This document shows, one piece after another, positions 1 to 64,000 of a DNA stretch of 64,000 nt (positions are counted from its first letter, which is position 1; each line of letters opens with the position of its first letter). This stretch comes from Celeribacter naphthalenivorans (lineage in GTDB: Bacteria > Pseudomonadota > Alphaproteobacteria > Rhodobacterales > Rhodobacteraceae). The notes beneath the pieces were generated by a model. That model was not told the origin of the DNA. It made no database searches and was given only the letters and a program-made list of their open reading frames with translations. The stretch covers positions 186,001-250,000 of the forward strand of contig NZ_JAIVLK010000003.1 in the NCBI RefSeq assembly GCF_020524585.1. Reading direction: 5' to 3'. The position numbers and the translations under genes are program-made.

Positions 1-2
1 AC

Positions 3-485
3 CTGTTCGACGAGATGCGTTATGACCGTCAGGGCAATGAAATCCCCGATTTCGTCCTGAACAAACCGCAGTACCGCGACACGCAGATCCTCGTGGCGGG
101 CGACAACTTTGGCTGTGGCTCCTCGCGTGAACACGCACCCTGGGCGATTGCGGATTTCGGCATCAAATGCGTGATCTCCACGTCGTTTGCCGACATTTTC
201 TACAACAACTGCTTCAAGAACGGCATCCTTCCGATCGTGATGCCGCAAGAGGTTGTGGATGTGTTGATGAAGGACGCCGAAAAAGGCTCGAACGCCCGGA
301 TGGTCGTCGATCTGGAGGCTCAGACCGTCACCACGTCCGATGGCGAAAGCTTCCCCTTCGAGGTTGACGCGTTCAAGAAACACTGCCTGCTCGAAGGTCT
401 CGATGACATCGGCCTGACCATGGCGCATGTCAAAGATATCGACGCTTTTGAGGCCACGATGGCTCAGGCACGTCCCTGGGTCTGA
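3..485 (+). CDS. leuD: 3-isopropylmalate dehydratase small subunit (3' part)
   Basis: Partial gene whose 5' end lies before the window; the reading frame is open from base 3. With LeuC it isomerises 2- to 3-isopropylmalate in leucine synthesis in the cytoplasm. The diagnostic small-subunit motif [17 protein letters not shown] is intact near the start of the visible part, followed by the swivel-domain sequence through to a normal C-terminus. LeuB, the next enzyme of the pathway, is encoded 5.4 kb downstream on the same strand, an arrangement I recall from Rhodobacteraceae. A strong hairpin terminator follows directly. Identification is secure; only the N-terminus is missing. Confidence 0.95.
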
Positions 486-507
486 GGCCGACAGGAATAA
501 GATAAAG

Positions 508-535
508 AACGGCGGCCCTTCGGTCGCCGTTTTTC
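508..535 (+). terminator. Rho-independent terminator after leuD
   Basis: A 10-bp stem (508-517 with 522-531, one G-U pair) closes a CTTC loop and runs into five T residues. It sits 22 bases after the leuD stop and before the convergent gene ending at 543, so it may act in both directions. Confidence 0.8.
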
Positions 536-542
536 ATTGAGT

Positions 543-1073
543 TTACTTGGCACGCATCAGGCGGCGTATCTCGGCCAGGCTGTCCAATTGCTTTGCACTC
601 GGCGCCTCACCGACGCCCGCGTAGACCGACGTCAGGATCCCCTCGACCGGACCGTAGCCCTCCGAGCCTGAGAGTTTATAGAGCTTGCGCGCCAGACGGG
701 TGATGGCCGGGCTGGTGCCGTGACAGGACGCAATCAGCCAATCCGAAAGCGTCTTGATTTCCTCTGCATCCGTGAGGGTAAATTGCAGATCCTTTTGCAA
801 ACGGATCACATATTGCAGGATCAGCTCAGAGGTCGGATAGCCCGCCTCATCGATGAGCGCCTTGACCAAAGCGGCAACGGCGATCCGAGCATCGTCGATT
901 TGCTCGACAGGATGCGTGCCCGATTTGCGGGTAAAGCCGAAACGCCGAATAGCGAGACGAATATCATCCGCAACACCGACCAAATCCGACGCCGCATTCG
1001 CCGCATTGCGGGCCCGGTTCATGTAAAAAAACGCTGTCACGGCAGCTCCGAGAAGGGCCAGTAAGATTGGCAT
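543..1073 (-). CDS. Hypothetical membrane-anchored protein
   Basis: A 176-residue protein I do not recognise. Residues 1-17 form a hydrophobic segment (MPILLALLGAAVTAFFYM) that looks like an N-terminal membrane anchor, followed by basic residues. The remainder is predicted mostly helical, with alternating acidic and hydrophobic positions somewhat reminiscent of TerB-like helical domains, but no signature residues are clear. It is convergent with leuD and stands alone in its orientation. The ATG at 1073 is the only sensible start given the anchor. Function unknown. Confidence 0.75.
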   Translation of the reverse strand: MPILLALLGAAVTAFFYMNRARNAANAASDLVGVADDIRLAIRRFGFTRKSGTHPVEQIDDARIAVAALVKALIDEAGYPTSELILQYVIRLQKDLQFTLTDAEEIKTLSDWLIASCHGTSPAITRLARKLYKLSGSEGYGPVEGILTSVYAGVGEAPSAKQLDSLAEIRRLMRAK

Positions 1074-1216
1074 TATTGATACTCCGAAAATATGTTCGGC
1101 GGATTATCGAAAGTTAAATTGCGTCGCACAACGGGAAAAATCCCCTACAAAGACCTTTTTACAGGGCAGCGGCATGTTTACCTAAGCCAAGCAAGATGCC
1201 GGCACGGGAGAATAAG

Positions 1217-1735
1217 ATGACGAATTGGAAAACATGGATCGCAATTGGCGTTTTGACGTTTCTCTTCGGCCTTCTGGCGCTCGGCAATGCTGTTGCGACC
1301 TCGCTTGCGATCACCGTTTTGCTCGGCACGTTGTTTATCGTCGCGGGGGCGGCGAAACTTTGGGCCGGGTTCTCCGGCGTCGCGCATGAGAACCGCGTCT
1401 TTTCGATGATCTGGGGGCTGATCAGCCTGATGATCGGCGTCAGTTTCGTGGCCAATCCGATGGACGGCACGGTCTCTCTGACCCTCGTCATCACGTTCTT
1501 CCTGCTGGTCTCCGGGGTGGTCCGGCTTTTGATGGCCTGGCGGATGCGGGAAAGTCGGCTGTTTTGGATGCTCTTGCTGTCGGGCGCCGTGACGGTGCTT
1601 TTGGGCGGCTATATCCTCGGGAATTTCGCCGCGATCTCGCTGTCGCTTTTGGGTCTTTTGCTCGGCATCGAGCTTTTGGTCGATGGCGCGGCTCTGGTCG
1701 GATTTGGTCTTTTCCTGCGTAAGTTCCGATCGTGA
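1217..1735 (+). CDS. HdeD/DUF308-family membrane protein
   Basis: A 172-residue inner-membrane protein with about six hydrophobic segments arranged in repeated pairs, as in HdeD (DUF308) proteins that E. coli links to acid resistance. Key pieces are WIAIGVLTFLFGLLAL near the start and the later LLLSGAVTVLLGGYIL repeat. An in-frame ATG exists at 1196, but the ATG at 1217 has a GGGAG ribosome site 7 bases upstream and gives the usual N-terminus, so I chose it. It is monocistronic between convergent neighbours. The family assignment is good; the role here is unknown. Confidence 0.8.
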   Translation: MTNWKTWIAIGVLTFLFGLLALGNAVATSLAITVLLGTLFIVAGAAKLWAGFSGVAHENRVFSMIWGLISLMIGVSFVANPMDGTVSLTLVITFFLLVSGVVRLLMAWRMRESRLFWMLLLSGAVTVLLGGYILGNFAAISLSLLGLLLGIELLVDGAALVGFGLFLRKFRS

Positions 1736-1740
1736 TGAGA

Positions 1741-1764
1741 GCGGCGACCCATTCGGGCCGCCGC
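1741..1764. terminator. Hairpin between convergent genes
   Basis: GCGGCGACCC (1741-1750) pairs with GGGCCGCCGC (1755-1764) with one mismatch around an ATTC loop. It lies 5 bases after the HdeD stop and 11 bases from the end of the EF-hand gene. No T run follows on either strand, so termination is only inferred from position. Confidence 0.45.
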
Positions 1765-1775
1765 ATCCATGATCC

Positions 1776-2015
1776 TTACTCCATCGCGGGAAGCAAGCCC
1801 TGCGTCTGGGCATCCGCCAGTTCTTCGATGGTCACCTCGCCATCGCCATCGGCATCGATCGCAGCAAAAGCATCTTCCGTCAGGCTGGGATAGACCATTT
1901 GCATCTCCTCCATCGAGTAGGTGCCATTCCCGTCCGTATCCATCAGCGAGCCCTGAGCAAAAGCCGGAGCGGCCATGAGGGTCAGTGCGCCAAGGGTCAA
2001 AGCAATCGGTTTCAT
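1776..2015 (-). CDS. Secreted EF-hand calcium-binding protein
   Basis: A 79-residue protein with a Sec signal peptide (residues 1-20, ending APAFA) and two EF-hand loops: DTDGNGTYSMEE at 26-37 and DADGDGEVTIEE at 54-65. Both loops carry acidic or oxygen ligands at positions 1, 3, 5 and 12, so calcium binding in the periplasm is likely. Small periplasmic EF-hand proteins like this are common in alphaproteobacteria, with no settled function. The upstream region 2016-2240 contains no other gene and must hold its promoter. Confidence 0.85.
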   Translation of the reverse strand: MKPIALTLGALTLMAAPAFAQGSLMDTDGNGTYSMEEMQMVYPSLTEDAFAAIDADGDGEVTIEELADAQTQGLLPAME

Positions 2016-2244
2016 GTCATATTTCCTTTCGGTTTTGTTGTGCCCCTATCGGGCTATTCAAAACGACCGTGGGCCGTTGCCCTGAGAGATACGCCCAAAA
2101 TGAAATGGCTCAAGACGCTGAAACTATTGGAAAGATTTTGCGCATAGCCCCGCCATACGGCTGCGCATTGTCGCCCAGATTTGGGCGGATTGCGGCACAT
2201 CGGCGGGTTTTGATGCCGAAAACCGGCGACAAGATGCCAGAATT

Positions 2245-2269
2245 GAAAAGAGGGGCCGAAGCCCCTCTT
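2245..2269 (-). terminator. Terminator of the CoA-transferase operon
   Basis: On the minus strand AAGAGGGGC (2269-2261) and GCCCCTCTT (2256-2248) form a perfect 9-bp stem with a TTCG tetraloop, followed by TTTTC. It lies 28 bases beyond the stop of the subunit B gene. Confidence 0.85.
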
Positions 2270-2296
2270 GATCCGTGCACAATTGTGCCTATTGCC

Positions 2297-2953
2297 TCAG
2301 CACCCGATCTGCATCTCCGGCACATCCGGCCCGTGGATCAGTTTCGCCTCGGTCATCTCAAGGATCACTTCGAGCGGCACATTGGGCGCGCGTTCAATGA
2401 GATGCAGCCCGTCGTCTTCCGGCTTCATGACGGCCAATTCCGTGACGATCAGGTCCACACGACGCTCAGATGTCAGCGGCAGGGTGCATTCCGGCACGAT
2501 CTTGGCCTCGCCTTTCGCAGTGTGCTGCATCGCGATGATCACCTTTTTCGCGCCCGTCACCAGATCCATCGCACCACCCATGCCGGGGGTGTAATGGCCG
2601 GGGATCATCCAATTCGCCAGATGCCCCTTTTCATCGACCTGAAGCGCGCCCAGCACCGTCAGATCAAGATGCCCGCCGCGGATCAGCCCAAAGGAAAAGG
2701 CAGAATCGATGGTCGAGGCCCCCGGTACGAAGGACACAAAACGCCCACCGGCGTCGGTGAGGTGACGGTCTGTCATGCCCTCGGGCGGGCGATGCCCCAT
2801 GCCGACGGCGCCGTTTTCGGCCTGAAAGAACACGCCCATGTCTTCGTCGAGATAATCCGACACCAAGGTCGGGATACCGATGCCAAGATTCACGAGGCTC
2901 CGAGGGGTGATTTCCTGCGCAACACGGCGCGCAATGAGGATTTTCGGGTCCAT
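2297..2953 (-). CDS. 3-oxoacid CoA-transferase subunit B
   Basis: A 218-residue beta subunit of a family I CoA-transferase (ScoB/AtoA/PcaJ type). It moves CoA between an acyl-CoA, usually succinyl- or acetyl-CoA, and a 3-oxoacid such as acetoacetate. The catalytic glutamate is E46 in the motif QAENGAVGMG, and the GIGIPTL glycine loop precedes it. The alpha subunit is encoded 11 bases upstream, so the two form an operon ending in a strong terminator. Exact substrate (acetoacetate versus 3-oxoadipate) cannot be told from sequence alone; no pca or bdh gene is adjacent, so I give no symbol. Confidence 0.9.
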   Translation of the reverse strand: MDPKILIARRVAQEITPRSLVNLGIGIPTLVSDYLDEDMGVFFQAENGAVGMGHRPPEGMTDRHLTDAGGRFVSFVPGASTIDSAFSFGLIRGGHLDLTVLGALQVDEKGHLANWMIPGHYTPGMGGAMDLVTGAKKVIIAMQHTAKGEAKIVPECTLPLTSERRVDLIVTELAVMKPEDDGLHLIERAPNVPLEVILEMTEAKLIHGPDVPEMQIGC

Positions 2954-2964
2954 GAGTGTCGCTC

Positions 2965-3618
2965 CTATGCCGTGGTCTTAATGACGTGATCGACGAGCAC
3001 GCCGGGGGTTTTGACCAGATCGGGCGGGATCATCCCGACGGGCACGATCTCTTCGGGTTCGCAGATCACCGTATTGCCAGCGAGCGCCATGATCGGATTG
3101 AAATTCGTGGCGGTGAGCATGTAGGCGAGATTGCCGACGTAATCGCAACTCCGCGCCGCGATCAGCGCAAAATCGGCCGTGAGCGGTTTTTCCAGCAGGA
3201 AGGATTTGCCATCGACTTCGATGATCTCCTTGCCCTCTGCGACCTTGGTGCCCACGCCCGTCGGCGTCAAAATCCCACCGAGGCCAACGCCCGCCGCACG
3301 GATGCGCTCGACCAGCGTGCCCTGCGGCACCAGTTCGACCTCTAATTCACCCGAAGCGAATTGCGCCTGCACGATGGTGTTGAGCCCCATATGGCTACAA
3401 ATCAGTTTGCGCACGCAGTTCGCGGCAAAGAGCGGGCCGGGGCCAGTGGTGTCACGCGCCGTGTCATTGGAAATCAGCGTCAGGTCCTTTTTGCCCGCCT
3501 CCGCCAGCCCATGGACAATCCTGTCCGGCACGCCGACGCCCATGAACCCCGACAACATGACGGTCGCGCCATCCGGGATGAGATCCACCGCTTCGTCGAT
3601 TGATATGGCCAGATGCAT
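2965..3618 (-). CDS. 3-oxoacid CoA-transferase subunit A
   Basis: A 217-residue alpha subunit pairing with the downstream beta subunit. The N-terminal region contains the family glycine motif GFMGVGVPDR, and the central LTPTGVGTKVAEGK stretch is typical of ScoA/AtoD. The open frame extends further upstream, but the ATG at 3618 has a GGAGGAGA ribosome site 5 bases before it and matches the family N-terminus (MHLAISIDEAV). The enzyme probably activates acetoacetate or a related short oxoacid for beta-oxidation. First gene of a two-gene operon. Confidence 0.9.
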   Translation of the reverse strand: MHLAISIDEAVDLIPDGATVMLSGFMGVGVPDRIVHGLAEAGKKDLTLISNDTARDTTGPGPLFAANCVRKLICSHMGLNTIVQAQFASGELEVELVPQGTLVERIRAAGVGLGGILTPTGVGTKVAEGKEIIEVDGKSFLLEKPLTADFALIAARSCDYVGNLAYMLTATNFNPIMALAGNTVICEPEEIVPVGMIPPDLVKTPGVLVDHVIKTTA

Positions 3619-3877
3619 GTCTTCTCCTCCAAGGCTTGCTCTGTTGCCGTCGAGGTAAAGCGTTTCCAAGCTTTCGGTCAAGAATGTGAAAAAGCGCCAT
3701 TTTTCACGAGAAGCAGAGGTCCGAGAGAAAGCGCCCCAGATATGGTATCTCGCCCGGAGCGCGCCACAAGCGCGGTTCACAATGATGCAAAATCGCACCG
3801 CTTTGTCCACGAAACCGCCCAATTTCAACGATTAACCTTAACCATTCCTTGCTGGCAGATACGAAAGAAGGCAAAAG

Positions 3878-4813
3878 TTGGGCAAGATTGAGGCAATCCG
3901 TCATAGTTGGCGGGATCAAAATGGGAAAAGAGCGCGGCATCGTATCGCACTCAACCAGTTTGAAGGGAAATGGGCAGTGGTTCATCGCGTGCTGGGAGCG
4001 CTTTTGCGTGCATTCTTGGTGGTCGTTCTGATCATCATGCCGTCTATGCTATTGCCGAATGTGTCCAACGATGCCGCACAGGTCGTCGCGCTCATCGCCT
4101 TCTTTGGCGCGACTCTGACCTTTTTCGAATATGTCTCCGCCTATCCGGGCCTCGTGGAATTCCGCGACGCCCCGCCGTTCAACCGGGTGCGGTTCACCTC
4201 GCTTTTCATGACCATCGTGCTGCTGTCGCTGATCGCACGCGGCACCCACAGCCCCACCGTCGTCACCGAATTCGTCACCGCCATCGGCGCGTTGATCGGC
4301 TATGTGCTCGATTTCCCCTACTCGCCCGTGCGCCTGATGATCCTCGCCATGCCGGAGGGCAGCGCCGCGCAAGAGCTTGAATTGATGCGCGAAGCGGCGG
4401 GGATGAGCTATTTGATTTCGCTTTTGGCGCTGTCGATCTTTCTGATCACGCTACGGGTCGGGCATTGGCCATCACGCTCCGGCTCCTTCAATGTCTGGAT
4501 CAACCTGCCGACGTTCGATCCGACCGCAGGAGGCGATGTGGTCGAGCGGCTGAAACGCGACGCGCGATTCAACATCGTGATCGGGTTTGTGTTGCCCTTC
4601 CTCATCCCTGCGGTGTTAAAATCGGCCTCAAGCATCTTCGGGGGCCTTGGCGTCACCACTGACCAATCCATGATTTGGGCCGTTGCAGCATGGGCATTCC
4701 TGCCGTCTTCACTTTTCATGCGGGGCATCGCCATGGGGCGGATCGCCTCAATGATTGCGGAAAAACGTCGCCAGACCTACGCCCGCGTCGATCTCGACCA
4801 TCTTCCGGCGTGA
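3878..4813 (+). CDS. Hypothetical multi-pass membrane protein
   Basis: A 311-residue protein I cannot assign to a characterised family. After a basic N-terminus it has hydrophobic segments at about 40-60, 68-88, 108-122, 130-145, 175-195, 232-250 and 265-282, so it is an integral inner-membrane protein. The start is a TTG with a GAAGG site 7 bases upstream; later in-frame starts would delete part of the soluble N-terminus but not membrane segments. Its TGA overlaps the GTG start of the next gene, implying translational coupling to the secreted endonuclease-fold protein. Confidence 0.7.
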   Translation: MGKIEAIRHSWRDQNGKRARHRIALNQFEGKWAVVHRVLGALLRAFLVVVLIIMPSMLLPNVSNDAAQVVALIAFFGATLTFFEYVSAYPGLVEFRDAPPFNRVRFTSLFMTIVLLSLIARGTHSPTVVTEFVTAIGALIGYVLDFPYSPVRLMILAMPEGSAAQELELMREAAGMSYLISLLALSIFLITLRVGHWPSRSGSFNVWINLPTFDPTAGGDVVERLKRDARFNIVIGFVLPFLIPAVLKSASSIFGGLGVTTDQSMIWAVAAWAFLPSSLFMRGIAMGRIASMIAEKRRQTYARVDLDHLPA

Positions 4814-5853
4814 TCCGCCTCGCCATTCTCATTCTCTGCCTGTTGCCCGTCTCTTTGGCCGCAGAAGCGCCATTGCGTGTGGCCACATGGACGGTCGAGC
4901 TGACGCGCAAAGGCCCCGGGCTTTTGCTGCGCGACATCTTGGAGGGCGACGATCCACAGGTCATGGCCGCGGTTCAGCATATCGACGCGCTCTCGCCGGA
5001 TGTGCTTTTGCTCACCAGCTTTGACACCGATCTCGACGGCCACGCGCTCACCGCTTTGGCAAGTCAACTTGGCTATCCCTATCACTTCACCCGGCTCGGC
5101 AATTCGGGTCGCCCCACGAGCCGCGACCTCGACAAGGACGGGCGCTTGGGCGAACCCGAGGATGCGCAATCCTATGGCGAGTTCACCGGCCAAGGCGGTC
5201 TGGCGCTCCTGTCGCGCCTGCCGATCATGACCGAGGACATCCGCGATTTCTCCGAGATGTTGTGGCGGGATTTGCCCGATGCGTCTCTGCCGGAGGGGTA
5301 TTTCGACGCTGAGGATTTGGACGTGTTGCGCCTGTCGTCTCATGCGCATTGGGATGTGCCGGTGCTCTGGAACGAGACACCGCTACACCTCTTTGCCTAC
5401 GCCGCCACCTCGCCAGTTTTCGACGGTGACGAGGACCGCAACGGGCGCCGCAATGCGGATGAGACGCGGTTCTGGTCGCTCTACCTCGATGGCGCCTTGG
5501 CAGTACCGCCGCCCGAAGGTGCGTTTATCCTGTTGGGTGACAGCAACCTCGACCCTATGGACGGCGACGGACGGCGCGAGGTGGTGCAAGCGCTGCTTTC
5601 AGACCCGCGTTTTCAGGACGTAGAGCCCCGCTCTGACACTGGCCCAGAGGCCAACGCGGACCATCTTGGCGACCCCGCACTGGACACCGCCGACTGGACG
5701 GAGCCGCTGCCCGGCAATCTGCGCGTGGACTATGTTTTGCCCTCTTCCGAGCTCGCGGTCGTGGACGCCGGTGTCGCATGGCCCCAAGCGGAGCTAAAGG
5801 AAAACGACTTCCGCCACGGGCTTGTCTGGGTTGATATCGCTCCCATTCCTTGA
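4810..5853 (+). CDS. Secreted endonuclease/exonuclease/phosphatase-fold protein
   Basis: A 347-residue protein with a signal peptide ([20 protein letters not shown]) and the fold of the DNase I/exonuclease III superfamily. Supporting motifs are [10 protein letters not shown] near the N-terminus (equivalent to the first metal-binding strand), [12 protein letters not shown], the LLGDSNLDP catalytic strand near residue 240 and a late RVDYVLPS plus [10 protein letters not shown] segment corresponding to the catalytic His. I chose the GTG at 4810, which overlaps the preceding stop and gives the signal peptide; the longer frame lacks one. Substrate may be nucleic acid or a phosphoester in the periplasm. 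Confidence 0.8.
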
Positions 5854-5915
5854 CGAGGCGGCAAGCAGTCGTTACGCCGCTTTCAACCTTAAAAAACCAA
5901 GGACTGGACGCGACC

Positions 5916-7019
5916 ATGAGCACGCCTTCTCTTCTCATTCTCCCCGGTGACGGCATTGGCCCCGAAGTGATGGCCGAAGTCACCCGGATCATCGACTGGT
6001 TCGGCGACAAGCGCGGTCTGAAATTCGATGTGACCATGGATCTCGTGGGCGGCGCCGCCTACGACAAACATGGTGTGCCGCTCGCGGATGAGACCATGGC
6101 GAAGGCGCAAGAGGTCGATGCCGTTCTTTTGGGTGCCGTGGGTGGTCCGAAATACGACGTGCTCGATTTCTCCGTGAAACCGGAACGCGGCCTGTTGCGT
6201 CTGCGCAAGGAAATGGACCTCTTCGCCAACCTGCGTCCGGCACAGTGCTTTGACGCTCTGGCCGATTTCTCCTCGCTGAAAAAAGACATCGTCGCCGGTC
6301 TCGACATCATGATCGTGCGCGAGCTGACCTCTGGCGTTTACTTCGGCGAACCGCGAGGCATCACCACGGTGGACGGCGAGCGCATCGGCATCAACACCCA
6401 GCGCTACACCGAATCCGAGATTCGTCGCGTCGCCATCGCCGCCTTTGAGCTGGCCATGAAGCGCAACAAGAAACTCTGCTCGATGGAAAAGGCCAACGTG
6501 ATGGAGGCCGGCATCCTGTGGCGCGATGTGGTCACCGAGGTGTCCGCCGATTACCCCGAGGTCGAGCTGTCCCACATGTATGCCGACAACGGCGCGATGC
6601 AGCTGGTCCGTGCGCCGAAACAGTTCGACGTGATCGTGACCGACAACCTGTTCGGCGACATCCTCTCTGACTGTGCCGCGATGCTCACCGGGTCTCTGGG
6701 CATGCTGCCCTCCGCGTCGCTGGGCGCGCCGATGGAGAACGGTCGTCCGAAGGCCATGTACGAGCCGGTGCACGGCTCCGCGCCGGACATCGCGGGTCAA
6801 GGCAAAGCCAACCCGATCGCCTGTATCCTGTCTTTCGCCATGGCGCTGCGCTACTCCTTCAATGAAGGCGCTGAGGCCACCCGTCTCGAGCAAGCGATTG
6901 AGAAAGTGCTCGCCGATGGCGTCCGCACCGGCGATCTTTTGGCCGACGAAGGCGTCACCCCGGTGTCCACCACCGGCATGGGCGACGCGATCCTCGCCGC
7001 TCTGGACGCGTCTCTCTAA
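5916..7019 (+). CDS. leuB: 3-isopropylmalate dehydrogenase
   Basis: A 367-residue NAD-dependent decarboxylating dehydrogenase for the third committed step of leucine synthesis. Seen in order: [10 protein letters not shown] at the N-terminus, the GAVGGPKYD nucleotide-loop region, [14 protein letters not shown] with substrate-binding Arg and the catalytic Tyr region, the catalytic Lys in KANVMEAG, the metal-binding [10 protein letters not shown], and [18 protein letters not shown] near the C-terminus. The frame is open from 5850, but ATG 5916 gives the family N-terminus. It is followed by a strong terminator. Length is normal. Confidence 0.96.
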
Positions 7020-7040
7020 GCGTAGTGATCCTTCATTAGA

Positions 7041-7073
7041 AAAGGGCGCCTCTCATACGAGGCGCCCTTTTTC
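7041..7073 (+). terminator. Rho-independent terminator of leuB
   Basis: Perfect 12-bp stem AAAGGGCGCCTC (7041-7052) with GAGGCGCCCTTT (7059-7070), loop TCATAC, then a T run. It starts 21 bases after the leuB stop. Confidence 0.92.
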
Positions 7074-7093
7074 GTTTCATCGGCGTCCTGTCC

Positions 7094-7375
7094 TCAGTCG
7101 AAGATGTCGAAAATATCCTCCGCCATATCGAACAAACGATGCGCCGTGGATTTGCGTTTCTTTTTCTTCTTCGAGGTTTTCTTCGGACGTGACAGCTTGG
7201 CCTGAAAGTCTTTCTTCCCCTTCACAGGCTCCTGCGCCTTATGAAGCGCCTTCATCCGCGACAATGGCGCCCCACAGGCCGAGCATTTCAACTCATGCCT
7301 AGTCGTTCCACCCAAGGTCAGAACCGTTTTCGACCCGCAATAGCAGCAGGTTGCAGATTTCTGTGTGTAATACAT
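7094..7375 (-). CDS. Small zinc-ribbon protein
   Basis: A 93-residue cytoplasmic protein. The N-terminal third has two cysteine pairs, CYCG and CSACG, separated by about 20 residues: a classical zinc ribbon. The middle is extremely lysine-rich (TSKKKKKRKS) and the C-terminus is acidic and hydrophobic (AEDIFDIFD). A TTG at 7381 is in frame, but ATG 7375 gives MYYTQKSATCCYCG and is preferred; no clear ribosome site is seen for either. The basic tail suggests nucleic-acid or ribosome contact, but this is inference. Convergent with leuB. Confidence 0.75.
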   Translation of the reverse strand: MYYTQKSATCCYCGSKTVLTLGGTTRHELKCSACGAPLSRMKALHKAQEPVKGKKDFQAKLSRPKKTSKKKKKRKSTAHRLFDMAEDIFDIFD

Positions 7376-7479
7376 GGGCAATCACATGGGGACGCACGCC
7401 ACAGGGCACAAGGCTTTGCGCCGCCTTGAAAGCTCCGCCTCACATGCTACCGTGAACGGCGAAACAGACAGGACAGCCC

Positions 7480-8424
7480 ATGAATATCACCGGAGCCTTC
7501 TACGCCCTCGCCGCTTTTGCGGTGTTCTCGACCCATGACGTGGTGATCAAATTCCTGGGCGGCTCCTATGCGCCGTTCCAGATCATCTTTTTCTCGACGC
7601 TGTTCTCATTTCCTCTGGTGATGTTCATGCTGATCCGCGACCGGACCGAGGGCCACCTGCGCCCCGTCCATCCCTGGTGGACGCTGTTTCGCACCATTGC
7701 GGCGATGATCAACACCGCCTCTGCATTCTACGCCTTTTCCGTCCTGCCCTTGGCACAGGTCTACGCGCTGATCTTCGCCACGCCGCTGGTCATCACCATC
7801 CTGTCGATCCCGGTGCTGGGAGAACGCGTAGGCTTTCACCGCTGGGCCGCTGTCATTGTGGGCCTGATCGGCGTGATCGTTGTGTTGCGCCCCGGCGGGA
7901 CCGAATTCACGCTCGGCCATATGGCGGCGCTGTCCTGTGCGGGCTTTGGCGCCTTTGCTTCCGTCGTCGTCCGCAAAATCGGCCGCGAAGAGCGCACGGC
8001 CGTGTTGATGCTCTATCCTTTGATCGCCAATTTCGTCGTCATGGGGCTGGCGATGAGCTTCTTCTACCGCCCCCTCCCCTTGATGGATCTGGGCTCTGTC
8101 GGCCTTGTGTCGCTTTTGGGCTTTACAGGCGGTGTGGTCCTCATCCTCGCCTATCGCGCCTCCGAGGCCGCCATTGTCGCCCCGATGCAATATTCCCAGA
8201 TCATCTGGGCCACGATTTTCGGCTATTTCATCTTTGGCGAAACCGTCGATATGCCGACCATTCTGGGCGCAGGAATCATCATCCTTTCCGGCCTCTACAT
8301 CGTCTTTAGGGAATCGCGTGGCGGGCATTCAAAGAACACGCCGGTGCTCAGAACCCGCTCGCGCGCCTCCTCCGCGGCCTCTTTCCGCATTTCCCCCTTT
8401 GTCAGACGCGGAAAACTTCAGTGA
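7480..8424 (+). CDS. EamA/DMT-family transporter
   Basis: A 314-residue inner-membrane protein with ten predicted hydrophobic helices in two EamA repeats (about 1-135 and 145-280). Typical landmarks are FAVFSTHDVVIKFLGG in helix 1, the RTIAAMINTASAFYAF segment and ALIFATPLVITILS in the first repeat, and ASEAAIVAPMQYSQIIWA in the second. It resembles the RhaT/RarD-like and S-adenosylmethionine uptake branch of DMT carriers, but the substrate cannot be assigned. The last 35 residues are basic and cytosolic. It lies 70 bases upstream of the tRNA gene. Confidence 0.88.
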   Translation: MNITGAFYALAAFAVFSTHDVVIKFLGGSYAPFQIIFFSTLFSFPLVMFMLIRDRTEGHLRPVHPWWTLFRTIAAMINTASAFYAFSVLPLAQVYALIFATPLVITILSIPVLGERVGFHRWAAVIVGLIGVIVVLRPGGTEFTLGHMAALSCAGFGAFASVVVRKIGREERTAVLMLYPLIANFVVMGLAMSFFYRPLPLMDLGSVGLVSLLGFTGGVVLILAYRASEAAIVAPMQYSQIIWATIFGYFIFGETVDMPTILGAGIIILSGLYIVFRESRGGHSKNTPVLRTRSRASSAASFRISPFVRRGKLQ

Positions 8425-8493
8425 TAAGGGCGGCAAAAGCGCGAATTCTCTCTTGCCAAACCCCGCCTGTCGCTATATTCCGCCCGTCACGGT

Positions 8494-8570
8494 CGGAGCG
8501 TAGCTCAGCCTGGTAGAGCACTGTCTTCGGGAGGCAGGGGCCGGAGGTTCGAATCCTCTCGCTCCGACCA
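8494..8570 (+). tRNA. tRNA-Pro (anticodon CGG)
   Basis: A full 77-base cloverleaf. Acceptor CGGAGCG (8494-8500) pairs with CGCTCCG (8560-8566); the D arm is GCTC...GAGC; the anticodon arm 8521-8537 has loop TTCGGGA with anticodon CGG at 8528-8530, reading CCG; the T arm is at 8543-8559 with loop TTCGAAT. Discriminator A is followed by an encoded CCA (8568-8570). The AT-richer accessory genes start just downstream, and tRNA genes are frequent integration sites. Confidence 0.96.
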
Positions 8571-8582
8571 ATTTAGAACTGT

Positions 8583-8599
8583 AGAGTTCACTGAACTCT
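8583..8599 (+). repeat. Perfect 8-bp palindrome behind the tRNA
   Basis: AGAGTTCA (8583-8590) and TGAACTCT (8592-8599) are separated by one base, starting 13 bases after the tRNA. The inverted repeat is followed by GCCTTTATGG. It may be a weak terminator of the tRNA transcript or a protein-binding site; there is no real T run. Confidence 0.45.
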
Positions 8600-8657
8600 G
8601 CCTTTATGGCACTGAATCTTTCCTTTCTTCACAAGTATTCGCCTCCCGCACGTCCTT

Positions 8658-8960
8658 ATGACGTCTGAGGGTGGACGGAAAACGGCGCGCAAACGCGCCT
8701 GCTGTGAGCAGCTGGCTGCGTACGTGGTGAAAGGGCATTGTCAGGTTGTTATTGATGGCACTCAAGAACGCGGGTTGGAGTGGGTCGCTCAAGGTGCCGT
8801 AACCCTAATGGAACGCGTTACAGAATGGGCGGACGATGCTTCCCATTTCGTTACCCATGCAAATCCAGGAGATGGACGGATCACCGGACCAACAGATTAT
8901 CTGATGGAAATTGATCGAGGGATCATGGATTATATCAACCGTCAATTGGGCCTGCCATAA
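8658..8960 (+). CDS. Hypothetical protein, orphan
   Basis: A 100-residue open frame with ATG start. The second half is acidic (ERVTEWADDASHFVTHANP...DYINRQLGLP), while the first 30 residues are basic and Cys-containing (RKTARKRACCEQLAAYV). I recognise no family. The frame sits directly behind the tRNA in the accessory patch, and codon use looks less GC-biased than the surrounding genes. It could be a genuine small accessory gene or a remnant of an integrated element; a 62-codon frame on the opposite strand (8604-8792) overlaps it and cannot be fully excluded. Confidence 0.45.
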   Translation: MTSEGGRKTARKRACCEQLAAYVVKGHCQVVIDGTQERGLEWVAQGAVTLMERVTEWADDASHFVTHANPGDGRITGPTDYLMEIDRGIMDYINRQLGLP

Positions 8961-9013
8961 CCGTTGCTTCTTTCTGCACACAGCAAAGAACGTCCAGAGA
9001 ATTATTAAAAATC

Positions 9014-9772
9014 ATGAGAACAGTCCAACTGCGTATACGCGACGGCGACAATGCGACTTATAAGTATTCGGTCATTTATAAGTTTACGCCCATCATAATG
9101 TCCGCACTGACCATTTTGCCGTATCTGTTGTGCCTGTATTTTTTTGCTACAGAAACTAACGGAGGTGGAAAAGCGTTCCAGTGGGCCTTCACGACATTCA
9201 ATATCATTTTTGCCGTTTTCTTTGCAGCACTTTATGTGGCGTTTTACGTCTTCCTGGCCAATAAAAGATGTGAGTCTCTCGTTTTCGGGATGTTGTCCAT
9301 GTCTAGTATCCCTTTTCTTTTTAGCGCCTTAGGCATTGCAACTTTCCTGATCCAATCAGTTTTTTTTATCGTAATAACCCTTGCTGCGATTGCTTTTGTG
9401 GTGTCGAATTTCAAACGCGCCAATGATGCTGTCACAGAAGAAATGGTCGAAAACTACGCGCAAGATACCATTTCCGAAGACGATGGGCAGCTTATCTATA
9501 CGCATGGCCAGAAAGTTGAAAAACCCGTTCATCTGGGACGCCTAGCAGGCAGGTTGCGTTATTTTATCGAGTTTGTCTGCGCCGTTCCTTTGATTGCGGT
9601 GATGGTGATTTTGTGGCCATTCGTTTTCACTGTCGACGCTTTGGACAAATATATTCCCATGGCGAGCATGATCTGGGGTCTTCAAATTATTATGGGTTTG
9701 ATGACGAGAGGATTCTTTTTGAATCAAGGGTGGTTCTTGCTGCGGGTGCTGCGAACCAAAACAAGGATATAA
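9014..9772 (+). CDS. Hypothetical integral membrane protein
   Basis: A 252-residue protein of unknown family. Hydrophobic segments occur at about 27-45, 55-80, 90-108, 112-136, 190-212 and 217-232, with a hydrophilic stretch (residues 140-185) between the first four and last two helices. The DNA is clearly richer in A and T than its neighbours (many TTT, AAA and ATT codons), which fits acquisition by transfer. ATG at 9014 lacks a good ribosome site. It lies between the tRNA-linked orphan and a dead transposase, so it probably belongs to a remnant genomic island. Confidence 0.6.
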   Translation: MRTVQLRIRDGDNATYKYSVIYKFTPIIMSALTILPYLLCLYFFATETNGGGKAFQWAFTTFNIIFAVFFAALYVAFYVFLANKRCESLVFGMLSMSSIPFLFSALGIATFLIQSVFFIVITLAAIAFVVSNFKRANDAVTEEMVENYAQDTISEDDGQLIYTHGQKVEKPVHLGRLAGRLRYFIEFVCAVPLIAVMVILWPFVFTVDALDKYIPMASMIWGLQIIMGLMTRGFFLNQGWFLLRVLRTKTRI

Positions 9773-9813
9773 TGAGAAAACCCCAACAAAATAGGTTGCC
9801 AGTTGTTTGAGAT

Positions 9814-10213
9814 TTAGCGACCAGGTGCCTGATCCTGACCATTCAAACGCAGCAGGTCGGTGGGCACGGTGGATATTGGGCGTAGACGACCGGAACCAAT
9901 CCGCCCAGCGATGTGTGTGGTCTCTGCGTGCTGTATGATTCTCCAAGCTTCGATGATCCGGCGCGCCTCAGCGAAATTTCCGAACAGGACTTCACTCAAA
10001 CACTCATCCCGCATGTGCGCGTTGAAGCTTTCCACAAAGGCGTTCTGCATCGGTTGGCCCGTCGCGATGTAATTCCAGTTCAGTTGCGTTGTAGCTGACA
10101 ATCATATCTGGTCGCCCGCGCTACTGGGTCAGTTCGTCGAGTTCCCGGATGGGCCGCAGCACGGACAATGAGGGGTCTACCACCGCTGTCAACGCCTCGC
10201 GTGAGATAACTGA
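9814..10213 (-). pseudogene. IS3-family transposase (OrfB) remnant
   Basis: Two minus-strand fragments of the DDE integrase core, in different frames. The upstream fragment (10213 to about 10090) reads ISREALTAVVD...PIRELDEL and then hits a TAG (10123-10121) before RGRPDMIVSYNATEL. The downstream fragment reads NWNYIATGQPMQNAFVESFN...MRDECLSEVLFGNFAEARR, the usual end of IS3/IS407-type OrfB. The second catalytic Asp is Tyr (MIVSYN), about 15 residues between the fragments are missing, and no OrfA or 5' half exists. The last acidic residue (E of FVESF) is kept. This is clearly non-functional. Confidence 0.85.
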
Positions 10214-10324
10214 GCGCCGCACATGCGATTGCCCTGGGAGCAAAAAAATACGTCAATAGAGGCAAACGTTTTGCATTCGAGGCTGTAGAAAAAGGCAATT
10301 TCTGGTGTTTTCACGCTCCACAGA

Positions 10325-10402
10325 GGCAAAACTATGGGTCATTGCTCAAGAACAAGGGTACGCCCCATAGTTTTGCCACTTTGCCCCCCATAGTTCTGCC
10401 AC
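10325..10402. repeat. Inverted and direct repeat cluster, possible IS end relic
   Basis: GGCAAAACTATGGG (10325-10338) is repeated inverted as CCCATAGTTTTGCC (10364-10377), a perfect 14-bp pair. A further direct copy with one mismatch, CCCCATAGTTCTGCCACT, starts about 10385. Multiple copies of an end sequence near one terminus recall IS21-type elements, but no transposase of that type is present. Either a relic insertion-sequence end or a regulatory site. Confidence 0.5.
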
Positions 10403-10583
10403 TGGCTCATAAAACATACACTCGTCTCATGGTTTCGGTGTTCAAGCATCTTATAAGCTCAATCCCTTGTGAAGCTTTGTAAGTGTGGGCGGGAAGTGTG
10501 CGTTCGCCGCTGTTGCGAATAAAGAACGCTGGGCCAGCATGACCTCTTCCGCATCAGAGGTCATGCCTTTCGCTCGCCTCCGA

Positions 10584-11558
10584 TCAGTCAATGCCCCCAT
10601 CACAGGACATCTCGTAGTCCACAGGCGTTCCAAGCCAGCCTGCTTCGCGCTCGGCCCAATATCTGTGCCGCAACTGGCGGCCAATCGTCGAAGCCAGCGC
10701 CCGGCCATCCAGTTCAGAGGCCGGCATGACGCCGCCTGCCGTGGTGGTCATGAAAATTTCGTCACAGTGCTCCAGTTCTTGCACGGATATCGGCCTGACC
10801 TCTATTGGGATGTTCAGCATCGCGCAGAGTTCCAGCACGGATTGCCGCGTCATGCCTTCCAAAGCGCCACGATCGGGGGTCACAACCGTGCCCGCCAACA
10901 CGGCAAACACATTATAGCCCGGACCTTCGGTCACATAGCCGTCCCCGTCGAGCAAAATCGCCCCGTCGAGCCCCTGATCCTCGGCCTCGAACAACGCTTG
11001 CGTCATATCCCCCCAGTGAAAATTCTTGGCGGTCGGATCCACCGCCTCCGGGGCGATCCGGCGGGTCTTGGCGATCATCATCCGCGCGCCGCGCTCTTGC
11101 AGATCAGGTGGCATGATCCAGGCAAAGCCACGCGCGAAAACCGCAAGATAGTTCTGGGCATTGGCCGGATGGCTTGGGACACCGCGCGGCGCCTTCCCCC
11201 TGAGGCAATCCATGCCCACATAGGCCGCTTTCAACCCCGACAGGGCGACAACGGCCAGAGCGATATCATGGATTTGCGCGTCACTTTCTGGCGGATCGAG
11301 GCGCCAGCGGGTCATCGAGCGACGGAACCGGGCGATGTGGTCATCGAGACGAAAAAATGAGCCCTCCCAAACGCTTGCTACATCATAAACAACATCTGAG
11401 CGCCGGTAGGCCCAATCCGTGATCGGAATCGTGGCTTCCGACAAGGGCACAAAGCGCCCACGCATATAAGCCGCCCCCTCTTCAAAGTCCGCCTTGCGGG
11501 ACCAGGCGTCGGCAAAGGCGGTTTGGAGGCGTTCATCTCCGGCAAAATCGAGTGTCAT
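10584..11558 (-). CDS. Class IV PLP-dependent aminotransferase
   Basis: A 324-residue fold-type IV enzyme of the branched-chain/D-amino-acid aminotransferase superfamily. The predicted PLP lysine is K178 in PTAKNFHWGDM, and the later VTEGPGYNVFAV and TTTAGGVMPASELDG segments match the cofactor-phosphate-binding loops of this superfamily. Start ATG 11558 overlaps the TGA of the class III aminotransferase gene (ATGA), so I chose it over a longer frame. It is the last gene of a four-gene operon. Whether the substrate is an L- or D-amino acid, or an amine, cannot be settled. Confidence 0.85.
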   Translation of the reverse strand: MTLDFAGDERLQTAFADAWSRKADFEEGAAYMRGRFVPLSEATIPITDWAYRRSDVVYDVASVWEGSFFRLDDHIARFRRSMTRWRLDPPESDAQIHDIALAVVALSGLKAAYVGMDCLRGKAPRGVPSHPANAQNYLAVFARGFAWIMPPDLQERGARMMIAKTRRIAPEAVDPTAKNFHWGDMTQALFEAEDQGLDGAILLDGDGYVTEGPGYNVFAVLAGTVVTPDRGALEGMTRQSVLELCAMLNIPIEVRPISVQELEHCDEIFMTTTAGGVMPASELDGRALASTIGRQLRHRYWAEREAGWLGTPVDYEMSCDGGID

Positions 11559-12901
11559 TGAGCAAGGTCCCGGATCAGCGGATAGAGAATATCGAGCATG
11601 GCATGCGCGTCGGCTTCGGTTGTGATCAGCGGCGGACAAAGCGCAATCCGTCCATTGCGCGCCCGCAGGATCAAGCCTTTCTCCAGAGCCGCACGCACCA
11701 CGCCTTGCAACATCGCATCCTCAGGGCGCTCACGCGTTCCCGGCGTGGCGACCAGCTCCAAAGCCATCATCAAGCCGATCCCCTCGACCTGCCCCACATA
11801 GGGCAACGGCAGGAATTCCGCGCGCAGCCGCGCCATCATCAGCGTCGAGATGCGCGCCACATTGTCTTCGATCCCGTCTTGGTCATAGGCATCGAAGGCG
11901 GCATTCGACGCCGCCATGGCCAGCGGGTGACCGGAATGCGTGAACCCCGGCAGCTTGGCGCCGGCCAAAACATCCGTGATGCCTTGCCGGATCACGACAC
12001 CGCCACAGGGCACGTAGCAGGAATTGATGCCTTTGCCGACCACAAGCATGTCGGGCACGATGCCCCAATGCTCTGCGGCAAAGCGCGGACCGGTCCGATG
12101 GAACCCGGTCATGACCTCGTCGAGGATCAACAAAACGCCGTAGTGGTCGCAAATCTCGCGCACGCGTTGCCAATAGCCCGGCGGCGGCGGGACATAGCCG
12201 CCGACCCCAAGCACCGGCTCGGCAATAAAGGCTGCCACGCTGTCAGGCCCCTCCAATTCGATGGTCTGAGCAAGCTGCTCTGCGGCGCGCGCGCCATAGT
12301 CTTCGGGGTCCATGCCGGCGCCATCGCGGAACAGGTCGGGCGCCGGGATATGCACATGACCAGCAATCAGCCGCTGCATGGAGCTTTGCCCGCCCATGGC
12401 CATTCCCGTCGCAGACACCGCGCCCGAGGTGGCACCGTGATAGCCCGTGTAGCGCGAAATGATCTTGGTCCGGTTGCGGCCCATGCGCGACCAGTAAAGC
12501 CGGGTCAGCGCCAGCGCCATTTCGATCCCTTCGGAGCCGCTCGTGGTGAACAGCACCTGCTCCAGATCGCCCGGCGCGGCGGCGGCCAGCCGCTCGGCGC
12601 ATTCGATGACGCCGGGGTGGCTGAATTGATAGAACATCGACAGGTAAGGCAGTTCAGCCACCTGTTCCTGGACCGCGCGCACCAGCCGCTCATGGCCGTA
12701 GCCAAGATTGACACAGTTCAACTGAGACCGGCCATCAATGAAACTGCGGCCCTCTGCGTCAAAAAGGCGGATGCCTTCTGCGCGATGGATGATGAAATCA
12801 ACCGGCTCTTGCACGGCGTGATTGGGATGCAGAACATGGGCGAGATCGCGGGCGATGTCTTGGGTGAGATCGCTCTGATGGGCGCCGAAGGGGATGTTCA
12901 T
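11555..12901 (-). CDS. Class III PLP-dependent aminotransferase
   Basis: A 448-residue fold-type I enzyme of the omega-amino-acid/glutamate-1-semialdehyde aminotransferase family. TTSGSEGIEMAL (about 119-130) is the phosphate-binding loop, SRYTGYHGATSG carries the ring-stacking aromatic, D261 in ILDEVMTGFHRTG binds the pyridine nitrogen and K290 in VVGKGINS is the Schiff-base lysine. The start ATG 12901 overlaps the stop of the Tm-1-like gene. Family members transfer terminal amines or act as semialdehyde aminomutases; here it is coupled with a second aminotransferase and a permease, suggesting catabolism of an imported amino compound. Confidence 0.88.
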   Translation of the reverse strand: MNIPFGAHQSDLTQDIARDLAHVLHPNHAVQEPVDFIIHRAEGIRLFDAEGRSFIDGRSQLNCVNLGYGHERLVRAVQEQVAELPYLSMFYQFSHPGVIECAERLAAAAPGDLEQVLFTTSGSEGIEMALALTRLYWSRMGRNRTKIISRYTGYHGATSGAVSATGMAMGGQSSMQRLIAGHVHIPAPDLFRDGAGMDPEDYGARAAEQLAQTIELEGPDSVAAFIAEPVLGVGGYVPPPPGYWQRVREICDHYGVLLILDEVMTGFHRTGPRFAAEHWGIVPDMLVVGKGINSCYVPCGGVVIRQGITDVLAGAKLPGFTHSGHPLAMAASNAAFDAYDQDGIEDNVARISTLMMARLRAEFLPLPYVGQVEGIGLMMALELVATPGTRERPEDAMLQGVVRAALEKGLILRARNGRIALCPPLITTEADAHAMLDILYPLIRDLAQ

Positions 12902-14178
12902 GAATGTGCTCTTTTCTTTTGGTCTTGATCTTGTGCCGGGGCAATCAGGCCCTGACGGCACCAGTCGTCAAAGATCGCGAGGATCGTCTGACTGAACTCC
13001 GCGTCGTTGATGTGATGATCGACGCTGTGCATTTCGATCGCGCCAGACAGGGCGTCGCTCAGAGTGGCTTCGAACTGGGCAAGCCCCTCCGGGTCATGCA
13101 TATCCTGCCCCGGACGATCCCATTCGTTGACGCCCAACCGCGGCATGACAAAGGCCGTCGGCCCCTGACTGATCGAGAGTTTTTGCGCAATGATTTCAGC
13201 GATCCTGATCTTGTCCGCCGCCCCGGTAGCAATGCCTCCGATCAAACGGTTGTGCGCGTGAAAGCCCGCCTCAGAGGACCGACCGGAGCTGTCCCACGCG
13301 CGGTCGTCCACGCTATCGATTGCGCCGGGGGCGACGATCTGGGGCACGCCCAGCCGTCCGGCGGTTTCCAACCGGTCCGCGCCGGAATGCACCGGGCTGC
13401 CCAGAGCGTGGTTCGAGACCTCAATCAGGGACAGATCGAGCACGGCGGCAAAACGGCCCTGCGCCACGAGGCCCTCCAAAGTGCGCCCGCCCATTCCAAC
13501 GGTGTGAAAGATCACCACCTCATAGCCACGCGCTTCCAACTCGGGCTTGAGATGTCCGATATAACGCAGACAAGACCCGCCCAGAGACGAGATCGCGATG
13601 GCACGGGCGTCGGATCGCAACACGCCACACATCGCAGTTGCCGCGCCAACAACCGCACCCGCAGCCTGATTCAGCACCGCCTTGCAGTCAGAATTCAGCC
13701 CCCATAGACCACCGGCCCAGAGGATCATCATCAAATCCGGCGCGATGCGCTCGGGCGGGATGATATGCGAAAACGCGACCGATGAGACGATCAGCTTTGG
13801 CACACCGATCGGCAAGGCGGACATGACCTCCAACGCGAGATCCGTGCCCATCGTGCCACCAATCGCCAAAGCGCCGTCGATCTGCCCCGCGAGATAGAGA
13901 TCAGACGCCAGCCGGGCCGCGCCCTCGGCCATCACTTCCATCGCCTTGCATTCATCCCCGAGCGCGGCCACCTCGGACAGGCGCATCCCTGCCCTCTTCG
14001 CGACCTCATGATTGGCATGATCGACGGGCAGTTTCGGCACCCCAAGCACACCGACATCCATAATGAGCGCCCGGTGTCCCAGGCGCGCAATTTCGGTTTG
14101 AAGGTAGCTGAGCTCATCGGCTTTCGTGTCGGCCGTGCCAATCAGCAGGATACGTTGCATCGTCTGTGTCACAGTCAT
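12898..14178 (-). CDS. Tm-1-like ATP-binding domain protein (UPF0261)
   Basis: A 426-residue protein of the UPF0261/Tm-1-like family, named after the N-terminal part of the tomato Tm-1 resistance protein. Characteristic stretches are ILLIGTADTKADEL at the N-terminus, the GGTMGTDLALEVM glycine loop, and HTVGMGGRTLEGLV and APGAIDSV in the second half. The TIM-barrel partner domain fused to it in Tm-1 is absent here. Bacterial members have no settled reaction. ATG 14178 overlaps the TGA of the permease gene. Its coupling to two aminotransferases suggests a role in the same catabolic route, possibly substrate activation; this is inference. Confidence 0.85.
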   Translation of the reverse strand: MTVTQTMQRILLIGTADTKADELSYLQTEIARLGHRALIMDVGVLGVPKLPVDHANHEVAKRAGMRLSEVAALGDECKAMEVMAEGAARLASDLYLAGQIDGALAIGGTMGTDLALEVMSALPIGVPKLIVSSVAFSHIIPPERIAPDLMMILWAGGLWGLNSDCKAVLNQAAGAVVGAATAMCGVLRSDARAIAISSLGGSCLRYIGHLKPELEARGYEVVIFHTVGMGGRTLEGLVAQGRFAAVLDLSLIEVSNHALGSPVHSGADRLETAGRLGVPQIVAPGAIDSVDDRAWDSSGRSSEAGFHAHNRLIGGIATGAADKIRIAEIIAQKLSISQGPTAFVMPRLGVNEWDRPGQDMHDPEGLAQFEATLSDALSGAIEMHSVDHHINDAEFSQTILAIFDDWCRQGLIAPAQDQDQKKRAHS

Positions 14179-15524
14179 TCTGCCGCATCCAGTCCGACCA
14201 CAGGCGTCCGCCCCAGCATAAAGCGCTGAACGAGGTAAAAGGCGATCCCTGCCACGATCCAGGCCGTTCCCATGATCAAGGACTGGCTGCTCAACCCGGT
14301 GAACACATAGGCCACAACGAGAAAGCCGATGCCGGGCAGGATCCAGTGCCGAACCAGCTGACGCGAGCCGCCGCGGATCCCGTAATGCATGATGACCGAG
14401 GCATTGACGAACATGAAGGCCATCAGCGCGCCGTAGTTCACCAGCGAGAGCAAAGTGTCGAGATGCGCCCCGAAGCCCAGCGAGAGCACCGCCATGATCA
14501 CGGCCATGAACAGGATCGCCACATAGGGGGAGCGAAACCGGCTATGGACGCGCGACAAAATACCCGGAAGTTGGCGGTCGCGGGCCATGGCAAAGAGCAC
14601 GCGGGACACGGCAGCCTGCGGCGGGATGGTCGAGCCAAAGCCGGTGCCCAGACCCACGGCGAGCGTCACGATCAGACCGACAAAGGGCATCCGGGCGTTA
14701 ATGATCTCAAAAGCGGCGGCATCGGGGGACAGGCCCTCCAAGCCTTTCGACAGATCGGAGAGCAGCCAGCTTTCGATGATGAAAATGCTCGCCATCACCA
14801 CAAGACAGAGGATCGTCGCCCGGCCAACGGCATTGCTATGCCCCTCTTTGAGCTCTTCGGACAGTGTCGAGATCGCATCGAACCCGAGAAAGGACAAGAT
14901 CGCGACGGAGGCCCCGGCGACGACCAGATTCATCTGCACGCCACCTTCGGGCAAAAGCGGCGAGAGGCTGAGACTGACGGGCGTGGAGGGCGACAGAAGA
15001 TAGATCACGGCGGCGATGACGAAAATCGTCACGGCAATCATCAAGGCGCCTGCGATCATCATGTCGGCGCGGGTGGTGAATTTGATGCCACAGAGGTTCG
15101 TGACGGTCGCGATCACCAAAAAGAACATGACCCAGCCCGCGACCGGCACAGCAGGGATGGCGGCATTCATGCTCAGACCGGCGATCAACAGCATCAGAGA
15201 GGGCAGCAGGATATAGTCGAGCAGGATCGACCAGCCCGCCGCAAAGCCCAAAAAGGGACCAAAGGCCTTTTGCGCGTAGTTGTAGACCGACCCCGCCCCC
15301 GGCGCGGCCCGCGACATGGCGGCATAGCTCAGCCCCGTCAGCACCATGCCGATACAGCCGATCAAATAGGACAGAACCGCCATATCGCCGGAGCTGTCCT
15401 GTACGAAACCATAGACAGCAAAGCCCGCGATGGGGCTCATGAACACGATACCATATAAAAGCAGATCAAGCGTGCCCAAGCTGCGCTTGAGCTTTGGGCG
15501 CTCGGTGTCAGTTGTCTGTGTCAA
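14175..15524 (-). CDS. APC-superfamily amino acid permease
   Basis: A 449-residue transporter with 12 predicted membrane helices. The unwound helix 1 motif SPIAGFAVYG, the AAPGAGSVYNYAQKAFGPFLGF region of helices 2-3, and GFDAISTLSEELKEGH in the helix 6 region are typical of the APC amino acid/polyamine families. It is the promoter-proximal gene of the four-gene operon and probably imports the compound that the downstream aminotransferases process. The start ATG (15524) follows a GGGAG-like site in GGGAGACTAGG. Related to YhdG/PuuP-type permeases; the substrate is not predictable. Confidence 0.9.
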   Translation of the reverse strand: MTQTTDTERPKLKRSLGTLDLLLYGIVFMSPIAGFAVYGFVQDSSGDMAVLSYLIGCIGMVLTGLSYAAMSRAAPGAGSVYNYAQKAFGPFLGFAAGWSILLDYILLPSLMLLIAGLSMNAAIPAVPVAGWVMFFLVIATVTNLCGIKFTTRADMMIAGALMIAVTIFVIAAVIYLLSPSTPVSLSLSPLLPEGGVQMNLVVAGASVAILSFLGFDAISTLSEELKEGHSNAVGRATILCLVVMASIFIIESWLLSDLSKGLEGLSPDAAAFEIINARMPFVGLIVTLAVGLGTGFGSTIPPQAAVSRVLFAMARDRQLPGILSRVHSRFRSPYVAILFMAVIMAVLSLGFGAHLDTLLSLVNYGALMAFMFVNASVIMHYGIRGGSRQLVRHWILPGIGFLVVAYVFTGLSSQSLIMGTAWIVAGIAFYLVQRFMLGRTPVVGLDAAE

Positions 15525-15568
15525 ATCCTAGTCTCCCGTTGTCGCCTCAGACATGGCTGCCGTGTCTG

Positions 15569-15712
15569 GTCCCGCACGCGGGACAAGCGAGGGCCTGTCT
15601 GAGCTTTTTGCTTTTTTGCGTTTTGTGCCCCGGAGCGTGGGGCACGAGAGAAACCGTACGAGGCCTATTTATATAAATGAAATGAAAGTTTTGAATTGCG
15701 GTATTCGCAATT
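15569..15712. repeat. Three hairpins in the permease leader
   Basis: Three perfect inverted repeats lie upstream of the permease: GTCCCG/CGGGAC (15569-15584), GTGCCCC/GGGGCAC (15625-15645) and AATTGCG/CGCAATT (15694-15712, 5-base spacer). The last sits in AT-rich DNA and resembles a regulator operator; the first two are GC-rich and could fold in the leader mRNA. Confidence 0.5.
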
Positions 15713-15780
15713 TGAATTCCACAGGTGCGCACGTCGCGTACAAAGGAGCGTCACGCGGCACGCAAGACGCCCCTTCGCGA

Positions 15781-16530
15781 TTACAGCGTCGTCAAAAACC
15801 GACGCTCACGCCCCTCAAGCACGGCGCAGGTCAACACGCCCTCATAGGCCCGCGTGTCCACATTGGTCCGGTTTGGACGTATCGTCGGCAGGTCCGAGGG
15901 CGTGTGCCCATGGATCACATATTTCGGAAAATGCCCACGGTAGTCGAGAAACCCCTCCCGGATCCACATCATATCTGTCGCGGTCTGCTCTTCGAGACGG
16001 ACCCCCGGACGCAGGCCAGCATGGACGAAAATATAGCCATCCCGAATGTAGCAGGTCTGCAGTTCCTCAAAGAATATCATATGCTTGTCAGGAATTCTCT
16101 CCCGCAACTTCTGCGCGATCTGCGGGAGGCGTTGAGGTGTGATCTCATCGGTTTCGACACCGTAGGCCTGCGCCGCCTCGGCCCCACCATGCGAAAGCCA
16201 ACTCTGTCCCGCATGCTGATCCCCGTCTCGCAAAAAGCGCAGCAAAAGGTCCTCATGATTGCCCCGCAGACAGATCATGGGCACCCCCTCATGAGGCAGC
16301 TCCTCAAGAAGGAAATCGATGACGCCATCGGAATGCGGCCCGCGCGAGATATAGTCCCCCAAAAAGATAAATTCGCAGCTGTCCGCTGGGAAACGCCGGA
16401 TGTCTTCGCGAATGCGAGCCATGAGGGCGCGCAACAGATCGACCCGCCCATGGATGTCACCAATCGCATAGCTCCTATGCCTTTGGCGCAAATGCAGATT
16501 TGACAGGCGTCTTGCTCGTTTTATAGGCAT
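15781..16530 (-). CDS. Metallophosphoesterase (serine/threonine phosphatase-like)
   Basis: A 249-residue calcineurin-type phosphoesterase. All family blocks are present: GDIHGR (24-29), GDYISRG, GNHED, and the late VIHGHTPSD plus VDTRAYEG that close the dinuclear metal site. This matches the PrpA/ApaH-like bacterial protein phosphatase group. The frame runs further upstream inside the LysR gene, but ATG 16530 has a GGGAGGT site and overlaps the LysR stop by ATGA, so the two genes are translationally coupled. Substrate could be phosphoprotein or dinucleoside polyphosphate. Confidence 0.88.
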   Translation of the reverse strand: MPIKRARRLSNLHLRQRHRSYAIGDIHGRVDLLRALMARIREDIRRFPADSCEFIFLGDYISRGPHSDGVIDFLLEELPHEGVPMICLRGNHEDLLLRFLRDGDQHAGQSWLSHGGAEAAQAYGVETDEITPQRLPQIAQKLRERIPDKHMIFFEELQTCYIRDGYIFVHAGLRPGVRLEEQTATDMMWIREGFLDYRGHFPKYVIHGHTPSDLPTIRPNRTNVDTRAYEGVLTCAVLEGRERRFLTTL

Positions 16531-17447
16531 CACATGACCTCCCTGAAGCATTCGGCAATCTGGTCTCGCATCCAGCGATGCGCCGACTGGTTGGTCATAT
16601 GTTTGTGCCACACCATGCGACAGGGGACGGGCTCCTGTTCCATCGGCAGGGCAAAGGCCCGCAGCCCATCGAGATTGGCATAGGTCTCCGTATGGCTTTT
16701 CTGAACCCGTTGCAGCACATAGGTCACCATATCGGTATCGCGCAACACATTGATTGCGGCGAACAAATGCGGCACGGTCATCATCGTATTGATGTCGATA
16801 CCCGCCTCGATGAGCACCGGGAAAATCCCCGTTTCCTGCTCTTTCAAAGACCCGATTGCGATCACCGGCAGCTCTGACAGACTTTCGCGCGTGATCCCTT
16901 TTTCGAACAGCGGATGGTCGTGGCGCGCCAGTCCGCAATGGGAATCCATCAGGAGCGTAACGCTCTCAAAACCTGGCGGAACCTCACCCGTCGGTCCGAT
17001 CAGAATGTCATAGGCGCCGTCGCCGAGCCGTTTGAACAGGTCATGGCCGTCATTTGAGGAGATATGCAGCCGGACCTGCGGTGCGCGGTCGCGCAGCCTG
17101 CGCGCCAAAGGAGTGGCCAAAACTGTCGAAGCGTAATTGTGAAACGCGATGTTAAAGGTGTTTTGCGCATCAAAAGGGTCAAACGCCGTGTCATCCAGAG
17201 TGACTTGAAGCTGCATAAGCGCCTCACGCACCGGCCCGGCAATTTCAAGCGCGCGCGGCGTTGGTTTCATGATGCCTTCCGATCTCTCGAACAGGTCATC
17301 CCCCAACAAACTGCGCAATTTATTGAGCGCATGGCTGACCGCAGGCTGCGACAGCGCAAGACGCTCTCCGGCGCGGGTCACGTTGCGCTCTGCCATCATG
17401 ACATCGAAAACAAGAAGAAGATTTAGATCGAAGCGTCTTAAGTCCAT
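16530..17447 (-). CDS. LysR-family transcriptional regulator
   Basis: A 305-residue regulator. The N-terminal winged helix-turn-helix is plain: FDLNLLLVFDVMMAERNVTRAG...LSQPAVSHALNKLRSLLGDDLFER. A periplasmic-binding-protein-like effector domain follows (about 90-300). The sequence is closest in style to the NodD/SyrM branch (MDLRRFDLNLL start). It is coupled to the phosphoesterase gene. The usual divergent target is not obvious, because the upstream gene (17743-18633) reads in the same direction; the target may be itself or the coupled phosphatase. Confidence 0.9.
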   Translation of the reverse strand: MDLRRFDLNLLLVFDVMMAERNVTRAGERLALSQPAVSHALNKLRSLLGDDLFERSEGIMKPTPRALEIAGPVREALMQLQVTLDDTAFDPFDAQNTFNIAFHNYASTVLATPLARRLRDRAPQVRLHISSNDGHDLFKRLGDGAYDILIGPTGEVPPGFESVTLLMDSHCGLARHDHPLFEKGITRESLSELPVIAIGSLKEQETGIFPVLIEAGIDINTMMTVPHLFAAINVLRDTDMVTYVLQRVQKSHTETYANLDGLRAFALPMEQEPVPCRMVWHKHMTNQSAHRWMRDQIAECFREVM

Positions 17448-17552
17448 ACCGTTCTATCCGGTTGTCTGCGGCCCCTGTCGCGCCACACAGGGTGTTGCGT
17501 CATGGTCACCACAAATCAGGTCACATGTAGGAAAGCGGAAAATCTCCGCCGT

Positions 17553-17573
17553 GTTGCCGCGCTCCTCGGCAAC
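17553..17573. repeat. Hairpin upstream of the LysR gene
   Basis: GTTGCCG (17553-17559) and CGGCAAC (17567-17573) form a perfect 7-bp stem, about 105 bases upstream of the LysR start and 170 bases beyond the sulfotransferase stop. No T run follows. It could be a terminator remnant or a regulator site. The rest of 17448-17742 contains no gene I can support. Confidence 0.35.
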
Positions 17574-17742
17574 ACAATGCATCATAGGTGGCTCCCAATC
17601 AGACGCAAGCGATTGAGCGCCGAAAGAACCGGGTCACATCGGCAGGAAAAAGGAAAACGCAGCCAGTATGTTGAGTAGTGCTGGCCCGTCCCAACTGATT
17701 TCGAGAGGATGCCGCAGTCTGCCAAGGACATCCCCCCCTCCC

Positions 17743-18633
17743 TTACTCCGGCAACCGCCACGCAAAGTTTGAGCAGAACTCCAAGTTCACAGCACGATTG
17801 CTCTCGCGTGATCTTGTGAGAATTTCAGCATCGAACTCACGCGGAAACTCTTTTTCGGGCAAGAGTTTGGCAAGGTTCCTTGCAAGAGGCCTCAGCCGCC
17901 CCAAACCGAGCCGATTGAGCCTCTGAAGCGCGCGAATTTCCCCATAGGTCGGCGAGACATTTCGCTGACGTACCTCGCGTGCCGCTTGACGCGTTGCCGG
18001 CGTATCCTCATCAATTTGCGCCAGAAAATCGATGAGGATATTTCCCTCTGGAAAGTTCTTTCTCGAAAAAGGAATTGCGCGGATCTTCTCAGCTCCAAAG
18101 GCATCCGCCCACAGAGACAGCGGTCGATAATAGTCGAGCCAAAATCCGTCAGAAATCTGATCGCGCATGAAGTCTTCAAAACTTGACGCACTCGCCCTTT
18201 TGCCTTTCACCCATTGCGCGTAATAACTTTTGAGAAACGAAACCTGATCGCGCAGATATACAATCACCGTCACGTCTCCAAAAACGTTATAAAGCTGGTG
18301 CTTAAGAGCCTGTATGGCCTCCGCATCATTGCCAAAATCGGAATAGATATGTTCACATGAGGCCAGAAAACGGTCGCTTTTCTGCGCCGCTATTTCAACA
18401 GCTGCGTCCCTGAATACCGTGTCGCGCACGGTTTCAAAACGCGTATGGTTCGGTTTGTTTTTCCGACGTAGAAATCGCTCTCTGGCAAGCAGGCTGTTGG
18501 ATGTCATCGCAAGTTTCCACGCCGTCTGCTCGCCGAAAGCCGCAACAGTATGCACTGAGAGCGGGGTCGTATTCACGAACCGCTGAATCGACGTGCTGGC
18601 CGTTTTCGGTGTACCGATGTGAAGATAAAGCAT
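17743..18633 (-). CDS. Sulfotransferase-like protein
   Basis: A 296-residue protein with the PAPS-binding P-loop at its N-terminus: YLHIGTPKTASTSIQ. A second conserved patch, VIVYLRDQVSFLKSYYAQWV, corresponds to the 3'-phosphate-binding Arg/Ser block of bacterial carbohydrate sulfotransferases. ATG 18633 places the P-loop at residue 6, as expected; the longer frame is unlikely. The related protein at 54292-55317 is in the polysaccharide cluster, whereas this one is not next to glycosyltransferases. The acceptor is unknown, presumably a surface glycan. Confidence 0.8.
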   Translation of the reverse strand: MLYLHIGTPKTASTSIQRFVNTTPLSVHTVAAFGEQTAWKLAMTSNSLLARERFLRRKNKPNHTRFETVRDTVFRDAAVEIAAQKSDRFLASCEHIYSDFGNDAEAIQALKHQLYNVFGDVTVIVYLRDQVSFLKSYYAQWVKGKRASASSFEDFMRDQISDGFWLDYYRPLSLWADAFGAEKIRAIPFSRKNFPEGNILIDFLAQIDEDTPATRQAAREVRQRNVSPTYGEIRALQRLNRLGLGRLRPLARNLAKLLPEKEFPREFDAEILTRSRESNRAVNLEFCSNFAWRLPE

Positions 18634-18699
18634 GAGTTTTCCCGGTGTTTCCGCCCTGTCGCCAAAATGGTCGACACAGCACATCAGTAAAGCGACGTT

Positions 18700-19049
18700 C
18701 TATCTAAGCTGGTAGTCAAATCGTTCGATCAAGTCACCGAAAATGGCATGAATCATCTGTTTGACCTCGGGCTGATCGGAGAGAATGGAGGCCGGAGTTG
18801 TCTTTTGAGGACGAATGTTGCCCTTCGCATTGATGGAGTGAAATGTGCTCCAAAGGACTTTTAATGCAGGCACTTGGCTTTCAAGTTCCAGGATGTCCCG
18901 GCTGTCTTTTACGATTTCAGGAAAAAAACATTCGATGATTTCAAAAAGATCACGGGCTACGTCCCCAAGTCGCGCAGAAAGCGCACGATAAGCCAGTCTT
19001 TTTAAGAGTCATTTAAGTATTTTTTCAACAAAAAACGTAGGCGTTGCAT
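18700..19049 (-). pseudogene. Frameshifted small gene of unknown function
   Basis: A minus-strand ATG at 19049 with GGGGG five bases upstream begins MQRLRFLLKKYLNDS and stops at TAA 19004-19002. From 19008 the overlapping frame stays open for about 102 codons (LLKRLAYRALSARLGDVARD... to ...IERFDYQLR) ending with TAG at 18702-18700, but has no ATG before its last 20 residues. Joining the two by a one-base shift near 19007-19011 gives a plausible 115-residue helical protein. It precedes the sulfotransferase gene on the same strand. Whether this is decay, a sequencing error or programmed slippage cannot be told. Confidence 0.6.
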
Positions 19050-19262
19050 CTGCCCCCAAATAGCCTCCGACGGGCGACATCACACCCTGAAAGCCTTCCT
19101 CCAAACCAGAGGACGGCAATATGTCAGAGCAATCGAGCACTCGAAAACACTACGGTTTTTTTCACATTCATCTGCGCCTTCAAGGTTGGGCGGACTCTAG
19201 GTGAGGGATTTCACGGCCAGAAACGCACTTCATTACCGCCAGGACTGTTCAACGGATGGGGC

Positions 19263-20099
19263 TCACGTCTTCGTTTCAGGGAGAGGGAGATTCAGGCGGT
19301 CTGCGCCGGTCAGGATGTCGAACCGTCCGGCTTTGCAATTGGCGATCAAGGTCATGCCCGCAGCCTCTACCGTTTCGACCGCAAGCAGGCTTGGGGCAGA
19401 GACGCCGATCACCGTCGGGCAACCGATCATAGCGGATTTTTGCACGAGATCGACAGAGAGCCGCGAGGTCATCACGATCGCACCGCTCTCAGGGGCGATA
19501 CCTTCGCGCAGCAGGGCGCCGCAGAGTTTGTCCAAGGCATTGTGCCGCCCGACATCTTCACGCGCAAAGGTGATGCCAAGACCGGGGATCAGAAAGCCCG
19601 CGGCATGGGCCGAACGGGTCTGGTCGTGCAGCGGCTGAAAGGCGCGGAGCTGATCCGGAGCATCGGCCACCTCTTGCGGGTCAAGTGTCACACCCTTGCC
19701 GAGAGGCGGCAGAGTGCGCAGCGCTTGATCGAGGCTGTCGATGCCGCAGAGCCCGCACCCCATCGGCCCCAAAGCCGCACGACGGCGAGACAAAAGCGCC
19801 TCGGCGGCCTGTTCCGCCACCCAGAACCGCGCCTCGAGGCCCTTGTCATGCGCGATCACCTCGAACCGCTCGATCTCGGCCAAATCGCGCAGATAGCCCT
19901 CCGTCAGGGCAAAGCCATAGGCGAAATCTTCGATGTCTTGCGGCGAGGCCATCATCACGGCGACGGTCGTCCCGTTGAACACGATCGCGACCGGGGTTTC
20001 GACCATGAGGCTCCGGCTCTGCTCGCGCAGGCCCTCGGCGGACCATCTGCGCGGCGCGATGGGACGGGTGGCCATGCGGGAAAGCGTCGGGTCAGCCAT
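19263..20099 (-). CDS. fdhD: Formate dehydrogenase accessory sulfurtransferase FdhD
   Basis: A 278-residue protein that delivers sulfur to the molybdenum cofactor before insertion into formate dehydrogenase. The family CxxC is C115/C118 in GPMGCGLCGID, and the later FAREDVGRHNALDK and SRLSVDLVQKSAMIG motifs are typical of FdhD. The start ATG at 20099 overlaps the preceding gene by 8 bases; in-frame starts at 20120 and 20075 are alternatives. It is the last gene of the formate operon, downstream of the molybdoenzyme it would mature. Confidence 0.92.
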   Translation of the reverse strand: MADPTLSRMATRPIAPRRWSAEGLREQSRSLMVETPVAIVFNGTTVAVMMASPQDIEDFAYGFALTEGYLRDLAEIERFEVIAHDKGLEARFWVAEQAAEALLSRRRAALGPMGCGLCGIDSLDQALRTLPPLGKGVTLDPQEVADAPDQLRAFQPLHDQTRSAHAAGFLIPGLGITFAREDVGRHNALDKLCGALLREGIAPESGAIVMTSRLSVDLVQKSAMIGCPTVIGVSAPSLLAVETVEAAGMTLIANCKAGRFDILTGADRLNLPLPETKT

Positions 20100-20397
20100 G
20101 TGCCGGGGTCCGATGCTCAAACAGGGCGCGGCCCTTTTCCGTCAAATGGTAGAACACCCGCGAGGTACGGATGTCCTTTTTCTGGGTCTCAATCAGGCCA
20201 AATTCCTGCTCGAGGCTGGTGCATTCCCGGATCACCAGCGCATGAGCCAGATCGAACAGACGCGCAAAGCCGCGGCTGTCCTTCGCGATCCCGAGATGAG
20301 AGGCCGCCAAAATCAGCGGCCCCATCGTGCTCAGGTAAGAGTGCTGCGCGTTCTGCGCAGCCCCGAAAGCGGTCTCAAGGGCGTCTTCTTGCGACAT
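20092..20397 (-). CDS. Small winged-helix-like protein in the formate operon
   Basis: A 101-residue protein lying between the molybdoenzyme (13-base gap) and fdhD (8-base overlap). The C-terminal half (LIETQKKDIRTSRVFYHLTEKGRALFEH) has the wing and recognition-helix pattern of PadR/MarR-type DNA-binding domains, and the N-terminal half is helical. It could be an operon-specific regulator or a formate dehydrogenase assembly factor; I know of similar small genes between fdhF-like genes and fdhD in alphaproteobacteria but not of a tested function. ATG 20397. Confidence 0.7.
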   Translation of the reverse strand: MSQEDALETAFGAAQNAQHSYLSTMGPLILAASHLGIAKDSRGFARLFDLAHALVIRECTSLEQEFGLIETQKKDIRTSRVFYHLTEKGRALFEHRTPAHG

Positions 20398-20410
20398 GGT
20401 GATCCGGCTC

Positions 20411-22708
20411 TCACGCGCCCTGATGCGGGGTGATCTTGACGATCACCGACTTGGAGGTCGGGGTGTCGCTTTGATCGCCCACGGTTTGGTGCGGCACCAG
20501 CTCGTTCATCTCCGGGTAATAGCCCGCGATACAGCCTTTTGGCGTGTCGTAGGGAACGACGCGGAACCCGGTGCAGGCGCGGTGACGACCATCCTCGAAA
20601 CAGCCCGTCAGATCGACAAGATCGCCGGCCTTAAGACCGTTTTTCTCAATGTCCTTCGGGTGGATGAACACCACATTGCGAGCACCATAGACGCCGCGAT
20701 AACGGTCATCCATGCCGTAGATCGTGGTGTTGTACTGATCATGCGAGCGGAAGGTCTGAAGCACGAATTTTCCCGCCTCAGACTGAATTTGCTGCCATTC
20801 CGTCTGGTCGCGCAGATCGTCGATGCCAAAATTCGCCAGCTTCGTCGGCGTGTTCCACTCGCGTTCGCTGGCCGGGTTGCGCAGCCAGAAGCCACGCGGT
20901 TTGCGCACGTCTTTGTTGAAGTCGCCATAGATCGGCAAAACCCGTGCGATCATGTCCCGGATCAGGTCGTGATCTTCAGCCATCTCACCCCATTTGACCA
21001 CATCGCTGCCGATGGTGGCCGCCGCGATGCCCGCAATGATGCCGATCTCGGATTTGAGCGTCTTCGAAGCCGGAAGGTTGATCCCGGAGGAGCCGTGCAC
21101 CATCGACATGGAATCCTCGACCGTGATCATCTGGCGTTCGCCTTTCGAATTGCGGTCGATCTCGGTGCGGCCCAAGCAGGGCAGGACATAGGAGGCCTTG
21201 CCCGGCATCAGATGGCCGTGGTTGAGTTTCGTCGCGATGTTCACGGTCAGATCGAGGTTGCGGAAGGCATCGGCAACCAGAGAGCTGTCCGGCACGGCGC
21301 GGGCAAAGTTGCCGCCAAGCGCGACAAAGGCCTTGGCCGAGCCTTCGAGCATCGCGCCAATCGTATGGCTGACGTTATGGCCCGGCGCACGGGACAGGGT
21401 AACACCCAACTCTTTTTCCAGCGCCACAAAGAAACTCTCCGGCGCCTTTTCGTTGATCCCCACGGTGCGGTCGCCCTGCACGTTGGAGTGACCGCGCACC
21501 GGGCAGAGACCCGCGCCTTCGCGACCGATATTGCCCTTGAGGAACATGAAAGAGGCAATCTCGCGAATGGTTTGCACGGAGTGCAGGTGCTGGGTCACGC
21601 CCATCGCCCATGTGGTGATGACGCGCTCGGCCTTGAGATACATCTCGGCGGCGGCGGTGATTTCGTCGCGCGACAGGCCGGATTGCTCTTCGATCAGCTC
21701 CCATGAGGTGGCGCGCACGATGTTGCACCAGTCCTCGAAGCCAGAGGTATGTTCGCGGATGAAATCGTGATCTAGGATCGGGGCCTCGCCTGCGGCCTGT
21801 GCGCGGTCTTCGGCCTCCAAGACGATTTTAGACATGCCACGGAAAATCGCCATGTCGCCGCCAAGACGCGGACGGTAGTAATCGGTCGAGGTCGGCTCTG
21901 CGCCGCCGGTGAGCATCTCGATTTTCTTCTGCGGGTCGGCGAATTTCGTCAGGCCCTTTTCTTTGAGCGTGTTGAAAACACAGACTTTTGCCCCGCGCTC
22001 CACCGCTTCGCGCAGGCTGGCGAGCATCCGCGGGTGGTTGGTGCCGGGGTTCTGGCCGACGCAATAGACCAGATCGCATTTCTCGAAATCTTCGAGCAGC
22101 ACGGTGCCTTTGCCGATGCCGATGGCTTGGGACAGGGCGACGCCGCTGGCCTCGTGGCACATGTTGGAGCAATCGGGGAAATTGTTCGTCCCGTAGAGGC
22201 GCACGAAGAGCTGATAGAGGAACGCGGCCTCGTTCGAGGCACGGCCAGAGGTGTAAAACTCGGCCTGATTGGGGTCCTCAAGCGCGTTGAGCCCCGCCGC
22301 GATGCCTTCAAAGGCCTCCTCCCAGCTGACCTCTTCATAGTGGTCGGTCTCGGGGTTGTAGCGGATCGGGTGGGTCAGGCGACCGGCGTGTTCCAGATCG
22401 TAATCGGTCCAGCCCTGCAGCTCGGTGACGGAATGCTGGGCGAAAAATTCGGGCGTGACACGGGCCTTCGTGGCCTCCCATGCCACGGCTTTCACACCGT
22501 TTTCGCAAAATTCAAAAGACGACCCATGCTCCGGATCGCCCCAGGCACAGCCCGGGCAATCAAAACCGTCGGCCTGGTTCAGGCTCAAAAGCGTCTTGGC
22601 GCCGCTAACGGGACGCCCGGTGCCCATCAGCTGACGGCCCACGCTTTTGAGCGCGCCCCAGCCACCTGCGGCGCCGGAGGGTTTTTTAATACAATCTTGC
22701 TTGGTCAT
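20411..22708 (-). CDS. FdhF/YdeP-family molybdopterin oxidoreductase
   Basis: A 765-residue catalytic subunit of the formate dehydrogenase alpha-like branch. The N-terminus has CPGCAWG (C51, C54) and FCENG (C68), the reduced iron-sulfur motif of YdeP-like enzymes, followed by DCSNMCHEASG with C197 as the probable molybdenum ligand; no selenocysteine is used. GHSNVQGDRT and a C-terminal molydopterin dinucleotide domain (SHDQYNTTIYGMDDRYRGVYGAR) complete the enzyme. ATG 22708 is preferred to 22747 for its GGGA site. With an OFA transporter before it and FdhD after it, formate oxidation is the likely job, although YdeP homologues are poorly characterised. Confidence 0.88.
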   Translation of the reverse strand: MTKQDCIKKPSGAAGGWGALKSVGRQLMGTGRPVSGAKTLLSLNQADGFDCPGCAWGDPEHGSSFEFCENGVKAVAWEATKARVTPEFFAQHSVTELQGWTDYDLEHAGRLTHPIRYNPETDHYEEVSWEEAFEGIAAGLNALEDPNQAEFYTSGRASNEAAFLYQLFVRLYGTNNFPDCSNMCHEASGVALSQAIGIGKGTVLLEDFEKCDLVYCVGQNPGTNHPRMLASLREAVERGAKVCVFNTLKEKGLTKFADPQKKIEMLTGGAEPTSTDYYRPRLGGDMAIFRGMSKIVLEAEDRAQAAGEAPILDHDFIREHTSGFEDWCNIVRATSWELIEEQSGLSRDEITAAAEMYLKAERVITTWAMGVTQHLHSVQTIREIASFMFLKGNIGREGAGLCPVRGHSNVQGDRTVGINEKAPESFFVALEKELGVTLSRAPGHNVSHTIGAMLEGSAKAFVALGGNFARAVPDSSLVADAFRNLDLTVNIATKLNHGHLMPGKASYVLPCLGRTEIDRNSKGERQMITVEDSMSMVHGSSGINLPASKTLKSEIGIIAGIAAATIGSDVVKWGEMAEDHDLIRDMIARVLPIYGDFNKDVRKPRGFWLRNPASEREWNTPTKLANFGIDDLRDQTEWQQIQSEAGKFVLQTFRSHDQYNTTIYGMDDRYRGVYGARNVVFIHPKDIEKNGLKAGDLVDLTGCFEDGRHRACTGFRVVPYDTPKGCIAGYYPEMNELVPHQTVGDQSDTPTSKSVIVKITPHQGA

Positions 22709-22750
22709 TGTGCGTATCCCATGCTTTGCGCTTGTTTTGGGGGACATGAC

Positions 22751-22778
22751 GCGGGGCCGCTCAAAAGAGCAGCCCCGC
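22751..22778 (-). terminator. Intercistronic hairpin before the oxidoreductase
   Basis: GCGGGGCCGCTC and GAGCAGCCCCGC form a strong stem around AAAA (one unpaired position), between the transporter stop and the oxidoreductase start on the minus strand. No T run follows, so it may give partial termination or protect the upstream mRNA rather than end the operon. Confidence 0.5.
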
Positions 22779-22805
22779 GCGATCTCATTTCAGAGGTTTG
22801 AGTGT

Positions 22806-24509
22806 TTACTCAGCGGCCACCGCTTCCGGGTGTGTCCGGCTGACGTGGTGCTTTTCATGCACCGGACGGATCAGCAGGTTCGCGAAGAAGGCGACGACCA
22901 GAAGACCGGCCATGCAATACATCGTGGTGTTGTAGAGCGTGGAGGTCGGGTCGATGGTGCCCGCCGGTGCGATTTCCAGAAGGTTCGCGATGGTCACGGT
23001 TTTGGCCGCCACGAGATCGCTCAGCTGTGCCACTGGCGCACCGAATTTCTCGGCGAAGGTGGCCGGATCGACCTGTGCCGCGAGATCGGCGATGGCGTTT
23101 TCACGCGACACGTTGCGCAGCGTGGTGATCGCGAGCGGACCAAGCACACCGGCGGTGGCCCATGCGGTCAGAAGACGCCCGTGGATGCCGCCAACGTGGA
23201 AGGTACCGAACACATCTGCGAGATAGGCCGGGATGGTCGCGAAACCGCCGCCATACATGGTGAAGATCACCATGGTCGCCGCGTAGAAGCCGATGAGGGC
23301 AGGGGTGCCACCCATGGAGGCCCAGAACGGGACGGAGAGGTAGAGCGCGGTGCCCAGAACGAAGAAGATGTGGTAGGTGGTCTTGCGCCCGATGAAGTCC
23401 GAGGTGGAGGCCCAGAAGAAGCGGCCAACCATGTTGAAGACGGAGATCATGAACACATAGGTGCTGGCGAAGGCCGCGGTGACGAGCGGCAGGTTGCCGA
23501 AGATTTCGTCCATCATGGTTTTCGCCACGCCGATCACACCGATCCCGGCGGTCACGTTGAAGCAGAGCACGATCCACATCAGCCAGAATTGCGGCGTCTT
23601 GAGCGCTTGGTCGATGTGCACGTGGTTGTCGGAGACCATGCCGGAGGCCGTCTGTTTCGGTTCCCAACCCGCCGGTTTCCAGTTTTTCGCAGGCACGCGG
23701 TACTGGAAGGAGGCGATTTGCATCACGATGAAATAGATGATGCCGAGCGTCACAAAGGTTGCGGCTGCGCCGGTGTCGCCGGTGCCGACGACATAGACAC
23801 CCGCGTCGCCACCGAAGGGCGCGGCTTGGGCGGCGGTCGCGACGATGACTTCGACGGTGCCATTCGCGGTTTCCGCAAAGCGTTTGCCGCCTTCGGTGAT
23901 CAGCGCCACAGCGCCTTCTGCACCGAGGAATTCAGGGGCTTTTTGGAAGGTGTTCAACAGCCAATCGATCAGGACTTTCCCGACCATTGCGCCGCCGCCG
24001 AACCCCATGATCGCCATGCCGGTCGCCATGCCGCGACGGTCCGGGAACCAGCGCAGAAGCGTCGACACGGGCGAGACATAGCCGAGGCCAAGACCGATAC
24101 CGCCAATGGCGCCATAGCCCAGATAGATCAGCCAGAGCTGGTGTGTGGCGATGCCGATGGAGCCGATCAGGAAGCCGCCGCCCCAGCAAAAGCCAGCGAC
24201 AACGCCCACGAAACGGGGGCCGACTTTTTCGAGCCATTTGCCGCCGAAGGCCGCAGACAGGCCCAGGAACACGATGGCCACGGAGAAGATCCAGACCACA
24301 GACGACAGCGACCAGTCGTTCGCGGCCGGGGCCAGAACGCCGAACTCGCGGGTCAGCGCGGGGTTGAACAGCGACCAGGCGTAGACCGAGCCGATGCACA
24401 GGTGAATGGCGATGGATGCCGGCGGCACGCGCCAGCGGTTGTAGCCCTCGGGGGCGACGATATTCTCTTTACGCAGGAACCCAAGCGGCCCGGCTGCTGA
24501 ATCTGACAT
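22806..24509 (-). CDS. OFA-family MFS transporter (oxalate/formate antiporter type)
   Basis: A 567-residue major-facilitator protein. YNRWRVPPASIAIHLCIGSVYAWSLF at the N-terminus (helix 1) and FPDRRGMATGMAIMGFGGGA (helix 4-5) are OFA hallmarks, and a long insertion (about 200-260) separates the halves. OFA members exchange or import oxalate, formate or related small carboxylates. It is the first gene of the formate operon, 97 bases upstream of the molybdoenzyme start, so formate supply is the simplest role. Twelve or more membrane helices are visible. Confidence 0.88.
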   Translation of the reverse strand: MSDSAAGPLGFLRKENIVAPEGYNRWRVPPASIAIHLCIGSVYAWSLFNPALTREFGVLAPAANDWSLSSVVWIFSVAIVFLGLSAAFGGKWLEKVGPRFVGVVAGFCWGGGFLIGSIGIATHQLWLIYLGYGAIGGIGLGLGYVSPVSTLLRWFPDRRGMATGMAIMGFGGGAMVGKVLIDWLLNTFQKAPEFLGAEGAVALITEGGKRFAETANGTVEVIVATAAQAAPFGGDAGVYVVGTGDTGAAATFVTLGIIYFIVMQIASFQYRVPAKNWKPAGWEPKQTASGMVSDNHVHIDQALKTPQFWLMWIVLCFNVTAGIGVIGVAKTMMDEIFGNLPLVTAAFASTYVFMISVFNMVGRFFWASTSDFIGRKTTYHIFFVLGTALYLSVPFWASMGGTPALIGFYAATMVIFTMYGGGFATIPAYLADVFGTFHVGGIHGRLLTAWATAGVLGPLAITTLRNVSRENAIADLAAQVDPATFAEKFGAPVAQLSDLVAAKTVTIANLLEIAPAGTIDPTSTLYNTTMYCMAGLLVVAFFANLLIRPVHEKHHVSRTHPEAVAAE

Positions 24510-24694
24510 GTGACTGTCCTCCGATCAAATGGGGCTCTTTGGTCCCCTTATTGCGTTTGTCCCGCTGGGGGATCACGCGTCACTCCGCGACCAGATGTCG
24601 CGCCGTGTGTCGGGAATTGCCATTCCACGTCTTGTAGTGTCAAACTAAAATAATATTTATAAACAGTGCGTTATGAGATCTATCTGCGGCGCAG

Positions 24695-24787
24695 AAATGT
24701 CGAAATGTCCCATATTGCCCTCCTTGCACCGAGGGGCATCGGACAAAATGTCCACATTTGCATACCGTTTCAGATGTCCTCCGGACA
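24695..24787. promoter_or_regulatory. TGTCC/GGACA element cluster
   Basis: Three elements occur within 93 bases: a direct repeat AAATGTCGAAATGTCC (24695-24710), the palindrome GGACA-AAA-TGTCC (24741-24753) and the palindrome TGTCC-TCC-GGACA (24775-24787). They lie about 190-280 bases upstream of the OFA transporter start and touch the 3' end of the kinase gene. The distance fits upstream activator sites for the adjacent NtrC-like regulator, but binding is inferred. Confidence 0.5.
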
Positions 24788-26749
24788 GAATGACGCAGCC
24801 GGACACCAGACAGAAAAAATCGTGCCGCGCCCGCATATGCTCTCCACAGTGATGTTTCCGCCCGCGCGCTCCATCAAAGCCTGGCTGATCGACAGCCCCA
24901 ATCCGGTGCCTTCGGCCTGTTTCGTGGTGAAAAACGGATCGAAAATATGGGCGATTTGATCGGCGGGAATCCCCGCGCCGGTGTCTGACACCCGGATTTC
25001 AACGCCCGGCCTGTCGCCCCGCAGGGTCTCTTGAAGCTCGACCGTCAGCGTGCCGCCCTTAGCCATCGCTTGGGCGGCGTTGATGAAGAGGTTGACCAGC
25101 ACCTGTTGCAATTCGTTTTCGACGATCTCGATGGGGGGCACATCGCGGTCGATGCGCCGCGTCTCGATATTGTGTTTGCGCAGATCGGCAGCCACGAGGA
25201 TCAACGCACTGTCGACCGCGTCTTTGACGTTCACCAAAGAGGAATGATCGGACATCTCGCCTGAGCGCGAAAAGCTCAACAGCTTGCCGACGATGACATT
25301 GATGCGGCGGGTCTGGGCCTCGATCAGGTCCAGCTCCATCGCGACCTCGGCCTTCATCTCCTCACTGAGGCTCATCCGCAAAAGCTCCATATTGCCCTGA
25401 ATGACCGCAATCGGATTGTTGATCTCATGCGCCACACCAGCGGTGATCTCCCCCAAGGAGGCCAGCTTTTCCTTGAGGATCAGTTGCGCATAGGTTTCTT
25501 CGAGCTTTTCATTGGCGGCGCGCAATTCCTGCGTGCGCATATCCACCAGATCGTTGAGCTGATCGTTATATTGCCTGAGTGCCTCGTCGCGGTCTTTGAC
25601 CTGATCGAGCAGGCGGTCGAGGTGGCGGGCCACGGCGCCGATCTCGTCCTCGGATTCCATCTTGCCGATCCGGGCCCTCAGATCGCCGCGCTCCACCTGC
25701 TGCATCGTCGAGGTCATGCGCTCCAGAGGCGCGAAGACATCGCGTGCCATCCGCAAGAAGATCGGCACAGCCAGAAAGAGCACGGCAAGAAACGCCAGCC
25801 CAAGCGCCAGAACCGTGCCGTTGCGCTGATCCTTGTAGGGTTGTTCGAGAAAGCCGGTATAGAGCATACCGACCCGCGCGCCGGTGACATCGGTCAGCGG
25901 CATATAGCCGGAAATATACCAGTCATTGACGACGAAAGCGCGGTCGAGCCATGTTTCACCACGCTCGACGACCTTGTGCCAGACCACTTCGGTGACACGC
26001 GTGCCCAAGGCGCGCTCGCCTTCGAAAAGGCGCACATTGGTGGAAATGCGCACATCATCGAGAAAGAGCGTCGTGGTGCCCGCATCCGACGGCGCCGCCT
26101 CATCCCCGCCATAGACCAGCGCGTTCATCCGGTCGATCACATCGAGATTGCGGTTCAACAGCCGCCCACCGAAGAGATAGCCGCCCTCTATCTGATAGGC
26201 CGCCCAAAGGATCAGACCCCGCTCCTCAAAGGCGCGGTCTGTCGGGCGCGCCCCATCGGTGTCGCGGATCGGCAGGCGGGCACGGTCAGCTAGACCATCC
26301 CCCCAAAGCGCCATCTCAGCGGGAGAAGCCACGATCAGGCCGGACTGCATGTCACGGTCGCGATCGCGCTGGAGCAAGGTCTGCACCGGCTCGGGCGTGC
26401 GGGCACCATCGGTTTCCATGATGAGGAAATCCAACCCGATCTGATCCCGCCTGCGGTCGAGAAACTCCGCCAACGCTCCCTCGCCCTCGGCCCTCGCATC
26501 GGAGAATTGCCGCGCGTTGCCGATGGCGGCGATGCTCTGGGCCTGCGCCTCTTCGATCTTGACGAAATATTGCTCTGCGATGCGCAGGTCGCTGGTGACT
26601 TTCTCAGTCAAAAGCGCGTCGAACCGCCCGAGCCAATGCCACATGGTCACGCCCAGAAAGATCGGCAACAGCACGGCAATCGGCAGCAGCGCCAGCACCA
26701 GAAGTTTGAGCCGAACCTGGGCTTTGAGGCGGGCGATCAGGGCGGTCAT
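24770..26749 (-). CDS. Membrane sensor histidine kinase
   Basis: A 659-residue kinase. A first membrane helix (about 15-37), a periplasmic Cache-like sensing domain (about 40-315), a second helix (about 320-342), a HAMP domain (DVFAPLERMTSTMQQVERGD), a coiled coil, then the HisKA/HATPase core. The phosphorylated His is in GEITAGVAHEINNP; the N box is NLFINAAQA, G1 is DTGAGIP and G2 GTGLGLS. It shares its operon with the response regulator, whose gene ends 15 bases upstream. Position next to the formate genes suggests sensing of a small carboxylate, which is inference. Confidence 0.92.
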   Translation of the reverse strand: MTALIARLKAQVRLKLLVLALLPIAVLLPIFLGVTMWHWLGRFDALLTEKVTSDLRIAEQYFVKIEEAQAQSIAAIGNARQFSDARAEGEGALAEFLDRRRDQIGLDFLIMETDGARTPEPVQTLLQRDRDRDMQSGLIVASPAEMALWGDGLADRARLPIRDTDGARPTDRAFEERGLILWAAYQIEGGYLFGGRLLNRNLDVIDRMNALVYGGDEAAPSDAGTTTLFLDDVRISTNVRLFEGERALGTRVTEVVWHKVVERGETWLDRAFVVNDWYISGYMPLTDVTGARVGMLYTGFLEQPYKDQRNGTVLALGLAFLAVLFLAVPIFLRMARDVFAPLERMTSTMQQVERGDLRARIGKMESEDEIGAVARHLDRLLDQVKDRDEALRQYNDQLNDLVDMRTQELRAANEKLEETYAQLILKEKLASLGEITAGVAHEINNPIAVIQGNMELLRMSLSEEMKAEVAMELDLIEAQTRRINVIVGKLLSFSRSGEMSDHSSLVNVKDAVDSALILVAADLRKHNIETRRIDRDVPPIEIVENELQQVLVNLFINAAQAMAKGGTLTVELQETLRGDRPGVEIRVSDTGAGIPADQIAHIFDPFFTTKQAEGTGLGLSISQALMERAGGNITVESICGRGTIFSVWCPAASFCPEDI

Positions 26750-26764
26750 GCGCGCATCATCGCG

Positions 26765-28135
26765 TTAGAGGCCCCAGGCCTGACATTTGCGATCAATGGT
26801 CTTGCGCGCCACGCCAAGGATGCGCGCGGCTTCGGCCTTGTTGCCGCCGCAGGCTTGCAAGACATTGAGAATGTGCCGCTGCTCCACGGCCTCGAGGCTC
26901 TCGGTTTCCGTGCTGCCGACATCTTGGAGGGCGCGTTCAAAGCCGCCTTGAATGATCGCGCGCTCCACCACGTTGCGCAGCTCCATCACATTGCCGGGCC
27001 AGTCATGCGCCATGAGGCGGCGTTTGTCGCTTGCCGATATGTCAGGCGCCACGGCCCCCATGCGCGCCGAGAGCGATGTGAGAAAGAACTCCGCGATTTC
27101 GATGACATCGGAGGGACGTTCGCGCAACGGCGGGATCCAGACCTCATGCACATTCAATAGATAGAACAGATCGGTGCGGAAGCTGCCGTCTTCGACCGCC
27201 TGTTTCATGTTGCCTTTGGAGCAACAAACGACACGAATGTCGGTCTGAAAACTGCGGCCACCGCCGACCGGCTGAAACCGCCCGGTGCTGAGCCATTCGA
27301 CCAACAAATTCTGCCCCGCGGGCGGGAGCAGATCGACGTCTTCGAGAAAGAGAACGCCACCCTCTGCCGTGTTGAGAATACCTTCGCCGGAGCTGACAGA
27401 CCTGTCGACACGCCCGAACAGACGCTCGCGAAAGTCTTCGAAACTGATCCCGAAACAGGGCAACCATGCGAAAGGCTTATGCGCACGGGGCGAGACGCTG
27501 TGCAGCATCCGCGCGGCGATATGTTTGCCGGTGCCGGTTTCCCCCTCGATCACCACAGGCGCGTTGATCTGGGCGGCGCGTTCAATGGTGTCGCGCAGGG
27601 TCTGCGCCGCTTGCGACGAGCCGACAAAGGTATCGCGCTGCCGCAACAAATCGCTGCCCGCCGCCAATTCTTGACGCAGCACGGTGTTCTGCCGTTTCAA
27701 CGCGGTTTTAGCGAGGCTTTTGGAGATCGCGTTCAACACCTGATTGGAATGGAACGGTTTCAACAGGAAATCGCTGATGCCCAGACGCAGGGCTTCGATC
27801 GCGGTGTCGAGATCGGCATAGGCGGTCATCAGGATGATGTCGGAGCGCAACCCGATCTGCCATTGATCCGCCAACCATTCGAGCCCGGTCATCCCCGGCA
27901 TGATGTTGTCGAGCATGATGACATCATAGCTTTCCCCGTCGAGAAAGGCAGACGCCTCGGCAGGGGTCGCGGCCACATCGACGTGGCGACATTTGGTGGA
28001 CAGCGCTTTTTTCAGGAAATGGCGCATGCCCAGTTCGTCATCGACCACGAGGACGGAGGCCTTGGCCAAATCCGGCCCGAAAGCTGTGCCGGCCTCTTGT
28101 CCCATGTCTTGCTTTTTGTGCGTTTGATCCGTCAT
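26765..28135 (-). CDS. NtrC-family response regulator lacking GAFTGA
   Basis: A 456-residue regulator: receiver (acidic pair D32/D33, phosphoacceptor D76, T104, K126), AAA+ domain (Walker A GETGTGKH at 198-205) and Fis-type helix-turn-helix (GGNKAEAARILGVARKTIDR). The sigma-54-contacting GAFTGA loop expected soon after LFG (239-241) is absent and replaced by a short RVDRSVSSGEG stretch, and Walker B reads LFLEDV instead of LFLDEI. Rhodobacter NtrC and HupR also lack GAFTGA and work with sigma-70-type polymerase, so this one probably does too. ATG 28135 chosen over the longer frame. Confidence 0.92.
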   Translation of the reverse strand: MTDQTHKKQDMGQEAGTAFGPDLAKASVLVVDDELGMRHFLKKALSTKCRHVDVAATPAEASAFLDGESYDVIMLDNIMPGMTGLEWLADQWQIGLRSDIILMTAYADLDTAIEALRLGISDFLLKPFHSNQVLNAISKSLAKTALKRQNTVLRQELAAGSDLLRQRDTFVGSSQAAQTLRDTIERAAQINAPVVIEGETGTGKHIAARMLHSVSPRAHKPFAWLPCFGISFEDFRERLFGRVDRSVSSGEGILNTAEGGVLFLEDVDLLPPAGQNLLVEWLSTGRFQPVGGGRSFQTDIRVVCCSKGNMKQAVEDGSFRTDLFYLLNVHEVWIPPLRERPSDVIEIAEFFLTSLSARMGAVAPDISASDKRRLMAHDWPGNVMELRNVVERAIIQGGFERALQDVGSTETESLEAVEQRHILNVLQACGGNKAEAARILGVARKTIDRKCQAWGL

Positions 28136-28468
28136 TGCCCCCCTCTTTATCGCGTTTTGCACAGAACGGTATCCTCCTTTTTCGGCAGGGTGTCGGATCA
28201 ATTGGCGCACAGACCCGCTCGACAGATGAAATTTGACGGAAAAGAAGGATATCCCGGTTTGACCATTCGATCTAAAACGACCTGTATCCTAGGGCGCAGG
28301 TGTCGTCGGACAGATGTTTGCATTCCGGGCAAGCGTCGGGACGTTTCGACGGGCCAGAACCGAGACAGGCGCAGGGGCAGGCTTGGTTTATTGAGCCACG
28401 CGGCTTGAACCTTGGGGCGCATTCAGGTCTACAGCCCGGGATAGATCAGGGCCTTTGGAATCAAAACC
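28136..28468. other. Intergenic region between the response regulator and metN
   Basis: A 333-base divergent promoter region. I looked for a SAM-binding riboswitch ahead of metN and for repeats matching the TGTCC elements, and recognised neither with confidence. TTGACC at 28259-28264 could be a -35 element for metN but no convincing -10 follows at normal spacing. No gene is supported here. Confidence 0.4.
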
Positions 28469-29530
28469 ATGACCTCACACGACGGCCAAGCGGCCTCCAT
28501 CATATTCGACACGGTCGGAAAATCCTTTGCCAAACCGGGCGGGGGAACCGTTTCCGCGATCAGCGATGTCTCCCTCACCGTCGAGGCCGGGACGATCACC
28601 GGCATCATCGGGCGTTCGGGCGCGGGCAAGTCCACGATGCTGCGCATGGTCAACGGGCTGGAGCGTCCGACCTCGGGCAAGGTGCTGGTCGGCGATCAGG
28701 ACGTGGGCACCGCGCGCGGCGCCAAGCTGCGGGCCATTCGGCGCGACGTCGGGATGATTTTCCAGCATTTCAACCTCTTGTCCTCGCGCACGGTCTCCGA
28801 GAACATCGCTTTGCCGCTGGAAATTGCGGGCATCGGAGGCGCGGAGATCAAGACCCGCGTGGCCGATCTTGTCGACCGTGTCGGGCTGACGGCGCAGGCG
28901 GATCGCTACCCGTCCGAATTGTCCGGCGGCCAGAAACAGCGTGTCGGCATCGCCCGTGCCTTGGCGACCGAGCCGAAAATCCTGCTCTCCGACGAAGCCA
29001 CCTCGGCGCTCGACCCGGAGACCACGCAAACCGTGTTGTCGCTGTTGAAAGACATCAATCGCGATCTCGGGCTGACCATCCTTTTGATCACCCATGAAAT
29101 GGCCGTGGTGCGTGACATCGCCAGCCATGTCGCCGTGATCGAGGGCGGCCAGATCGTCGAGGCCGGAACGACCTATGACGTTTTCACCGCGCCGCAACAT
29201 CCGACCACGCGGTCTTTCCTGTCCGGTGTGACGGGGGTCACTTTGCCCGCCTTTATCAAAGATAAAATCATCGCGGAACGTCCGACGTCGGGCGGCGAGG
29301 AAGTGGTGCGCGTGACCTTCTCCGGCAAACATGCGACCGATCCGATGTTGGCGCTTTTGACCCGCGATCTGGGGATCGAGGTCAATATTCTCGCCGGTGC
29401 GGTCGAAGAGATCGGCACGCAGCCCTTCGGCAACCTTCTGGTCTCGCTCGACGCCACCAAAGGCGATGAGGCGCGGGCCTATCTGGAACGTCACGGGCTT
29501 TTGACGGAGGTGCTTGGCTATGTCGGCTAA
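28469..29530 (+). CDS. metN: Methionine ABC transporter ATP-binding protein
   Basis: A 353-residue ATPase of the D-methionine/methionine importer. Walker [11 protein letters not shown]-loop [11 protein letters not shown], signature [15 protein letters not shown], Walker [13 protein letters not shown] and the H-loop ITHEM are all intact. The C-terminal 100 residues form the methionine-sensing NIL (ACT-like) domain typical of MetN. The stop overlaps the metI start by 11 bases. With MetI and MetQ downstream this is a complete importer operon. Confidence 0.95.
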
Positions 29531-30194
29531 TCTCATCAACCTTTTGATCGAAGCGACCGGTCAGACGCTTTACATGGTGGCGATCTCGACCCTTCTGGGG
29601 ACCCTGTTCGGCCTGCCTCTGGGCGTGTTTCTGGCGATCTCTCAACGCGGGGAGCTTTTGTCCTCGCCTTGGGTGAACAAGGTTCTGGGCCTCGTGGTCA
29701 ACGCCACGCGGTCCGTGCCGTTCATCATTCTCGTTGTGGCGATCATCCCCTTCACCCGCGCCATTGCGGGCACCTCGATCGGCACCACCGCCGCGATCGT
29801 GCCGCTGACCATTGCCGCTGTGCCCTTCATCGCGCGGCTGGTGGAAAATGCCATCCGCGAGGTCGATGGCGGGCTCATCGAGGCGGCGCGCGCCATGGGG
29901 GCGACCCCGTTCCAGATCATCCGCAAGGTGCTGATCCCCGAAGCCTTGCCCGCGATCACGCTCGGCCTCACGCTCGCCGTGGTGAGCCTCATCGGCTATT
30001 CCGCCATGGTCGGCGCCGTGGGCGGTGAAGGACTTGGCGATCTCGGTATTCGTTACGGTTATCAGCGCTTCATGCCCGATGTCATGGCCGTGGTGGTCGT
30101 CATTCTCATTGTTCTCGTCCAGCTTGTGCAGTCCATCGGTGAATGGATTGCCGCCCGCGTGGACAAACGTGCCCCCAAGGGGCGCGGTCAATAA
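29520..30194 (+). CDS. metI: Methionine ABC transporter permease
   Basis: A 224-residue permease with five or six membrane helices. The cytosolic coupling motif [24 protein letters not shown] is the conserved EAA loop that contacts MetN. The ATG at 29520 overlaps the end of metN; a TTG two codons earlier is less likely. Length and helix layout match MetI. Confidence 0.95.
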
Positions 30195-30227
30195 CCCTAT
30201 CTGAACCGCATCATAAGGAGTTTACAC

Positions 30228-31004
30228 ATGCTGCGCGTTGCAACACTTTCCTCCGTTCTCGCCCTCATGGCCTCTGTCGCTATGGCCGAAGAGATCAAAG
30301 TCGGCGTGTCCCCCGGCGAACATGCTGAAATCATGGAAGAAGTCGCCAAAGTCGCCGCCCCGATGGGCCTCGACATCGACGTGGTGGAATTCTCCGACTA
30401 CGTGATCCCGAACACCGCGCTGGCCGATGGCGACATCGAAGCCAACTCCTTCCAGCACGTGCCCTATCTGGACAACCAGATGAAGGACCGCGGCTTTGAA
30501 CTGGTCGTCGTGGGCAACACAATCACCACGCCGATGGGCATCTATTCCGACAAGATCGAAGATCTCGCCACCCTCGAAGACGGTGCGAAAGTTGCGATCC
30601 CGAACGACCCGACCAATGGCGGCCGTGCTTTGTTGCTGTTGCAAGACCTCGGTCTGGTGACGCTCGCCGAAGGCACCGGTCTCGTGCCGAGCCCGCTCGA
30701 CGTGCAGGACAACCCCAAGGGCCTCAAGTTCCTCGAACTGGACGCCGCCCAACTGCCGCGCACCCTGTCGGATGCCGACATCGCGATCATCAACACCAAT
30801 TACGCCATCGCCTCGGGTCTGAGCCCGAAAGACGATGCCATCGCGATGGAAAAGGCCGAAAGCCCCTATGTGAACGTGATCGTTGTGCGCAAGGGTGACG
30901 AGGACCTGCCTTGGGTGAAAACCCTTGTGGACGCCTATCACACTGATGAGGTCAAAGCCTTTATCGAAGACAGCTATGATGGCGCGGTGATCACCTCTTG
31001 GTAA
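30228..31004 (+). CDS. metQ: Methionine-binding periplasmic protein
   Basis: A 258-residue NlpA-family binding protein for methionine or related compounds. KVGVSPGEHAEIMEEV at the mature N-terminus and ANSFQHVPYLDNQ, IPNDPTNGGRALLLLQ are family blocks. The signal peptide ends in ASVAMA|EE with no lipobox cysteine, so it appears to be a soluble periplasmic protein, unlike the lipoprotein MetQ of E. coli. The gene has AAGGAG 7 bases before ATG and ends the metNIQ operon. Confidence 0.93.
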   Translation: MLRVATLSSVLALMASVAMAEEIKVGVSPGEHAEIMEEVAKVAAPMGLDIDVVEFSDYVIPNTALADGDIEANSFQHVPYLDNQMKDRGFELVVVGNTITTPMGIYSDKIEDLATLEDGAKVAIPNDPTNGGRALLLLQDLGLVTLAEGTGLVPSPLDVQDNPKGLKFLELDAAQLPRTLSDADIAIINTNYAIASGLSPKDDAIAMEKAESPYVNVIVVRKGDEDLPWVKTLVDAYHTDEVKAFIEDSYDGAVITSW

Positions 31005-31062
31005 GAGGCCACTTTGGCATGGCTCAGGCGACGTCCTGACCGTGTCGCCTGTCTGAATATCG

Positions 31063-31094
31063 AAACGCCGCCCTGCATCGGGCGGCGTTTTTTT
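31063..31094 (+). terminator. Terminator of metNIQ
   Basis: Perfect 11-bp stem AAACGCCGCCC (31063-31073) with GGGCGGCGTTT (31080-31090) and a seven-T run. It lies about 60 bases after the metQ stop, before the convergent lsr genes. Confidence 0.92.
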
Positions 31095-31192
31095 CATCTG
31101 CGCCAAGGATCGGCACGCGGCGCGAAAAGCAGGATCGCGCAGACAGAAGACCAGCATGGGCAATCCGCAAACGCTTGCCCATGCCAATCATT

Positions 31193-31492
31193 TTATGCGT
31201 CCTGAACTAGCACCGGCGTAAAGTAGGTCTTGGAACGACCGCCCAGCGTGATCGGATCGATCATCTTCACGCAGGTCTGATAATGCTCCGTCTTGCGATG
31301 CTCATCGAGCGCCGCTTCGCTTTCAAAGATTTCGTAGACAAAGAAATTATTCTCGTCTTCGGGGTCATGCAAAAGATCGAAACGAATGTTCCCGGCCTCT
31401 TTGCGGGTGCCTTCGCAATTGATGGTGAAGGCTTCGAGAAACGTGTCCCGCGTGCCTTCTTGCACTTTAATATTCACGAGTTGAATCAGCAT
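31193..31492 (-). CDS. lsrG: Phospho-AI-2 isomerase-like LsrG
   Basis: A 99-residue antibiotic-biosynthesis-monooxygenase (ABM) fold protein. The pattern MLIQLVNIKVQEGTRDTFLEAF...EAGNIRFDLLHDPEDENNFFVYEIFES...HRKTEHYQTC is that of LsrG, which isomerises phospho-AI-2 to the 3-hydroxy-pentanedione phosphate in enterobacteria. The gene follows the LsrK gene on the same strand in the AI-2 cluster, which supports this over a generic quinol monooxygenase. Confidence 0.88.
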   Translation of the reverse strand: MLIQLVNIKVQEGTRDTFLEAFTINCEGTRKEAGNIRFDLLHDPEDENNFFVYEIFESEAALDEHRKTEHYQTCVKMIDPITLGGRSKTYFTPVLVQDA

Positions 31493-31525
31493 GTGTGAGC
31501 CTTTCGAAAGATAATGTTGGGGCGA

Positions 31526-33055
31526 TCAGGTGCCCGGCGCTTGCCACATTGACGTGGTGATCCCCGACGTGACCAAGTCACGCTGCGCGGCGTAGGCCCG
31601 CTCCCAGCGTGAGCCCGCTTCGTCGTAGAGGGGTTTGAGGTCTGCATTGGGGGTGAATTCGGCTTCAAGCGCAGACCAGGCGGCACCACCTTCGGTCAAC
31701 GACGAGAACAGTGACGCCCCTGTCGCCGCCGCGATGGCACAGCCCTGCGCGGTGGCTTCCTTGACCTTCGGGGTAACGACCGGAAGGCCGGTCACATCCG
31801 CCAGAATTTGCGCCCAATGCGCCGATTTCGACGCGCCCCCGGCAAAGACGATGCGCTCCGGTTGCTTGCCGGACAGCTCGAACACCGCTTTCAGATTGCG
31901 ATGGGCCACGATGGCGGCGTTTTCCTGCAAGGCACGGAAAATGGCGGCGGGGCCGGAGGTCTCGGGATCAATCGAGAGATTGAGCAGAGAGGGCGCCGCG
32001 TGGAACCATTCACCATAGCGCATCACATCCGAAAAGATCGGGATGATCCCATGCGCCCCCGGCGGAACGGATTTCGAGGCGGCCTCCAGCTCCGTATAGC
32101 TTTTGCCTTGCCCGAAAGCATCGCGGAACCAACGCATCACGGCGCCGGTGAAAAAGCTGATCGCTTCGGCTTGATTGAGCCCCGGCACGACATGCGGATT
32201 GATCCGCAAATTCATCGTCGGATCGCGCAGAGACAGCGGTACATTGACGACCTGTTGCCAGAAGGTGCCACCCAGAACCGCGCAATCGCCCTCGTTGACG
32301 ACGCCAAGCCCGAGCGCGCCGGTCTGGCAATCACCGCCGCCTGCAACGACCAAGGTGCCCACAGCAAGGCCGGTCACCTCGGCGGCTTTTGCATGCACTT
32401 GACCGACGACTTCGCCCGTCGAGACAGAGCGCGGCATCAGATCCGGCGACAGCCCCGCAACCTCGAACGCTGCCGCCACGGGGGCGCGATCCGTCAGGCC
32501 GATGAGACCGGTTGTGCCGGCATTCGACGGCTCGGACGACAGCGCGCCGGAGAGCCGATACAGCACCCAATCCGACAGCATCGTGAGCGCACGGGCATTC
32601 TCGAACACCTCGGGCATATGGCTGCGCAACCAGATCAGGCGCGGCAAAGCGCCCAGCGCATAGGTCTGACCCGACAGCGCGTAAATGTCTTCTTCGAGGC
32701 CGGGATGATCCGCCTTGAGGCCGCGCACTTCGGCATCCGCGCGCGCATCCACATTGGCGCAGGCCCAGATCTCGTCGCCCTGCGCATCGTGCAAAACAAA
32801 GGCCTCGCGCATCGCGGTCGCGCTCACCGCCTTAATGTCTTTCGGATCGACGCCGGTTTTGGCGATCAACTCACGACAGCACCGTGCGAGCGTGCTCCAG
32901 TTGCCTTGGGTGTCGAAATCCATCGACCCGGGAAAACGCGGATCGCTTTTGTGCCACCATTCCTGCCCGACGGCGCCGACCTCGGCACCGGTTTGATCGA
33001 ACAAAACGGCGCGACCGGAGCCGGTGCCTGCGTCGAATGCGAGAAAATATTGCAT
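31526..33055 (-). CDS. lsrK: Autoinducer-2 kinase
   Basis: A 509-residue FGGY-family kinase that phosphorylates imported AI-2 (DPD) in the cytoplasm. It matches remembered E. coli LsrK throughout: FDAGTGSGRAVLFD, WACANVDARADAEV, SDWVLYRLSG, PSNAGTTGLIGLT, AVLGGTFWQQVVN, INPHVVPGLNQAEAISFFTG, MRWFRDAF and a C-terminal TSMWQAPG. The nucleotide-binding AGGGDCQTG and FAGGASKS loops are intact. It sits between lsrG and lsrR, two bases after the lsrR stop. Confidence 0.95.
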   Translation of the reverse strand: MQYFLAFDAGTGSGRAVLFDQTGAEVGAVGQEWWHKSDPRFPGSMDFDTQGNWSTLARCCRELIAKTGVDPKDIKAVSATAMREAFVLHDAQGDEIWACANVDARADAEVRGLKADHPGLEEDIYALSGQTYALGALPRLIWLRSHMPEVFENARALTMLSDWVLYRLSGALSSEPSNAGTTGLIGLTDRAPVAAAFEVAGLSPDLMPRSVSTGEVVGQVHAKAAEVTGLAVGTLVVAGGGDCQTGALGLGVVNEGDCAVLGGTFWQQVVNVPLSLRDPTMNLRINPHVVPGLNQAEAISFFTGAVMRWFRDAFGQGKSYTELEAASKSVPPGAHGIIPIFSDVMRYGEWFHAAPSLLNLSIDPETSGPAAIFRALQENAAIVAHRNLKAVFELSGKQPERIVFAGGASKSAHWAQILADVTGLPVVTPKVKEATAQGCAIAAATGASLFSSLTEGGAAWSALEAEFTPNADLKPLYDEAGSRWERAYAAQRDLVTSGITTSMWQAPGT

Positions 33056-33057
33056 GT

Positions 33058-33987
33058 TTACCCTTCCACGGCGTCGAGCAAAGCCAAGGCGGTCGGCTCG
33101 TCGGTCACCAGAATGTCGATGATTTCTCCGCGCAGAGCGGAGAGGATTGGTCCGGTCTTGGTGGGGCCACCCGCGGCGGCAATCACTTTCTCGGAGGTTC
33201 TGAGCTGTTCAAGATCGACGCCAACGACGCAGTCATGCAGCGGCAGGCTGATGTCTTGGCCGGTGCGATCGTAGAAGCGGCACAAAATGTCGCCACGTGC
33301 GCCGAGGCGGCGCAGCGGGTCGATTTCACCGGGCGCGAGATAGCCCTGATTCACAACAGTCGCGGTTTCGCTCAGCCCACCGATGCCCACAAGTTTATAC
33401 TCGGCCTCCAGCGCCTTCGAGATCAGCGAGGACACGGACGGCTCCTGCATCAGCGCCTGCGCCAGTTCGGGGGTCGAAACCACAAGCGGGGCCGGGATGA
33501 TATTGACGTTGCGATGCCAATTGGCCTCACGCATCCCCTCGACATAGGTCTTCACGCCCCCCGTCAGAGAATAGAGACCAACGCCGCGCTCTTGCGCCGT
33601 GTAGCCGAGCATTCGGATCGAATGCGCGACAGTTTCGCCCCAGCCGACCGACAGACTGTCGCCGGGCTGCAGTTTTTGCATCAGATACTGCGCCGCTGCT
33701 TGGCCGACACGCATATTGATGTCTTCCGAAGTGCTTTCGGGAATGACACGGCAATCGCTGAGGCCGAATTGCGCACGCATGCGGGTTTCAAGCTCAAGAC
33801 AGCCCTGTTCCCGCGAATTGATGCTCAACTGAATGAGACCAGAGGTCCGGCCCGCGTCGAGCAGGCGCGAAACCTTGATTCGGGACAGATTGAGAAGCGC
33901 GCCGATCTCACCTTGGGTCAGGCCGTCATTGTAATAGAGCCACGCAACACGCGCGAGTAAAGCCGCGTCCCCGTTGGTCTCGTTCAT
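33058..33987 (-). CDS. lsrR: AI-2 responsive repressor LsrR (SorC family)
   Basis: A 309-residue SorC/DeoR-type regulator with an N-terminal helix-turn-helix (LYYNDGLTQGEIGALLNLSRIKVSRLL) and a sugar-phosphate-binding domain. VARVAWLYYNDGLTQ-like and VNIIPAPLV stretches closely follow E. coli LsrR, which is released from DNA by phospho-AI-2. I chose ATG 33987, which has AGAGG nine bases upstream; the frame also has ATGs at 33996 and 34047, the last without a ribosome site. It faces the lsrACDB operon across 250 bases carrying inverted TGTCAATATG sites. Confidence 0.93.
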   Translation of the reverse strand: MNETNGDAALLARVAWLYYNDGLTQGEIGALLNLSRIKVSRLLDAGRTSGLIQLSINSREQGCLELETRMRAQFGLSDCRVIPESTSEDINMRVGQAAAQYLMQKLQPGDSLSVGWGETVAHSIRMLGYTAQERGVGLYSLTGGVKTYVEGMREANWHRNVNIIPAPLVVSTPELAQALMQEPSVSSLISKALEAEYKLVGIGGLSETATVVNQGYLAPGEIDPLRRLGARGDILCRFYDRTGQDISLPLHDCVVGVDLEQLRTSEKVIAAAGGPTKTGPILSALRGEIIDILVTDEPTALALLDAVEG

Positions 33988-34054
33988 GTCCGCCATCCTC
34001 TGCGCCCTTTCGGCTTCGGTAAGTTTTTTTATTTTTTGCAAATACATTTGATCA

Positions 34055-34125
34055 TGTCAATATGCCTATTTTTACACCAAAATTGCCGCGTTGCGGCGAG
34101 TTTATGGGCAATTTACATATTGACA
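34055..34125. promoter_or_regulatory. Divergent lsr promoters with paired inverted sites
   Basis: TGTCAATATG (34055-34064) and its exact reverse complement CATATTGACA (34116-34125) are spaced 51 bases apart. Each contains a TTGACA -35 hexamer pointing outward, one toward lsrR and one toward lsrA. The symmetrical placement suggests LsrR operators overlapping both -35 elements; -10 hexamers are less clear. Downstream CAGATG...CATCTG (34144-34167 area) is a further weak inverted repeat. Confidence 0.6.
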
Positions 34126-34240
34126 GACAGGTCTCGGACTGAGCAGATGATATTAACTGAAACATCTGATCAGTGACTCGTGCCGCCAAACCTGCGGCTT
34201 CACCCTCAGATGCAGGTCTCGATGGCGTTGAGGAGGCGAC

Positions 34241-35716
34241 ATGAAACCGACCCTTGCGGAGCTTGTCTCCGTCTCGAAAAACTATGGTCCGGTGGCCGTC
34301 CTGAAGGGCGTGGATTTTTCCGTGCGCAAAGGAGAGGTCCATGCGCTTTTGGGTGGAAACGGCGCAGGCAAATCCACGTTGATGAAGATTCTGGCCGGGC
34401 TGGTGCCGGCCACCGGCGGCCAAGTGCAGATCGGCGGCGCAGCCTTGTCACCCGCCACCCCGGCGCAGGCGCAGGCCATGGGGCTCTACCTTGTGCCGCA
34501 AGAGGCGCATATTTTTCCGAACCAATCCGTGCTCGAAAATGTCTGCATCGGCCTGCCGCAGGCCGCCAGCGCCTATCGCAGCCGCGTGAAAGATCTGATT
34601 GCCCGCATGGGCGTGACGCTCCGGCTTGAGACCAAAGCCGCGACGCTTGAGATCGCGGATCGGCAAATCGTCGAGATTCTGCGCGGGCTCATTCGCGATG
34701 CGAAAGTCCTGATCCTCGACGAACCGACCTCCGCGCTCACGCCGCATGAGGTGGACACCCTGTTCACCCGCATGAAAAGCCTGCGCGAGTCCGGTCATGG
34801 CCTCGTGTTCATCTCGCACAAGCTGCACGAATTGCGCGCCGTTTCCGACCGGATCACCGTTTTGCGGGACGGCTTTGTCGTGCATAGCGCCGAGATGGCG
34901 CAGAGCACAGATGCGGAGATTCTGGCCGCCATGAGCCCCGGCGTGACCGCGCTCAATGACCGTGTCGAAGGCAAGATTGTGTCAGAAGAGAAGGTCCTGC
35001 AGCTGTCGCACTTGAGCGGCGAAGGCTTTGTCGACATTTCTCTTGAGGTGCATCGCGGTGAAGTTCTGGGTCTGACGGGCGTTGTCGGCGCGGGCCGGAC
35101 CGAACTGGCCGAGACTCTCGTCGGTCTCAGACCGCGTTCTGGCGGAGAGGTTCTTCTCGAAGGCCGTCCGTTCCACGCGACCAAACCGAGCGACGCCGTC
35201 AAGCAAGGCATCGTGCATCTGTCCGAAGACCGCCAGCAATACGGCCTCTTCCTCGAAGCGCCGCTCTATTGGAACACCTCGTCTTTCGTCTATCACCGCC
35301 TGCCCTTCTTTTTGCGGCCGGGGCGCGAACAGACCCGTTTCGAGACCTATCGCAAAAGTCTCGGCATCAAATGCGCCAGCGCCGATCAACCCGTGAACAG
35401 CCTGTCGGGCGGCAATCAGCAAAAAGTGCTTTTGTCGAAATGTCTCGCCGCTGAGCCAAAGCTGTTGATCCTCGACGAGCCGACCCGCGGCGTCGATGTC
35501 GGCGCGCGCAACGACATTTATCGCATCATCGAAGACCTCGCCGCCGCAGGCACCTCCGTCATTGTGATTTCATCCGATTTCGACGAGGTGGTGCGCCTGT
35601 CCGACAGGATTGCGGTGATGGCGGGCGGGCATCTGGCCGGTGAATTGCCCGCAGGGGCCTCGACCGACGCCATCGGGCAACTGGCCTTCGAGTCCAAGGA
35701 GACCACCCATGCTTAA
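34241..35716 (+). CDS. lsrA: AI-2 ABC transporter ATP-binding protein
   Basis: A 491-residue double-ATPase of the CUT2 sugar importer type. The first domain has Walker A GGNGAGKST and the LEIADRQIVEI signature region; the second has the degenerate GVVGAGRTE loop usual for this family, NSLSGGNQQKV and LLILDEPTRGVDVG. ATG 34241 follows GAGGAGG. It leads the operon lsrACDB plus aldolase; it overlaps lsrC by 8 bases. Confidence 0.94.
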   Translation: MKPTLAELVSVSKNYGPVAVLKGVDFSVRKGEVHALLGGNGAGKSTLMKILAGLVPATGGQVQIGGAALSPATPAQAQAMGLYLVPQEAHIFPNQSVLENVCIGLPQAASAYRSRVKDLIARMGVTLRLETKAATLEIADRQIVEILRGLIRDAKVLILDEPTSALTPHEVDTLFTRMKSLRESGHGLVFISHKLHELRAVSDRITVLRDGFVVHSAEMAQSTDAEILAAMSPGVTALNDRVEGKIVSEEKVLQLSHLSGEGFVDISLEVHRGEVLGLTGVVGAGRTELAETLVGLRPRSGGEVLLEGRPFHATKPSDAVKQGIVHLSEDRQQYGLFLEAPLYWNTSSFVYHRLPFFLRPGREQTRFETYRKSLGIKCASADQPVNSLSGGNQQKVLLSKCLAAEPKLLILDEPTRGVDVGARNDIYRIIEDLAAAGTSVIVISSDFDEVVRLSDRIAVMAGGHLAGELPAGASTDAIGQLAFESKETTHA

Positions 35717-36719
35717 CTGGATCGCCCGCGACCGCGTCGCGACACTTTTGCTCGTCACCATCGCCGTGCTTTTGGCCGTTGGCGCGGCGGCACCCGGATT
35801 TTTGGCGCCGAGCACGGCAACGATGATCTGGTCGAACGGGCTGGTGCTCATGCTGATCGCATTGGGCGTCTTTCCGGTCATTCTAACTCGCAATATCGAC
35901 GTCTCCGGCGGCTCGGTTCTGGGGCTTTCGGCGGTCACGCTTGGCCTGTCCCTCAATGCCGGGTTCGCCATGCCGGTGGCCATTGCCCTGACCCTTGGCG
36001 CGGGCCTTGCCGCTGGGGCGGTCAACGGGGTTTTGGTCGCCGTGCTTGGCGTGCCCTCGATTGTGGCAACGCTTGGCACACTGGGCCTGTTCCGTGGCGT
36101 GATGCTCATCGCGACGGGCGGGGAGTGGATCGAAGAACTGCCGGAAACGCTCAAGGCGCTTGGCGCGAAATCCATCGGCGGGCTGTCCGTAATGGGCCTG
36201 TGCACCATGGTTGTGATCGTTGCTGTCTGGGCCTTTTTGCGGGCACGACGCGGGCGCTGGGTCATGGTGGTCGGCGACAACCGCGCGGCGGCACGCCACT
36301 TGGGCCTGCCGGTGAAGCGGATCGAATTTCTCGCCTTTGTCTGGGGCGGCGGCATGGCCGCACTTGCCGGCATCACCTTTGCCGCGCAGATCGGATTTGT
36401 GCCGAACCAGGCCGGCACCGGCATCGAGTTGCGTGCGATTGCGGCGCTGGTTTTGGGCGGCATCAGCCTTTTGGGCGGCGTCGGAACGGTCGCAGGCGTG
36501 GTGATCGGCGTGATCTTTTTCACCTCGATCGACACCGCCCTCGTGTTCCTCAAAATCCCGGCCTATTGGAACGATCTGATCGGTGGCGCCATGCTTTTGA
36601 CCGTCTTGCTGATCGATGGCCGGTTGCGCATTGCGCTCGAAGCCCGAGATCGTGCGGCCCGCTATCACCGCGGTGAGGCCCCGACACCCCAATCCAAAAC
36701 GCTGGAGGATGCGGCATGA
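35709..36719 (+). CDS. lsrC: AI-2 ABC transporter permease LsrC
   Basis: A 336-residue BPD_transp_2-type permease with about ten helices. ILTRNIDVSGGSVLGLSAVT is the conserved cytosolic-side motif of ribose/AI-2 permeases, and GDNRAAARHLGLPVKRIEF is the coupling helix toward LsrA. Start ATG 35709 overlaps the lsrA stop; the longer frame is out of family. It overlaps lsrD by ATGA. Confidence 0.93.
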   Translation: MLNWIARDRVATLLLVTIAVLLAVGAAAPGFLAPSTATMIWSNGLVLMLIALGVFPVILTRNIDVSGGSVLGLSAVTLGLSLNAGFAMPVAIALTLGAGLAAGAVNGVLVAVLGVPSIVATLGTLGLFRGVMLIATGGEWIEELPETLKALGAKSIGGLSVMGLCTMVVIVAVWAFLRARRGRWVMVVGDNRAAARHLGLPVKRIEFLAFVWGGGMAALAGITFAAQIGFVPNQAGTGIELRAIAALVLGGISLLGGVGTVAGVVIGVIFFTSIDTALVFLKIPAYWNDLIGGAMLLTVLLIDGRLRIALEARDRAARYHRGEAPTPQSKTLEDAA

Positions 36720-37699
36720 AAAAGCTCATTCTGCGCTGGGAAGTTCTGCTTCTCGCCCTGCTCGCTCTCGAACTCATCATCTTTGGCATGATCAACCCAC
36801 GCTTTTTGCGGCCCAGCTCGCTTTTGTTCGGGACCTCGGATTTCGTGCAAGTCGGGATCGTCGCCGTGCCTTTGACCCTCGTGATCATTGCGGGCGGCAT
36901 TGACGTGAGCTTCGCCTCCACCGTCGGGCTTTGTGCCATCACCTTCGGGATCGCCAATTTCTTTGGCCTGCCTCTGGCGGCCTCTTTGACGGTCGGCTTT
37001 GCCACCGGCGCGTTGGCGGGTCTTTTGAACGCCACGATCATTCGCCTGACGCGGTTGCAACCTTTGGTCGTCACCTTGGGCTCTCTCTATATGTTCTCAG
37101 GGGCCGCGACCGTTTTGTCGGGCGTTGTGGGGGCGAATGGCTATGAGGGGATCGGCGGATTTCCGGCCGCCTTCACCGGGCTTGGCTATGCGCAAATGTT
37201 CGGCCTGCCGATGCCGCTTTTTGTCTTCCTGTGCTTCTCTGCCGTGCTTTTGGTCTTGCTGCACATGACGCGCTTTGGGCGGCTGGTGTTCCAGATCGGC
37301 CAAAACGAAGACGCCGCGCGTCATTCGGGCATGCCCGTGTTCCGCGTCCAGATGTGGACCTATGTGCTCACCGGTCTGGCCGCAGCACTCGCAGGGCTGT
37401 TGCTCTCGGCCTATTTCGGATCGGCGCGCGTCGATCTGGGCGGCGCAACACTGTTGCCAGCCATCACGGCGGCGGTGCTCGGCGGCGCGTCGATCTATGG
37501 TGGCAAAGGCTCAGTTCTGGGCACGATCATCGCCACATTCGTCATCGGCTACCTGCAACAGGGCCTGCAAATGAGCGGCGTCCCCAGTCAGATTTCCAGC
37601 GCGCTGTCCGGGGCGCTTCTGGTGATTGTCGTGGCGTTTCGCCACGGTCTCGCGCTGTTGAGCGCAATTATCCCGGTGCGCCCAGGTCAGACCAACTGA
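36716..37699 (+). CDS. lsrD: AI-2 ABC transporter permease LsrD
   Basis: A 327-residue partner permease. IIAGGIDVSFASTVGLCAIT and GQNEDAARHSGMPVFRVQM are the equivalent membrane and coupling motifs. It presumably forms a heterodimer with LsrC. The ATG overlaps the lsrC stop and lsrB follows after 36 bases with its own strong ribosome site. Confidence 0.93.
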   Translation: MKKLILRWEVLLLALLALELIIFGMINPRFLRPSSLLFGTSDFVQVGIVAVPLTLVIIAGGIDVSFASTVGLCAITFGIANFFGLPLAASLTVGFATGALAGLLNATIIRLTRLQPLVVTLGSLYMFSGAATVLSGVVGANGYEGIGGFPAAFTGLGYAQMFGLPMPLFVFLCFSAVLLVLLHMTRFGRLVFQIGQNEDAARHSGMPVFRVQMWTYVLTGLAAALAGLLLSAYFGSARVDLGGATLLPAITAAVLGGASIYGGKGSVLGTIIATFVIGYLQQGLQMSGVPSQISSALSGALLVIVVAFRHGLALLSAIIPVRPGQTN

Positions 37700-37735
37700 C
37701 CCGTGCAAATAAGTTCAAATGGAGGAGGAAACACC

Positions 37736-38752
37736 ATGCGTAAATCGGTAAAATTTCTTGGCGCGATCGCAGCCGGGGTGATGGCGGTCAACGCCGCCGC
37801 CGCGGAGGACATCGCGTTCATTCCCAAACTGGTCGGGGTCGGCTTTTTCACCTCGGGCGGCAACGGCGCGACGGCGATGGGCGAGGAGCTTGGCGTCAAT
37901 GTCACCTATGACGGCCCGACGGAGCCCAGCGTCTCCGCACAGGTTCAGTTCGTGAACAACTTTGTCAATCAGGGCTACGGCGCCGTGGTGCTGTCTTCTG
38001 TGTCGCCCGACGGTCTTTGCCCGGCGCTGAAACAGGCGATGGCGCGTGATGTTCTTGTGATGACATGGGATTCGGACGTCAGCCCGGAGTGCCGGTCCTA
38101 CTACATCAACCAAGGCACACCTGAGCAGCTGGGTGGTCTCTTGGTCGATATGGCCGAGGACGGTCTTGAGGGCAAAGAGGACGCCAAAGTGGCCTTCTTC
38201 TACTCGTCCCCGACGGTGACCGACCAGAACGCCTGGGCGGAAGCGGCCAAAGCCAAGATCGCCGCCGAGCATCCGGGTTGGGAAGTCGTCACCACGCAAT
38301 ACGGCTACAACGATGCGCAGAAATCCCTGCAAACGGCTGAGAGCATCCTCTCCGCCTACCCGGATCTGGACGCGATCATCGCCCCCGATGCCAACGCGCT
38401 TCCGGCCTCCGCGCAAGCCGCAGAGAACCTTGATCGTGCAGGCGATGTGACCATCGTCGGCTTCTCCACCCCGAACGTCATGCGCCCCTATGTCAAACGC
38501 GGCACCATCGAGCGTTTCGGCCTGTGGGACGTGACGCAACAGGGTGCGATCTCCGTCGCCGTTGCGGCCCATGTGCTTGAGAACGGTCCGCTGAATGTTG
38601 GCGACAAAGTCGAGGTGCCGGGCATCGGCGAGGTCGAAGTGTCGCCCAACGCGGTGCAGGGCTATGACTATGAGGCCGATGGCAATGGCATCATCCTGTT
38701 GCCGGAGCGCACCGTTTTCACCGCCGAAAACATCGACAACTTTGACTTCTAA
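37736..38752 (+). CDS. lsrB: AI-2 binding periplasmic protein LsrB
   Basis: A 338-residue binding protein with signal peptide (ends NAAAA). Long blocks match E. coli/Salmonella LsrB as I remember it: [84 protein letters not shown] and [17 protein letters not shown]. The residues that contact AI-2 (Lys in PKLVG, Asp in TWDSD, Asp-Gln in TDQN, Pro/Ala in NALPASA) are present, so true AI-2 binding is likely rather than ribose. Start ATG 37736 has GGAGGAGG upstream. Confidence 0.96.
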
Positions 38753-38770
38753 ACACTAAAACACAGGTCA

Positions 38771-38794
38771 GGCGGGGGCGTTCGCGCCCTCGCT
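38771..38794 (+). terminator. Intercistronic stem-loop after lsrB
   Basis: GGCGGGGGCG (38771-38780) pairs with CGCCCTCGCT (38785-38794), two G-U pairs, TTCG tetraloop. Such stems behind binding-protein genes usually protect the upstream mRNA and lower expression of the following gene. Only a short CTTT follows, so full termination is doubtful. Confidence 0.55.
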
Positions 38795-38815
38795 CTTTCA
38801 TGGAAGGAACCACCT

Positions 38816-40057
38816 ATGCTGTCCCGCTGGAATGACACCGAAGCGCAGAAATTTATCGAGGCCGCCGAGGCAGAGGGGCAGCCCGCTGCACTTGGCCTGC
38901 GGGTCTACACCTCGCGCCTGATCGGGCAAGACCCCGATCTCGTTTTGCATGGCGGGGGCAACACCTCGGTCAAAGTGAAAGATGCCGAGGGGCAGGATTT
39001 GATCCATGTGAAAGGCTCCGGTTGGGATTTGGGCGACATCGAAGCGCCCGGCCTTCCCGCGATGCATCTTGAGCCGCTTTTGAAAACGCGCGAGATCCCG
39101 CATATGTCGGATGAGGACATGGTGGCGCTGTTGCGGGCCAATCTTTTGGACCCAAGCGCGCCGACGCCGTCGATCGAAGCGCTGCTGCATGCCTATATGC
39201 CCCACGCTTTTGTCGACCACACCCATGCGACGGCCTCTCTCGCGCTCGCCGATCAAAGCGACATGGAGCCGGTGATGCATGAGATTTACGGCGACCGCGT
39301 GGCCTTTGTGCCCTATGTCATGCCGGGCTATAGCCTCAGCCACGCCTGCAATGATGCGCTGAACAAACACCCGAATGTCGAGGGGCTTTGGCTGGCGCAG
39401 CATGGGCTGTTCACCTTCGCGGAGACGGCGCGTGAAAGCTATGAGCTGATGATCGAATTCGTGACGCTGGCCGAGGACTATCTGGCCGCGCGCGGCGCAG
39501 AGGCTCTGCCGCCGCAAGACAATGATCGTGACGCGCCCGATGCCCTGACGCAGGCGTTGCGTGACGCCCTTGCCGCTGACGGCCATCTGGGCGACACCCC
39601 CGCGCTTGATTTCCGCTCCACCCCGTCCATTCGGACCTATCTGGCGCGCGAAAATCTGGTCGAACTGTCGCAACGCGGCACGGCGACACCGGATCACGTC
39701 ATCCGCATCAAGCCTTTCGGCATGATCCTTGACGCCAATGACGGCGCCGAAGAGATCACCCGCGCGCTTGCGGATTACGCGACCCGCTACAAAGCCTATT
39801 TCGACCGCAACGCCCCCAATGCTTCGGAAGAAAAGATCATGCTCGATCCGCTGCCGCGCGCGGTTCTGGTGCCCGGCGTTGGTCTTTACGGTCTGGGCGC
39901 AAATGAGAAAGCCGCGAAGATTGCCGGTGATCTTTTGGAGCAAACCACCCGGATCGTGAACGCAGCCGAGGATTACAACCGCTTCACCCCGATCTCGGAG
40001 GCCGATCTGTTCGATATGGAATATTGGTCCCTGGAGCAGGCAAAACTTCGCAAGTGA
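38816..40057 (+). CDS. Class II aldolase/adducin-family protein
   Basis: A 413-residue protein resembling the aldolase half of the RhaD-type aldolase/dehydrogenase fusions, without the short-chain dehydrogenase half. The HGGGNTSVKV phosphate loop, HTHATASLALAD (two metal His) and LAQHGLFTFAETARESYE (third metal His) are intact. It is the last gene of the lsrACDB operon with a GGAAGGAA site. The position suggests cleavage of a phosphorylated AI-2 product, a step done by the thiolase LsrF in E. coli; no lsrF lies in this window. This role is inference. Confidence 0.82.
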   Translation: MLSRWNDTEAQKFIEAAEAEGQPAALGLRVYTSRLIGQDPDLVLHGGGNTSVKVKDAEGQDLIHVKGSGWDLGDIEAPGLPAMHLEPLLKTREIPHMSDEDMVALLRANLLDPSAPTPSIEALLHAYMPHAFVDHTHATASLALADQSDMEPVMHEIYGDRVAFVPYVMPGYSLSHACNDALNKHPNVEGLWLAQHGLFTFAETARESYELMIEFVTLAEDYLAARGAEALPPQDNDRDAPDALTQALRDALAADGHLGDTPALDFRSTPSIRTYLARENLVELSQRGTATPDHVIRIKPFGMILDANDGAEEITRALADYATRYKAYFDRNAPNASEEKIMLDPLPRAVLVPGVGLYGLGANEKAAKIAGDLLEQTTRIVNAAEDYNRFTPISEADLFDMEYWSLEQAKLRK

Positions 40058-40075
40058 GCGAGACTTTCACGTCAG

Positions 40076-40106
40076 AAAGGCCACAACCTTCGCGTTGTGG
40101 CCTTTT
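40076..40106 (+). terminator. Terminator of the lsr transport operon
   Basis: Perfect 12-bp stem AAAGGCCACAAC (40076-40087) with GTTGTGGCCTTT (40094-40105), loop CTTCGC, and TTTT. It begins 18 bases after the aldolase stop. Confidence 0.92.
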
Positions 40107-40138
40107 GCATGGGACAGTCTCTTGCTGCGAGCGTCAGA

Positions 40139-41116
40139 TCATTTGCGTCGAATGACATCGGAAAAGGAGGCCTCGCCGGTATCGTTTTGCGCCAGCGGCG
40201 TGATCAGCGCATTTTCATCGCGCTCCTCGGCCGGTGCAGCATCGATCACGCCCAGATCGGTCAGGTAATCCGGCAAACGCCCGGAGAGGATCAGACGTTC
40301 ATCCATCGGCAGGTCGGGCTTCAGAGCCAGCGCCAAAGCCCAGACGCTCGTCGTGCAATTCGCGGTGATCGTGTTGTAAAAGGCCGGCTTTTCTTCGAGG
40401 CGCTGCGCCAGTTCGACATAGGACAGGAACATGGTCCGGCGTTGCTCGGCGTTCAAATGGACCGGGTAGAGCCGCACCTGCTCCTTGCGGTAATTGGTGC
40501 GCAGCTTGACGATGTCACGCTCGGTCGCGGCGATCAGGACCAGTTCGAACTGACGGAAGAACCCACCGAGCTCGTTGAATTCCTCATCCGCTTCGCGACG
40601 GATTTCGACGGAAAACACCACGTTTTCACCCGAGGCAAAGCCGAAACTTACCAAGAGATGGGCAATATCGGGATTGTCCCAGACCGAGGTGATCATATCG
40701 ACCGTCTCAAGATCGTTCAGATCGTAGTCTTCCGTGATCCAACGCGGCGTTGCCTCGGTTTTGCTCTGCCACTCGAAATCCCGGATATTTGCCAGCCGGA
40801 CGTGATCGCCCTCGACCTCGGCCCGCACGCCTTTGGACACATCCATCGCCCAGTCGCGCGTTTGTTCAGGCGTGATGGTCTGATACCACCCCGCCACCGC
40901 AAGGCCGCCCAGCGCCAATGTGGCCCAACCCAAACGACGCCCCCGCTTAAACCGCAGGATCAGCGCCGTAAGAGCCATCGCGATCAGGGCACCGAGCGCC
41001 CCCACACGCAGCCCGCCGGTGAGATGCAACCAAAGCGCGGTCGCGCTCCAGGCCGTGCCGGCCAAGACGATCAGAACAAAGAGGACATGGGCCAGATATT
41101 TCATCGAACGGGTCAT
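40139..41116 (-). CDS. DUF4105 membrane-anchored protein
   Basis: A 325-residue protein with two or three N-terminal hydrophobic segments (about 6-26, 32-50, 56-72) followed by a large periplasmic DUF4105-like domain. The best landmarks are SVWDNPDIAHLLVSFGF, VFSVEIRREADEEF and the late NTITANCTTSVWALALAL containing a conserved Asn-Cys pair, as in papain-like or NlpC-like folds. Function is unknown; I chose ATG 41116 inside a longer frame. It is the last gene of the pspA operon, separated from the preceding gene by a hairpin. Confidence 0.75.
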   Translation of the reverse strand: MTRSMKYLAHVLFVLIVLAGTAWSATALWLHLTGGLRVGALGALIAMALTALILRFKRGRRLGWATLALGGLAVAGWYQTITPEQTRDWAMDVSKGVRAEVEGDHVRLANIRDFEWQSKTEATPRWITEDYDLNDLETVDMITSVWDNPDIAHLLVSFGFASGENVVFSVEIRREADEEFNELGGFFRQFELVLIAATERDIVKLRTNYRKEQVRLYPVHLNAEQRRTMFLSYVELAQRLEEKPAFYNTITANCTTSVWALALALKPDLPMDERLILSGRLPDYLTDLGVIDAAPAEERDENALITPLAQNDTGEASFSDVIRRK

Positions 41117-41146
41117 GGGACAACTCGCATAGCAAAGAGATTGGCA

Positions 41147-41172
41147 GGCGGCCCAGAGCTTTCGGGGCCGCC
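41147..41172 (-). repeat. Intercistronic hairpin in the pspA operon
   Basis: GGCGGCCC (41147-41154) pairs exactly with GGGCCGCC (41165-41172) around a 10-base loop. It lies between the YiaAB-like stop and the DUF4105 start. There is no T run on the minus strand, so partial termination or mRNA protection is likelier than full termination. Confidence 0.5.
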
Positions 41173-41181
41173 CGAGAAAGA

Positions 41182-41466
41182 TCACACGTCGGTATCGCCG
41201 CGGGCTTCGGCCAACAGGCGTTCGGTGCGGGCATCTTCAAGCTTATTGTAGATCCGTTCCGATTCCTCTTTATCGCGCAGCGCCTTGGTGATCGAGGCCG
41301 TCGAATAGACCAGCATCAGAGCCGCCATGGCGTAATAGCCTTTCGCGGAGAAACTTGCCTCCAGCGACCAGATGCCGCCGGCCATCATCAGGGCCGCGAT
41401 GGAAAAGTTGAAATAGGTGAAGAGGTTCCAGGCGTTGGACCCTTTGGAGGAATAGGATTTCGACAT
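41182..41466 (-). CDS. YiaA/YiaB-family small membrane protein
   Basis: A 94-residue inner-membrane protein with two hydrophobic segments: WNLFTYFNFSIAALMMAGGIW and AMAALMLVYSTASITKAL, followed by a charged C-terminal tail. The two-helix layout matches the YiaAB domain family. The ATG at 41466 has GGAGAC upstream and is preferred over the longer frame. It lies 56 bases after pspA on the same strand, so a role in membrane stress together with PspA is plausible. Confidence 0.75.
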   Translation of the reverse strand: MSKSYSSKGSNAWNLFTYFNFSIAALMMAGGIWSLEASFSAKGYYAMAALMLVYSTASITKALRDKEESERIYNKLEDARTERLLAEARGDTDV

Positions 41467-41522
41467 TTTAGGTCTCCGTTGAATTTTGGTGTGTTCGGTT
41501 GGTTTGGGCAAATCGGTCGGGA

Positions 41523-42200
41523 TCAGGCGGTTTTTGCGCGCAGACGGTCAAGCACATGGGCGGCTTCCGGGCGCAGGGGCGCACCGCAGCCAGCGGCGGC
41601 GAGGCGGGCCACTGTGCCTTCTGCGGACGGGCCTGTTGTCAGGTCGCGCAGGGCAATATCGACGGCTTCGGCGTGATCTTGACGGGATTGCAGACGCTCC
41701 AAAGTGGCTTCGGCTTCGCGCAGACTTGAGACAACGCCGTCCGGCATAGTGCCGCGCAGTTTTTGCGTGCGGGCAGCCGCATCGGCGATTTGCTTGCCGC
41801 GTTGCAAGGCGCGCAGGCGCTGCTCAGAAAGGCTCACCTGTTCGCGCAGACGGCGGATTTCCGCATCATAGTGGGCCGTGGCCCGCGCCGAGGCGGCGGC
41901 TTCGGCTTCCAATTCGGCAATCGCAGAGGCGGCCTCGGTGGCGAGGTCTTCACGATCCTGACGCAACGCTTCGATGGCGCGCAGTTCGAGATCATTGATC
42001 TGACCTGCGATCTTGGCAGCGCTGTTTTTCTCACGCTCGGCATAGGCGATCACCACGGCCACCGCGCGTTTGGCACCCTGAAGTCCGTCGGCGGCATCGC
42101 GCAATTGCTGGCGCAGGATGGTCAGGGCATTGGCGTCTTCAATGGCCTCTGCCGCGTCATGCGTGCGGGCCCGGACGAGGGTCGTAAACATCTTGAACAT
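41523..42200 (-). CDS. pspA: Phage shock protein A homologue
   Basis: A 225-residue, almost entirely helical coiled-coil protein of the PspA/IM30 family. It starts MFKMFTTLVRARTHDAAEAIED, with the N-terminal amphipathic helix that contacts membranes, and continues with heptad repeats rich in Ala, Glu and Arg. ESCRT-III-like PspA proteins repair stressed membranes. AAGGAG lies 7 bases before ATG. Its promoter region is shared with the divergent TetR gene and carries three copies of a TGAAC/GTTCA operator. No pspB or pspC is adjacent. Confidence 0.85.
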   Translation of the reverse strand: MFKMFTTLVRARTHDAAEAIEDANALTILRQQLRDAADGLQGAKRAVAVVIAYAEREKNSAAKIAGQINDLELRAIEALRQDREDLATEAASAIAELEAEAAASARATAHYDAEIRRLREQVSLSEQRLRALQRGKQIADAAARTQKLRGTMPDGVVSSLREAEATLERLQSRQDHAEAVDIALRDLTTGPSAEGTVARLAAAGCGAPLRPEAAHVLDRLRAKTA

Positions 42201-42216
42201 CGTAAGCTCCTTCTAT

Positions 42217-42289
42217 ATGAACGTTGTTCATGAAGCCTGTATGCAGCAATCGTGAACGCCGTTCAAGGTAAAAAATGAACATCGTTCAA
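42217..42289. promoter_or_regulatory. Three TetR-type operators
   Basis: Three 15-base inverted repeats with core TGAAC-N3/5-GTTCA: ATGAACGTTGTTCAT (42217-42231), GTGAACGCCGTTCAA (42252-42266) and ATGAACATCGTTCAA (42275-42289). They fill the gap between pspA and the TetR gene, so the regulator probably represses both. Spacings are 35 and 23 bases. Confidence 0.8.
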
Positions 42290-42307
42290 AAAATTTCGAG
42301 GGATATG

Positions 42308-42922
42308 ATGAGCACCGCACGCGAAGCCAAAAAAGCCGAGTTGAAAAAGCGCCTGATAGACGCCGCAGAGGCGGAAATCATCGAACATGGTTTGGCGGGG
42401 CTAAAGGCACGGGCCGTCACTGCACGGGCAGGATGTGCCTTGGGCTCGCTCTATACAGTGGTCGAGGATCTCGACATGTTGGTGATCGAGGTGAACTCGC
42501 GCACCCTCACCGAATTGGGCGAAACCCTGACCGAAGCGGTCACGCAGGCGGGCGACACGCCGCAACACGCGTTGCAGGCCCTCGCTCTGCGTTACGCCGA
42601 TTTCGCCATCGCGCATCAACCGCTCTGGCTCTCACTCTTTGAACACCGTCTGCCCGAAGGTCAGGACATCCCGGAGTGGCACAAACAGGAACATGCGGTC
42701 CTCGTCGAAGTCATCGCGCCGCATCTGGCGAAACTGCGCCCGGATATGACGCATGAGGCCCTGATCCTGCGCACCCGGACGACTTTCGCCGCGGTGCATG
42801 GCGTGGTCTACCTCGCCTTGCAGGGACGTTTTGTAGGCGTGCCGATGGAGGCGCTGAAATCCGAAATTTCCGGACTTGTGGAGACGATGACAGCGGGTGC
42901 CGCGCAGATCGTGCAGGCATAA
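42308..42922 (+). CDS. TetR-family transcriptional regulator
   Basis: A 204-residue regulator. The N-terminal helix-turn-helix spans RLIDAAEAEIIEHGLAGLKARAVTARAGCALGSLYTVVEDLDMLV; the C-terminal ligand domain contains FEHRLPEGQDIPEWHKQEHA (TetR_C of the WHG type). The open frame begins at 42275, but that ATG is inside the third operator; ATG 42308 (or 42305) has GAGGG upstream and is preferred. Divergent from pspA, which it likely controls together with itself. Confidence 0.87.
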   Translation: MSTAREAKKAELKKRLIDAAEAEIIEHGLAGLKARAVTARAGCALGSLYTVVEDLDMLVIEVNSRTLTELGETLTEAVTQAGDTPQHALQALALRYADFAIAHQPLWLSLFEHRLPEGQDIPEWHKQEHAVLVEVIAPHLAKLRPDMTHEALILRTRTTFAAVHGVVYLALQGRFVGVPMEALKSEISGLVETMTAGAAQIVQA

Positions 42923-43019
42923 AGGCAGGCTCAGGACGCAAAGGCTGCGACACGGACACACAGGACATGGATGCACTGAGGGCTTGCCTGATCTGACGCG
43001 CAGGCGTATCGATCAGCGC

Positions 43020-43925
43020 ATGTTTACAGTCTGCGCGCTCTATCACTTCACCCGCTTCGAAGACCCCGCCACCCTGCGGTCGGGTCTTTTGGATCTTTGT
43101 CTGGCCGAGGGCATCACCGGATCGCTTTTGTTGGCGAAAGAGGGGATCAATGGCACGGTGGCTGGCCCCACACCCGCCGCGATTGAGCGCCTCGTCGCAC
43201 ATATCCGCAGCCTGCCGGGCTGTGACGATTTCGAGTACAAACTCTCGACCGCCGCCGAGCAGCCGTTCAACCGGATGAAAGTGCGGCTCAAGAAAGAGAT
43301 CGTCACCATGGGGCAGCCCGATGTCGACCCGAAAGCCCGGGTTGGACACTATTGCAGCCCCGAAGAGTGGAACGAATTGATTTCCGCGGATGACGTCGCG
43401 ATCATCGACACGCGCAACGATTACGAGGTGCAGATCGGCACCTTTAAGGACGCAATCGACCCGAAGACCAAGAGCTTTCGCGAGTTCCCGCAATGGTGGG
43501 AAGACAACAAGGATCGGTTCCACAACAAACGCATCGCGATGTTCTGCACCGGCGGTATCCGCTGTGAGAAATCGACGAACTTCCTGTTGGGGCAAGGCAT
43601 CGAAGAGGTCTACCACCTCAAGGGCGGCATCCTGAAATATCTCGAAGAGATGCCGCAGGACGAGAGCCTTTGGGAAGGCGAGTGTTTCGTTTTCGACCAA
43701 CGTGTCTCTATCGGGCATGGGTTGACCGAAGGGCCGCATGAGCTGTGCCATGCCTGCCGCCGTCCGATCCTGCCTGAGGACAAACTGCGCCCGCAATATG
43801 AAGACGGCGTGTCCTGTCATCAGTGCATCGATGAAACGGATGACGACCGCAAAGAGCGGTTCCGTGAACGTCAGAAACAGATCGCGCTGGCGAAGGCGCG
43901 GGGCGAAAAACACATTGGGGTGTAG
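43020..43925 (+). CDS. trhO: tRNA uridine 5-hydroxylase, rhodanese family
   Basis: A 301-residue TrhO/YceA protein, which hydroxylates U34 of tRNA to ho5U using oxygen. The N-terminal acylphosphatase-like domain (LLLAKEGINGTVAGP) and rhodanese domain with active-site FCTGGIRCEKST are clear, followed by a zinc-binding tail (CHAC...CHQC). The long upstream frame has no family match; ATG 43020 gives MFTVCALYHFTRF, the usual start. Monocistronic. Confidence 0.93.
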   Translation: MFTVCALYHFTRFEDPATLRSGLLDLCLAEGITGSLLLAKEGINGTVAGPTPAAIERLVAHIRSLPGCDDFEYKLSTAAEQPFNRMKVRLKKEIVTMGQPDVDPKARVGHYCSPEEWNELISADDVAIIDTRNDYEVQIGTFKDAIDPKTKSFREFPQWWEDNKDRFHNKRIAMFCTGGIRCEKSTNFLLGQGIEEVYHLKGGILKYLEEMPQDESLWEGECFVFDQRVSIGHGLTEGPHELCHACRRPILPEDKLRPQYEDGVSCHQCIDETDDDRKERFRERQKQIALAKARGEKHIGV

Positions 43926-43963
43926 AAACGCATTTGATCCAAACGAAACGACCGGAGGGCGCT

Positions 43964-44383
43964 GTGTCGACATCGGGATTTCAAACGCTGAGATATGTAA
44001 GTTTGGTTGCAGTTCTCGCACTTGCACAGATTTTCTTTGTCAGTGAAAGGGGGCAAGCCATGAGCCAACCTCAACGCATTATTCAATTCACATGTTCCGC
44101 AGAGCAGACAACAGAAGTCTCCACCTGTGACTGGGCCAGAGAGGCCCTTGAGCATGTTTTGCCAAACGGGTTTGCCCTGACAGATCAGCCGGCGCAGGCC
44201 CGCCTTGACGTCAGCTTGAGAGAAACGCCCCTCGGAATCGTCATGTCCATGAACTATGCGCCCGCCGATGGCGGTGGCATTTCAGAAACGCGGGAGTTGT
44301 CCATCATGGACCGAGTGGGCGGAAACACCGCAGGACTTTACACACGTTTTTTCGAACGCAGCTTTGCATCGCTTTTCGAATAA
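43964..44383 (+). CDS. Hypothetical secreted or anchored protein
   Basis: A 139-residue protein with a signal-like N-terminus (LRYVSLVAVLALAQIFFV) and a small globular part containing two cysteines (FTCSAE, TCDWAREAL) that could form a disulfide. GTG at 43964 has GGAGG five bases upstream, so I prefer it over the TTG at 43934. I recognise no family. It precedes the metalloprotease gene by 187 bases on the same strand, and whether they are co-transcribed is uncertain. Confidence 0.65.
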   Translation: MSTSGFQTLRYVSLVAVLALAQIFFVSERGQAMSQPQRIIQFTCSAEQTTEVSTCDWAREALEHVLPNGFALTDQPAQARLDVSLRETPLGIVMSMNYAPADGGGISETRELSIMDRVGGNTAGLYTRFFERSFASLFE

Positions 44384-44570
44384 AACCTGCCCCGTTGCAC
44401 GGATTAAGACTTCAACATTCAAAAACATTTAAATTGTCCGCTTAATATCTCGCCAGAAAAGAAAGAAGCATTTACTAATTCAGGCAGGTCTATTCATCGC
44501 ATGTGGGGTGTGGGAAACGACCGAGGGTTTAACGGCGTACTGCTTGTGTGGAGTAATTGAGGGAAAATTT

Positions 44571-47225
44571 ATGTGTGGAATTTGCGAGGCTTTTAGGCCG
44601 ACTGACGATGACTGCGTGTATGAAGACAACGCGACCTATGCGACAATCACCGAAGGGTCGGATGCAGCCGCAGGAACGAATACAAACTACACCATGAGCG
44701 TCGGGGATACGTTTTCCGGCATATTGTCCTCCAACAGTGACGTAGATTGGGTCGAGATCAACCTGACCGCTGGTGAGACCTACACTATTTCAATGGACGG
44801 ATCCGGCACACTGCCGGACACCTATCTCTATCTTTATGATGCATCCGGAAATCTGGTGACCGAGAACGATGACGGCGGTCCAGGCTATTACTCGGCAATC
44901 ACCTTTACCGCGACATCGAGCGGCACCTATTACATTGGCGCCGCGGCTTACCCAAATGGTTCAAGCTTTGGTGCCTACACGATTGATGTGGACACGGCCG
45001 AACCCGTTGCGGAGGGCTCGCTCGACGAGTTGGCAGATTATCTGACCAATGGCTTCTGGAGCGCCTATGGCGGGGGCTGGCGGTCGTTTAACACCTCCAG
45101 CTCGAATGTGATCACGGTCAATATCAGTGACCTGAACGAGACTGAGCGGGACCTTGCCCTCGCAGCGCTTGAATCGTGGGAAATGGTTGCGGATGTCTCC
45201 TTCTCCGTCACGACCTCAACCGGCGCAGACATCATGTTCTACAATGATGACAATGGCAATTCGACGTCCCTGAGCGCCTATTCCACCTCGGACCTGAGCG
45301 GCAACACGATCAATTCTTCGGACGTCGTGATCACCAGTGGCTGGGTTAATTCCTCCATGGGCGATGAAATCGGCACCTATGGGTTTCAGACATATATCCA
45401 CGAGATCGGTCACGCCCTGGGTCTGGGGCACCAATCCGCCTACAACGGCTCCGCAAACTTCCCGTCAGACGCAGATTTTGCCAATGACAGCTGGCAAATG
45501 TCGATCATGTCGTACTTCTCGCAAAGCGAAAATACGAACGTGTCCGCCAGTCTGGCCTATCTCGTCACCACGATGATGGCCGACATCCGCGCCATTCAGA
45601 ACCTCTATGGGGCCGCCGGTGCGGGCTCAGTTACGTCTGGCGACACCATTTGGGGCGTCGGCACCAATCTCACCAATTATCTCGGTGATCTGTTCAACGA
45701 CTGGGAGAATGGGACGAATACCGTCTATTCCGGTGACCCAATTGCCTTTACGATTTACGATGCCGACGGGACCGATACGCTCAACTTGAGCATCTCCACC
45801 TCGGATGACCGGATCGACATGCAGGACGGCACATTCTCTGACGTGGATGGTCTGATCGGCAATGTCGGCATCATGGTCGGCACTGTGGTCGAGAATCTCT
45901 ATGCTGGTTCAGGAAACGACGACATCACCGGCAATTCGGCCAACAACGAGATTTACGGCGGCGCCGGGGACGACACGATCCGCGCACTTGATGGAGATGA
46001 CATCGTCGATGGCGAGGGCGGCTCCGATATCGTTTATCTCGGCGGCGGCGCAGACCGTTTCAATGGCTCTTCCGACATCGACGGGGACACGGTTTTTGGT
46101 GGCGCGGGTGGTGATATCATTTCCGGCGGCTCGGCGATTGACGAATTGCGCGGCGAAGGTGGCTGGGATCGCATTTACGGCGGCTCTGGCAACGATCTGA
46201 TCGTCGGCGGCCAAGGGAACGACCGTCTCTATGGCCAAGACGACAACGATACCATGTATGGTGAATCTGATGATGACATCATGTACGGCGGCAATGGTGC
46301 GGATTGGATGTCCGGGGGAACCGGCGACGACCGCGTGTCGGGTGATGCCGGTGACGACGAACTCTATGGCGGAGACGGCAACGACTACGTCTATGGCGGG
46401 ACGGGAAACGATATGATCTACGGCAACGGTTCCACGGATCGCCTCTACGGTCAGGACGGCAACGACACGATCTTTGGCGGGGCTGGACGGGATTATATCT
46501 ACGGCGGCGACGGCGCCGATCGCGCGTCTGGCGAAGATGGCAACGACATCATGTTCGGCGGCGCCGGATATGACCGCCTTTGGGGCGGAACCGGTTCGGA
46601 TTCGATCAACGGTGAGGCGGGTGTCGATCGTCTCTATGGTCAGGACGGTGACGATACACTCTCAGGTGGTGAGGATGCCGACTATCTCTATGGCGGCAAC
46701 GACAACGACACCCTGTATGGAGACTCCGGCGCGGACATCCTAAGCGGTGACGCGGGTATCGATCAACTTGACGGGGGCACCGAAGGGGACCGTCTCTATG
46801 GCGGTACGGGGGATGACACTCTGATCGGGGGAGATGGGTATGATCGCCTCTACGGCCAGGAGGACAACGACATCCTCTATGGCGGCCAAGGCAATGATTA
46901 CCTCTACGGCGGCGATGGAAACGACACGCTTTATGGCGGCACCGGGAATGACACCCTGTTGGGCAATGCCGGTGAGGATACATTTGTCTTCGATGAAGCA
47001 GCTCTGGGAACAGATATCATCAACGACTTCACGTTGACCGAAGATACCCTGTCCCTGTCCAGTGATCTCTGGGGGGGTGCCAACCTCACGGGAAGCCAGG
47101 TGGTCTCGACCTACGGATTTGTCAGCAACGGCGATCTGATTCTGGATTTTGGTGACACCACCATCATCCTCAGCGGCGTCACCGACACCGCCGGTCTGGC
47201 CTCTGATATCAGCATCCTTGCTTAA
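44571..47225 (+). CDS. RTX metalloprotease (serralysin-like, M10B)
   Basis: An 884-residue secreted protease. An N-terminal PPC-type domain (about 35-145, DVDWVEINLTAGETYTISM...YTIDV) precedes a metzincin catalytic domain with HEIGHALGLGH at 277-287 and Met-turn M313 in SIMSYF. From about residue 445 to 800 there are GGxGxDxLx calcium-binding nonapeptides, and the last 80 residues (DTFVFDE...SDISILA) are a type I secretion signal region. There is no Sec signal. ATG 44571 has GAGGGA upstream. No type I secretion genes are in the window. Confidence 0.92.
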   Translation: MCGICEAFRPTDDDCVYEDNATYATITEGSDAAAGTNTNYTMSVGDTFSGILSSNSDVDWVEINLTAGETYTISMDGSGTLPDTYLYLYDASGNLVTENDDGGPGYYSAITFTATSSGTYYIGAAAYPNGSSFGAYTIDVDTAEPVAEGSLDELADYLTNGFWSAYGGGWRSFNTSSSNVITVNISDLNETERDLALAALESWEMVADVSFSVTTSTGADIMFYNDDNGNSTSLSAYSTSDLSGNTINSSDVVITSGWVNSSMGDEIGTYGFQTYIHEIGHALGLGHQSAYNGSANFPSDADFANDSWQMSIMSYFSQSENTNVSASLAYLVTTMMADIRAIQNLYGAAGAGSVTSGDTIWGVGTNLTNYLGDLFNDWENGTNTVYSGDPIAFTIYDADGTDTLNLSISTSDDRIDMQDGTFSDVDGLIGNVGIMVGTVVENLYAGSGNDDITGNSANNEIYGGAGDDTIRALDGDDIVDGEGGSDIVYLGGGADRFNGSSDIDGDTVFGGAGGDIISGGSAIDELRGEGGWDRIYGGSGNDLIVGGQGNDRLYGQDDNDTMYGESDDDIMYGGNGADWMSGGTGDDRVSGDAGDDELYGGDGNDYVYGGTGNDMIYGNGSTDRLYGQDGNDTIFGGAGRDYIYGGDGADRASGEDGNDIMFGGAGYDRLWGGTGSDSINGEAGVDRLYGQDGDDTLSGGEDADYLYGGNDNDTLYGDSGADILSGDAGIDQLDGGTEGDRLYGGTGDDTLIGGDGYDRLYGQEDNDILYGGQGNDYLYGGDGNDTLYGGTGNDTLLGNAGEDTFVFDEAALGTDIINDFTLTEDTLSLSSDLWGGANLTGSQVVSTYGFVSNGDLILDFGDTTIILSGVTDTAGLASDISILA

Positions 47226-47228
47226 TTC

Positions 47229-47262
47229 AAAAAACTCGGCGCGGCTTTTTAACGTCGCGCCG
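47229..47262 (-). terminator. Terminator of the minus-strand RTX gene
   Basis: CGGCGCG and CGCGCCG (47262-47256 with 47243-47237) close a 12-base loop, followed on the minus strand by AG and six T residues (47234-47229). It lies between the convergent RTX genes and may serve both. Confidence 0.7.
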
Positions 47263-47305
47263 GGCGTTCATATCTTGTCGGTTCGTCTGACCGATTAAGA
47301 CGGGT

Positions 47306-49924
47306 TCAGACGAACACGAAGTCCAGATCACCCGCCTCGGAAAGCGAGACACCGCTCAGAATCAGGGCCCCCTCTCCGCCCGCGACGGAGATGACCAGAT
47401 CGCCCTGATCGTTGCTGGAAAAACTCAAATCGCTCTCGACAACACCTCGCGCAAACTCCACGTCGTCCAGGCCCAGCTCAAAGTCTGAAATTGTACTTTG
47501 ACCGGACAGGTCATCGAAAACGAAACTATCCGCACCAATGCCGCCTTCGAGAAGGTTAATCCCTGCGCCTCCGGAGAGACGATCATTTCCCGCGCCGCCA
47601 TAGAGCGCGTCATCACCGGCATCTCCAAGCAGGGTATCGTGATCGTTCTCACCATACAGCGTGTCATTGCCATCACCGCCGTAAAGGTAATCACGCCCAT
47701 CCCCGCCGAAGATCGTGTCATCGCCCTCTTGACCATAGAGACGGTCCCACCCCGCCTCGCCGTAAAGAGTGTCATTTCCGAGACCACCCCAGCCGCGATC
47801 CCCATGTGCACCGCCGTAAAGAGTGTCACTCCCATCATTCCCGGAAAGAATATCGTCATCATCGCCGCCGAGGATCACGTCATCTCCGTCGCCACCGTAA
47901 AGGTAGTCACGCCCCGCCCCTCCGGAAAGATAATCATTGCCGGCTTGGCCATAGAGCCGATCCCAACCATCGTCGCCATAAAGCTGATCGTCGTCATCGC
48001 CACCGTAAATCCGGTCACTGCCGGACCCGCCATAAAAGATGTCTTGGCCACCACCACCGACAATCACATCCCGACCGCTGCCACCATAAACCGTGTCGCG
48101 GCCATGGGTGCCGCCCTGACCCTCATCGAAGAACCAGTCATCCCCATCCGAGAGATAGACGGTGTCACGACCAGCTCCACCATAGACACGATCGTTTCCT
48201 GCCCCGGCATCTATGAAATCGTATCCGGCATCTCCGTAGATTTCATCGTCTCCGTCACCGCCGTACAGCATATCGTCCCCATCGCCGCCATAGATAAGAT
48301 CATTGCCTTCGTACCCGATGAGAACATCATTCCCCCCTTGTCCAATGAGCGTGTCGCCCAAGACACTTCCCTCGATATAATCATCTGAAGCGCCGCCAAC
48401 CATCGTTCCGACCGAATCGATGGCCGGACGATCCGGCCCGAGAAATGCGGTCGCAATAATGTCATCGAAATCAATGTCATAGCCATCATCGGAAAACACA
48501 TCGATGTATTCCCCATTGATGATCAGACGTATGCCGCCAGAAAGATAGGACCAGCTTACAGCATCATCGGAATAGGCCATCGTGTAGTCGGAGAGATCAA
48601 GACGATCATCACCGATGTTAAAATCCGTGATCGTATCGGTTTCGCCATCCTCGCTAGTGACAAAAATGTCATTGCCATAGCCACCGGTGAGGCGGTCTGC
48701 GCCGTCACCATCGACCAAAACATCGTCACCATTTCGTCCATTCAGCGTGTCATTACCCGCGCCGCCAGACAACACCTCGCCGCTAGCGGTTCCGTCAATT
48801 ATGTCCGCACCATCTCCGCCCCAAAGGGGCGCGGACCACCGGTCCGCGTCGAAAGACAATCTGACTGTCCCCGCCTGAGACTCTGAGGAGACATAGATCG
48901 ACACACCATCAAGGTTGACATCAATAACCAGACTACAGGGATCGTACAGCGGCATCGAAGCGTAGGCGGAGAGGTTCTCAAGCAAAATGAGCTGTCCGTC
49001 TTCGGTCATGGTGAACAGGCTCAAGCCATTGTCCGCGCCAGCTGCGATCACGAATCCCATCCCGTTCAGGGTGAAGGCCTCCACATGAGATGCCGCTCCG
49101 AACTGTGTCTCTCTGGTATCGAGCACATGGTCGACCGCATCAAGCACGCCGTTCGCATCCATGCTGAACACGGTTAGGGAACCCGAACCGGGCGAGGCCA
49201 CGACGACATATGTTTGTCCATCAATCTCAAGCGTCGTGAAGTCTTCGGGCAAACCCATGCCGACCTGATCAATGGCACCCGTCTCGGACACTGATGTCGC
49301 CGTCTCGGTGACCGGATCATAGAGATAAGAGAGCACATTCCCGTCTGACTGATCCAAAGCCAGAATGATCATTCCCGCATCGGTTTCAATATAGTCGATC
49401 GCGGAGATGTCGCCTTGGAACAGAACCGTAGACTGTTCTGAGACAAGATCGCCGCTCTCCTGTGCGACATGAAACATGCGCACATAGCCATCGGCACCAA
49501 CGCTGATCAGGCTGGCCACATTGCCGCCGTCTGACAGGGTTAGGAAACTCCGGACATCAGCCATTTCCGTGGCCGAGCTTGGCAGGATTGTTGGGGAAAG
49601 GAGCGCGCCATTGTCCGTAAGTTCATAGGCGAAAACGTCGCCCGAGTCAGAGGCACCGACGAGCACATAATGCGTCCCACCAATATCTAAGATCACGGAT
49701 TGCGATGTGAGCAGGCTGCGCAATCCAACACCGAAGCTCTGTGTGTCAATCAGCGTTAGACGCCCATCCGCCGCCACAGAATAGCTTGCCATGCCACCGT
49801 TTTCGCCAGAAAGGGTGACAAGAAACGACCCGCCAGAGGTCTCGTATAAAATGTATTCGGATATATCGTGATCATAGACGACATCACCGACTGTCTGCGT
49901 GTCTTCATAAAGAAAAGACGACAT
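47306..49924 (-). CDS. RTX protein with beta-propeller-like N-terminus
   Basis: An 872-residue calcium-binding RTX protein. Residues 1-390 hold repeated short strands (e.g. GGTHYVLVGASDSGDVFAYEL, GQTYVVVASPGSGSLTVFSM, GMGFVIAAGADNGLSLFTM), as in lactonase/WD-type propellers. A short RTX block (about 390-445) and a longer one (about 545-805) of GGxGxDxLx repeats surround a spacer, and the C-terminus ends SEAGDLDFVFV, a type I secretion signal of hydrophobic pattern. No catalytic motif is visible. ATG 49924 is preferred over longer frames. Convergent with the metalloprotease and sharing its repeat design. Confidence 0.85.
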   Translation of the reverse strand: MSSFLYEDTQTVGDVVYDHDISEYILYETSGGSFLVTLSGENGGMASYSVAADGRLTLIDTQSFGVGLRSLLTSQSVILDIGGTHYVLVGASDSGDVFAYELTDNGALLSPTILPSSATEMADVRSFLTLSDGGNVASLISVGADGYVRMFHVAQESGDLVSEQSTVLFQGDISAIDYIETDAGMIILALDQSDGNVLSYLYDPVTETATSVSETGAIDQVGMGLPEDFTTLEIDGQTYVVVASPGSGSLTVFSMDANGVLDAVDHVLDTRETQFGAASHVEAFTLNGMGFVIAAGADNGLSLFTMTEDGQLILLENLSAYASMPLYDPCSLVIDVNLDGVSIYVSSESQAGTVRLSFDADRWSAPLWGGDGADIIDGTASGEVLSGGAGNDTLNGRNGDDVLVDGDGADRLTGGYGNDIFVTSEDGETDTITDFNIGDDRLDLSDYTMAYSDDAVSWSYLSGGIRLIINGEYIDVFSDDGYDIDFDDIIATAFLGPDRPAIDSVGTMVGGASDDYIEGSVLGDTLIGQGGNDVLIGYEGNDLIYGGDGDDMLYGGDGDDEIYGDAGYDFIDAGAGNDRVYGGAGRDTVYLSDGDDWFFDEGQGGTHGRDTVYGGSGRDVIVGGGGQDIFYGGSGSDRIYGGDDDDQLYGDDGWDRLYGQAGNDYLSGGAGRDYLYGGDGDDVILGGDDDDILSGNDGSDTLYGGAHGDRGWGGLGNDTLYGEAGWDRLYGQEGDDTIFGGDGRDYLYGGDGNDTLYGENDHDTLLGDAGDDALYGGAGNDRLSGGAGINLLEGGIGADSFVFDDLSGQSTISDFELGLDDVEFARGVVESDLSFSSNDQGDLVISVAGGEGALILSGVSLSEAGDLDFVFV

Positions 49925-50095
49925 GGCCAACCCCATTTTTACCCATGTCCGATGTTGAAGCATTAGGGTTACGCAAGCCTCACTCAACTGCGTTGCAAAT
50001 GTGGCATTCCCAGAGAAATTTAACAAAATGCGATGGCTTGGCCTCGCATCGGGCTCGGGCTAAGGTCGCATGAACTGGAGAGCAGGAGATCGACT

Positions 50096-50857
50096 ATGAG
50101 ACCGGCGGTGACCATCATAATGCCTGTCTTCAATTCTGGTCCCTACCTTCCCGAAACACTTGAGGCCGTGATCGCGCAAAGTCATGAAAACTGGACCCTG
50201 CTTGCCATAGACGACAAGTCCTCGGACGATAGCGCCGCGATTGTTGCGCGGTATGCGGCCACCGATCCACGCATCAGATTGCTGAGTCACACAGATCAAA
50301 AAGGCGCAGCGGCGGCGCGCAATTCCGGGTTGGAGGCCGTACAAACCTCTTGGATCGCGTTTCTTGATGCAGATGATATTTGGACAGAGACAAAGCTTGC
50401 AACACAACTGACCTGGCTTGAGCGTCAAGGGCATGGTTTTGGAGCCACAAGCTACGGGGTCATTGATCGGGATGGACGCCGTTTGGCGACTCGGCACGTT
50501 CCGCCGCGGATCGACTATACGCAACTTTTGCGCGGCAATCCGATTGGGACATCGACGGTTATGATTCATGAATCTGTTTTGAACGGGCTGCGCTTTCCCG
50601 ATCTGAGGCGTCGCCAGGACTACGCGCTGTGGCTGCAATTGGCCCAAAGAGGAGTGGTCTGCCACGGGCTGGATACCCCGTTGACACTATACAGACGCCG
50701 ACCAGATGCGCTCTCGGCCGCGAAGTTGCCCTCGGCCTTGGCAACACGCCATGTCTACCGGACGCTCCCGAACCTCTCTCGTCTTGGCGCATTGAAAGCC
50801 TATAGCACCTATTTGTGGCGCACCGGGCTTAAGCATCTCGGATGGCTCGATTATTGA
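50096..50857 (+). CDS. Family 2 glycosyltransferase
   Basis: A 253-residue GT-A fold transferase. The N-terminus VTIIMPVFNSGPYLPETLEAV and LLAIDDKSSDDS are GT2 hallmarks, DADD (about 92-95 in AFLDADDIW) is the metal-binding DXD and RRRQDYALWLQL holds the catalytic-base region. ATG 50096 follows GGAG. It is on the plus strand at the left edge of the polysaccharide cluster and its 3' end overlaps the convergent glycosyltransferase by 7 bases. Donor and acceptor sugars are unknown. Confidence 0.88.
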   Translation: MRPAVTIIMPVFNSGPYLPETLEAVIAQSHENWTLLAIDDKSSDDSAAIVARYAATDPRIRLLSHTDQKGAAAARNSGLEAVQTSWIAFLDADDIWTETKLATQLTWLERQGHGFGATSYGVIDRDGRRLATRHVPPRIDYTQLLRGNPIGTSTVMIHESVLNGLRFPDLRRRQDYALWLQLAQRGVVCHGLDTPLTLYRRRPDALSAAKLPSALATRHVYRTLPNLSRLGALKAYSTYLWRTGLKHLGWLDY

Positions 50858-51717
50858 CGCTCAGCATACGCCCCCCCCACAAGCTTCACAGTTTCCCAAA
50901 ATGTTACGCCCCATAGGGCATAAAGCACCAGAAGCGCTTTTGCTTTGCGTCCGATAGGCGCCTTTTTGCGAAAAAATCGCCAAGTTTGGCGAAGCGGCGG
51001 GACACAGGAAGCCAACATCCAAAACATCCGTTGCGAAACTGTTCCGGCTCGGATTTGACCGCCCCGTACGCGTCTTGCTTTGGTGATGACCTCACGGGCC
51101 GTCGTGCGGGCAGGATGTAGCACCCGGACATCATCGGCATAGGAAATCCCGAACCCTGCTTGGCCGGCTTTGCGACAAAACGCAGCGTCTCCCCCGGAAA
51201 AACGCGTCGCATCAAAACCACCGACAGCCACCAACACGCTGCGCGCGACACCAAGGTTGGCACAGGCCCCATAGCCATGCGAGACGTAGTGTTTTTGCGG
51301 AATGCCCCGGATAATGTCATATGCCGCCCATAGGGTTTCATGGGCAGGAGTGTCTATGTCGATACGCCCCGCACACAGGTTTTTTGGGGCCTTCGTCAGC
51401 CGCACCAACAAGCATTCCAGCCAATCTGCAGCGGGCAGACAATCAGCATCGGTAAATGCAACAAATGGCGTGGTGGTAGCCTCGATCCCCGCGTTTCTTG
51501 CGGCATAGGACCCCGGCGCAAGACAAACGATCATCCGCGCATTTTGTGCAGTCCCGGCGACATCAAATCCTTTGGGCGGTAGCTCATTTGCGACAACAAC
51601 AATCTTGTATCGAGACTGTGAAAGTGTTTGCGCATCCAGAGCGTACAAGAGGCGAGACAACCCGTCCCACTGACGATATACGGGAATTATAACCGATATA
51701 TCAGCCATCTCTTTCAC
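50851..51717 (-). CDS. Family 2 glycosyltransferase
   Basis: A 288-residue GT2 enzyme. DISVIIPVYRQWDGLSRLL, APGSYAARNAGIEAT and FTDADCLPAADWL (the DXD) are conserved, and the tail carries a hydrophobic stretch LLVLYALWGVTFWETVKL suggesting membrane association. Start is GTG 51717 (AAGGA upstream) or ATG 51708. It lies opposite the GSCFA gene with about 90 bases between them, which may hold both promoters. Confidence 0.85.
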   Translation of the reverse strand: MKEMADISVIIPVYRQWDGLSRLLYALDAQTLSQSRYKIVVVANELPPKGFDVAGTAQNARMIVCLAPGSYAARNAGIEATTTPFVAFTDADCLPAADWLECLLVRLTKAPKNLCAGRIDIDTPAHETLWAAYDIIRGIPQKHYVSHGYGACANLGVARSVLVAVGGFDATRFSGGDAAFCRKAGQAGFGISYADDVRVLHPARTTAREVITKARRVRGGQIRAGTVSQRMFWMLASCVPPLRQTWRFFRKKAPIGRKAKALLVLYALWGVTFWETVKLVGGAYAERQ

Positions 51718-51806
51718 TGTCGTCGTCCTTGCTCAGCATTTGTTATCTATTGGCAAGAGATATCAAGGCCGATAGCTTTCGGCCCAGAGGATAAAGGAAT
51801 TCAACC

Positions 51807-53132
51807 ATGACAGAAACAGCTTTCGAGCGCGTGAACGCCGCACAAGCACTCAAATCGCGTGGCGATTTTTCTAATTGGTCCTCTGTCAAAGATCGTCTGA
51901 CCCCAGAGGCATGGCCGAGCCTTTCTCCGTCATTTAAAGTCCCCTCCAAGGCAAAGGTCTTTACTATCGGAAGCTGCTTTGCCCGCAATATCGAAGAGCA
52001 TCTTGCGCTCTTGGGCTTTCAACTTCCGACCTTGGAATTCTCTGTCCCTGAAGAGGAATGGAGCGGCAAGAGACGCAACGGCATTCTCAACAAATATACG
52101 CCCGCGACAGTCTGTCAGGAAATCGAATGGGCTGCCGCAATCTATGAGCGCGGTACAGGGTTTATCCCGCAAGATGCGGACCCCATGCGTTTTGACACCC
52201 GAGATGGCAAGGTGATTGACCTTCATCTCGGCGGCTTCCTGCCCGTCACCGAAGAGCGGTTTATTGCCCGCCGCCACAGCATTTATAAGCTTTATGTCGA
52301 GGCTTTCTCCTCTGATCTCGTTGCACTGACATTCGGCCTGACGGAAAGCTGGGTAGATCGAGACAGCGGGCTTCATATCCATCAAGCGCCTGCCACACGC
52401 GCCATGCTGCGGGATGCAAAAAACTACGACTTCGTCAATCTCGATTACGAGGCATGCCTCGACTATATGAAACGCAGTATCGAGACCCTACGGCGCCTCA
52501 ATCCCGATGTCATGATCATCACCACTGTCTCTCCGGTGTCCCTCAACGCGACATTCACCGAGGTCGACGTCATCATTGCAAACAACCTGTCAAAGTCGAC
52601 ATTGCGCAGCGCTGTCGGAAAAATCGAGCGGCTTTACAATCGGCTCGACTATTTCCCGAGCTATGAAAACGCGACACTTTCGCCGCTGGAAAATGCCTAT
52701 GAAGCAGATCTGCGCCATGTTCGGGACGGGTTTGTCGGCAAGATCGTCAAACAATTGATCGCGCATTATTTCGAAGTCACCGACACCGTTTCTAATCTAG
52801 TGCAATCCGCCGCGGTAGCCCTCGGGTCCAATCTCAAGGCTGAGGAAACCAATGCTTTCATCACACTTTGCGATAGCGTGACACAGTTTGAAACGCTCTC
52901 GGACGATCAATTGAATATCTACCTGCGCAGCCTCTGGCGTCTGAACCAGAAGAAAGCCATTAGGGCTGTCGCGAAGGAAATCATGGCGCGCGAAACCCGG
53001 TTGCACCGGCATCTGAGGGCCATTGCCCATATCTTTCCGCGGTGTGGCCTTGAGCACGAATTGCGCACCTACGCCAAGGATATTCTTGCCGGTGATCCGA
53101 ACAATCCGATTGCCCTCAAGTGGGTCGCGTAA
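51807..53132 (+). CDS. GSCFA-domain protein
   Basis: A 441-residue protein with the GSCFA signature VFTIGSCFARNIEEHL at about residues 51-66, SGNDSV-like lipase-fold positions (FGLTESWVDR) and an ITTVSPVSLNATF block typical of SGNH-hydrolase-like GSCFA proteins. Such proteins occur in polysaccharide clusters and are suspected O-acyl transferases or esterases. The second half (about 300-441) is helical and unassigned. The start at 51807 follows AAGGA. No function has been shown in this genome. Confidence 0.82.
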   Translation: MTETAFERVNAAQALKSRGDFSNWSSVKDRLTPEAWPSLSPSFKVPSKAKVFTIGSCFARNIEEHLALLGFQLPTLEFSVPEEEWSGKRRNGILNKYTPATVCQEIEWAAAIYERGTGFIPQDADPMRFDTRDGKVIDLHLGGFLPVTEERFIARRHSIYKLYVEAFSSDLVALTFGLTESWVDRDSGLHIHQAPATRAMLRDAKNYDFVNLDYEACLDYMKRSIETLRRLNPDVMIITTVSPVSLNATFTEVDVIIANNLSKSTLRSAVGKIERLYNRLDYFPSYENATLSPLENAYEADLRHVRDGFVGKIVKQLIAHYFEVTDTVSNLVQSAAVALGSNLKAEETNAFITLCDSVTQFETLSDDQLNIYLRSLWRLNQKKAIRAVAKEIMARETRLHRHLRAIAHIFPRCGLEHELRTYAKDILAGDPNNPIALKWVA

Positions 53133-53153
53133 GGCCTATTTCTCGCAATATGG

Positions 53154-53171
53154 GCAGACTCTTTGGTCTGC
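53154..53171. repeat. Hairpin after the GSCFA gene
   Basis: GCAGAC (53154-53159) and GTCTGC (53166-53171) form a 6-bp stem 22 bases past the GSCFA stop and near the end of the convergent GT4 gene. There is no T run; weak support as a terminator. Confidence 0.35.
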
Positions 53172-53187
53172 TCATGGCGCCAGAGAG

Positions 53188-54288
53188 TCACTGTTTGGAA
53201 AAACGTTCCATCAGATCGAGATAAGCATCCGCAACGCGGTCCGGGTCGTATGCCGAAAGGGTCTCAGGCCCATGAGACGCAGCTTTCGGCGCATCAATCG
53301 TCTCCGAAATAGCCTGGATCAGGCCGTCTTTATCGCCTAGGGGCACCAGATGGCCCAAGCGGCCATGATCCAAAATTTCCGCAGGGCCAGAGGGACAATC
53401 CGTTGCCACGACAGGACATCCCGCAGCGAGGGCTTCCGCGATGGCTAGGCTAAATCCCTCCCAACGAGACGTGGACACAAACACGTCGGCATTCGTCATA
53501 TAAGGCTCAAGATCCGAAAGGTGCCCAGCAAAACAGATATCTTGGGCATAGCCAGTTTCTACCGCGAGGATTTCAAGCGCGCCACGCAAGGGACCATCAC
53601 CGCAGATGAACAATTTGAGTGGCCGCTGGGCCCGCAACTCCGCGAAAACCTTAAGCAGAAGCGCATGGTCTTTCTGGGGCACAAGTCGCCCCACCGACAA
53701 CATAATCGGTACGTCCTTTTGGAGCCAGAAAGGGTGATCTGGACATAACGCTGGGGTTGCGCCCAATGGAGCAACAGGATTGTAAATCACCTCTATCCGC
53801 GCTGCCTTTGGCACATAGCGCGTCAAATCCCGTGCCACCCCCTTGGACACCGCGACACATACATCTGTGAGGGGGCTAAGCCTGTATGCACAGCGCATCA
53901 AAAGCTTCATCGACACGCTTTGATGCGCCAATTCCATCGTTTGTTCGGTGTGAAACGTCCATATCAGACGACAGTGTTTTTGACGCGACAAAAGCTTTGC
54001 AGCCAAAAACAAAAGATCTGTATAGACCCGCCCTGAAATCACAGCATCCGGGCGATTTTCAGACAGGTAACGCACCGCATGCGGCAAAGATTTACGAGTG
54101 CGTGTGCCAAGCCGGACAACATTCAACCCATCTGGCAATTCCAGAGTAAGCTCTGCATGATTGGTCAGGACCAGATCGACCCGATGACCACGCGCCAGAA
54201 AGACCTTTGCAAGCACGAGCAGCACCCGACGTATGCCACCGTTCGTCATCGCGCCCGCAACTAAGCAGATATGTTTCTGCACATCCAC
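53188..54288 (-). CDS. GT4-family glycosyltransferase
   Basis: A 366-residue GT-B fold transferase. GGIRRVLLVLAKVFLARGH near the N-terminus, SVGRLVPQKDHALLLKVFAEL and the EX7E region EGFSLAIAEALAAGCPVVATD (donor phosphate binding) are GT4 hallmarks. Start is a GTG at 54288, two codons before another GTG, with only a weak ribosome site; the gene starts 3 bases after the sulfotransferase stop. Last gene of the seven-gene operon that begins with kpsE. Confidence 0.9.
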   Translation of the reverse strand: MDVQKHICLVAGAMTNGGIRRVLLVLAKVFLARGHRVDLVLTNHAELTLELPDGLNVVRLGTRTRKSLPHAVRYLSENRPDAVISGRVYTDLLFLAAKLLSRQKHCRLIWTFHTEQTMELAHQSVSMKLLMRCAYRLSPLTDVCVAVSKGVARDLTRYVPKAARIEVIYNPVAPLGATPALCPDHPFWLQKDVPIMLSVGRLVPQKDHALLLKVFAELRAQRPLKLFICGDGPLRGALEILAVETGYAQDICFAGHLSDLEPYMTNADVFVSTSRWEGFSLAIAEALAAGCPVVATDCPSGPAEILDHGRLGHLVPLGDKDGLIQAISETIDAPKAASHGPETLSAYDPDRVADAYLDLMERFSKQ

Positions 54289-54291
54289 AGC

Positions 54292-55317
54292 TCAGTTTTT
54301 TGCCAAATGGCGGCTGAGATGCAAAAGGAATTCCGTGTGCAAAGAGTCGCCGAAAAGGTAGTCAGACTTCAAAGTGTCGGGAAATAGGGGCTCATGCGAC
54401 GACAAAAGTGGCAAGAACTCCCTTTTGAGCAATTCGTTCGCATCGGAGAAACTCCGATGAAACGCCTGCATATCCTCAAAGTCTTGATAAAGGCTCCGTT
54501 TTGGCATTTCTTTCAGCATGGCCTTGAGACTGCCGCGGGAGATTTTATCGACCAATTCTCTTAGACCATTCGTCGATGCGCTGGAATCCGCCATCATGCG
54601 TTTCAAAACCACCAAATCTGGTGGCAGTGAAGCATTCTCGCGCGGCGCAGCCTTCAGCCCCGAGAGATCGACATCAATCAAGGCACCAAAGCTTTTCAGG
54701 ACATCCTCACTCTGGACAAGATCCTCAAATCGAAGCAGCCGGAGTATTCCAAACCCTTCACGCCACGCGCGTGCCTGACGCAGATAGTCAAAGCGTTGCC
54801 AGTGATTTTCGCGAAACGTTGCAAAGTTCGCATTATATCTGCTCGTTTTGACATGTTCCTGATAGAGGGACATGCCGTAGTCGACCTGCCGGCGTACCGC
54901 CATAACAATTTCGATATTGTCGTGATCGAAGTGATGTCTCAGGTCATTGATATAGGCCTGGCGCGCCTCCCAATACGGCTCTGGCTGCCCTGGAATTTTG
55001 CGTGTATTGCCGCCTTTGGTCAGATCAATGTGACGGAAAAACGCCTCGGCGCTCAGGATGGTGACGTCATAATCCGCGGCACGGCGTGACACTTCAGCGA
55101 AAAAGCGAATGGCCTGCTCACGGGACATGTCCGGGTGCGCTTTTGAAAACGCGTTTGCGATCCCGATATGGGCGTAGTGCCCTTTCGCACCAATCAGATC
55201 GTAATCTGGGTAGAAAACGCCCCGCTCCAGCAAAGCCTGCCGATTTCTCGACAAACCGCGTTGGATCGACGTTGTCGCGGTCTTATGCGTTCCGATGTGA
55301 ATAATAAGACGGCCCAT
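54292..55317 (-). CDS. Sulfotransferase-like protein of the polysaccharide cluster
   Basis: A 341-residue protein with P-loop LIIHIGTHKTATTSIQRGL (PAPS binding) and IEIVMAVRRQVDYGMSLYQEHV as the second PAPS-contact block. ATG 55317 has GGAGG seven bases upstream and places the P-loop at residue 5. It is between two GT4 genes with 2-3 base gaps, so sulfation of the exported sugar polymer is a reasonable inference. Related to the orphan at 17743-18633. Confidence 0.87.
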   Translation of the reverse strand: MGRLIIHIGTHKTATTSIQRGLSRNRQALLERGVFYPDYDLIGAKGHYAHIGIANAFSKAHPDMSREQAIRFFAEVSRRAADYDVTILSAEAFFRHIDLTKGGNTRKIPGQPEPYWEARQAYINDLRHHFDHDNIEIVMAVRRQVDYGMSLYQEHVKTSRYNANFATFRENHWQRFDYLRQARAWREGFGILRLLRFEDLVQSEDVLKSFGALIDVDLSGLKAAPRENASLPPDLVVLKRMMADSSASTNGLRELVDKISRGSLKAMLKEMPKRSLYQDFEDMQAFHRSFSDANELLKREFLPLLSSHEPLFPDTLKSDYLFGDSLHTEFLLHLSRHLAKN

Positions 55318-55319
55318 AT

Positions 55320-56555
55320 TCAGACCTCCGCCTGTGTTTTTTTGCCGTGGATGGCCTCTTCCCAAAGGTCGAGCACCTTGTCTTCTCTGAAGCGCTCAAG
55401 TTCCTCAAGTCCTGCCTGACTGAGGCGTGCGCGCGTTTCGGGATCGCGCATGAGATGCGCGAGCGCTTGCGCTAGATTTGCGCTGCGGCTTCCCTCCGAA
55501 GGCACAAAAATGCCGCTTACCTGATCGCGCACGATGAAATTGAAGCCTGAACAATCCTCAAATCCGACGACCGGCAATCCATGGGCGAGGGCCTCTGTGA
55601 TCACCAGTCCGAAGCCTTCAAATTCGGCCGGGTGGGCAAGGATCGCACTTTCGAGATACACCCTTTCCATACTCTTCGAGTGACCGCGCAAATGGACCCT
55701 TTCGGACAGCCCAAGCTCTTTGATCTGTTGCGCGAGCTGCGCCTCAATCGGGCCAACCCCGTAGATTTCACAGCTCCAATCCGGAAATTCTTCTTGAATA
55801 TCTACCCAGGCCTCGATCAAGAGATGATGCCTTTTGACATCCGCCAGACGCCCAACGGAGACCACTTTTTTCGTCCGCTTCGCCGTCGCGATCTTTTCGG
55901 CCTGCACGGGTTTGACCGCATTGGGCATGACAAAAAGACGGTCGCGCAGCCCAGGATCGAACCAATCGCAAAACTCCGGCAAAAGCGTCCCGATCCCGTC
56001 GAAATGTTCCAAGGCACTCTTGCGCAGACGCCGATCCACAGGATTTGGATCCCAGCGCTCCCTGTTGTCGAAATCCTGCTCCGGGACATTGTGCAGCGAG
56101 GCAAAGCGGCGCGGTTTGTGCTTTGGTTTTGCATGACCGAGTGCCGTGATGGCGGGCGGCAAGAATGCGATCACGACATCCGGCTCAGTGGCATCAATAT
56201 GACGCGCGAGCCTGCGGCGAAAGCCTCCGTGCTCGCTCCACCACTGAATATGCGCCAGACCCGGAAGATAGAGCCTGTTTTTGTGAAACACGTTCCGCAG
56301 GCGCCCCCAAAGGCGTTCGATACGGGTCCGGTTTTTGTCGCGCGGATAAAGATTGGTGTGAATGATACCTTTGCGCAGCGGGTAGAACGGTTTCTTGCCG
56401 CGATGCTCGTGAGAGACAAGTTCGACCGCATAACCACGATCATAAAGCGCATTTGCCGTGTCGATCAGGACGCGCTCGGCCCCCCCGCTCCGGAGGGCGA
56501 GCTTTTGTATGACAAAACACACCTTTGTGTTGCGCAGAATTCGCTGCGTTGACAC
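55320..56555 (-). CDS. GT4-family glycosyltransferase
   Basis: A 411-residue GT-B fold enzyme. LALRSGGAERVLIDTANAL is the acceptor-side glycine loop, KKVVSVGRLADVKRHHLLIEAW begins the donor domain and EFEGFGLVITEALAHGLPVVGF is the EX7E motif. Start is GTG 56555, one base after the stop of the upstream unknown gene and with GAGG upstream. Member of the seven-gene operon. Confidence 0.9.
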   Translation of the reverse strand: MSTQRILRNTKVCFVIQKLALRSGGAERVLIDTANALYDRGYAVELVSHEHRGKKPFYPLRKGIIHTNLYPRDKNRTRIERLWGRLRNVFHKNRLYLPGLAHIQWWSEHGGFRRRLARHIDATEPDVVIAFLPPAITALGHAKPKHKPRRFASLHNVPEQDFDNRERWDPNPVDRRLRKSALEHFDGIGTLLPEFCDWFDPGLRDRLFVMPNAVKPVQAEKIATAKRTKKVVSVGRLADVKRHHLLIEAWVDIQEEFPDWSCEIYGVGPIEAQLAQQIKELGLSERVHLRGHSKSMERVYLESAILAHPAEFEGFGLVITEALAHGLPVVGFEDCSGFNFIVRDQVSGIFVPSEGSRSANLAQALAHLMRDPETRARLSQAGLEELERFREDKVLDLWEEAIHGKKTQAEV

Positions 56556-56556
56556 C

Positions 56557-57264
56557 TCATCTCTTCCTTTTAGGTTTGTTCACGAGACCATGAAGTATCT
56601 CAGGGAAAATAATATCCGAAAGACGCTTGAGCTGTGCGTCGTCCGCAGTCAGATCAAAGTACAACTCCTCCGTCACGAAGCCGTCCAGTTTATTGACAAT
56701 AAAATCCTGTGCCCGCTTACGCGAAAGCACGAGACCGAACCGCCGCACATAGCCGACCAGTTCATCCGCCATTTTGTCACTGAACATATTGATTTGGCAG
56801 CGGCCATCCAGAGGCGCGACATTCTTGAGTTCGATTCGACGCAAAGGTTTGTACTGCATCCCTTTCACTGGCAACAGACGTGCCTTTACGTCCTCGTCTG
56901 CTTCTCCAATATTCAGCACAACCGGCTCAACCACCAGCGGGCTGTCGCCCAGCTTTTCGACGCACGCGGACAAAAACCGCTGAAGGTGCATGGCATCATC
57001 CGCACTTTCGAGAGCAGAGGGAAAAATCATGACAGGGATCTCTTCCGATTGATATTCCACTTCAATCGCAAGAATCGCAGTTTCTAGTCTGCGATCTTCC
57101 TCCACACTCAGAAGGCGCTCGTGATAATATCGACCCGCGTTGCGAGAATACCAAGGCATCAGAAAAACCCGGTGTTTGGCACCCAGCAGGTTTTCGAAAA
57201 GCTGAGTATCCAAGTGCTTTGGCAAAAGCACATTGCGATGCCCGAGAACAAAACACAATTCCAT
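56557..57264 (-). CDS. Hypothetical protein in the capsule operon
   Basis: A 235-residue protein of no family I know, flanked by glycosyltransferases with gaps of 1 and 3 bases. It begins MELCFVLGHRNVLLPKHL; a HRVFLMPWYSRNAGRYYHER segment and an acidic centre follow, and the C-terminus is basic (VNKPKRKR). It has no membrane segment or signal peptide, so it should be cytosolic. Tight coupling suggests it serves sugar-polymer assembly, perhaps as a glycan-modifying enzyme, but nothing in the sequence proves it. Confidence 0.7.
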   Translation of the reverse strand: MELCFVLGHRNVLLPKHLDTQLFENLLGAKHRVFLMPWYSRNAGRYYHERLLSVEEDRRLETAILAIEVEYQSEEIPVMIFPSALESADDAMHLQRFLSACVEKLGDSPLVVEPVVLNIGEADEDVKARLLPVKGMQYKPLRRIELKNVAPLDGRCQINMFSDKMADELVGYVRRFGLVLSRKRAQDFIVNKLDGFVTEELYFDLTADDAQLKRLSDIIFPEILHGLVNKPKRKR

Positions 57265-57267
57265 GCT

Positions 57268-58158
57268 TTACCCTTTCAAAACGAATTTCTTGGCACGGTA
57301 AGCCGCATAATGCGGATCAGTTAATAAGGCGCCTAATTGATACCCAAGTGCCCCAAATCTTTCGCCATTGTTGCGCGCGAACCGGGCCGCCACAAAGTCG
57401 GCTTTGGCCCGTGTTCGACGCGCGAAACCGCGACCGTGCCCCAGAAGAGCTGCATGATGTTTTGCAAAGATCGTATCGTAACATTGGCGAATTTCATGCG
57501 CATTCCGCCCGATGTCCGATTTAAAATAACAGCAGAGAGGCCTATCAGTCCCAGCGGAGACGAGCCGCCCGCCCGCGCGCACGAAGGACAGAAAAAAATC
57601 CAGATCCTGAAGGCGTGTCAGACGTTCATCAAAACGGCTTGTGAGCGTGAAAGATTCTTTCGTTCCAAGCAAAGTCCACAGATATGCACGCAGCTTGTCT
57701 CCCTCAAAAAGGTCTTTCAGTTGATTGCCGGCGGTATTTTGGACCACTTTGCGCCGCCGCCGCCCGACCCATTGCCAGTCATAGTGGCAACTGACCCAGA
57801 TCGTATCGATATCGGTGCCCTCGAAGTGATGTCTGAATATCGCGTTGAACTGATGCTCCGTCTTTTCTGGATACCAGATATCGCCAGCATCCAACCACGC
57901 GACAAATCTGGCCTCCGCCGCCTGCAAAAGCGCATTGCGGGCTTTCGGACGGCCCAAGTTCTGGGGGCTGCGCATAAGCTCGATATCCAGTGGGCTATCT
58001 TTAACGATCTTCTCAACCTGCGCCAGATTCTCCGCGGTCGACCCATCGTCGAACAGGACAACACGTTTTTTGCCGCGCCAGGTTTGATCTGCCACGGATT
58101 CAAGTGACATCTGCAGATCTGCCGGAGCGTTGTAATGTGGGATGAGGATATCAAGCAT
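57268..58158 (-). CDS. Family 2 glycosyltransferase
   Basis: A 296-residue GT2 enzyme. LDILIPHYNAPADLQMSLESV, VVLFDDGSTAENL and FVAWLDAGDIWYPEK (DXG in place of the classic DXD) are visible. The Asp-Ala-Gly-Asp arrangement still offers two acidic residues for metal. A lysine-rich C-terminus suggests peripheral membrane contact. Fourth from last in the operon, 55 bases after kpsT. Confidence 0.86.
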   Translation of the reverse strand: MLDILIPHYNAPADLQMSLESVADQTWRGKKRVVLFDDGSTAENLAQVEKIVKDSPLDIELMRSPQNLGRPKARNALLQAAEARFVAWLDAGDIWYPEKTEHQFNAIFRHHFEGTDIDTIWVSCHYDWQWVGRRRRKVVQNTAGNQLKDLFEGDKLRAYLWTLLGTKESFTLTSRFDERLTRLQDLDFFLSFVRAGGRLVSAGTDRPLCCYFKSDIGRNAHEIRQCYDTIFAKHHAALLGHGRGFARRTRAKADFVAARFARNNGERFGALGYQLGALLTDPHYAAYRAKKFVLKG

Positions 58159-58213
58159 GCTGCATCTCGTTTGCCTTTTCTGGGACGCATGGGCGTGATC
58201 CCAAAACGACCGG

Positions 58214-58879
58214 TTAGTAGTCCGTCGCTTTCATATTTGTTTCGTGATGCGCGATGGCGTCTTGGATGTCGTCGAAAAAAATCAACTCACCGTTCTCAAG
58301 AACCGCCCCACAATCACAAAGTTCGCGCACCATACGCATATTGTGGCTAACAACGATCGCGCCGCTGTCTTTCAGTCTTTCCCGAATCAGGGCACTGCTT
58401 TTTTGACGAAAAGATGCGTCGCCAACAGACGTCACCTCGTCGATGATATAGGTGTCGAACGGGATTCCCACGGAGACCGCAAAGGCGAGACGCGCCCTCA
58501 TCCCAGAGGAATATGTGCGCACCGGCATATGGAAATGATCGCCCAACTCGCAAAAATCCTTGACGAATTCGAGCAACTCATCGGTATCCACCCCGTAGAT
58601 GCGCGCCACGAAGCGGGTATTTTGCGCCCCTGTCAAAGCCCCGTGAAATGATCCCGAATATCCGACGGGCCATGACACAGACCCATCCAGAACCGCACGT
58701 CCCCAGTCCGGACGCAAGTTCCCGGAAATCATGCGCAAAAGCGTGGATTTCCCCGCGCCATTCCGCCCGATGAGTGCCAGACTTCGATTTGACGGCAAAG
58801 TCAGAGAAACATCGTTCACGATATACTTTGTATGCGTCTTTAACTTGTAAGCTTTCGTCAGATGCTCAAGGCGAACCAT
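58214..58879 (-). CDS. kpsT: Capsule export ABC ATPase
   Basis: A 221-residue ATPase of the ABC-2 polysaccharide exporter class. Walker A GRNGAGKST, signature YSSGMRARLAFAVSVG and Walker B TYIIDEVTSVGD are all KpsT/CtrD-like. It would pair with KpsM, which is encoded on the other strand 1.3 kb away. It starts three bases after the kpsE stop. Confidence 0.92.
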   Translation of the reverse strand: MVRLEHLTKAYKLKTHTKYIVNDVSLTLPSNRSLALIGRNGAGKSTLLRMISGNLRPDWGRAVLDGSVSWPVGYSGSFHGALTGAQNTRFVARIYGVDTDELLEFVKDFCELGDHFHMPVRTYSSGMRARLAFAVSVGIPFDTYIIDEVTSVGDASFRQKSSALIRERLKDSGAIVVSHNMRMVRELCDCGAVLENGELIFFDDIQDAIAHHETNMKATDY

Positions 58880-58882
58880 GCC

Positions 58883-60115
58883 CTAGACCCTTTCGCGCAG
58901 GGAATAGTAGATCAAGGCACCAACGAGCCACATGAAGAAGGCGAAGAACAAGGTGAGCCCTGTGATCATAAGGCCTTTGGGCGCCTCTGCGGTTTGCGCC
59001 ATTGTCGGTCGGACATGCGCGGCCAGATATCGGCTTTGCTTTTGCGCCTCTGCCTGAGCCGCATCGAGATTGGCCAGAGACTGGATATAGGCCTGCTCTG
59101 CAAATTGGACTTCGACGTTCAATTCTTCGAACTGGCCCATCATCTCTGCGTAGGCTTCTGTCTGGCTTCCTTCGGTGTGACCGAATTTTCCGCGCTGCAA
59201 TTCAATCTGTTCTTCAATGACTTGAATCGTACCATCAAGGCGATCAAGGCGGGGATCAGGCCGCGACGTGGTCAACTCCAACAGCCCACGGTCGATCAGG
59301 GAACTCGTCAGCTGTTCCTGGAGAGAGGTGATCACCCCCATCTGACTTTCAAAATCGAGATCCGGGTCAATGATCTGTGTTTCATTCCTGAATTCCGCCA
59401 GTCGACGGCGGGCGAGTTTCAGACGGTCGACGGATCGTTCGAGATCTATCTCAGCATATTTCGTCGCGTCCGCCCGCGCCGCATTAGAGAGATCGTTGAT
59501 CATCCGTTCACTGCTTTTGAAGGCCACTTCCGCAATGGTTTGCGCGTCTTTTGGACCAAAGGCTCTGACCGACAACTCGATGATACCGCCACCGCCGTCA
59601 TAAGCAATTTCGGTCATGTTGTTCCAATAGGAGACGAGTTCCTCCACGGAGGCCTCGGGCCGCAGACAATAGAGCGGATCAAAGGCGTCATCCGGACAAA
59701 CGTAATAGTGTCTGAGATCCAGTTCTTCGTCGATCTCTTCCACAAGTTGCTGACTTTTCAGAAAATCATAGAGGATGTCACTGTCCAAAGTGTCCGCGCC
59801 GGTGAGATTGCTGATACCCCCCAAAAGCTCGATCGCTGGCGCGCTTTGCACACTTCGTATGGAAAATGAAACGCGTGAAAAATACTGATCTCGTGCAATT
59901 ACGCCCATGTAGACACCGATCAGAAGAGTCGGCAGAAGCACGCACATCACAAAGCTCAAGGCGAGAAAGCGGTGTCTCTTTTGCACCTTCGCTGGACGCG
60001 CGACGGGCCGCACAACAATGGTTGGTGCGACAGGTTCATCGGCTGGCTTTCGCCTTCTGCCTTTCGGAGACACTGGCATCTTTTTTTCTTCTTCGCTTGC
60101 GGCCAAGACTTCCAT
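58883..60115 (-). CDS. kpsE: Capsule export inner-membrane/periplasmic protein
   Basis: A 410-residue PCP-3/KpsE-type protein. A proline-rich cytosolic N-terminus, a first membrane helix (about 50-70, LALSFVMCVLLPTLLIGVYM), a long periplasmic coiled coil (about 220-350) and a second helix (about 380-405, MITGLTLFFAFFMWLVGALIYY) are visible. It would bridge the KpsMT transporter to the outer-membrane channel. ATG 60115 has GAGGAGC upstream. First gene of the seven-gene operon. Confidence 0.88.
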   Translation of the reverse strand: MEVLAASEEEKKMPVSPKGRRRKPADEPVAPTIVVRPVARPAKVQKRHRFLALSFVMCVLLPTLLIGVYMGVIARDQYFSRVSFSIRSVQSAPAIELLGGISNLTGADTLDSDILYDFLKSQQLVEEIDEELDLRHYYVCPDDAFDPLYCLRPEASVEELVSYWNNMTEIAYDGGGGIIELSVRAFGPKDAQTIAEVAFKSSERMINDLSNAARADATKYAEIDLERSVDRLKLARRRLAEFRNETQIIDPDLDFESQMGVITSLQEQLTSSLIDRGLLELTTSRPDPRLDRLDGTIQVIEEQIELQRGKFGHTEGSQTEAYAEMMGQFEELNVEVQFAEQAYIQSLANLDAAQAEAQKQSRYLAAHVRPTMAQTAEAPKGLMITGLTLFFAFFMWLVGALIYYSLRERV

Positions 60116-60181
60116 GCTCCTCGGATGCTGTTCGTTGATCCGTTTATCGTCTTATCGTAGTAAATAAAATAATAAAGGGCG

Positions 60182-61027
60182 ATGCATGTCCTACAAATAC
60201 ACGCTAAAGGCGAGCAGCATTCCTCTCGAAAAGCAAGGAAAGATGTGGGCAAAGTGAAATCACAGCACTCCATATTACGGCGGTCTGGCTCCAGTATTGG
60301 CGCACTGATGATCCGGGAAATGAGCTCGAATTATGGCAAGGCGCCCGGCGGCTACATTTGGGCGATCCTCGAACCCGTGGCCGGTATCGCGCTTATGACG
60401 ATCCTGTTTTCATTCGTCTTTCGCAGCCCCCCCCTGGGCGCGCATTTTGCCTTGTTCTACGCATCTGGCATACTTCCATTTTCATGTTATCGGGATATTT
60501 CTTCGAAAATCGGTAAGTCCATCTCCTTCAGCACAAAGCTGCTGTCCTACCCCGCTGTCACATTGACCGACGCCATTTTGGCACGGCTCTTTCTCAATGT
60601 GCTCACCCAATGCCTTGTCGCCATTTTGGTCCTGGGTGGCATATTTCTATTTTCTGACGTGCAGACCGTGGTGAATTTTCGTTGGATTTTCCTGGCGTTT
60701 CTTTCGGTCTTTGCCATTTCTCTAGGGATCGGGGTGATGAACACTTGGCTGTTCAACCGCTTTCCTGTGTGGGAGCAAATATGGAACATTTTCAATAGGC
60801 CGATGTTTCTCTTGTCATCGGTCTTTTATTTGTTTGAAAGCGCACCTGAACCCTTTCGCAGCTTTCTTTGGTTTAATCCGCTCGTGCATTCCGTCGGGCT
60901 CATGCGACGCGGCCTGTATTCGACATATGAGGGCAGCTTTGTCTCGCTCACCTATGTGTTCGGCGTCTCTCTTGTCCTGACGGCATTCGGGCTGGCCATG
61001 CTCAAAGGGCACCAAATCGATACATAA
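60182..61027 (+). CDS. kpsM: Capsule export ABC permease
   Basis: A 281-residue ABC-2 permease with six membrane helices. SSIGALMIREMSSNYGKAPGGYIWAILEP at the N-terminus, IFNRPMFLLSSVFYLFE and WFNPLVHSVGLMRRGLY are KpsM/CtrC-like. It is divergent from kpsE with 66 bases between; usually kpsM and kpsT are adjacent in one operon. The start at 60182 follows AAAGGG closely; an alternative start further in is possible. Confidence 0.9.
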   Translation: MHVLQIHAKGEQHSSRKARKDVGKVKSQHSILRRSGSSIGALMIREMSSNYGKAPGGYIWAILEPVAGIALMTILFSFVFRSPPLGAHFALFYASGILPFSCYRDISSKIGKSISFSTKLLSYPAVTLTDAILARLFLNVLTQCLVAILVLGGIFLFSDVQTVVNFRWIFLAFLSVFAISLGIGVMNTWLFNRFPVWEQIWNIFNRPMFLLSSVFYLFESAPEPFRSFLWFNPLVHSVGLMRRGLYSTYEGSFVSLTYVFGVSLVLTAFGLAMLKGHQIDT

Positions 61028-61034
61028 AATGAAA

Positions 61035-61066
61035 CACCTTCCCCCTGAGGTATCAGGGAAAAGGTG
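61035..61066 (-). terminator. Terminator of gyrB
   Basis: On the minus strand CACCTTTTCCCTGA pairs with TCAGGGGGAAGGTG (two G-U pairs, loop TACC), followed by TTTCATTTTA. It lies 33 bases beyond the gyrB stop and also next to the kpsM stop. Confidence 0.75.
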
Positions 61067-61098
61067 CATGAGTGTAGGATTTTTGGGGAGCGCGTAAG

Positions 61099-63558
<2,460 letters not shown>

Positions 63559-63647
63559 CTATTTTATACGCGAGCGCGCCGGGGATGTCACGCGAATGAC
63601 ACGGAAAAAGAGCGGGAAAACGCCGGAGCAGACCGCCCGGATTCGGA

Positions 63648-64000
63648 TCACACGAAGGGCAGGATCAGAGCGACGAAAATCAGCAGAGATCCTGCAGAGA
63701 TATTCATCCGGCGCAGGGCCTTTGGCGAGGTCATGATTTTGCGCACCGCACCGACGGAAGCCCCCAAAATGAGATTGCCAACCAGCGGGATCACAGCGGA
63801 AATCGCACAGATCGCGACAACATCAGAGACGGTCAAACTGGAGAGATCAAAGAAGCCGGGCAGAAAGCCCATGTAGAACAGGATCGCCTTTGGATTGCCC
63901 AAAATCACGACCAGCCCCGCGACAAACCCCGCCCACATGCCGGGCCGCGTCAGGCGGCTGTCGGCGGCGATTTGTTTGTCGGCATTGCGGATCAGCAAGG
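63648..64000 (-). CDS. LysE/RhtB-family amino acid exporter (3' part)
   Basis: Only the C-terminal 117 or so residues are inside the window; the gene continues beyond base 64000. Three to four hydrophobic segments (GMWAGFVAGLVVILGNPKAI, SDVVAICAISAVIPLVGNLI, ISAGSLLIFVALILPFV) and the GNPKAILFYMGFLPGF motif are typical of LysE/RhtB exporters, which remove amino acids or homoserine derivatives. The substrate cannot be inferred. Confidence 0.85.
   Translation of the reverse strand, partial: LLIRNADKQIAADSRLTRPGMWAGFVAGLVVILGNPKAILFYMGFLPGFFDLSSLTVSDVVAICAISAVIPLVGNLILGASVGAVRKIMTSPKALRRMNISAGSLLIFVALILPFV

Follow-up and report, generated by a model that had tools for sequence, protein, structure and literature searches.

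AI-2 operons of Celeribacter naphthalenivorans and related Alphaproteobacteria with a standalone class II aldolase at the position of LsrF

In Celeribacter naphthalenivorans the slot occupied by lsrF in E. coli holds a gene for a standalone class II aldolase, and the replacement of LsrF by this enzyme is a conserved, general pattern among related lsr loci. We consider it fairly probable that the cluster allows a bacterium lacking luxS to scavenge AI-2, and that a zinc class II aldolase, and not the CoA-dependent thiolase LsrF, carries out the last step. The window, that is, the whole stretch of 64,000 nucleotides analysed, corresponds to positions 186001-250000 of contig 3 in a genome of 4.36 Mb. 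In its region 31193-40057, the minus strand encodes lsrG, lsrK and lsrR, and the plus strand lsrA, lsrC, lsrD, lsrB and the aldolase, with lsrG-K-R and lsrACDB diverging from a common promoter region (percentages are identities to the E. coli K-12 proteins):

31193-31492, minus strand: lsrG, phospho-AI-2 isomerase (ABM fold); best NCBIfam match PRK10486 with 98.8 bits, below the cut-off of 135; Pfam ABM 75.3 against 23.1; 40%
31526-33055, minus strand: lsrK, AI-2 kinase; NCBIfam 774.2 bits, cut-off 528; 52%
33058-34047, minus strand: lsrR, SorC-type regulator; best NCBIfam match 277.8 bits, below the cut-off of 486; Pfam Sugar-bind 208 against 27; 42%
34048-34240, no strand: divergent promoter region; perfect inverted repeats 34055-34064/34116-34125 and 34080-34087/34107-34114
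34241-35716, plus strand: lsrA, double ATPase; NCBIfam 678.1 bits against 586; 46%
35709-36719, plus strand: lsrC, permease; best NCBIfam match 358.2 bits, below the cut-off of 388; 52%
36716-37699, plus strand: lsrD, permease; best NCBIfam match 379.8 bits, below the cut-off of 500; 56%
37736-38752, plus strand: lsrB, AI-2 binding protein; NCBIfam 617.3 bits against 384, scored on a longer frame; 72%
38772-38793, plus strand: RNA hairpin in the lsrB-aldolase spacer; nine pairs, UUCG loop
38816-40057, plus strand: class II (zinc) aldolase, standalone, at the position of lsrF, identified by profile matches, relatives, tree and active-site residues

The starts of lsrC (35709) and lsrB (37736) are the preferred ones, chosen from homologues. 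LsrK, LsrA and LsrB score above the curated NCBIfam cut-offs; LsrC, LsrD, LsrR and LsrG fall below theirs, though in each case the named family is the best match. The LsrACD order is the same as in relatives. The initial annotation had described this set of eight genes, with a stem-loop ahead of the aldolase, no LsrF in the cluster and near-canonical AI-2-contact motifs in LsrB, and our analysis bears out each of these points. The 63-base spacer between lsrB and the aldolase gene folds at -22.7 kcal/mol (z -2.2), and 6 of 200 shuffled sequences were equally stable. The inverted repeats of the promoter region are possible LsrR sites. Exact copies of them were absent from the lsrR-lsrA regions of relatives, and for that reason no operator common to these relatives is claimed.

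The closest solved chain to LsrB was SmLsrB of Sinorhizobium meliloti (3ejw, E 4.5e-178), and on alignment the pocket motifs that carry what we take to be the AI-2-contacting residues were identical to those of E. coli LsrB. These two observations argue against the idea that the cluster imports another sugar-like compound, for which the aldolase would be an ordinary sugar-phosphate aldolase. Related standalone aldolases are paired with other FGGY kinases and SorC regulators, for instance on contig C7 of the same genome, and lend this idea some support; variant clusters that carry a LuxP-like protein, described below, speak against it as well, and we regard it as highly improbable.

The protein encoded at 38816-40057 matched the bifunctional aldolase/short-chain dehydrogenase model, which has 685 positions, only from 1 to 428 and stops there, the C-terminal dehydrogenase domain being missing; it is thus the aldolase half of the RhaD-type fusion family that had been proposed initially. 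It scored 80.7 bits against 22.2 with Pfam Aldolase_II and has the fold of class II aldolases (FucA/RhaD/DHAP shunt), a result that covers chiefly the part of the model up to residue 228. Annotated entries among the matches listed from the plasmid collection name the gene as class II aldolase or class II aldolase/adducin family protein. A MAFFT alignment with FucA pointed to E121 as the predicted catalytic Glu and to H135, H137 and H196 as the three zinc-binding His, roles that we assume for these residues, and all four were invariant in 32 rows; the assignment comes from MAFFT, as hhalign against the single FucA sequence did not align the aldolase domains. Fused aldolase paralogues in the same genomes were 30-50% identical to it.

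The comparison of lsr clusters across relatives, proposed in the initial annotation, revealed a conserved aldolase neighbour. A scan of named genomes gave 99 LsrB relatives, and among the best 80 of these 99 loci, 44 carried a full-length aldolase without LsrF and 21 carried LsrF without the aldolase; both enzymes were present in five (Actinobacteria), a partial aldolase in four (L050, L083, L091 and L097, the first two cut by a contig end) and neither in six (L071, L074, L076, L094, L121 and L128). The last group includes Nitratireductor (L071, L121) and Rubellimicrobium (L094), a locus truncated at a contig end (L128) and one in which we read the frames 3' of lsrB as transposase-like (L076). 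Loci with neither enzyme count against our main reading, since they imply that the step can disappear or be relocated. A chance neighbourhood of the aldolase is ruled out, since it lay at most 124 bases from lsrB in all 44 full-length loci.

Within the order, LsrB exceeded the cut-off in 8 of 390 genomes, six with the aldolase in the lsrF slot, one with LsrF (G289) and one with neither (G231), where the frames 3' of lsrB resemble a CRISPR repeat array. Aldolases of at least 65% identity occurred in 6 of the 390 genomes only, the same six, all lsr-bearing, and the next tier did not exceed 55%. Eleven of 398 genomes drawn from the phylum encoded LsrB, nine with LsrF and two with the aldolase (the window's own genome and G1058). 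A class-wide search at E 1e-100 retrieved LsrB from a single one of 385 genomes, our own; therefore, lsr is rare in the class. Of five LsrF-type genomes, three lacked a related aldolase at E 1e-40; in the other two, the fused form (50% and 31%) was the only one present.

luxS was not found in the genome of C. naphthalenivorans, nor in any of the 30 lsr genomes searched, this one included, in agreement with the initial expectation. The initial annotation had named a functional lsrF elsewhere in the genome as a result that would refute its proposal, and a candidate for it turned up: contig 10 encodes an LsrF-family protein (501.7 bits, cut-off 297) that is 70% identical to E. coli LsrF, so that absence of LsrF from the whole genome is ruled out. 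This homologue keeps all eight ligand-site residues checked, which were taken from the available text of PMC2728841. Its operon also encodes an ABC transporter, a SorC regulator, an FAD oxidoreductase and an FGGY kinase. For Rhizobiales, the AI-2 survey PMC3420918 describes a set of genes that is somewhat comparable, and in its available text the word aldolase is used solely for that set. LsrF over the cut-off was found in 2 of 41 aldolase-type genomes, the window's own and Shinella zoogloeoides, and in none of the other 39; these 41 (24, one with an aldolase cut by a contig end, plus 17) are a selection and not every aldolase-type genome, and 35 of them were reached through named loci, with no completeness given. 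The S. meliloti genome had no LsrF over the cut-off.

The LsrF homologue of the same genome goes against our main reading, as does the fact that LsrF stands beside or near an aldolase in the five Actinobacterial loci, in S. zoogloeoides, where it adjoins a related aldolase outside lsr, and in Timonella, where an aldolase with a 29% match lies about 1.2 kb away, also outside lsr. Where the two enzymes co-occur they seem to have different jobs, and in the clade of the window, too, the job of the aldolase may differ from that of LsrF. The proposed replacement of LsrF thus holds as a conserved swap in the cluster, in genomes without luxS and with the Glu and the three His kept, but not as a loss of LsrF from the genome.

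Based on homology and on known AI-2 chemistry, LsrB and LsrACD would import AI-2, LsrK would phosphorylate it at C5, and the phospho-AI-2 formed would free LsrR. LsrG would then convert phospho-AI-2 to 3-hydroxy-2,4-pentanedione-5-phosphate (P-HPD), a structure and a role of LsrG that belong to the general background of this pathway. We infer the substrate of the aldolase, the bond broken and the products from the likeness of P-HPD to a ketose-1-phosphate, whose C3-C5 half would correspond to the DHAP unit, the part gripped by FucA/RhaD-type aldolases. The aldolase would split this phospho-AI-2 product, and the likeliest reaction would be a retro-aldol type cleavage between C2 and C3, with the C2 ketone as hydrate, yielding DHAP and acetate with no need of CoA. 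P-HPD is a beta-diketone, and its cleavage needs water or another nucleophile; we know of no such beta-diketone cleavage in the class II aldolase family. The main reading is also weakened by the FucA residues T43, S72, Y113 and F131, which are not conserved in the aldolase (T43 is replaced by Ser and S72 by Ile). For LsrF, the available text of PMC7828210 reports cleavage of the product to acetyl-CoA and DHAP.

The main rival is a reductive route, in which a reductase would act on P-HPD at C2 to give 5-deoxypentulose-1-phosphate, and the aldolase would then release DHAP and acetaldehyde by a retro-aldol reaction, as in the DHAP shunt. A short-chain dehydrogenase or an aldo/keto reductase was indeed encoded at most 3.5 kb away in at least 8 of the 44 aldolase loci, as revealed by a Pfam scan and BLAST. 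However, no single reductase was common to the genera: with the exception of the near-twins L062 and L063, the dehydrogenases, located 19 to 2771 bases away, were about 30% identical. In addition, the lsr genes of the window enclose no reductase gene, and we judge this route rather unlikely. The aldolase might instead be an isomerase, an epimerase or an enzyme acting on a side product, with cleavage taking place elsewhere, by LsrF in some genomes. This would require another cleaving enzyme in the 39 of 41 aldolase-type genomes without LsrF over the cut-off, and the retro-aldol catalytic residues are invariant, which makes such a role quite improbable. Cleavage of P-HPD by the aldolase to DHAP and acetate remains our preferred reading.

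The aldolase of the window and 43 lsr relatives formed one clade (100/99), separate from the fused and the kinase-linked paralogues, and a smaller tree gave the same lsr aldolase clade (100/98). On the LsrB tree, from which rows without a full-length enzyme were omitted, the distribution of the terminal enzyme (aldolase, LsrF or both) needs two changes. In Actinobacteria the lsr aldolases branch as a distant lineage (100/98, with a warning of the program about long branches); the association of the aldolase family with AI-2 genes therefore probably arose on at least two occasions. In the five Actinobacterial loci with enough sequence, LsrF and the distant aldolase stand side by side, with a cupin at the place of LsrG, and LsrG was not found in them even at a relaxed threshold.

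A second type of cluster was present in four cases, the genomes G244, G046 and G343 and plasmid pRA01 of Roseicitreum antarcticum. It comprises LsrK, an LsrR-like regulator, a permease, a binding protein, an ATPase, an RbsD/FucU protein, LsrG and an aldolase that is 53-55% identical to that of the window in the three genomes and 51% in Roseicitreum. The three LsrK proteins tested scored 792-806 bits (cut-off 528), whereas LsrG (104-126 bits, cut-off 135) and the G244 regulator (345, cut-off 486) remained below; LsrF over the cut-off was absent from G244, G046 and G343. The G244 binding protein had no NCBIfam family at E 1e-10, and its best solved relatives were Vibrio LuxP (1jx6 and 1zhh, E 1e-50). 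Seven of the eight residues that we take to be the AI-2 contacts of LuxP were kept in the binding proteins of all four clusters (S79, W82, N159, R215, T266, W289 and R310), Q77 being replaced by Glu. With the G244 protein as query, LuxP-like proteins were detected in 4 of 321 genomes: G244, G046 and, at 36-38%, G173 and G258. No lsr enzymes were encoded near the proteins of G173 and G258 or near that of a Tateyamaria plasmid (38%), which means that LuxP likeness alone is no marker of the system. The LsrK proteins of the second type formed a clade grouping with G289, an LsrF-type genome, and not with those of aldolase-type lsr; the G343 aldolase grouped with kinase-linked paralogues (99/97), apart from the other three (95/93). 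At the level of these groupings, the second cluster type looks like repeated recruitment.

Taken together, we see about an even chance for a broader proposal: that CoA-independent destruction of AI-2 by LsrK, LsrG and a zinc aldolase is usual in such luxS-less Alphaproteobacteria, was assembled more than once and also operates behind a LuxP-type ABC importer, so that some LuxP-like proteins of Rhodobacterales feed AI-2, perhaps in its borate form, into catabolism and not to a LuxQ sensor. The large group of AI-2 importers that are unable to make AI-2 and carry a zinc-type aldolase at the place of LsrF points to an unrecognised route of signal destruction. For Alphaproteobacteria, our result singles out one gene as a candidate, conserved in position and with a predicted active site, for which two product pairs can be put to the test; and these AI-2 users, with luxS in none of 30 genomes, may be signal sinks.

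The operon type itself was already known. In its available text, PMC2561040 describes lsrBDCARKG of R. sphaeroides and S. meliloti, with no lsrF named and with the absence of luxS noted, and the word aldolase is absent from its main text, as it is from the available text of the AI-2 system surveys PMC12268683 and PMC11069264. Among the matches listed in the literature searched, none tied a class II aldolase to an lsr cluster; subscription papers lie mostly outside this literature, and an earlier mention is possible. The last enzyme of the operon has no assignment in the literature searched. LuxP binding AI-2 for transport has been mentioned (PMC12268683, available text), and two LuxP candidates group with Alphaproteobacteria (PMC11069264, available text).

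With respect to known systems, the lsr-like operon of S. meliloti and R. sphaeroides is of the type seen in the window, which shares its gene order with locus L082 of S. meliloti, whose aldolase is 60% identical to ours. The lsr system of E. coli and Salmonella (lsrACDBFG, lsrRK) shares the families of importer, receptor, kinase, regulator and isomerase, the divergent arrangement and an enzyme gene directly 3' of lsrB; in contrast, the window has a class II aldolase for the LsrF thiolase, lsrG follows lsrK and not lsrF, and luxS is lacking. The bifunctional RhaD-type aldolase/short-chain dehydrogenase (PRK08324) has its aldolase part in common with the protein of the window, which is devoid of the dehydrogenase half and belongs to the lsr aldolases' own clade, recovered in both trees. 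Finally, the binding protein compared from the second cluster type, which lies outside the window, has its closest solved structures in Vibrio LuxP and keeps most of the presumed AI-2 contacts, but it is accompanied by an ABC permease, an ATPase and Lsr enzymes.

The genome to which the window belongs encodes, on its contig C10, a homologue with 70% identity to the E. coli LsrF, and its operon partners are an ABC transporter, a SorC regulator, an FAD oxidoreductase and an FGGY kinase:

L047 579-8181, LsrF-homologue operon of C10

An LsrF-aldolase pair was present in a non-lsr operon of Shinella zoogloeoides (L227 8236-10400), in which LsrF (69% identity to the homologue of the window's genome) is followed 3' by an aldolase (37% identical).

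Four Rhodobacterales carry what is apparently an AI-2 uptake cluster, composed of a LuxP-like binding protein, an ABC permease, an ATPase, RbsD/FucU, LsrG, an aldolase, LsrK and an LsrR-like regulator; neither LsrB nor LsrF was found inside these clusters:

L207 8497-16326, LuxP-like cluster
L209 2002-11200, LuxP-like cluster
L210 1391-9536, LuxP-like cluster (genome G343)
L217 2226-12122, LuxP-like cluster

Upstream of the G343 aldolase, an open frame (L210 8037-8280) resembled by eye the tail of an FGGY kinase; this aldolase gene looks as if it had moved in from a kinase-aldolase locus.

The lsr cluster of the window is itself adjoined by genes that are probably metNIQ:

28469-31004, MetQ-like lipoprotein gene with preceding ABC ATPase and permease frames

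At the Rubellimicrobium locus L094 (10964-14600), frames judged by eye to resemble a CRISPR repeat array lie 3' of lsrB, in the aldolase's place, with a Cas1-like frame, also judged by eye, beyond them.

The five Actinobacterial lsr loci (L122-L126) each hold both LsrF and a distant standalone aldolase; LsrG was not found in them, and a cupin (60-73% identity to that of L122) lies between lsrK and lsrF. Among the LsrF-type Alphaproteobacteria, comprising Pleomorphomonas, Cohaesibacter, Pseudovibrio and kin (L096, L100, L102-L112, L114 and L115), lsrF precedes lsrA and lsrG comes after lsrB.
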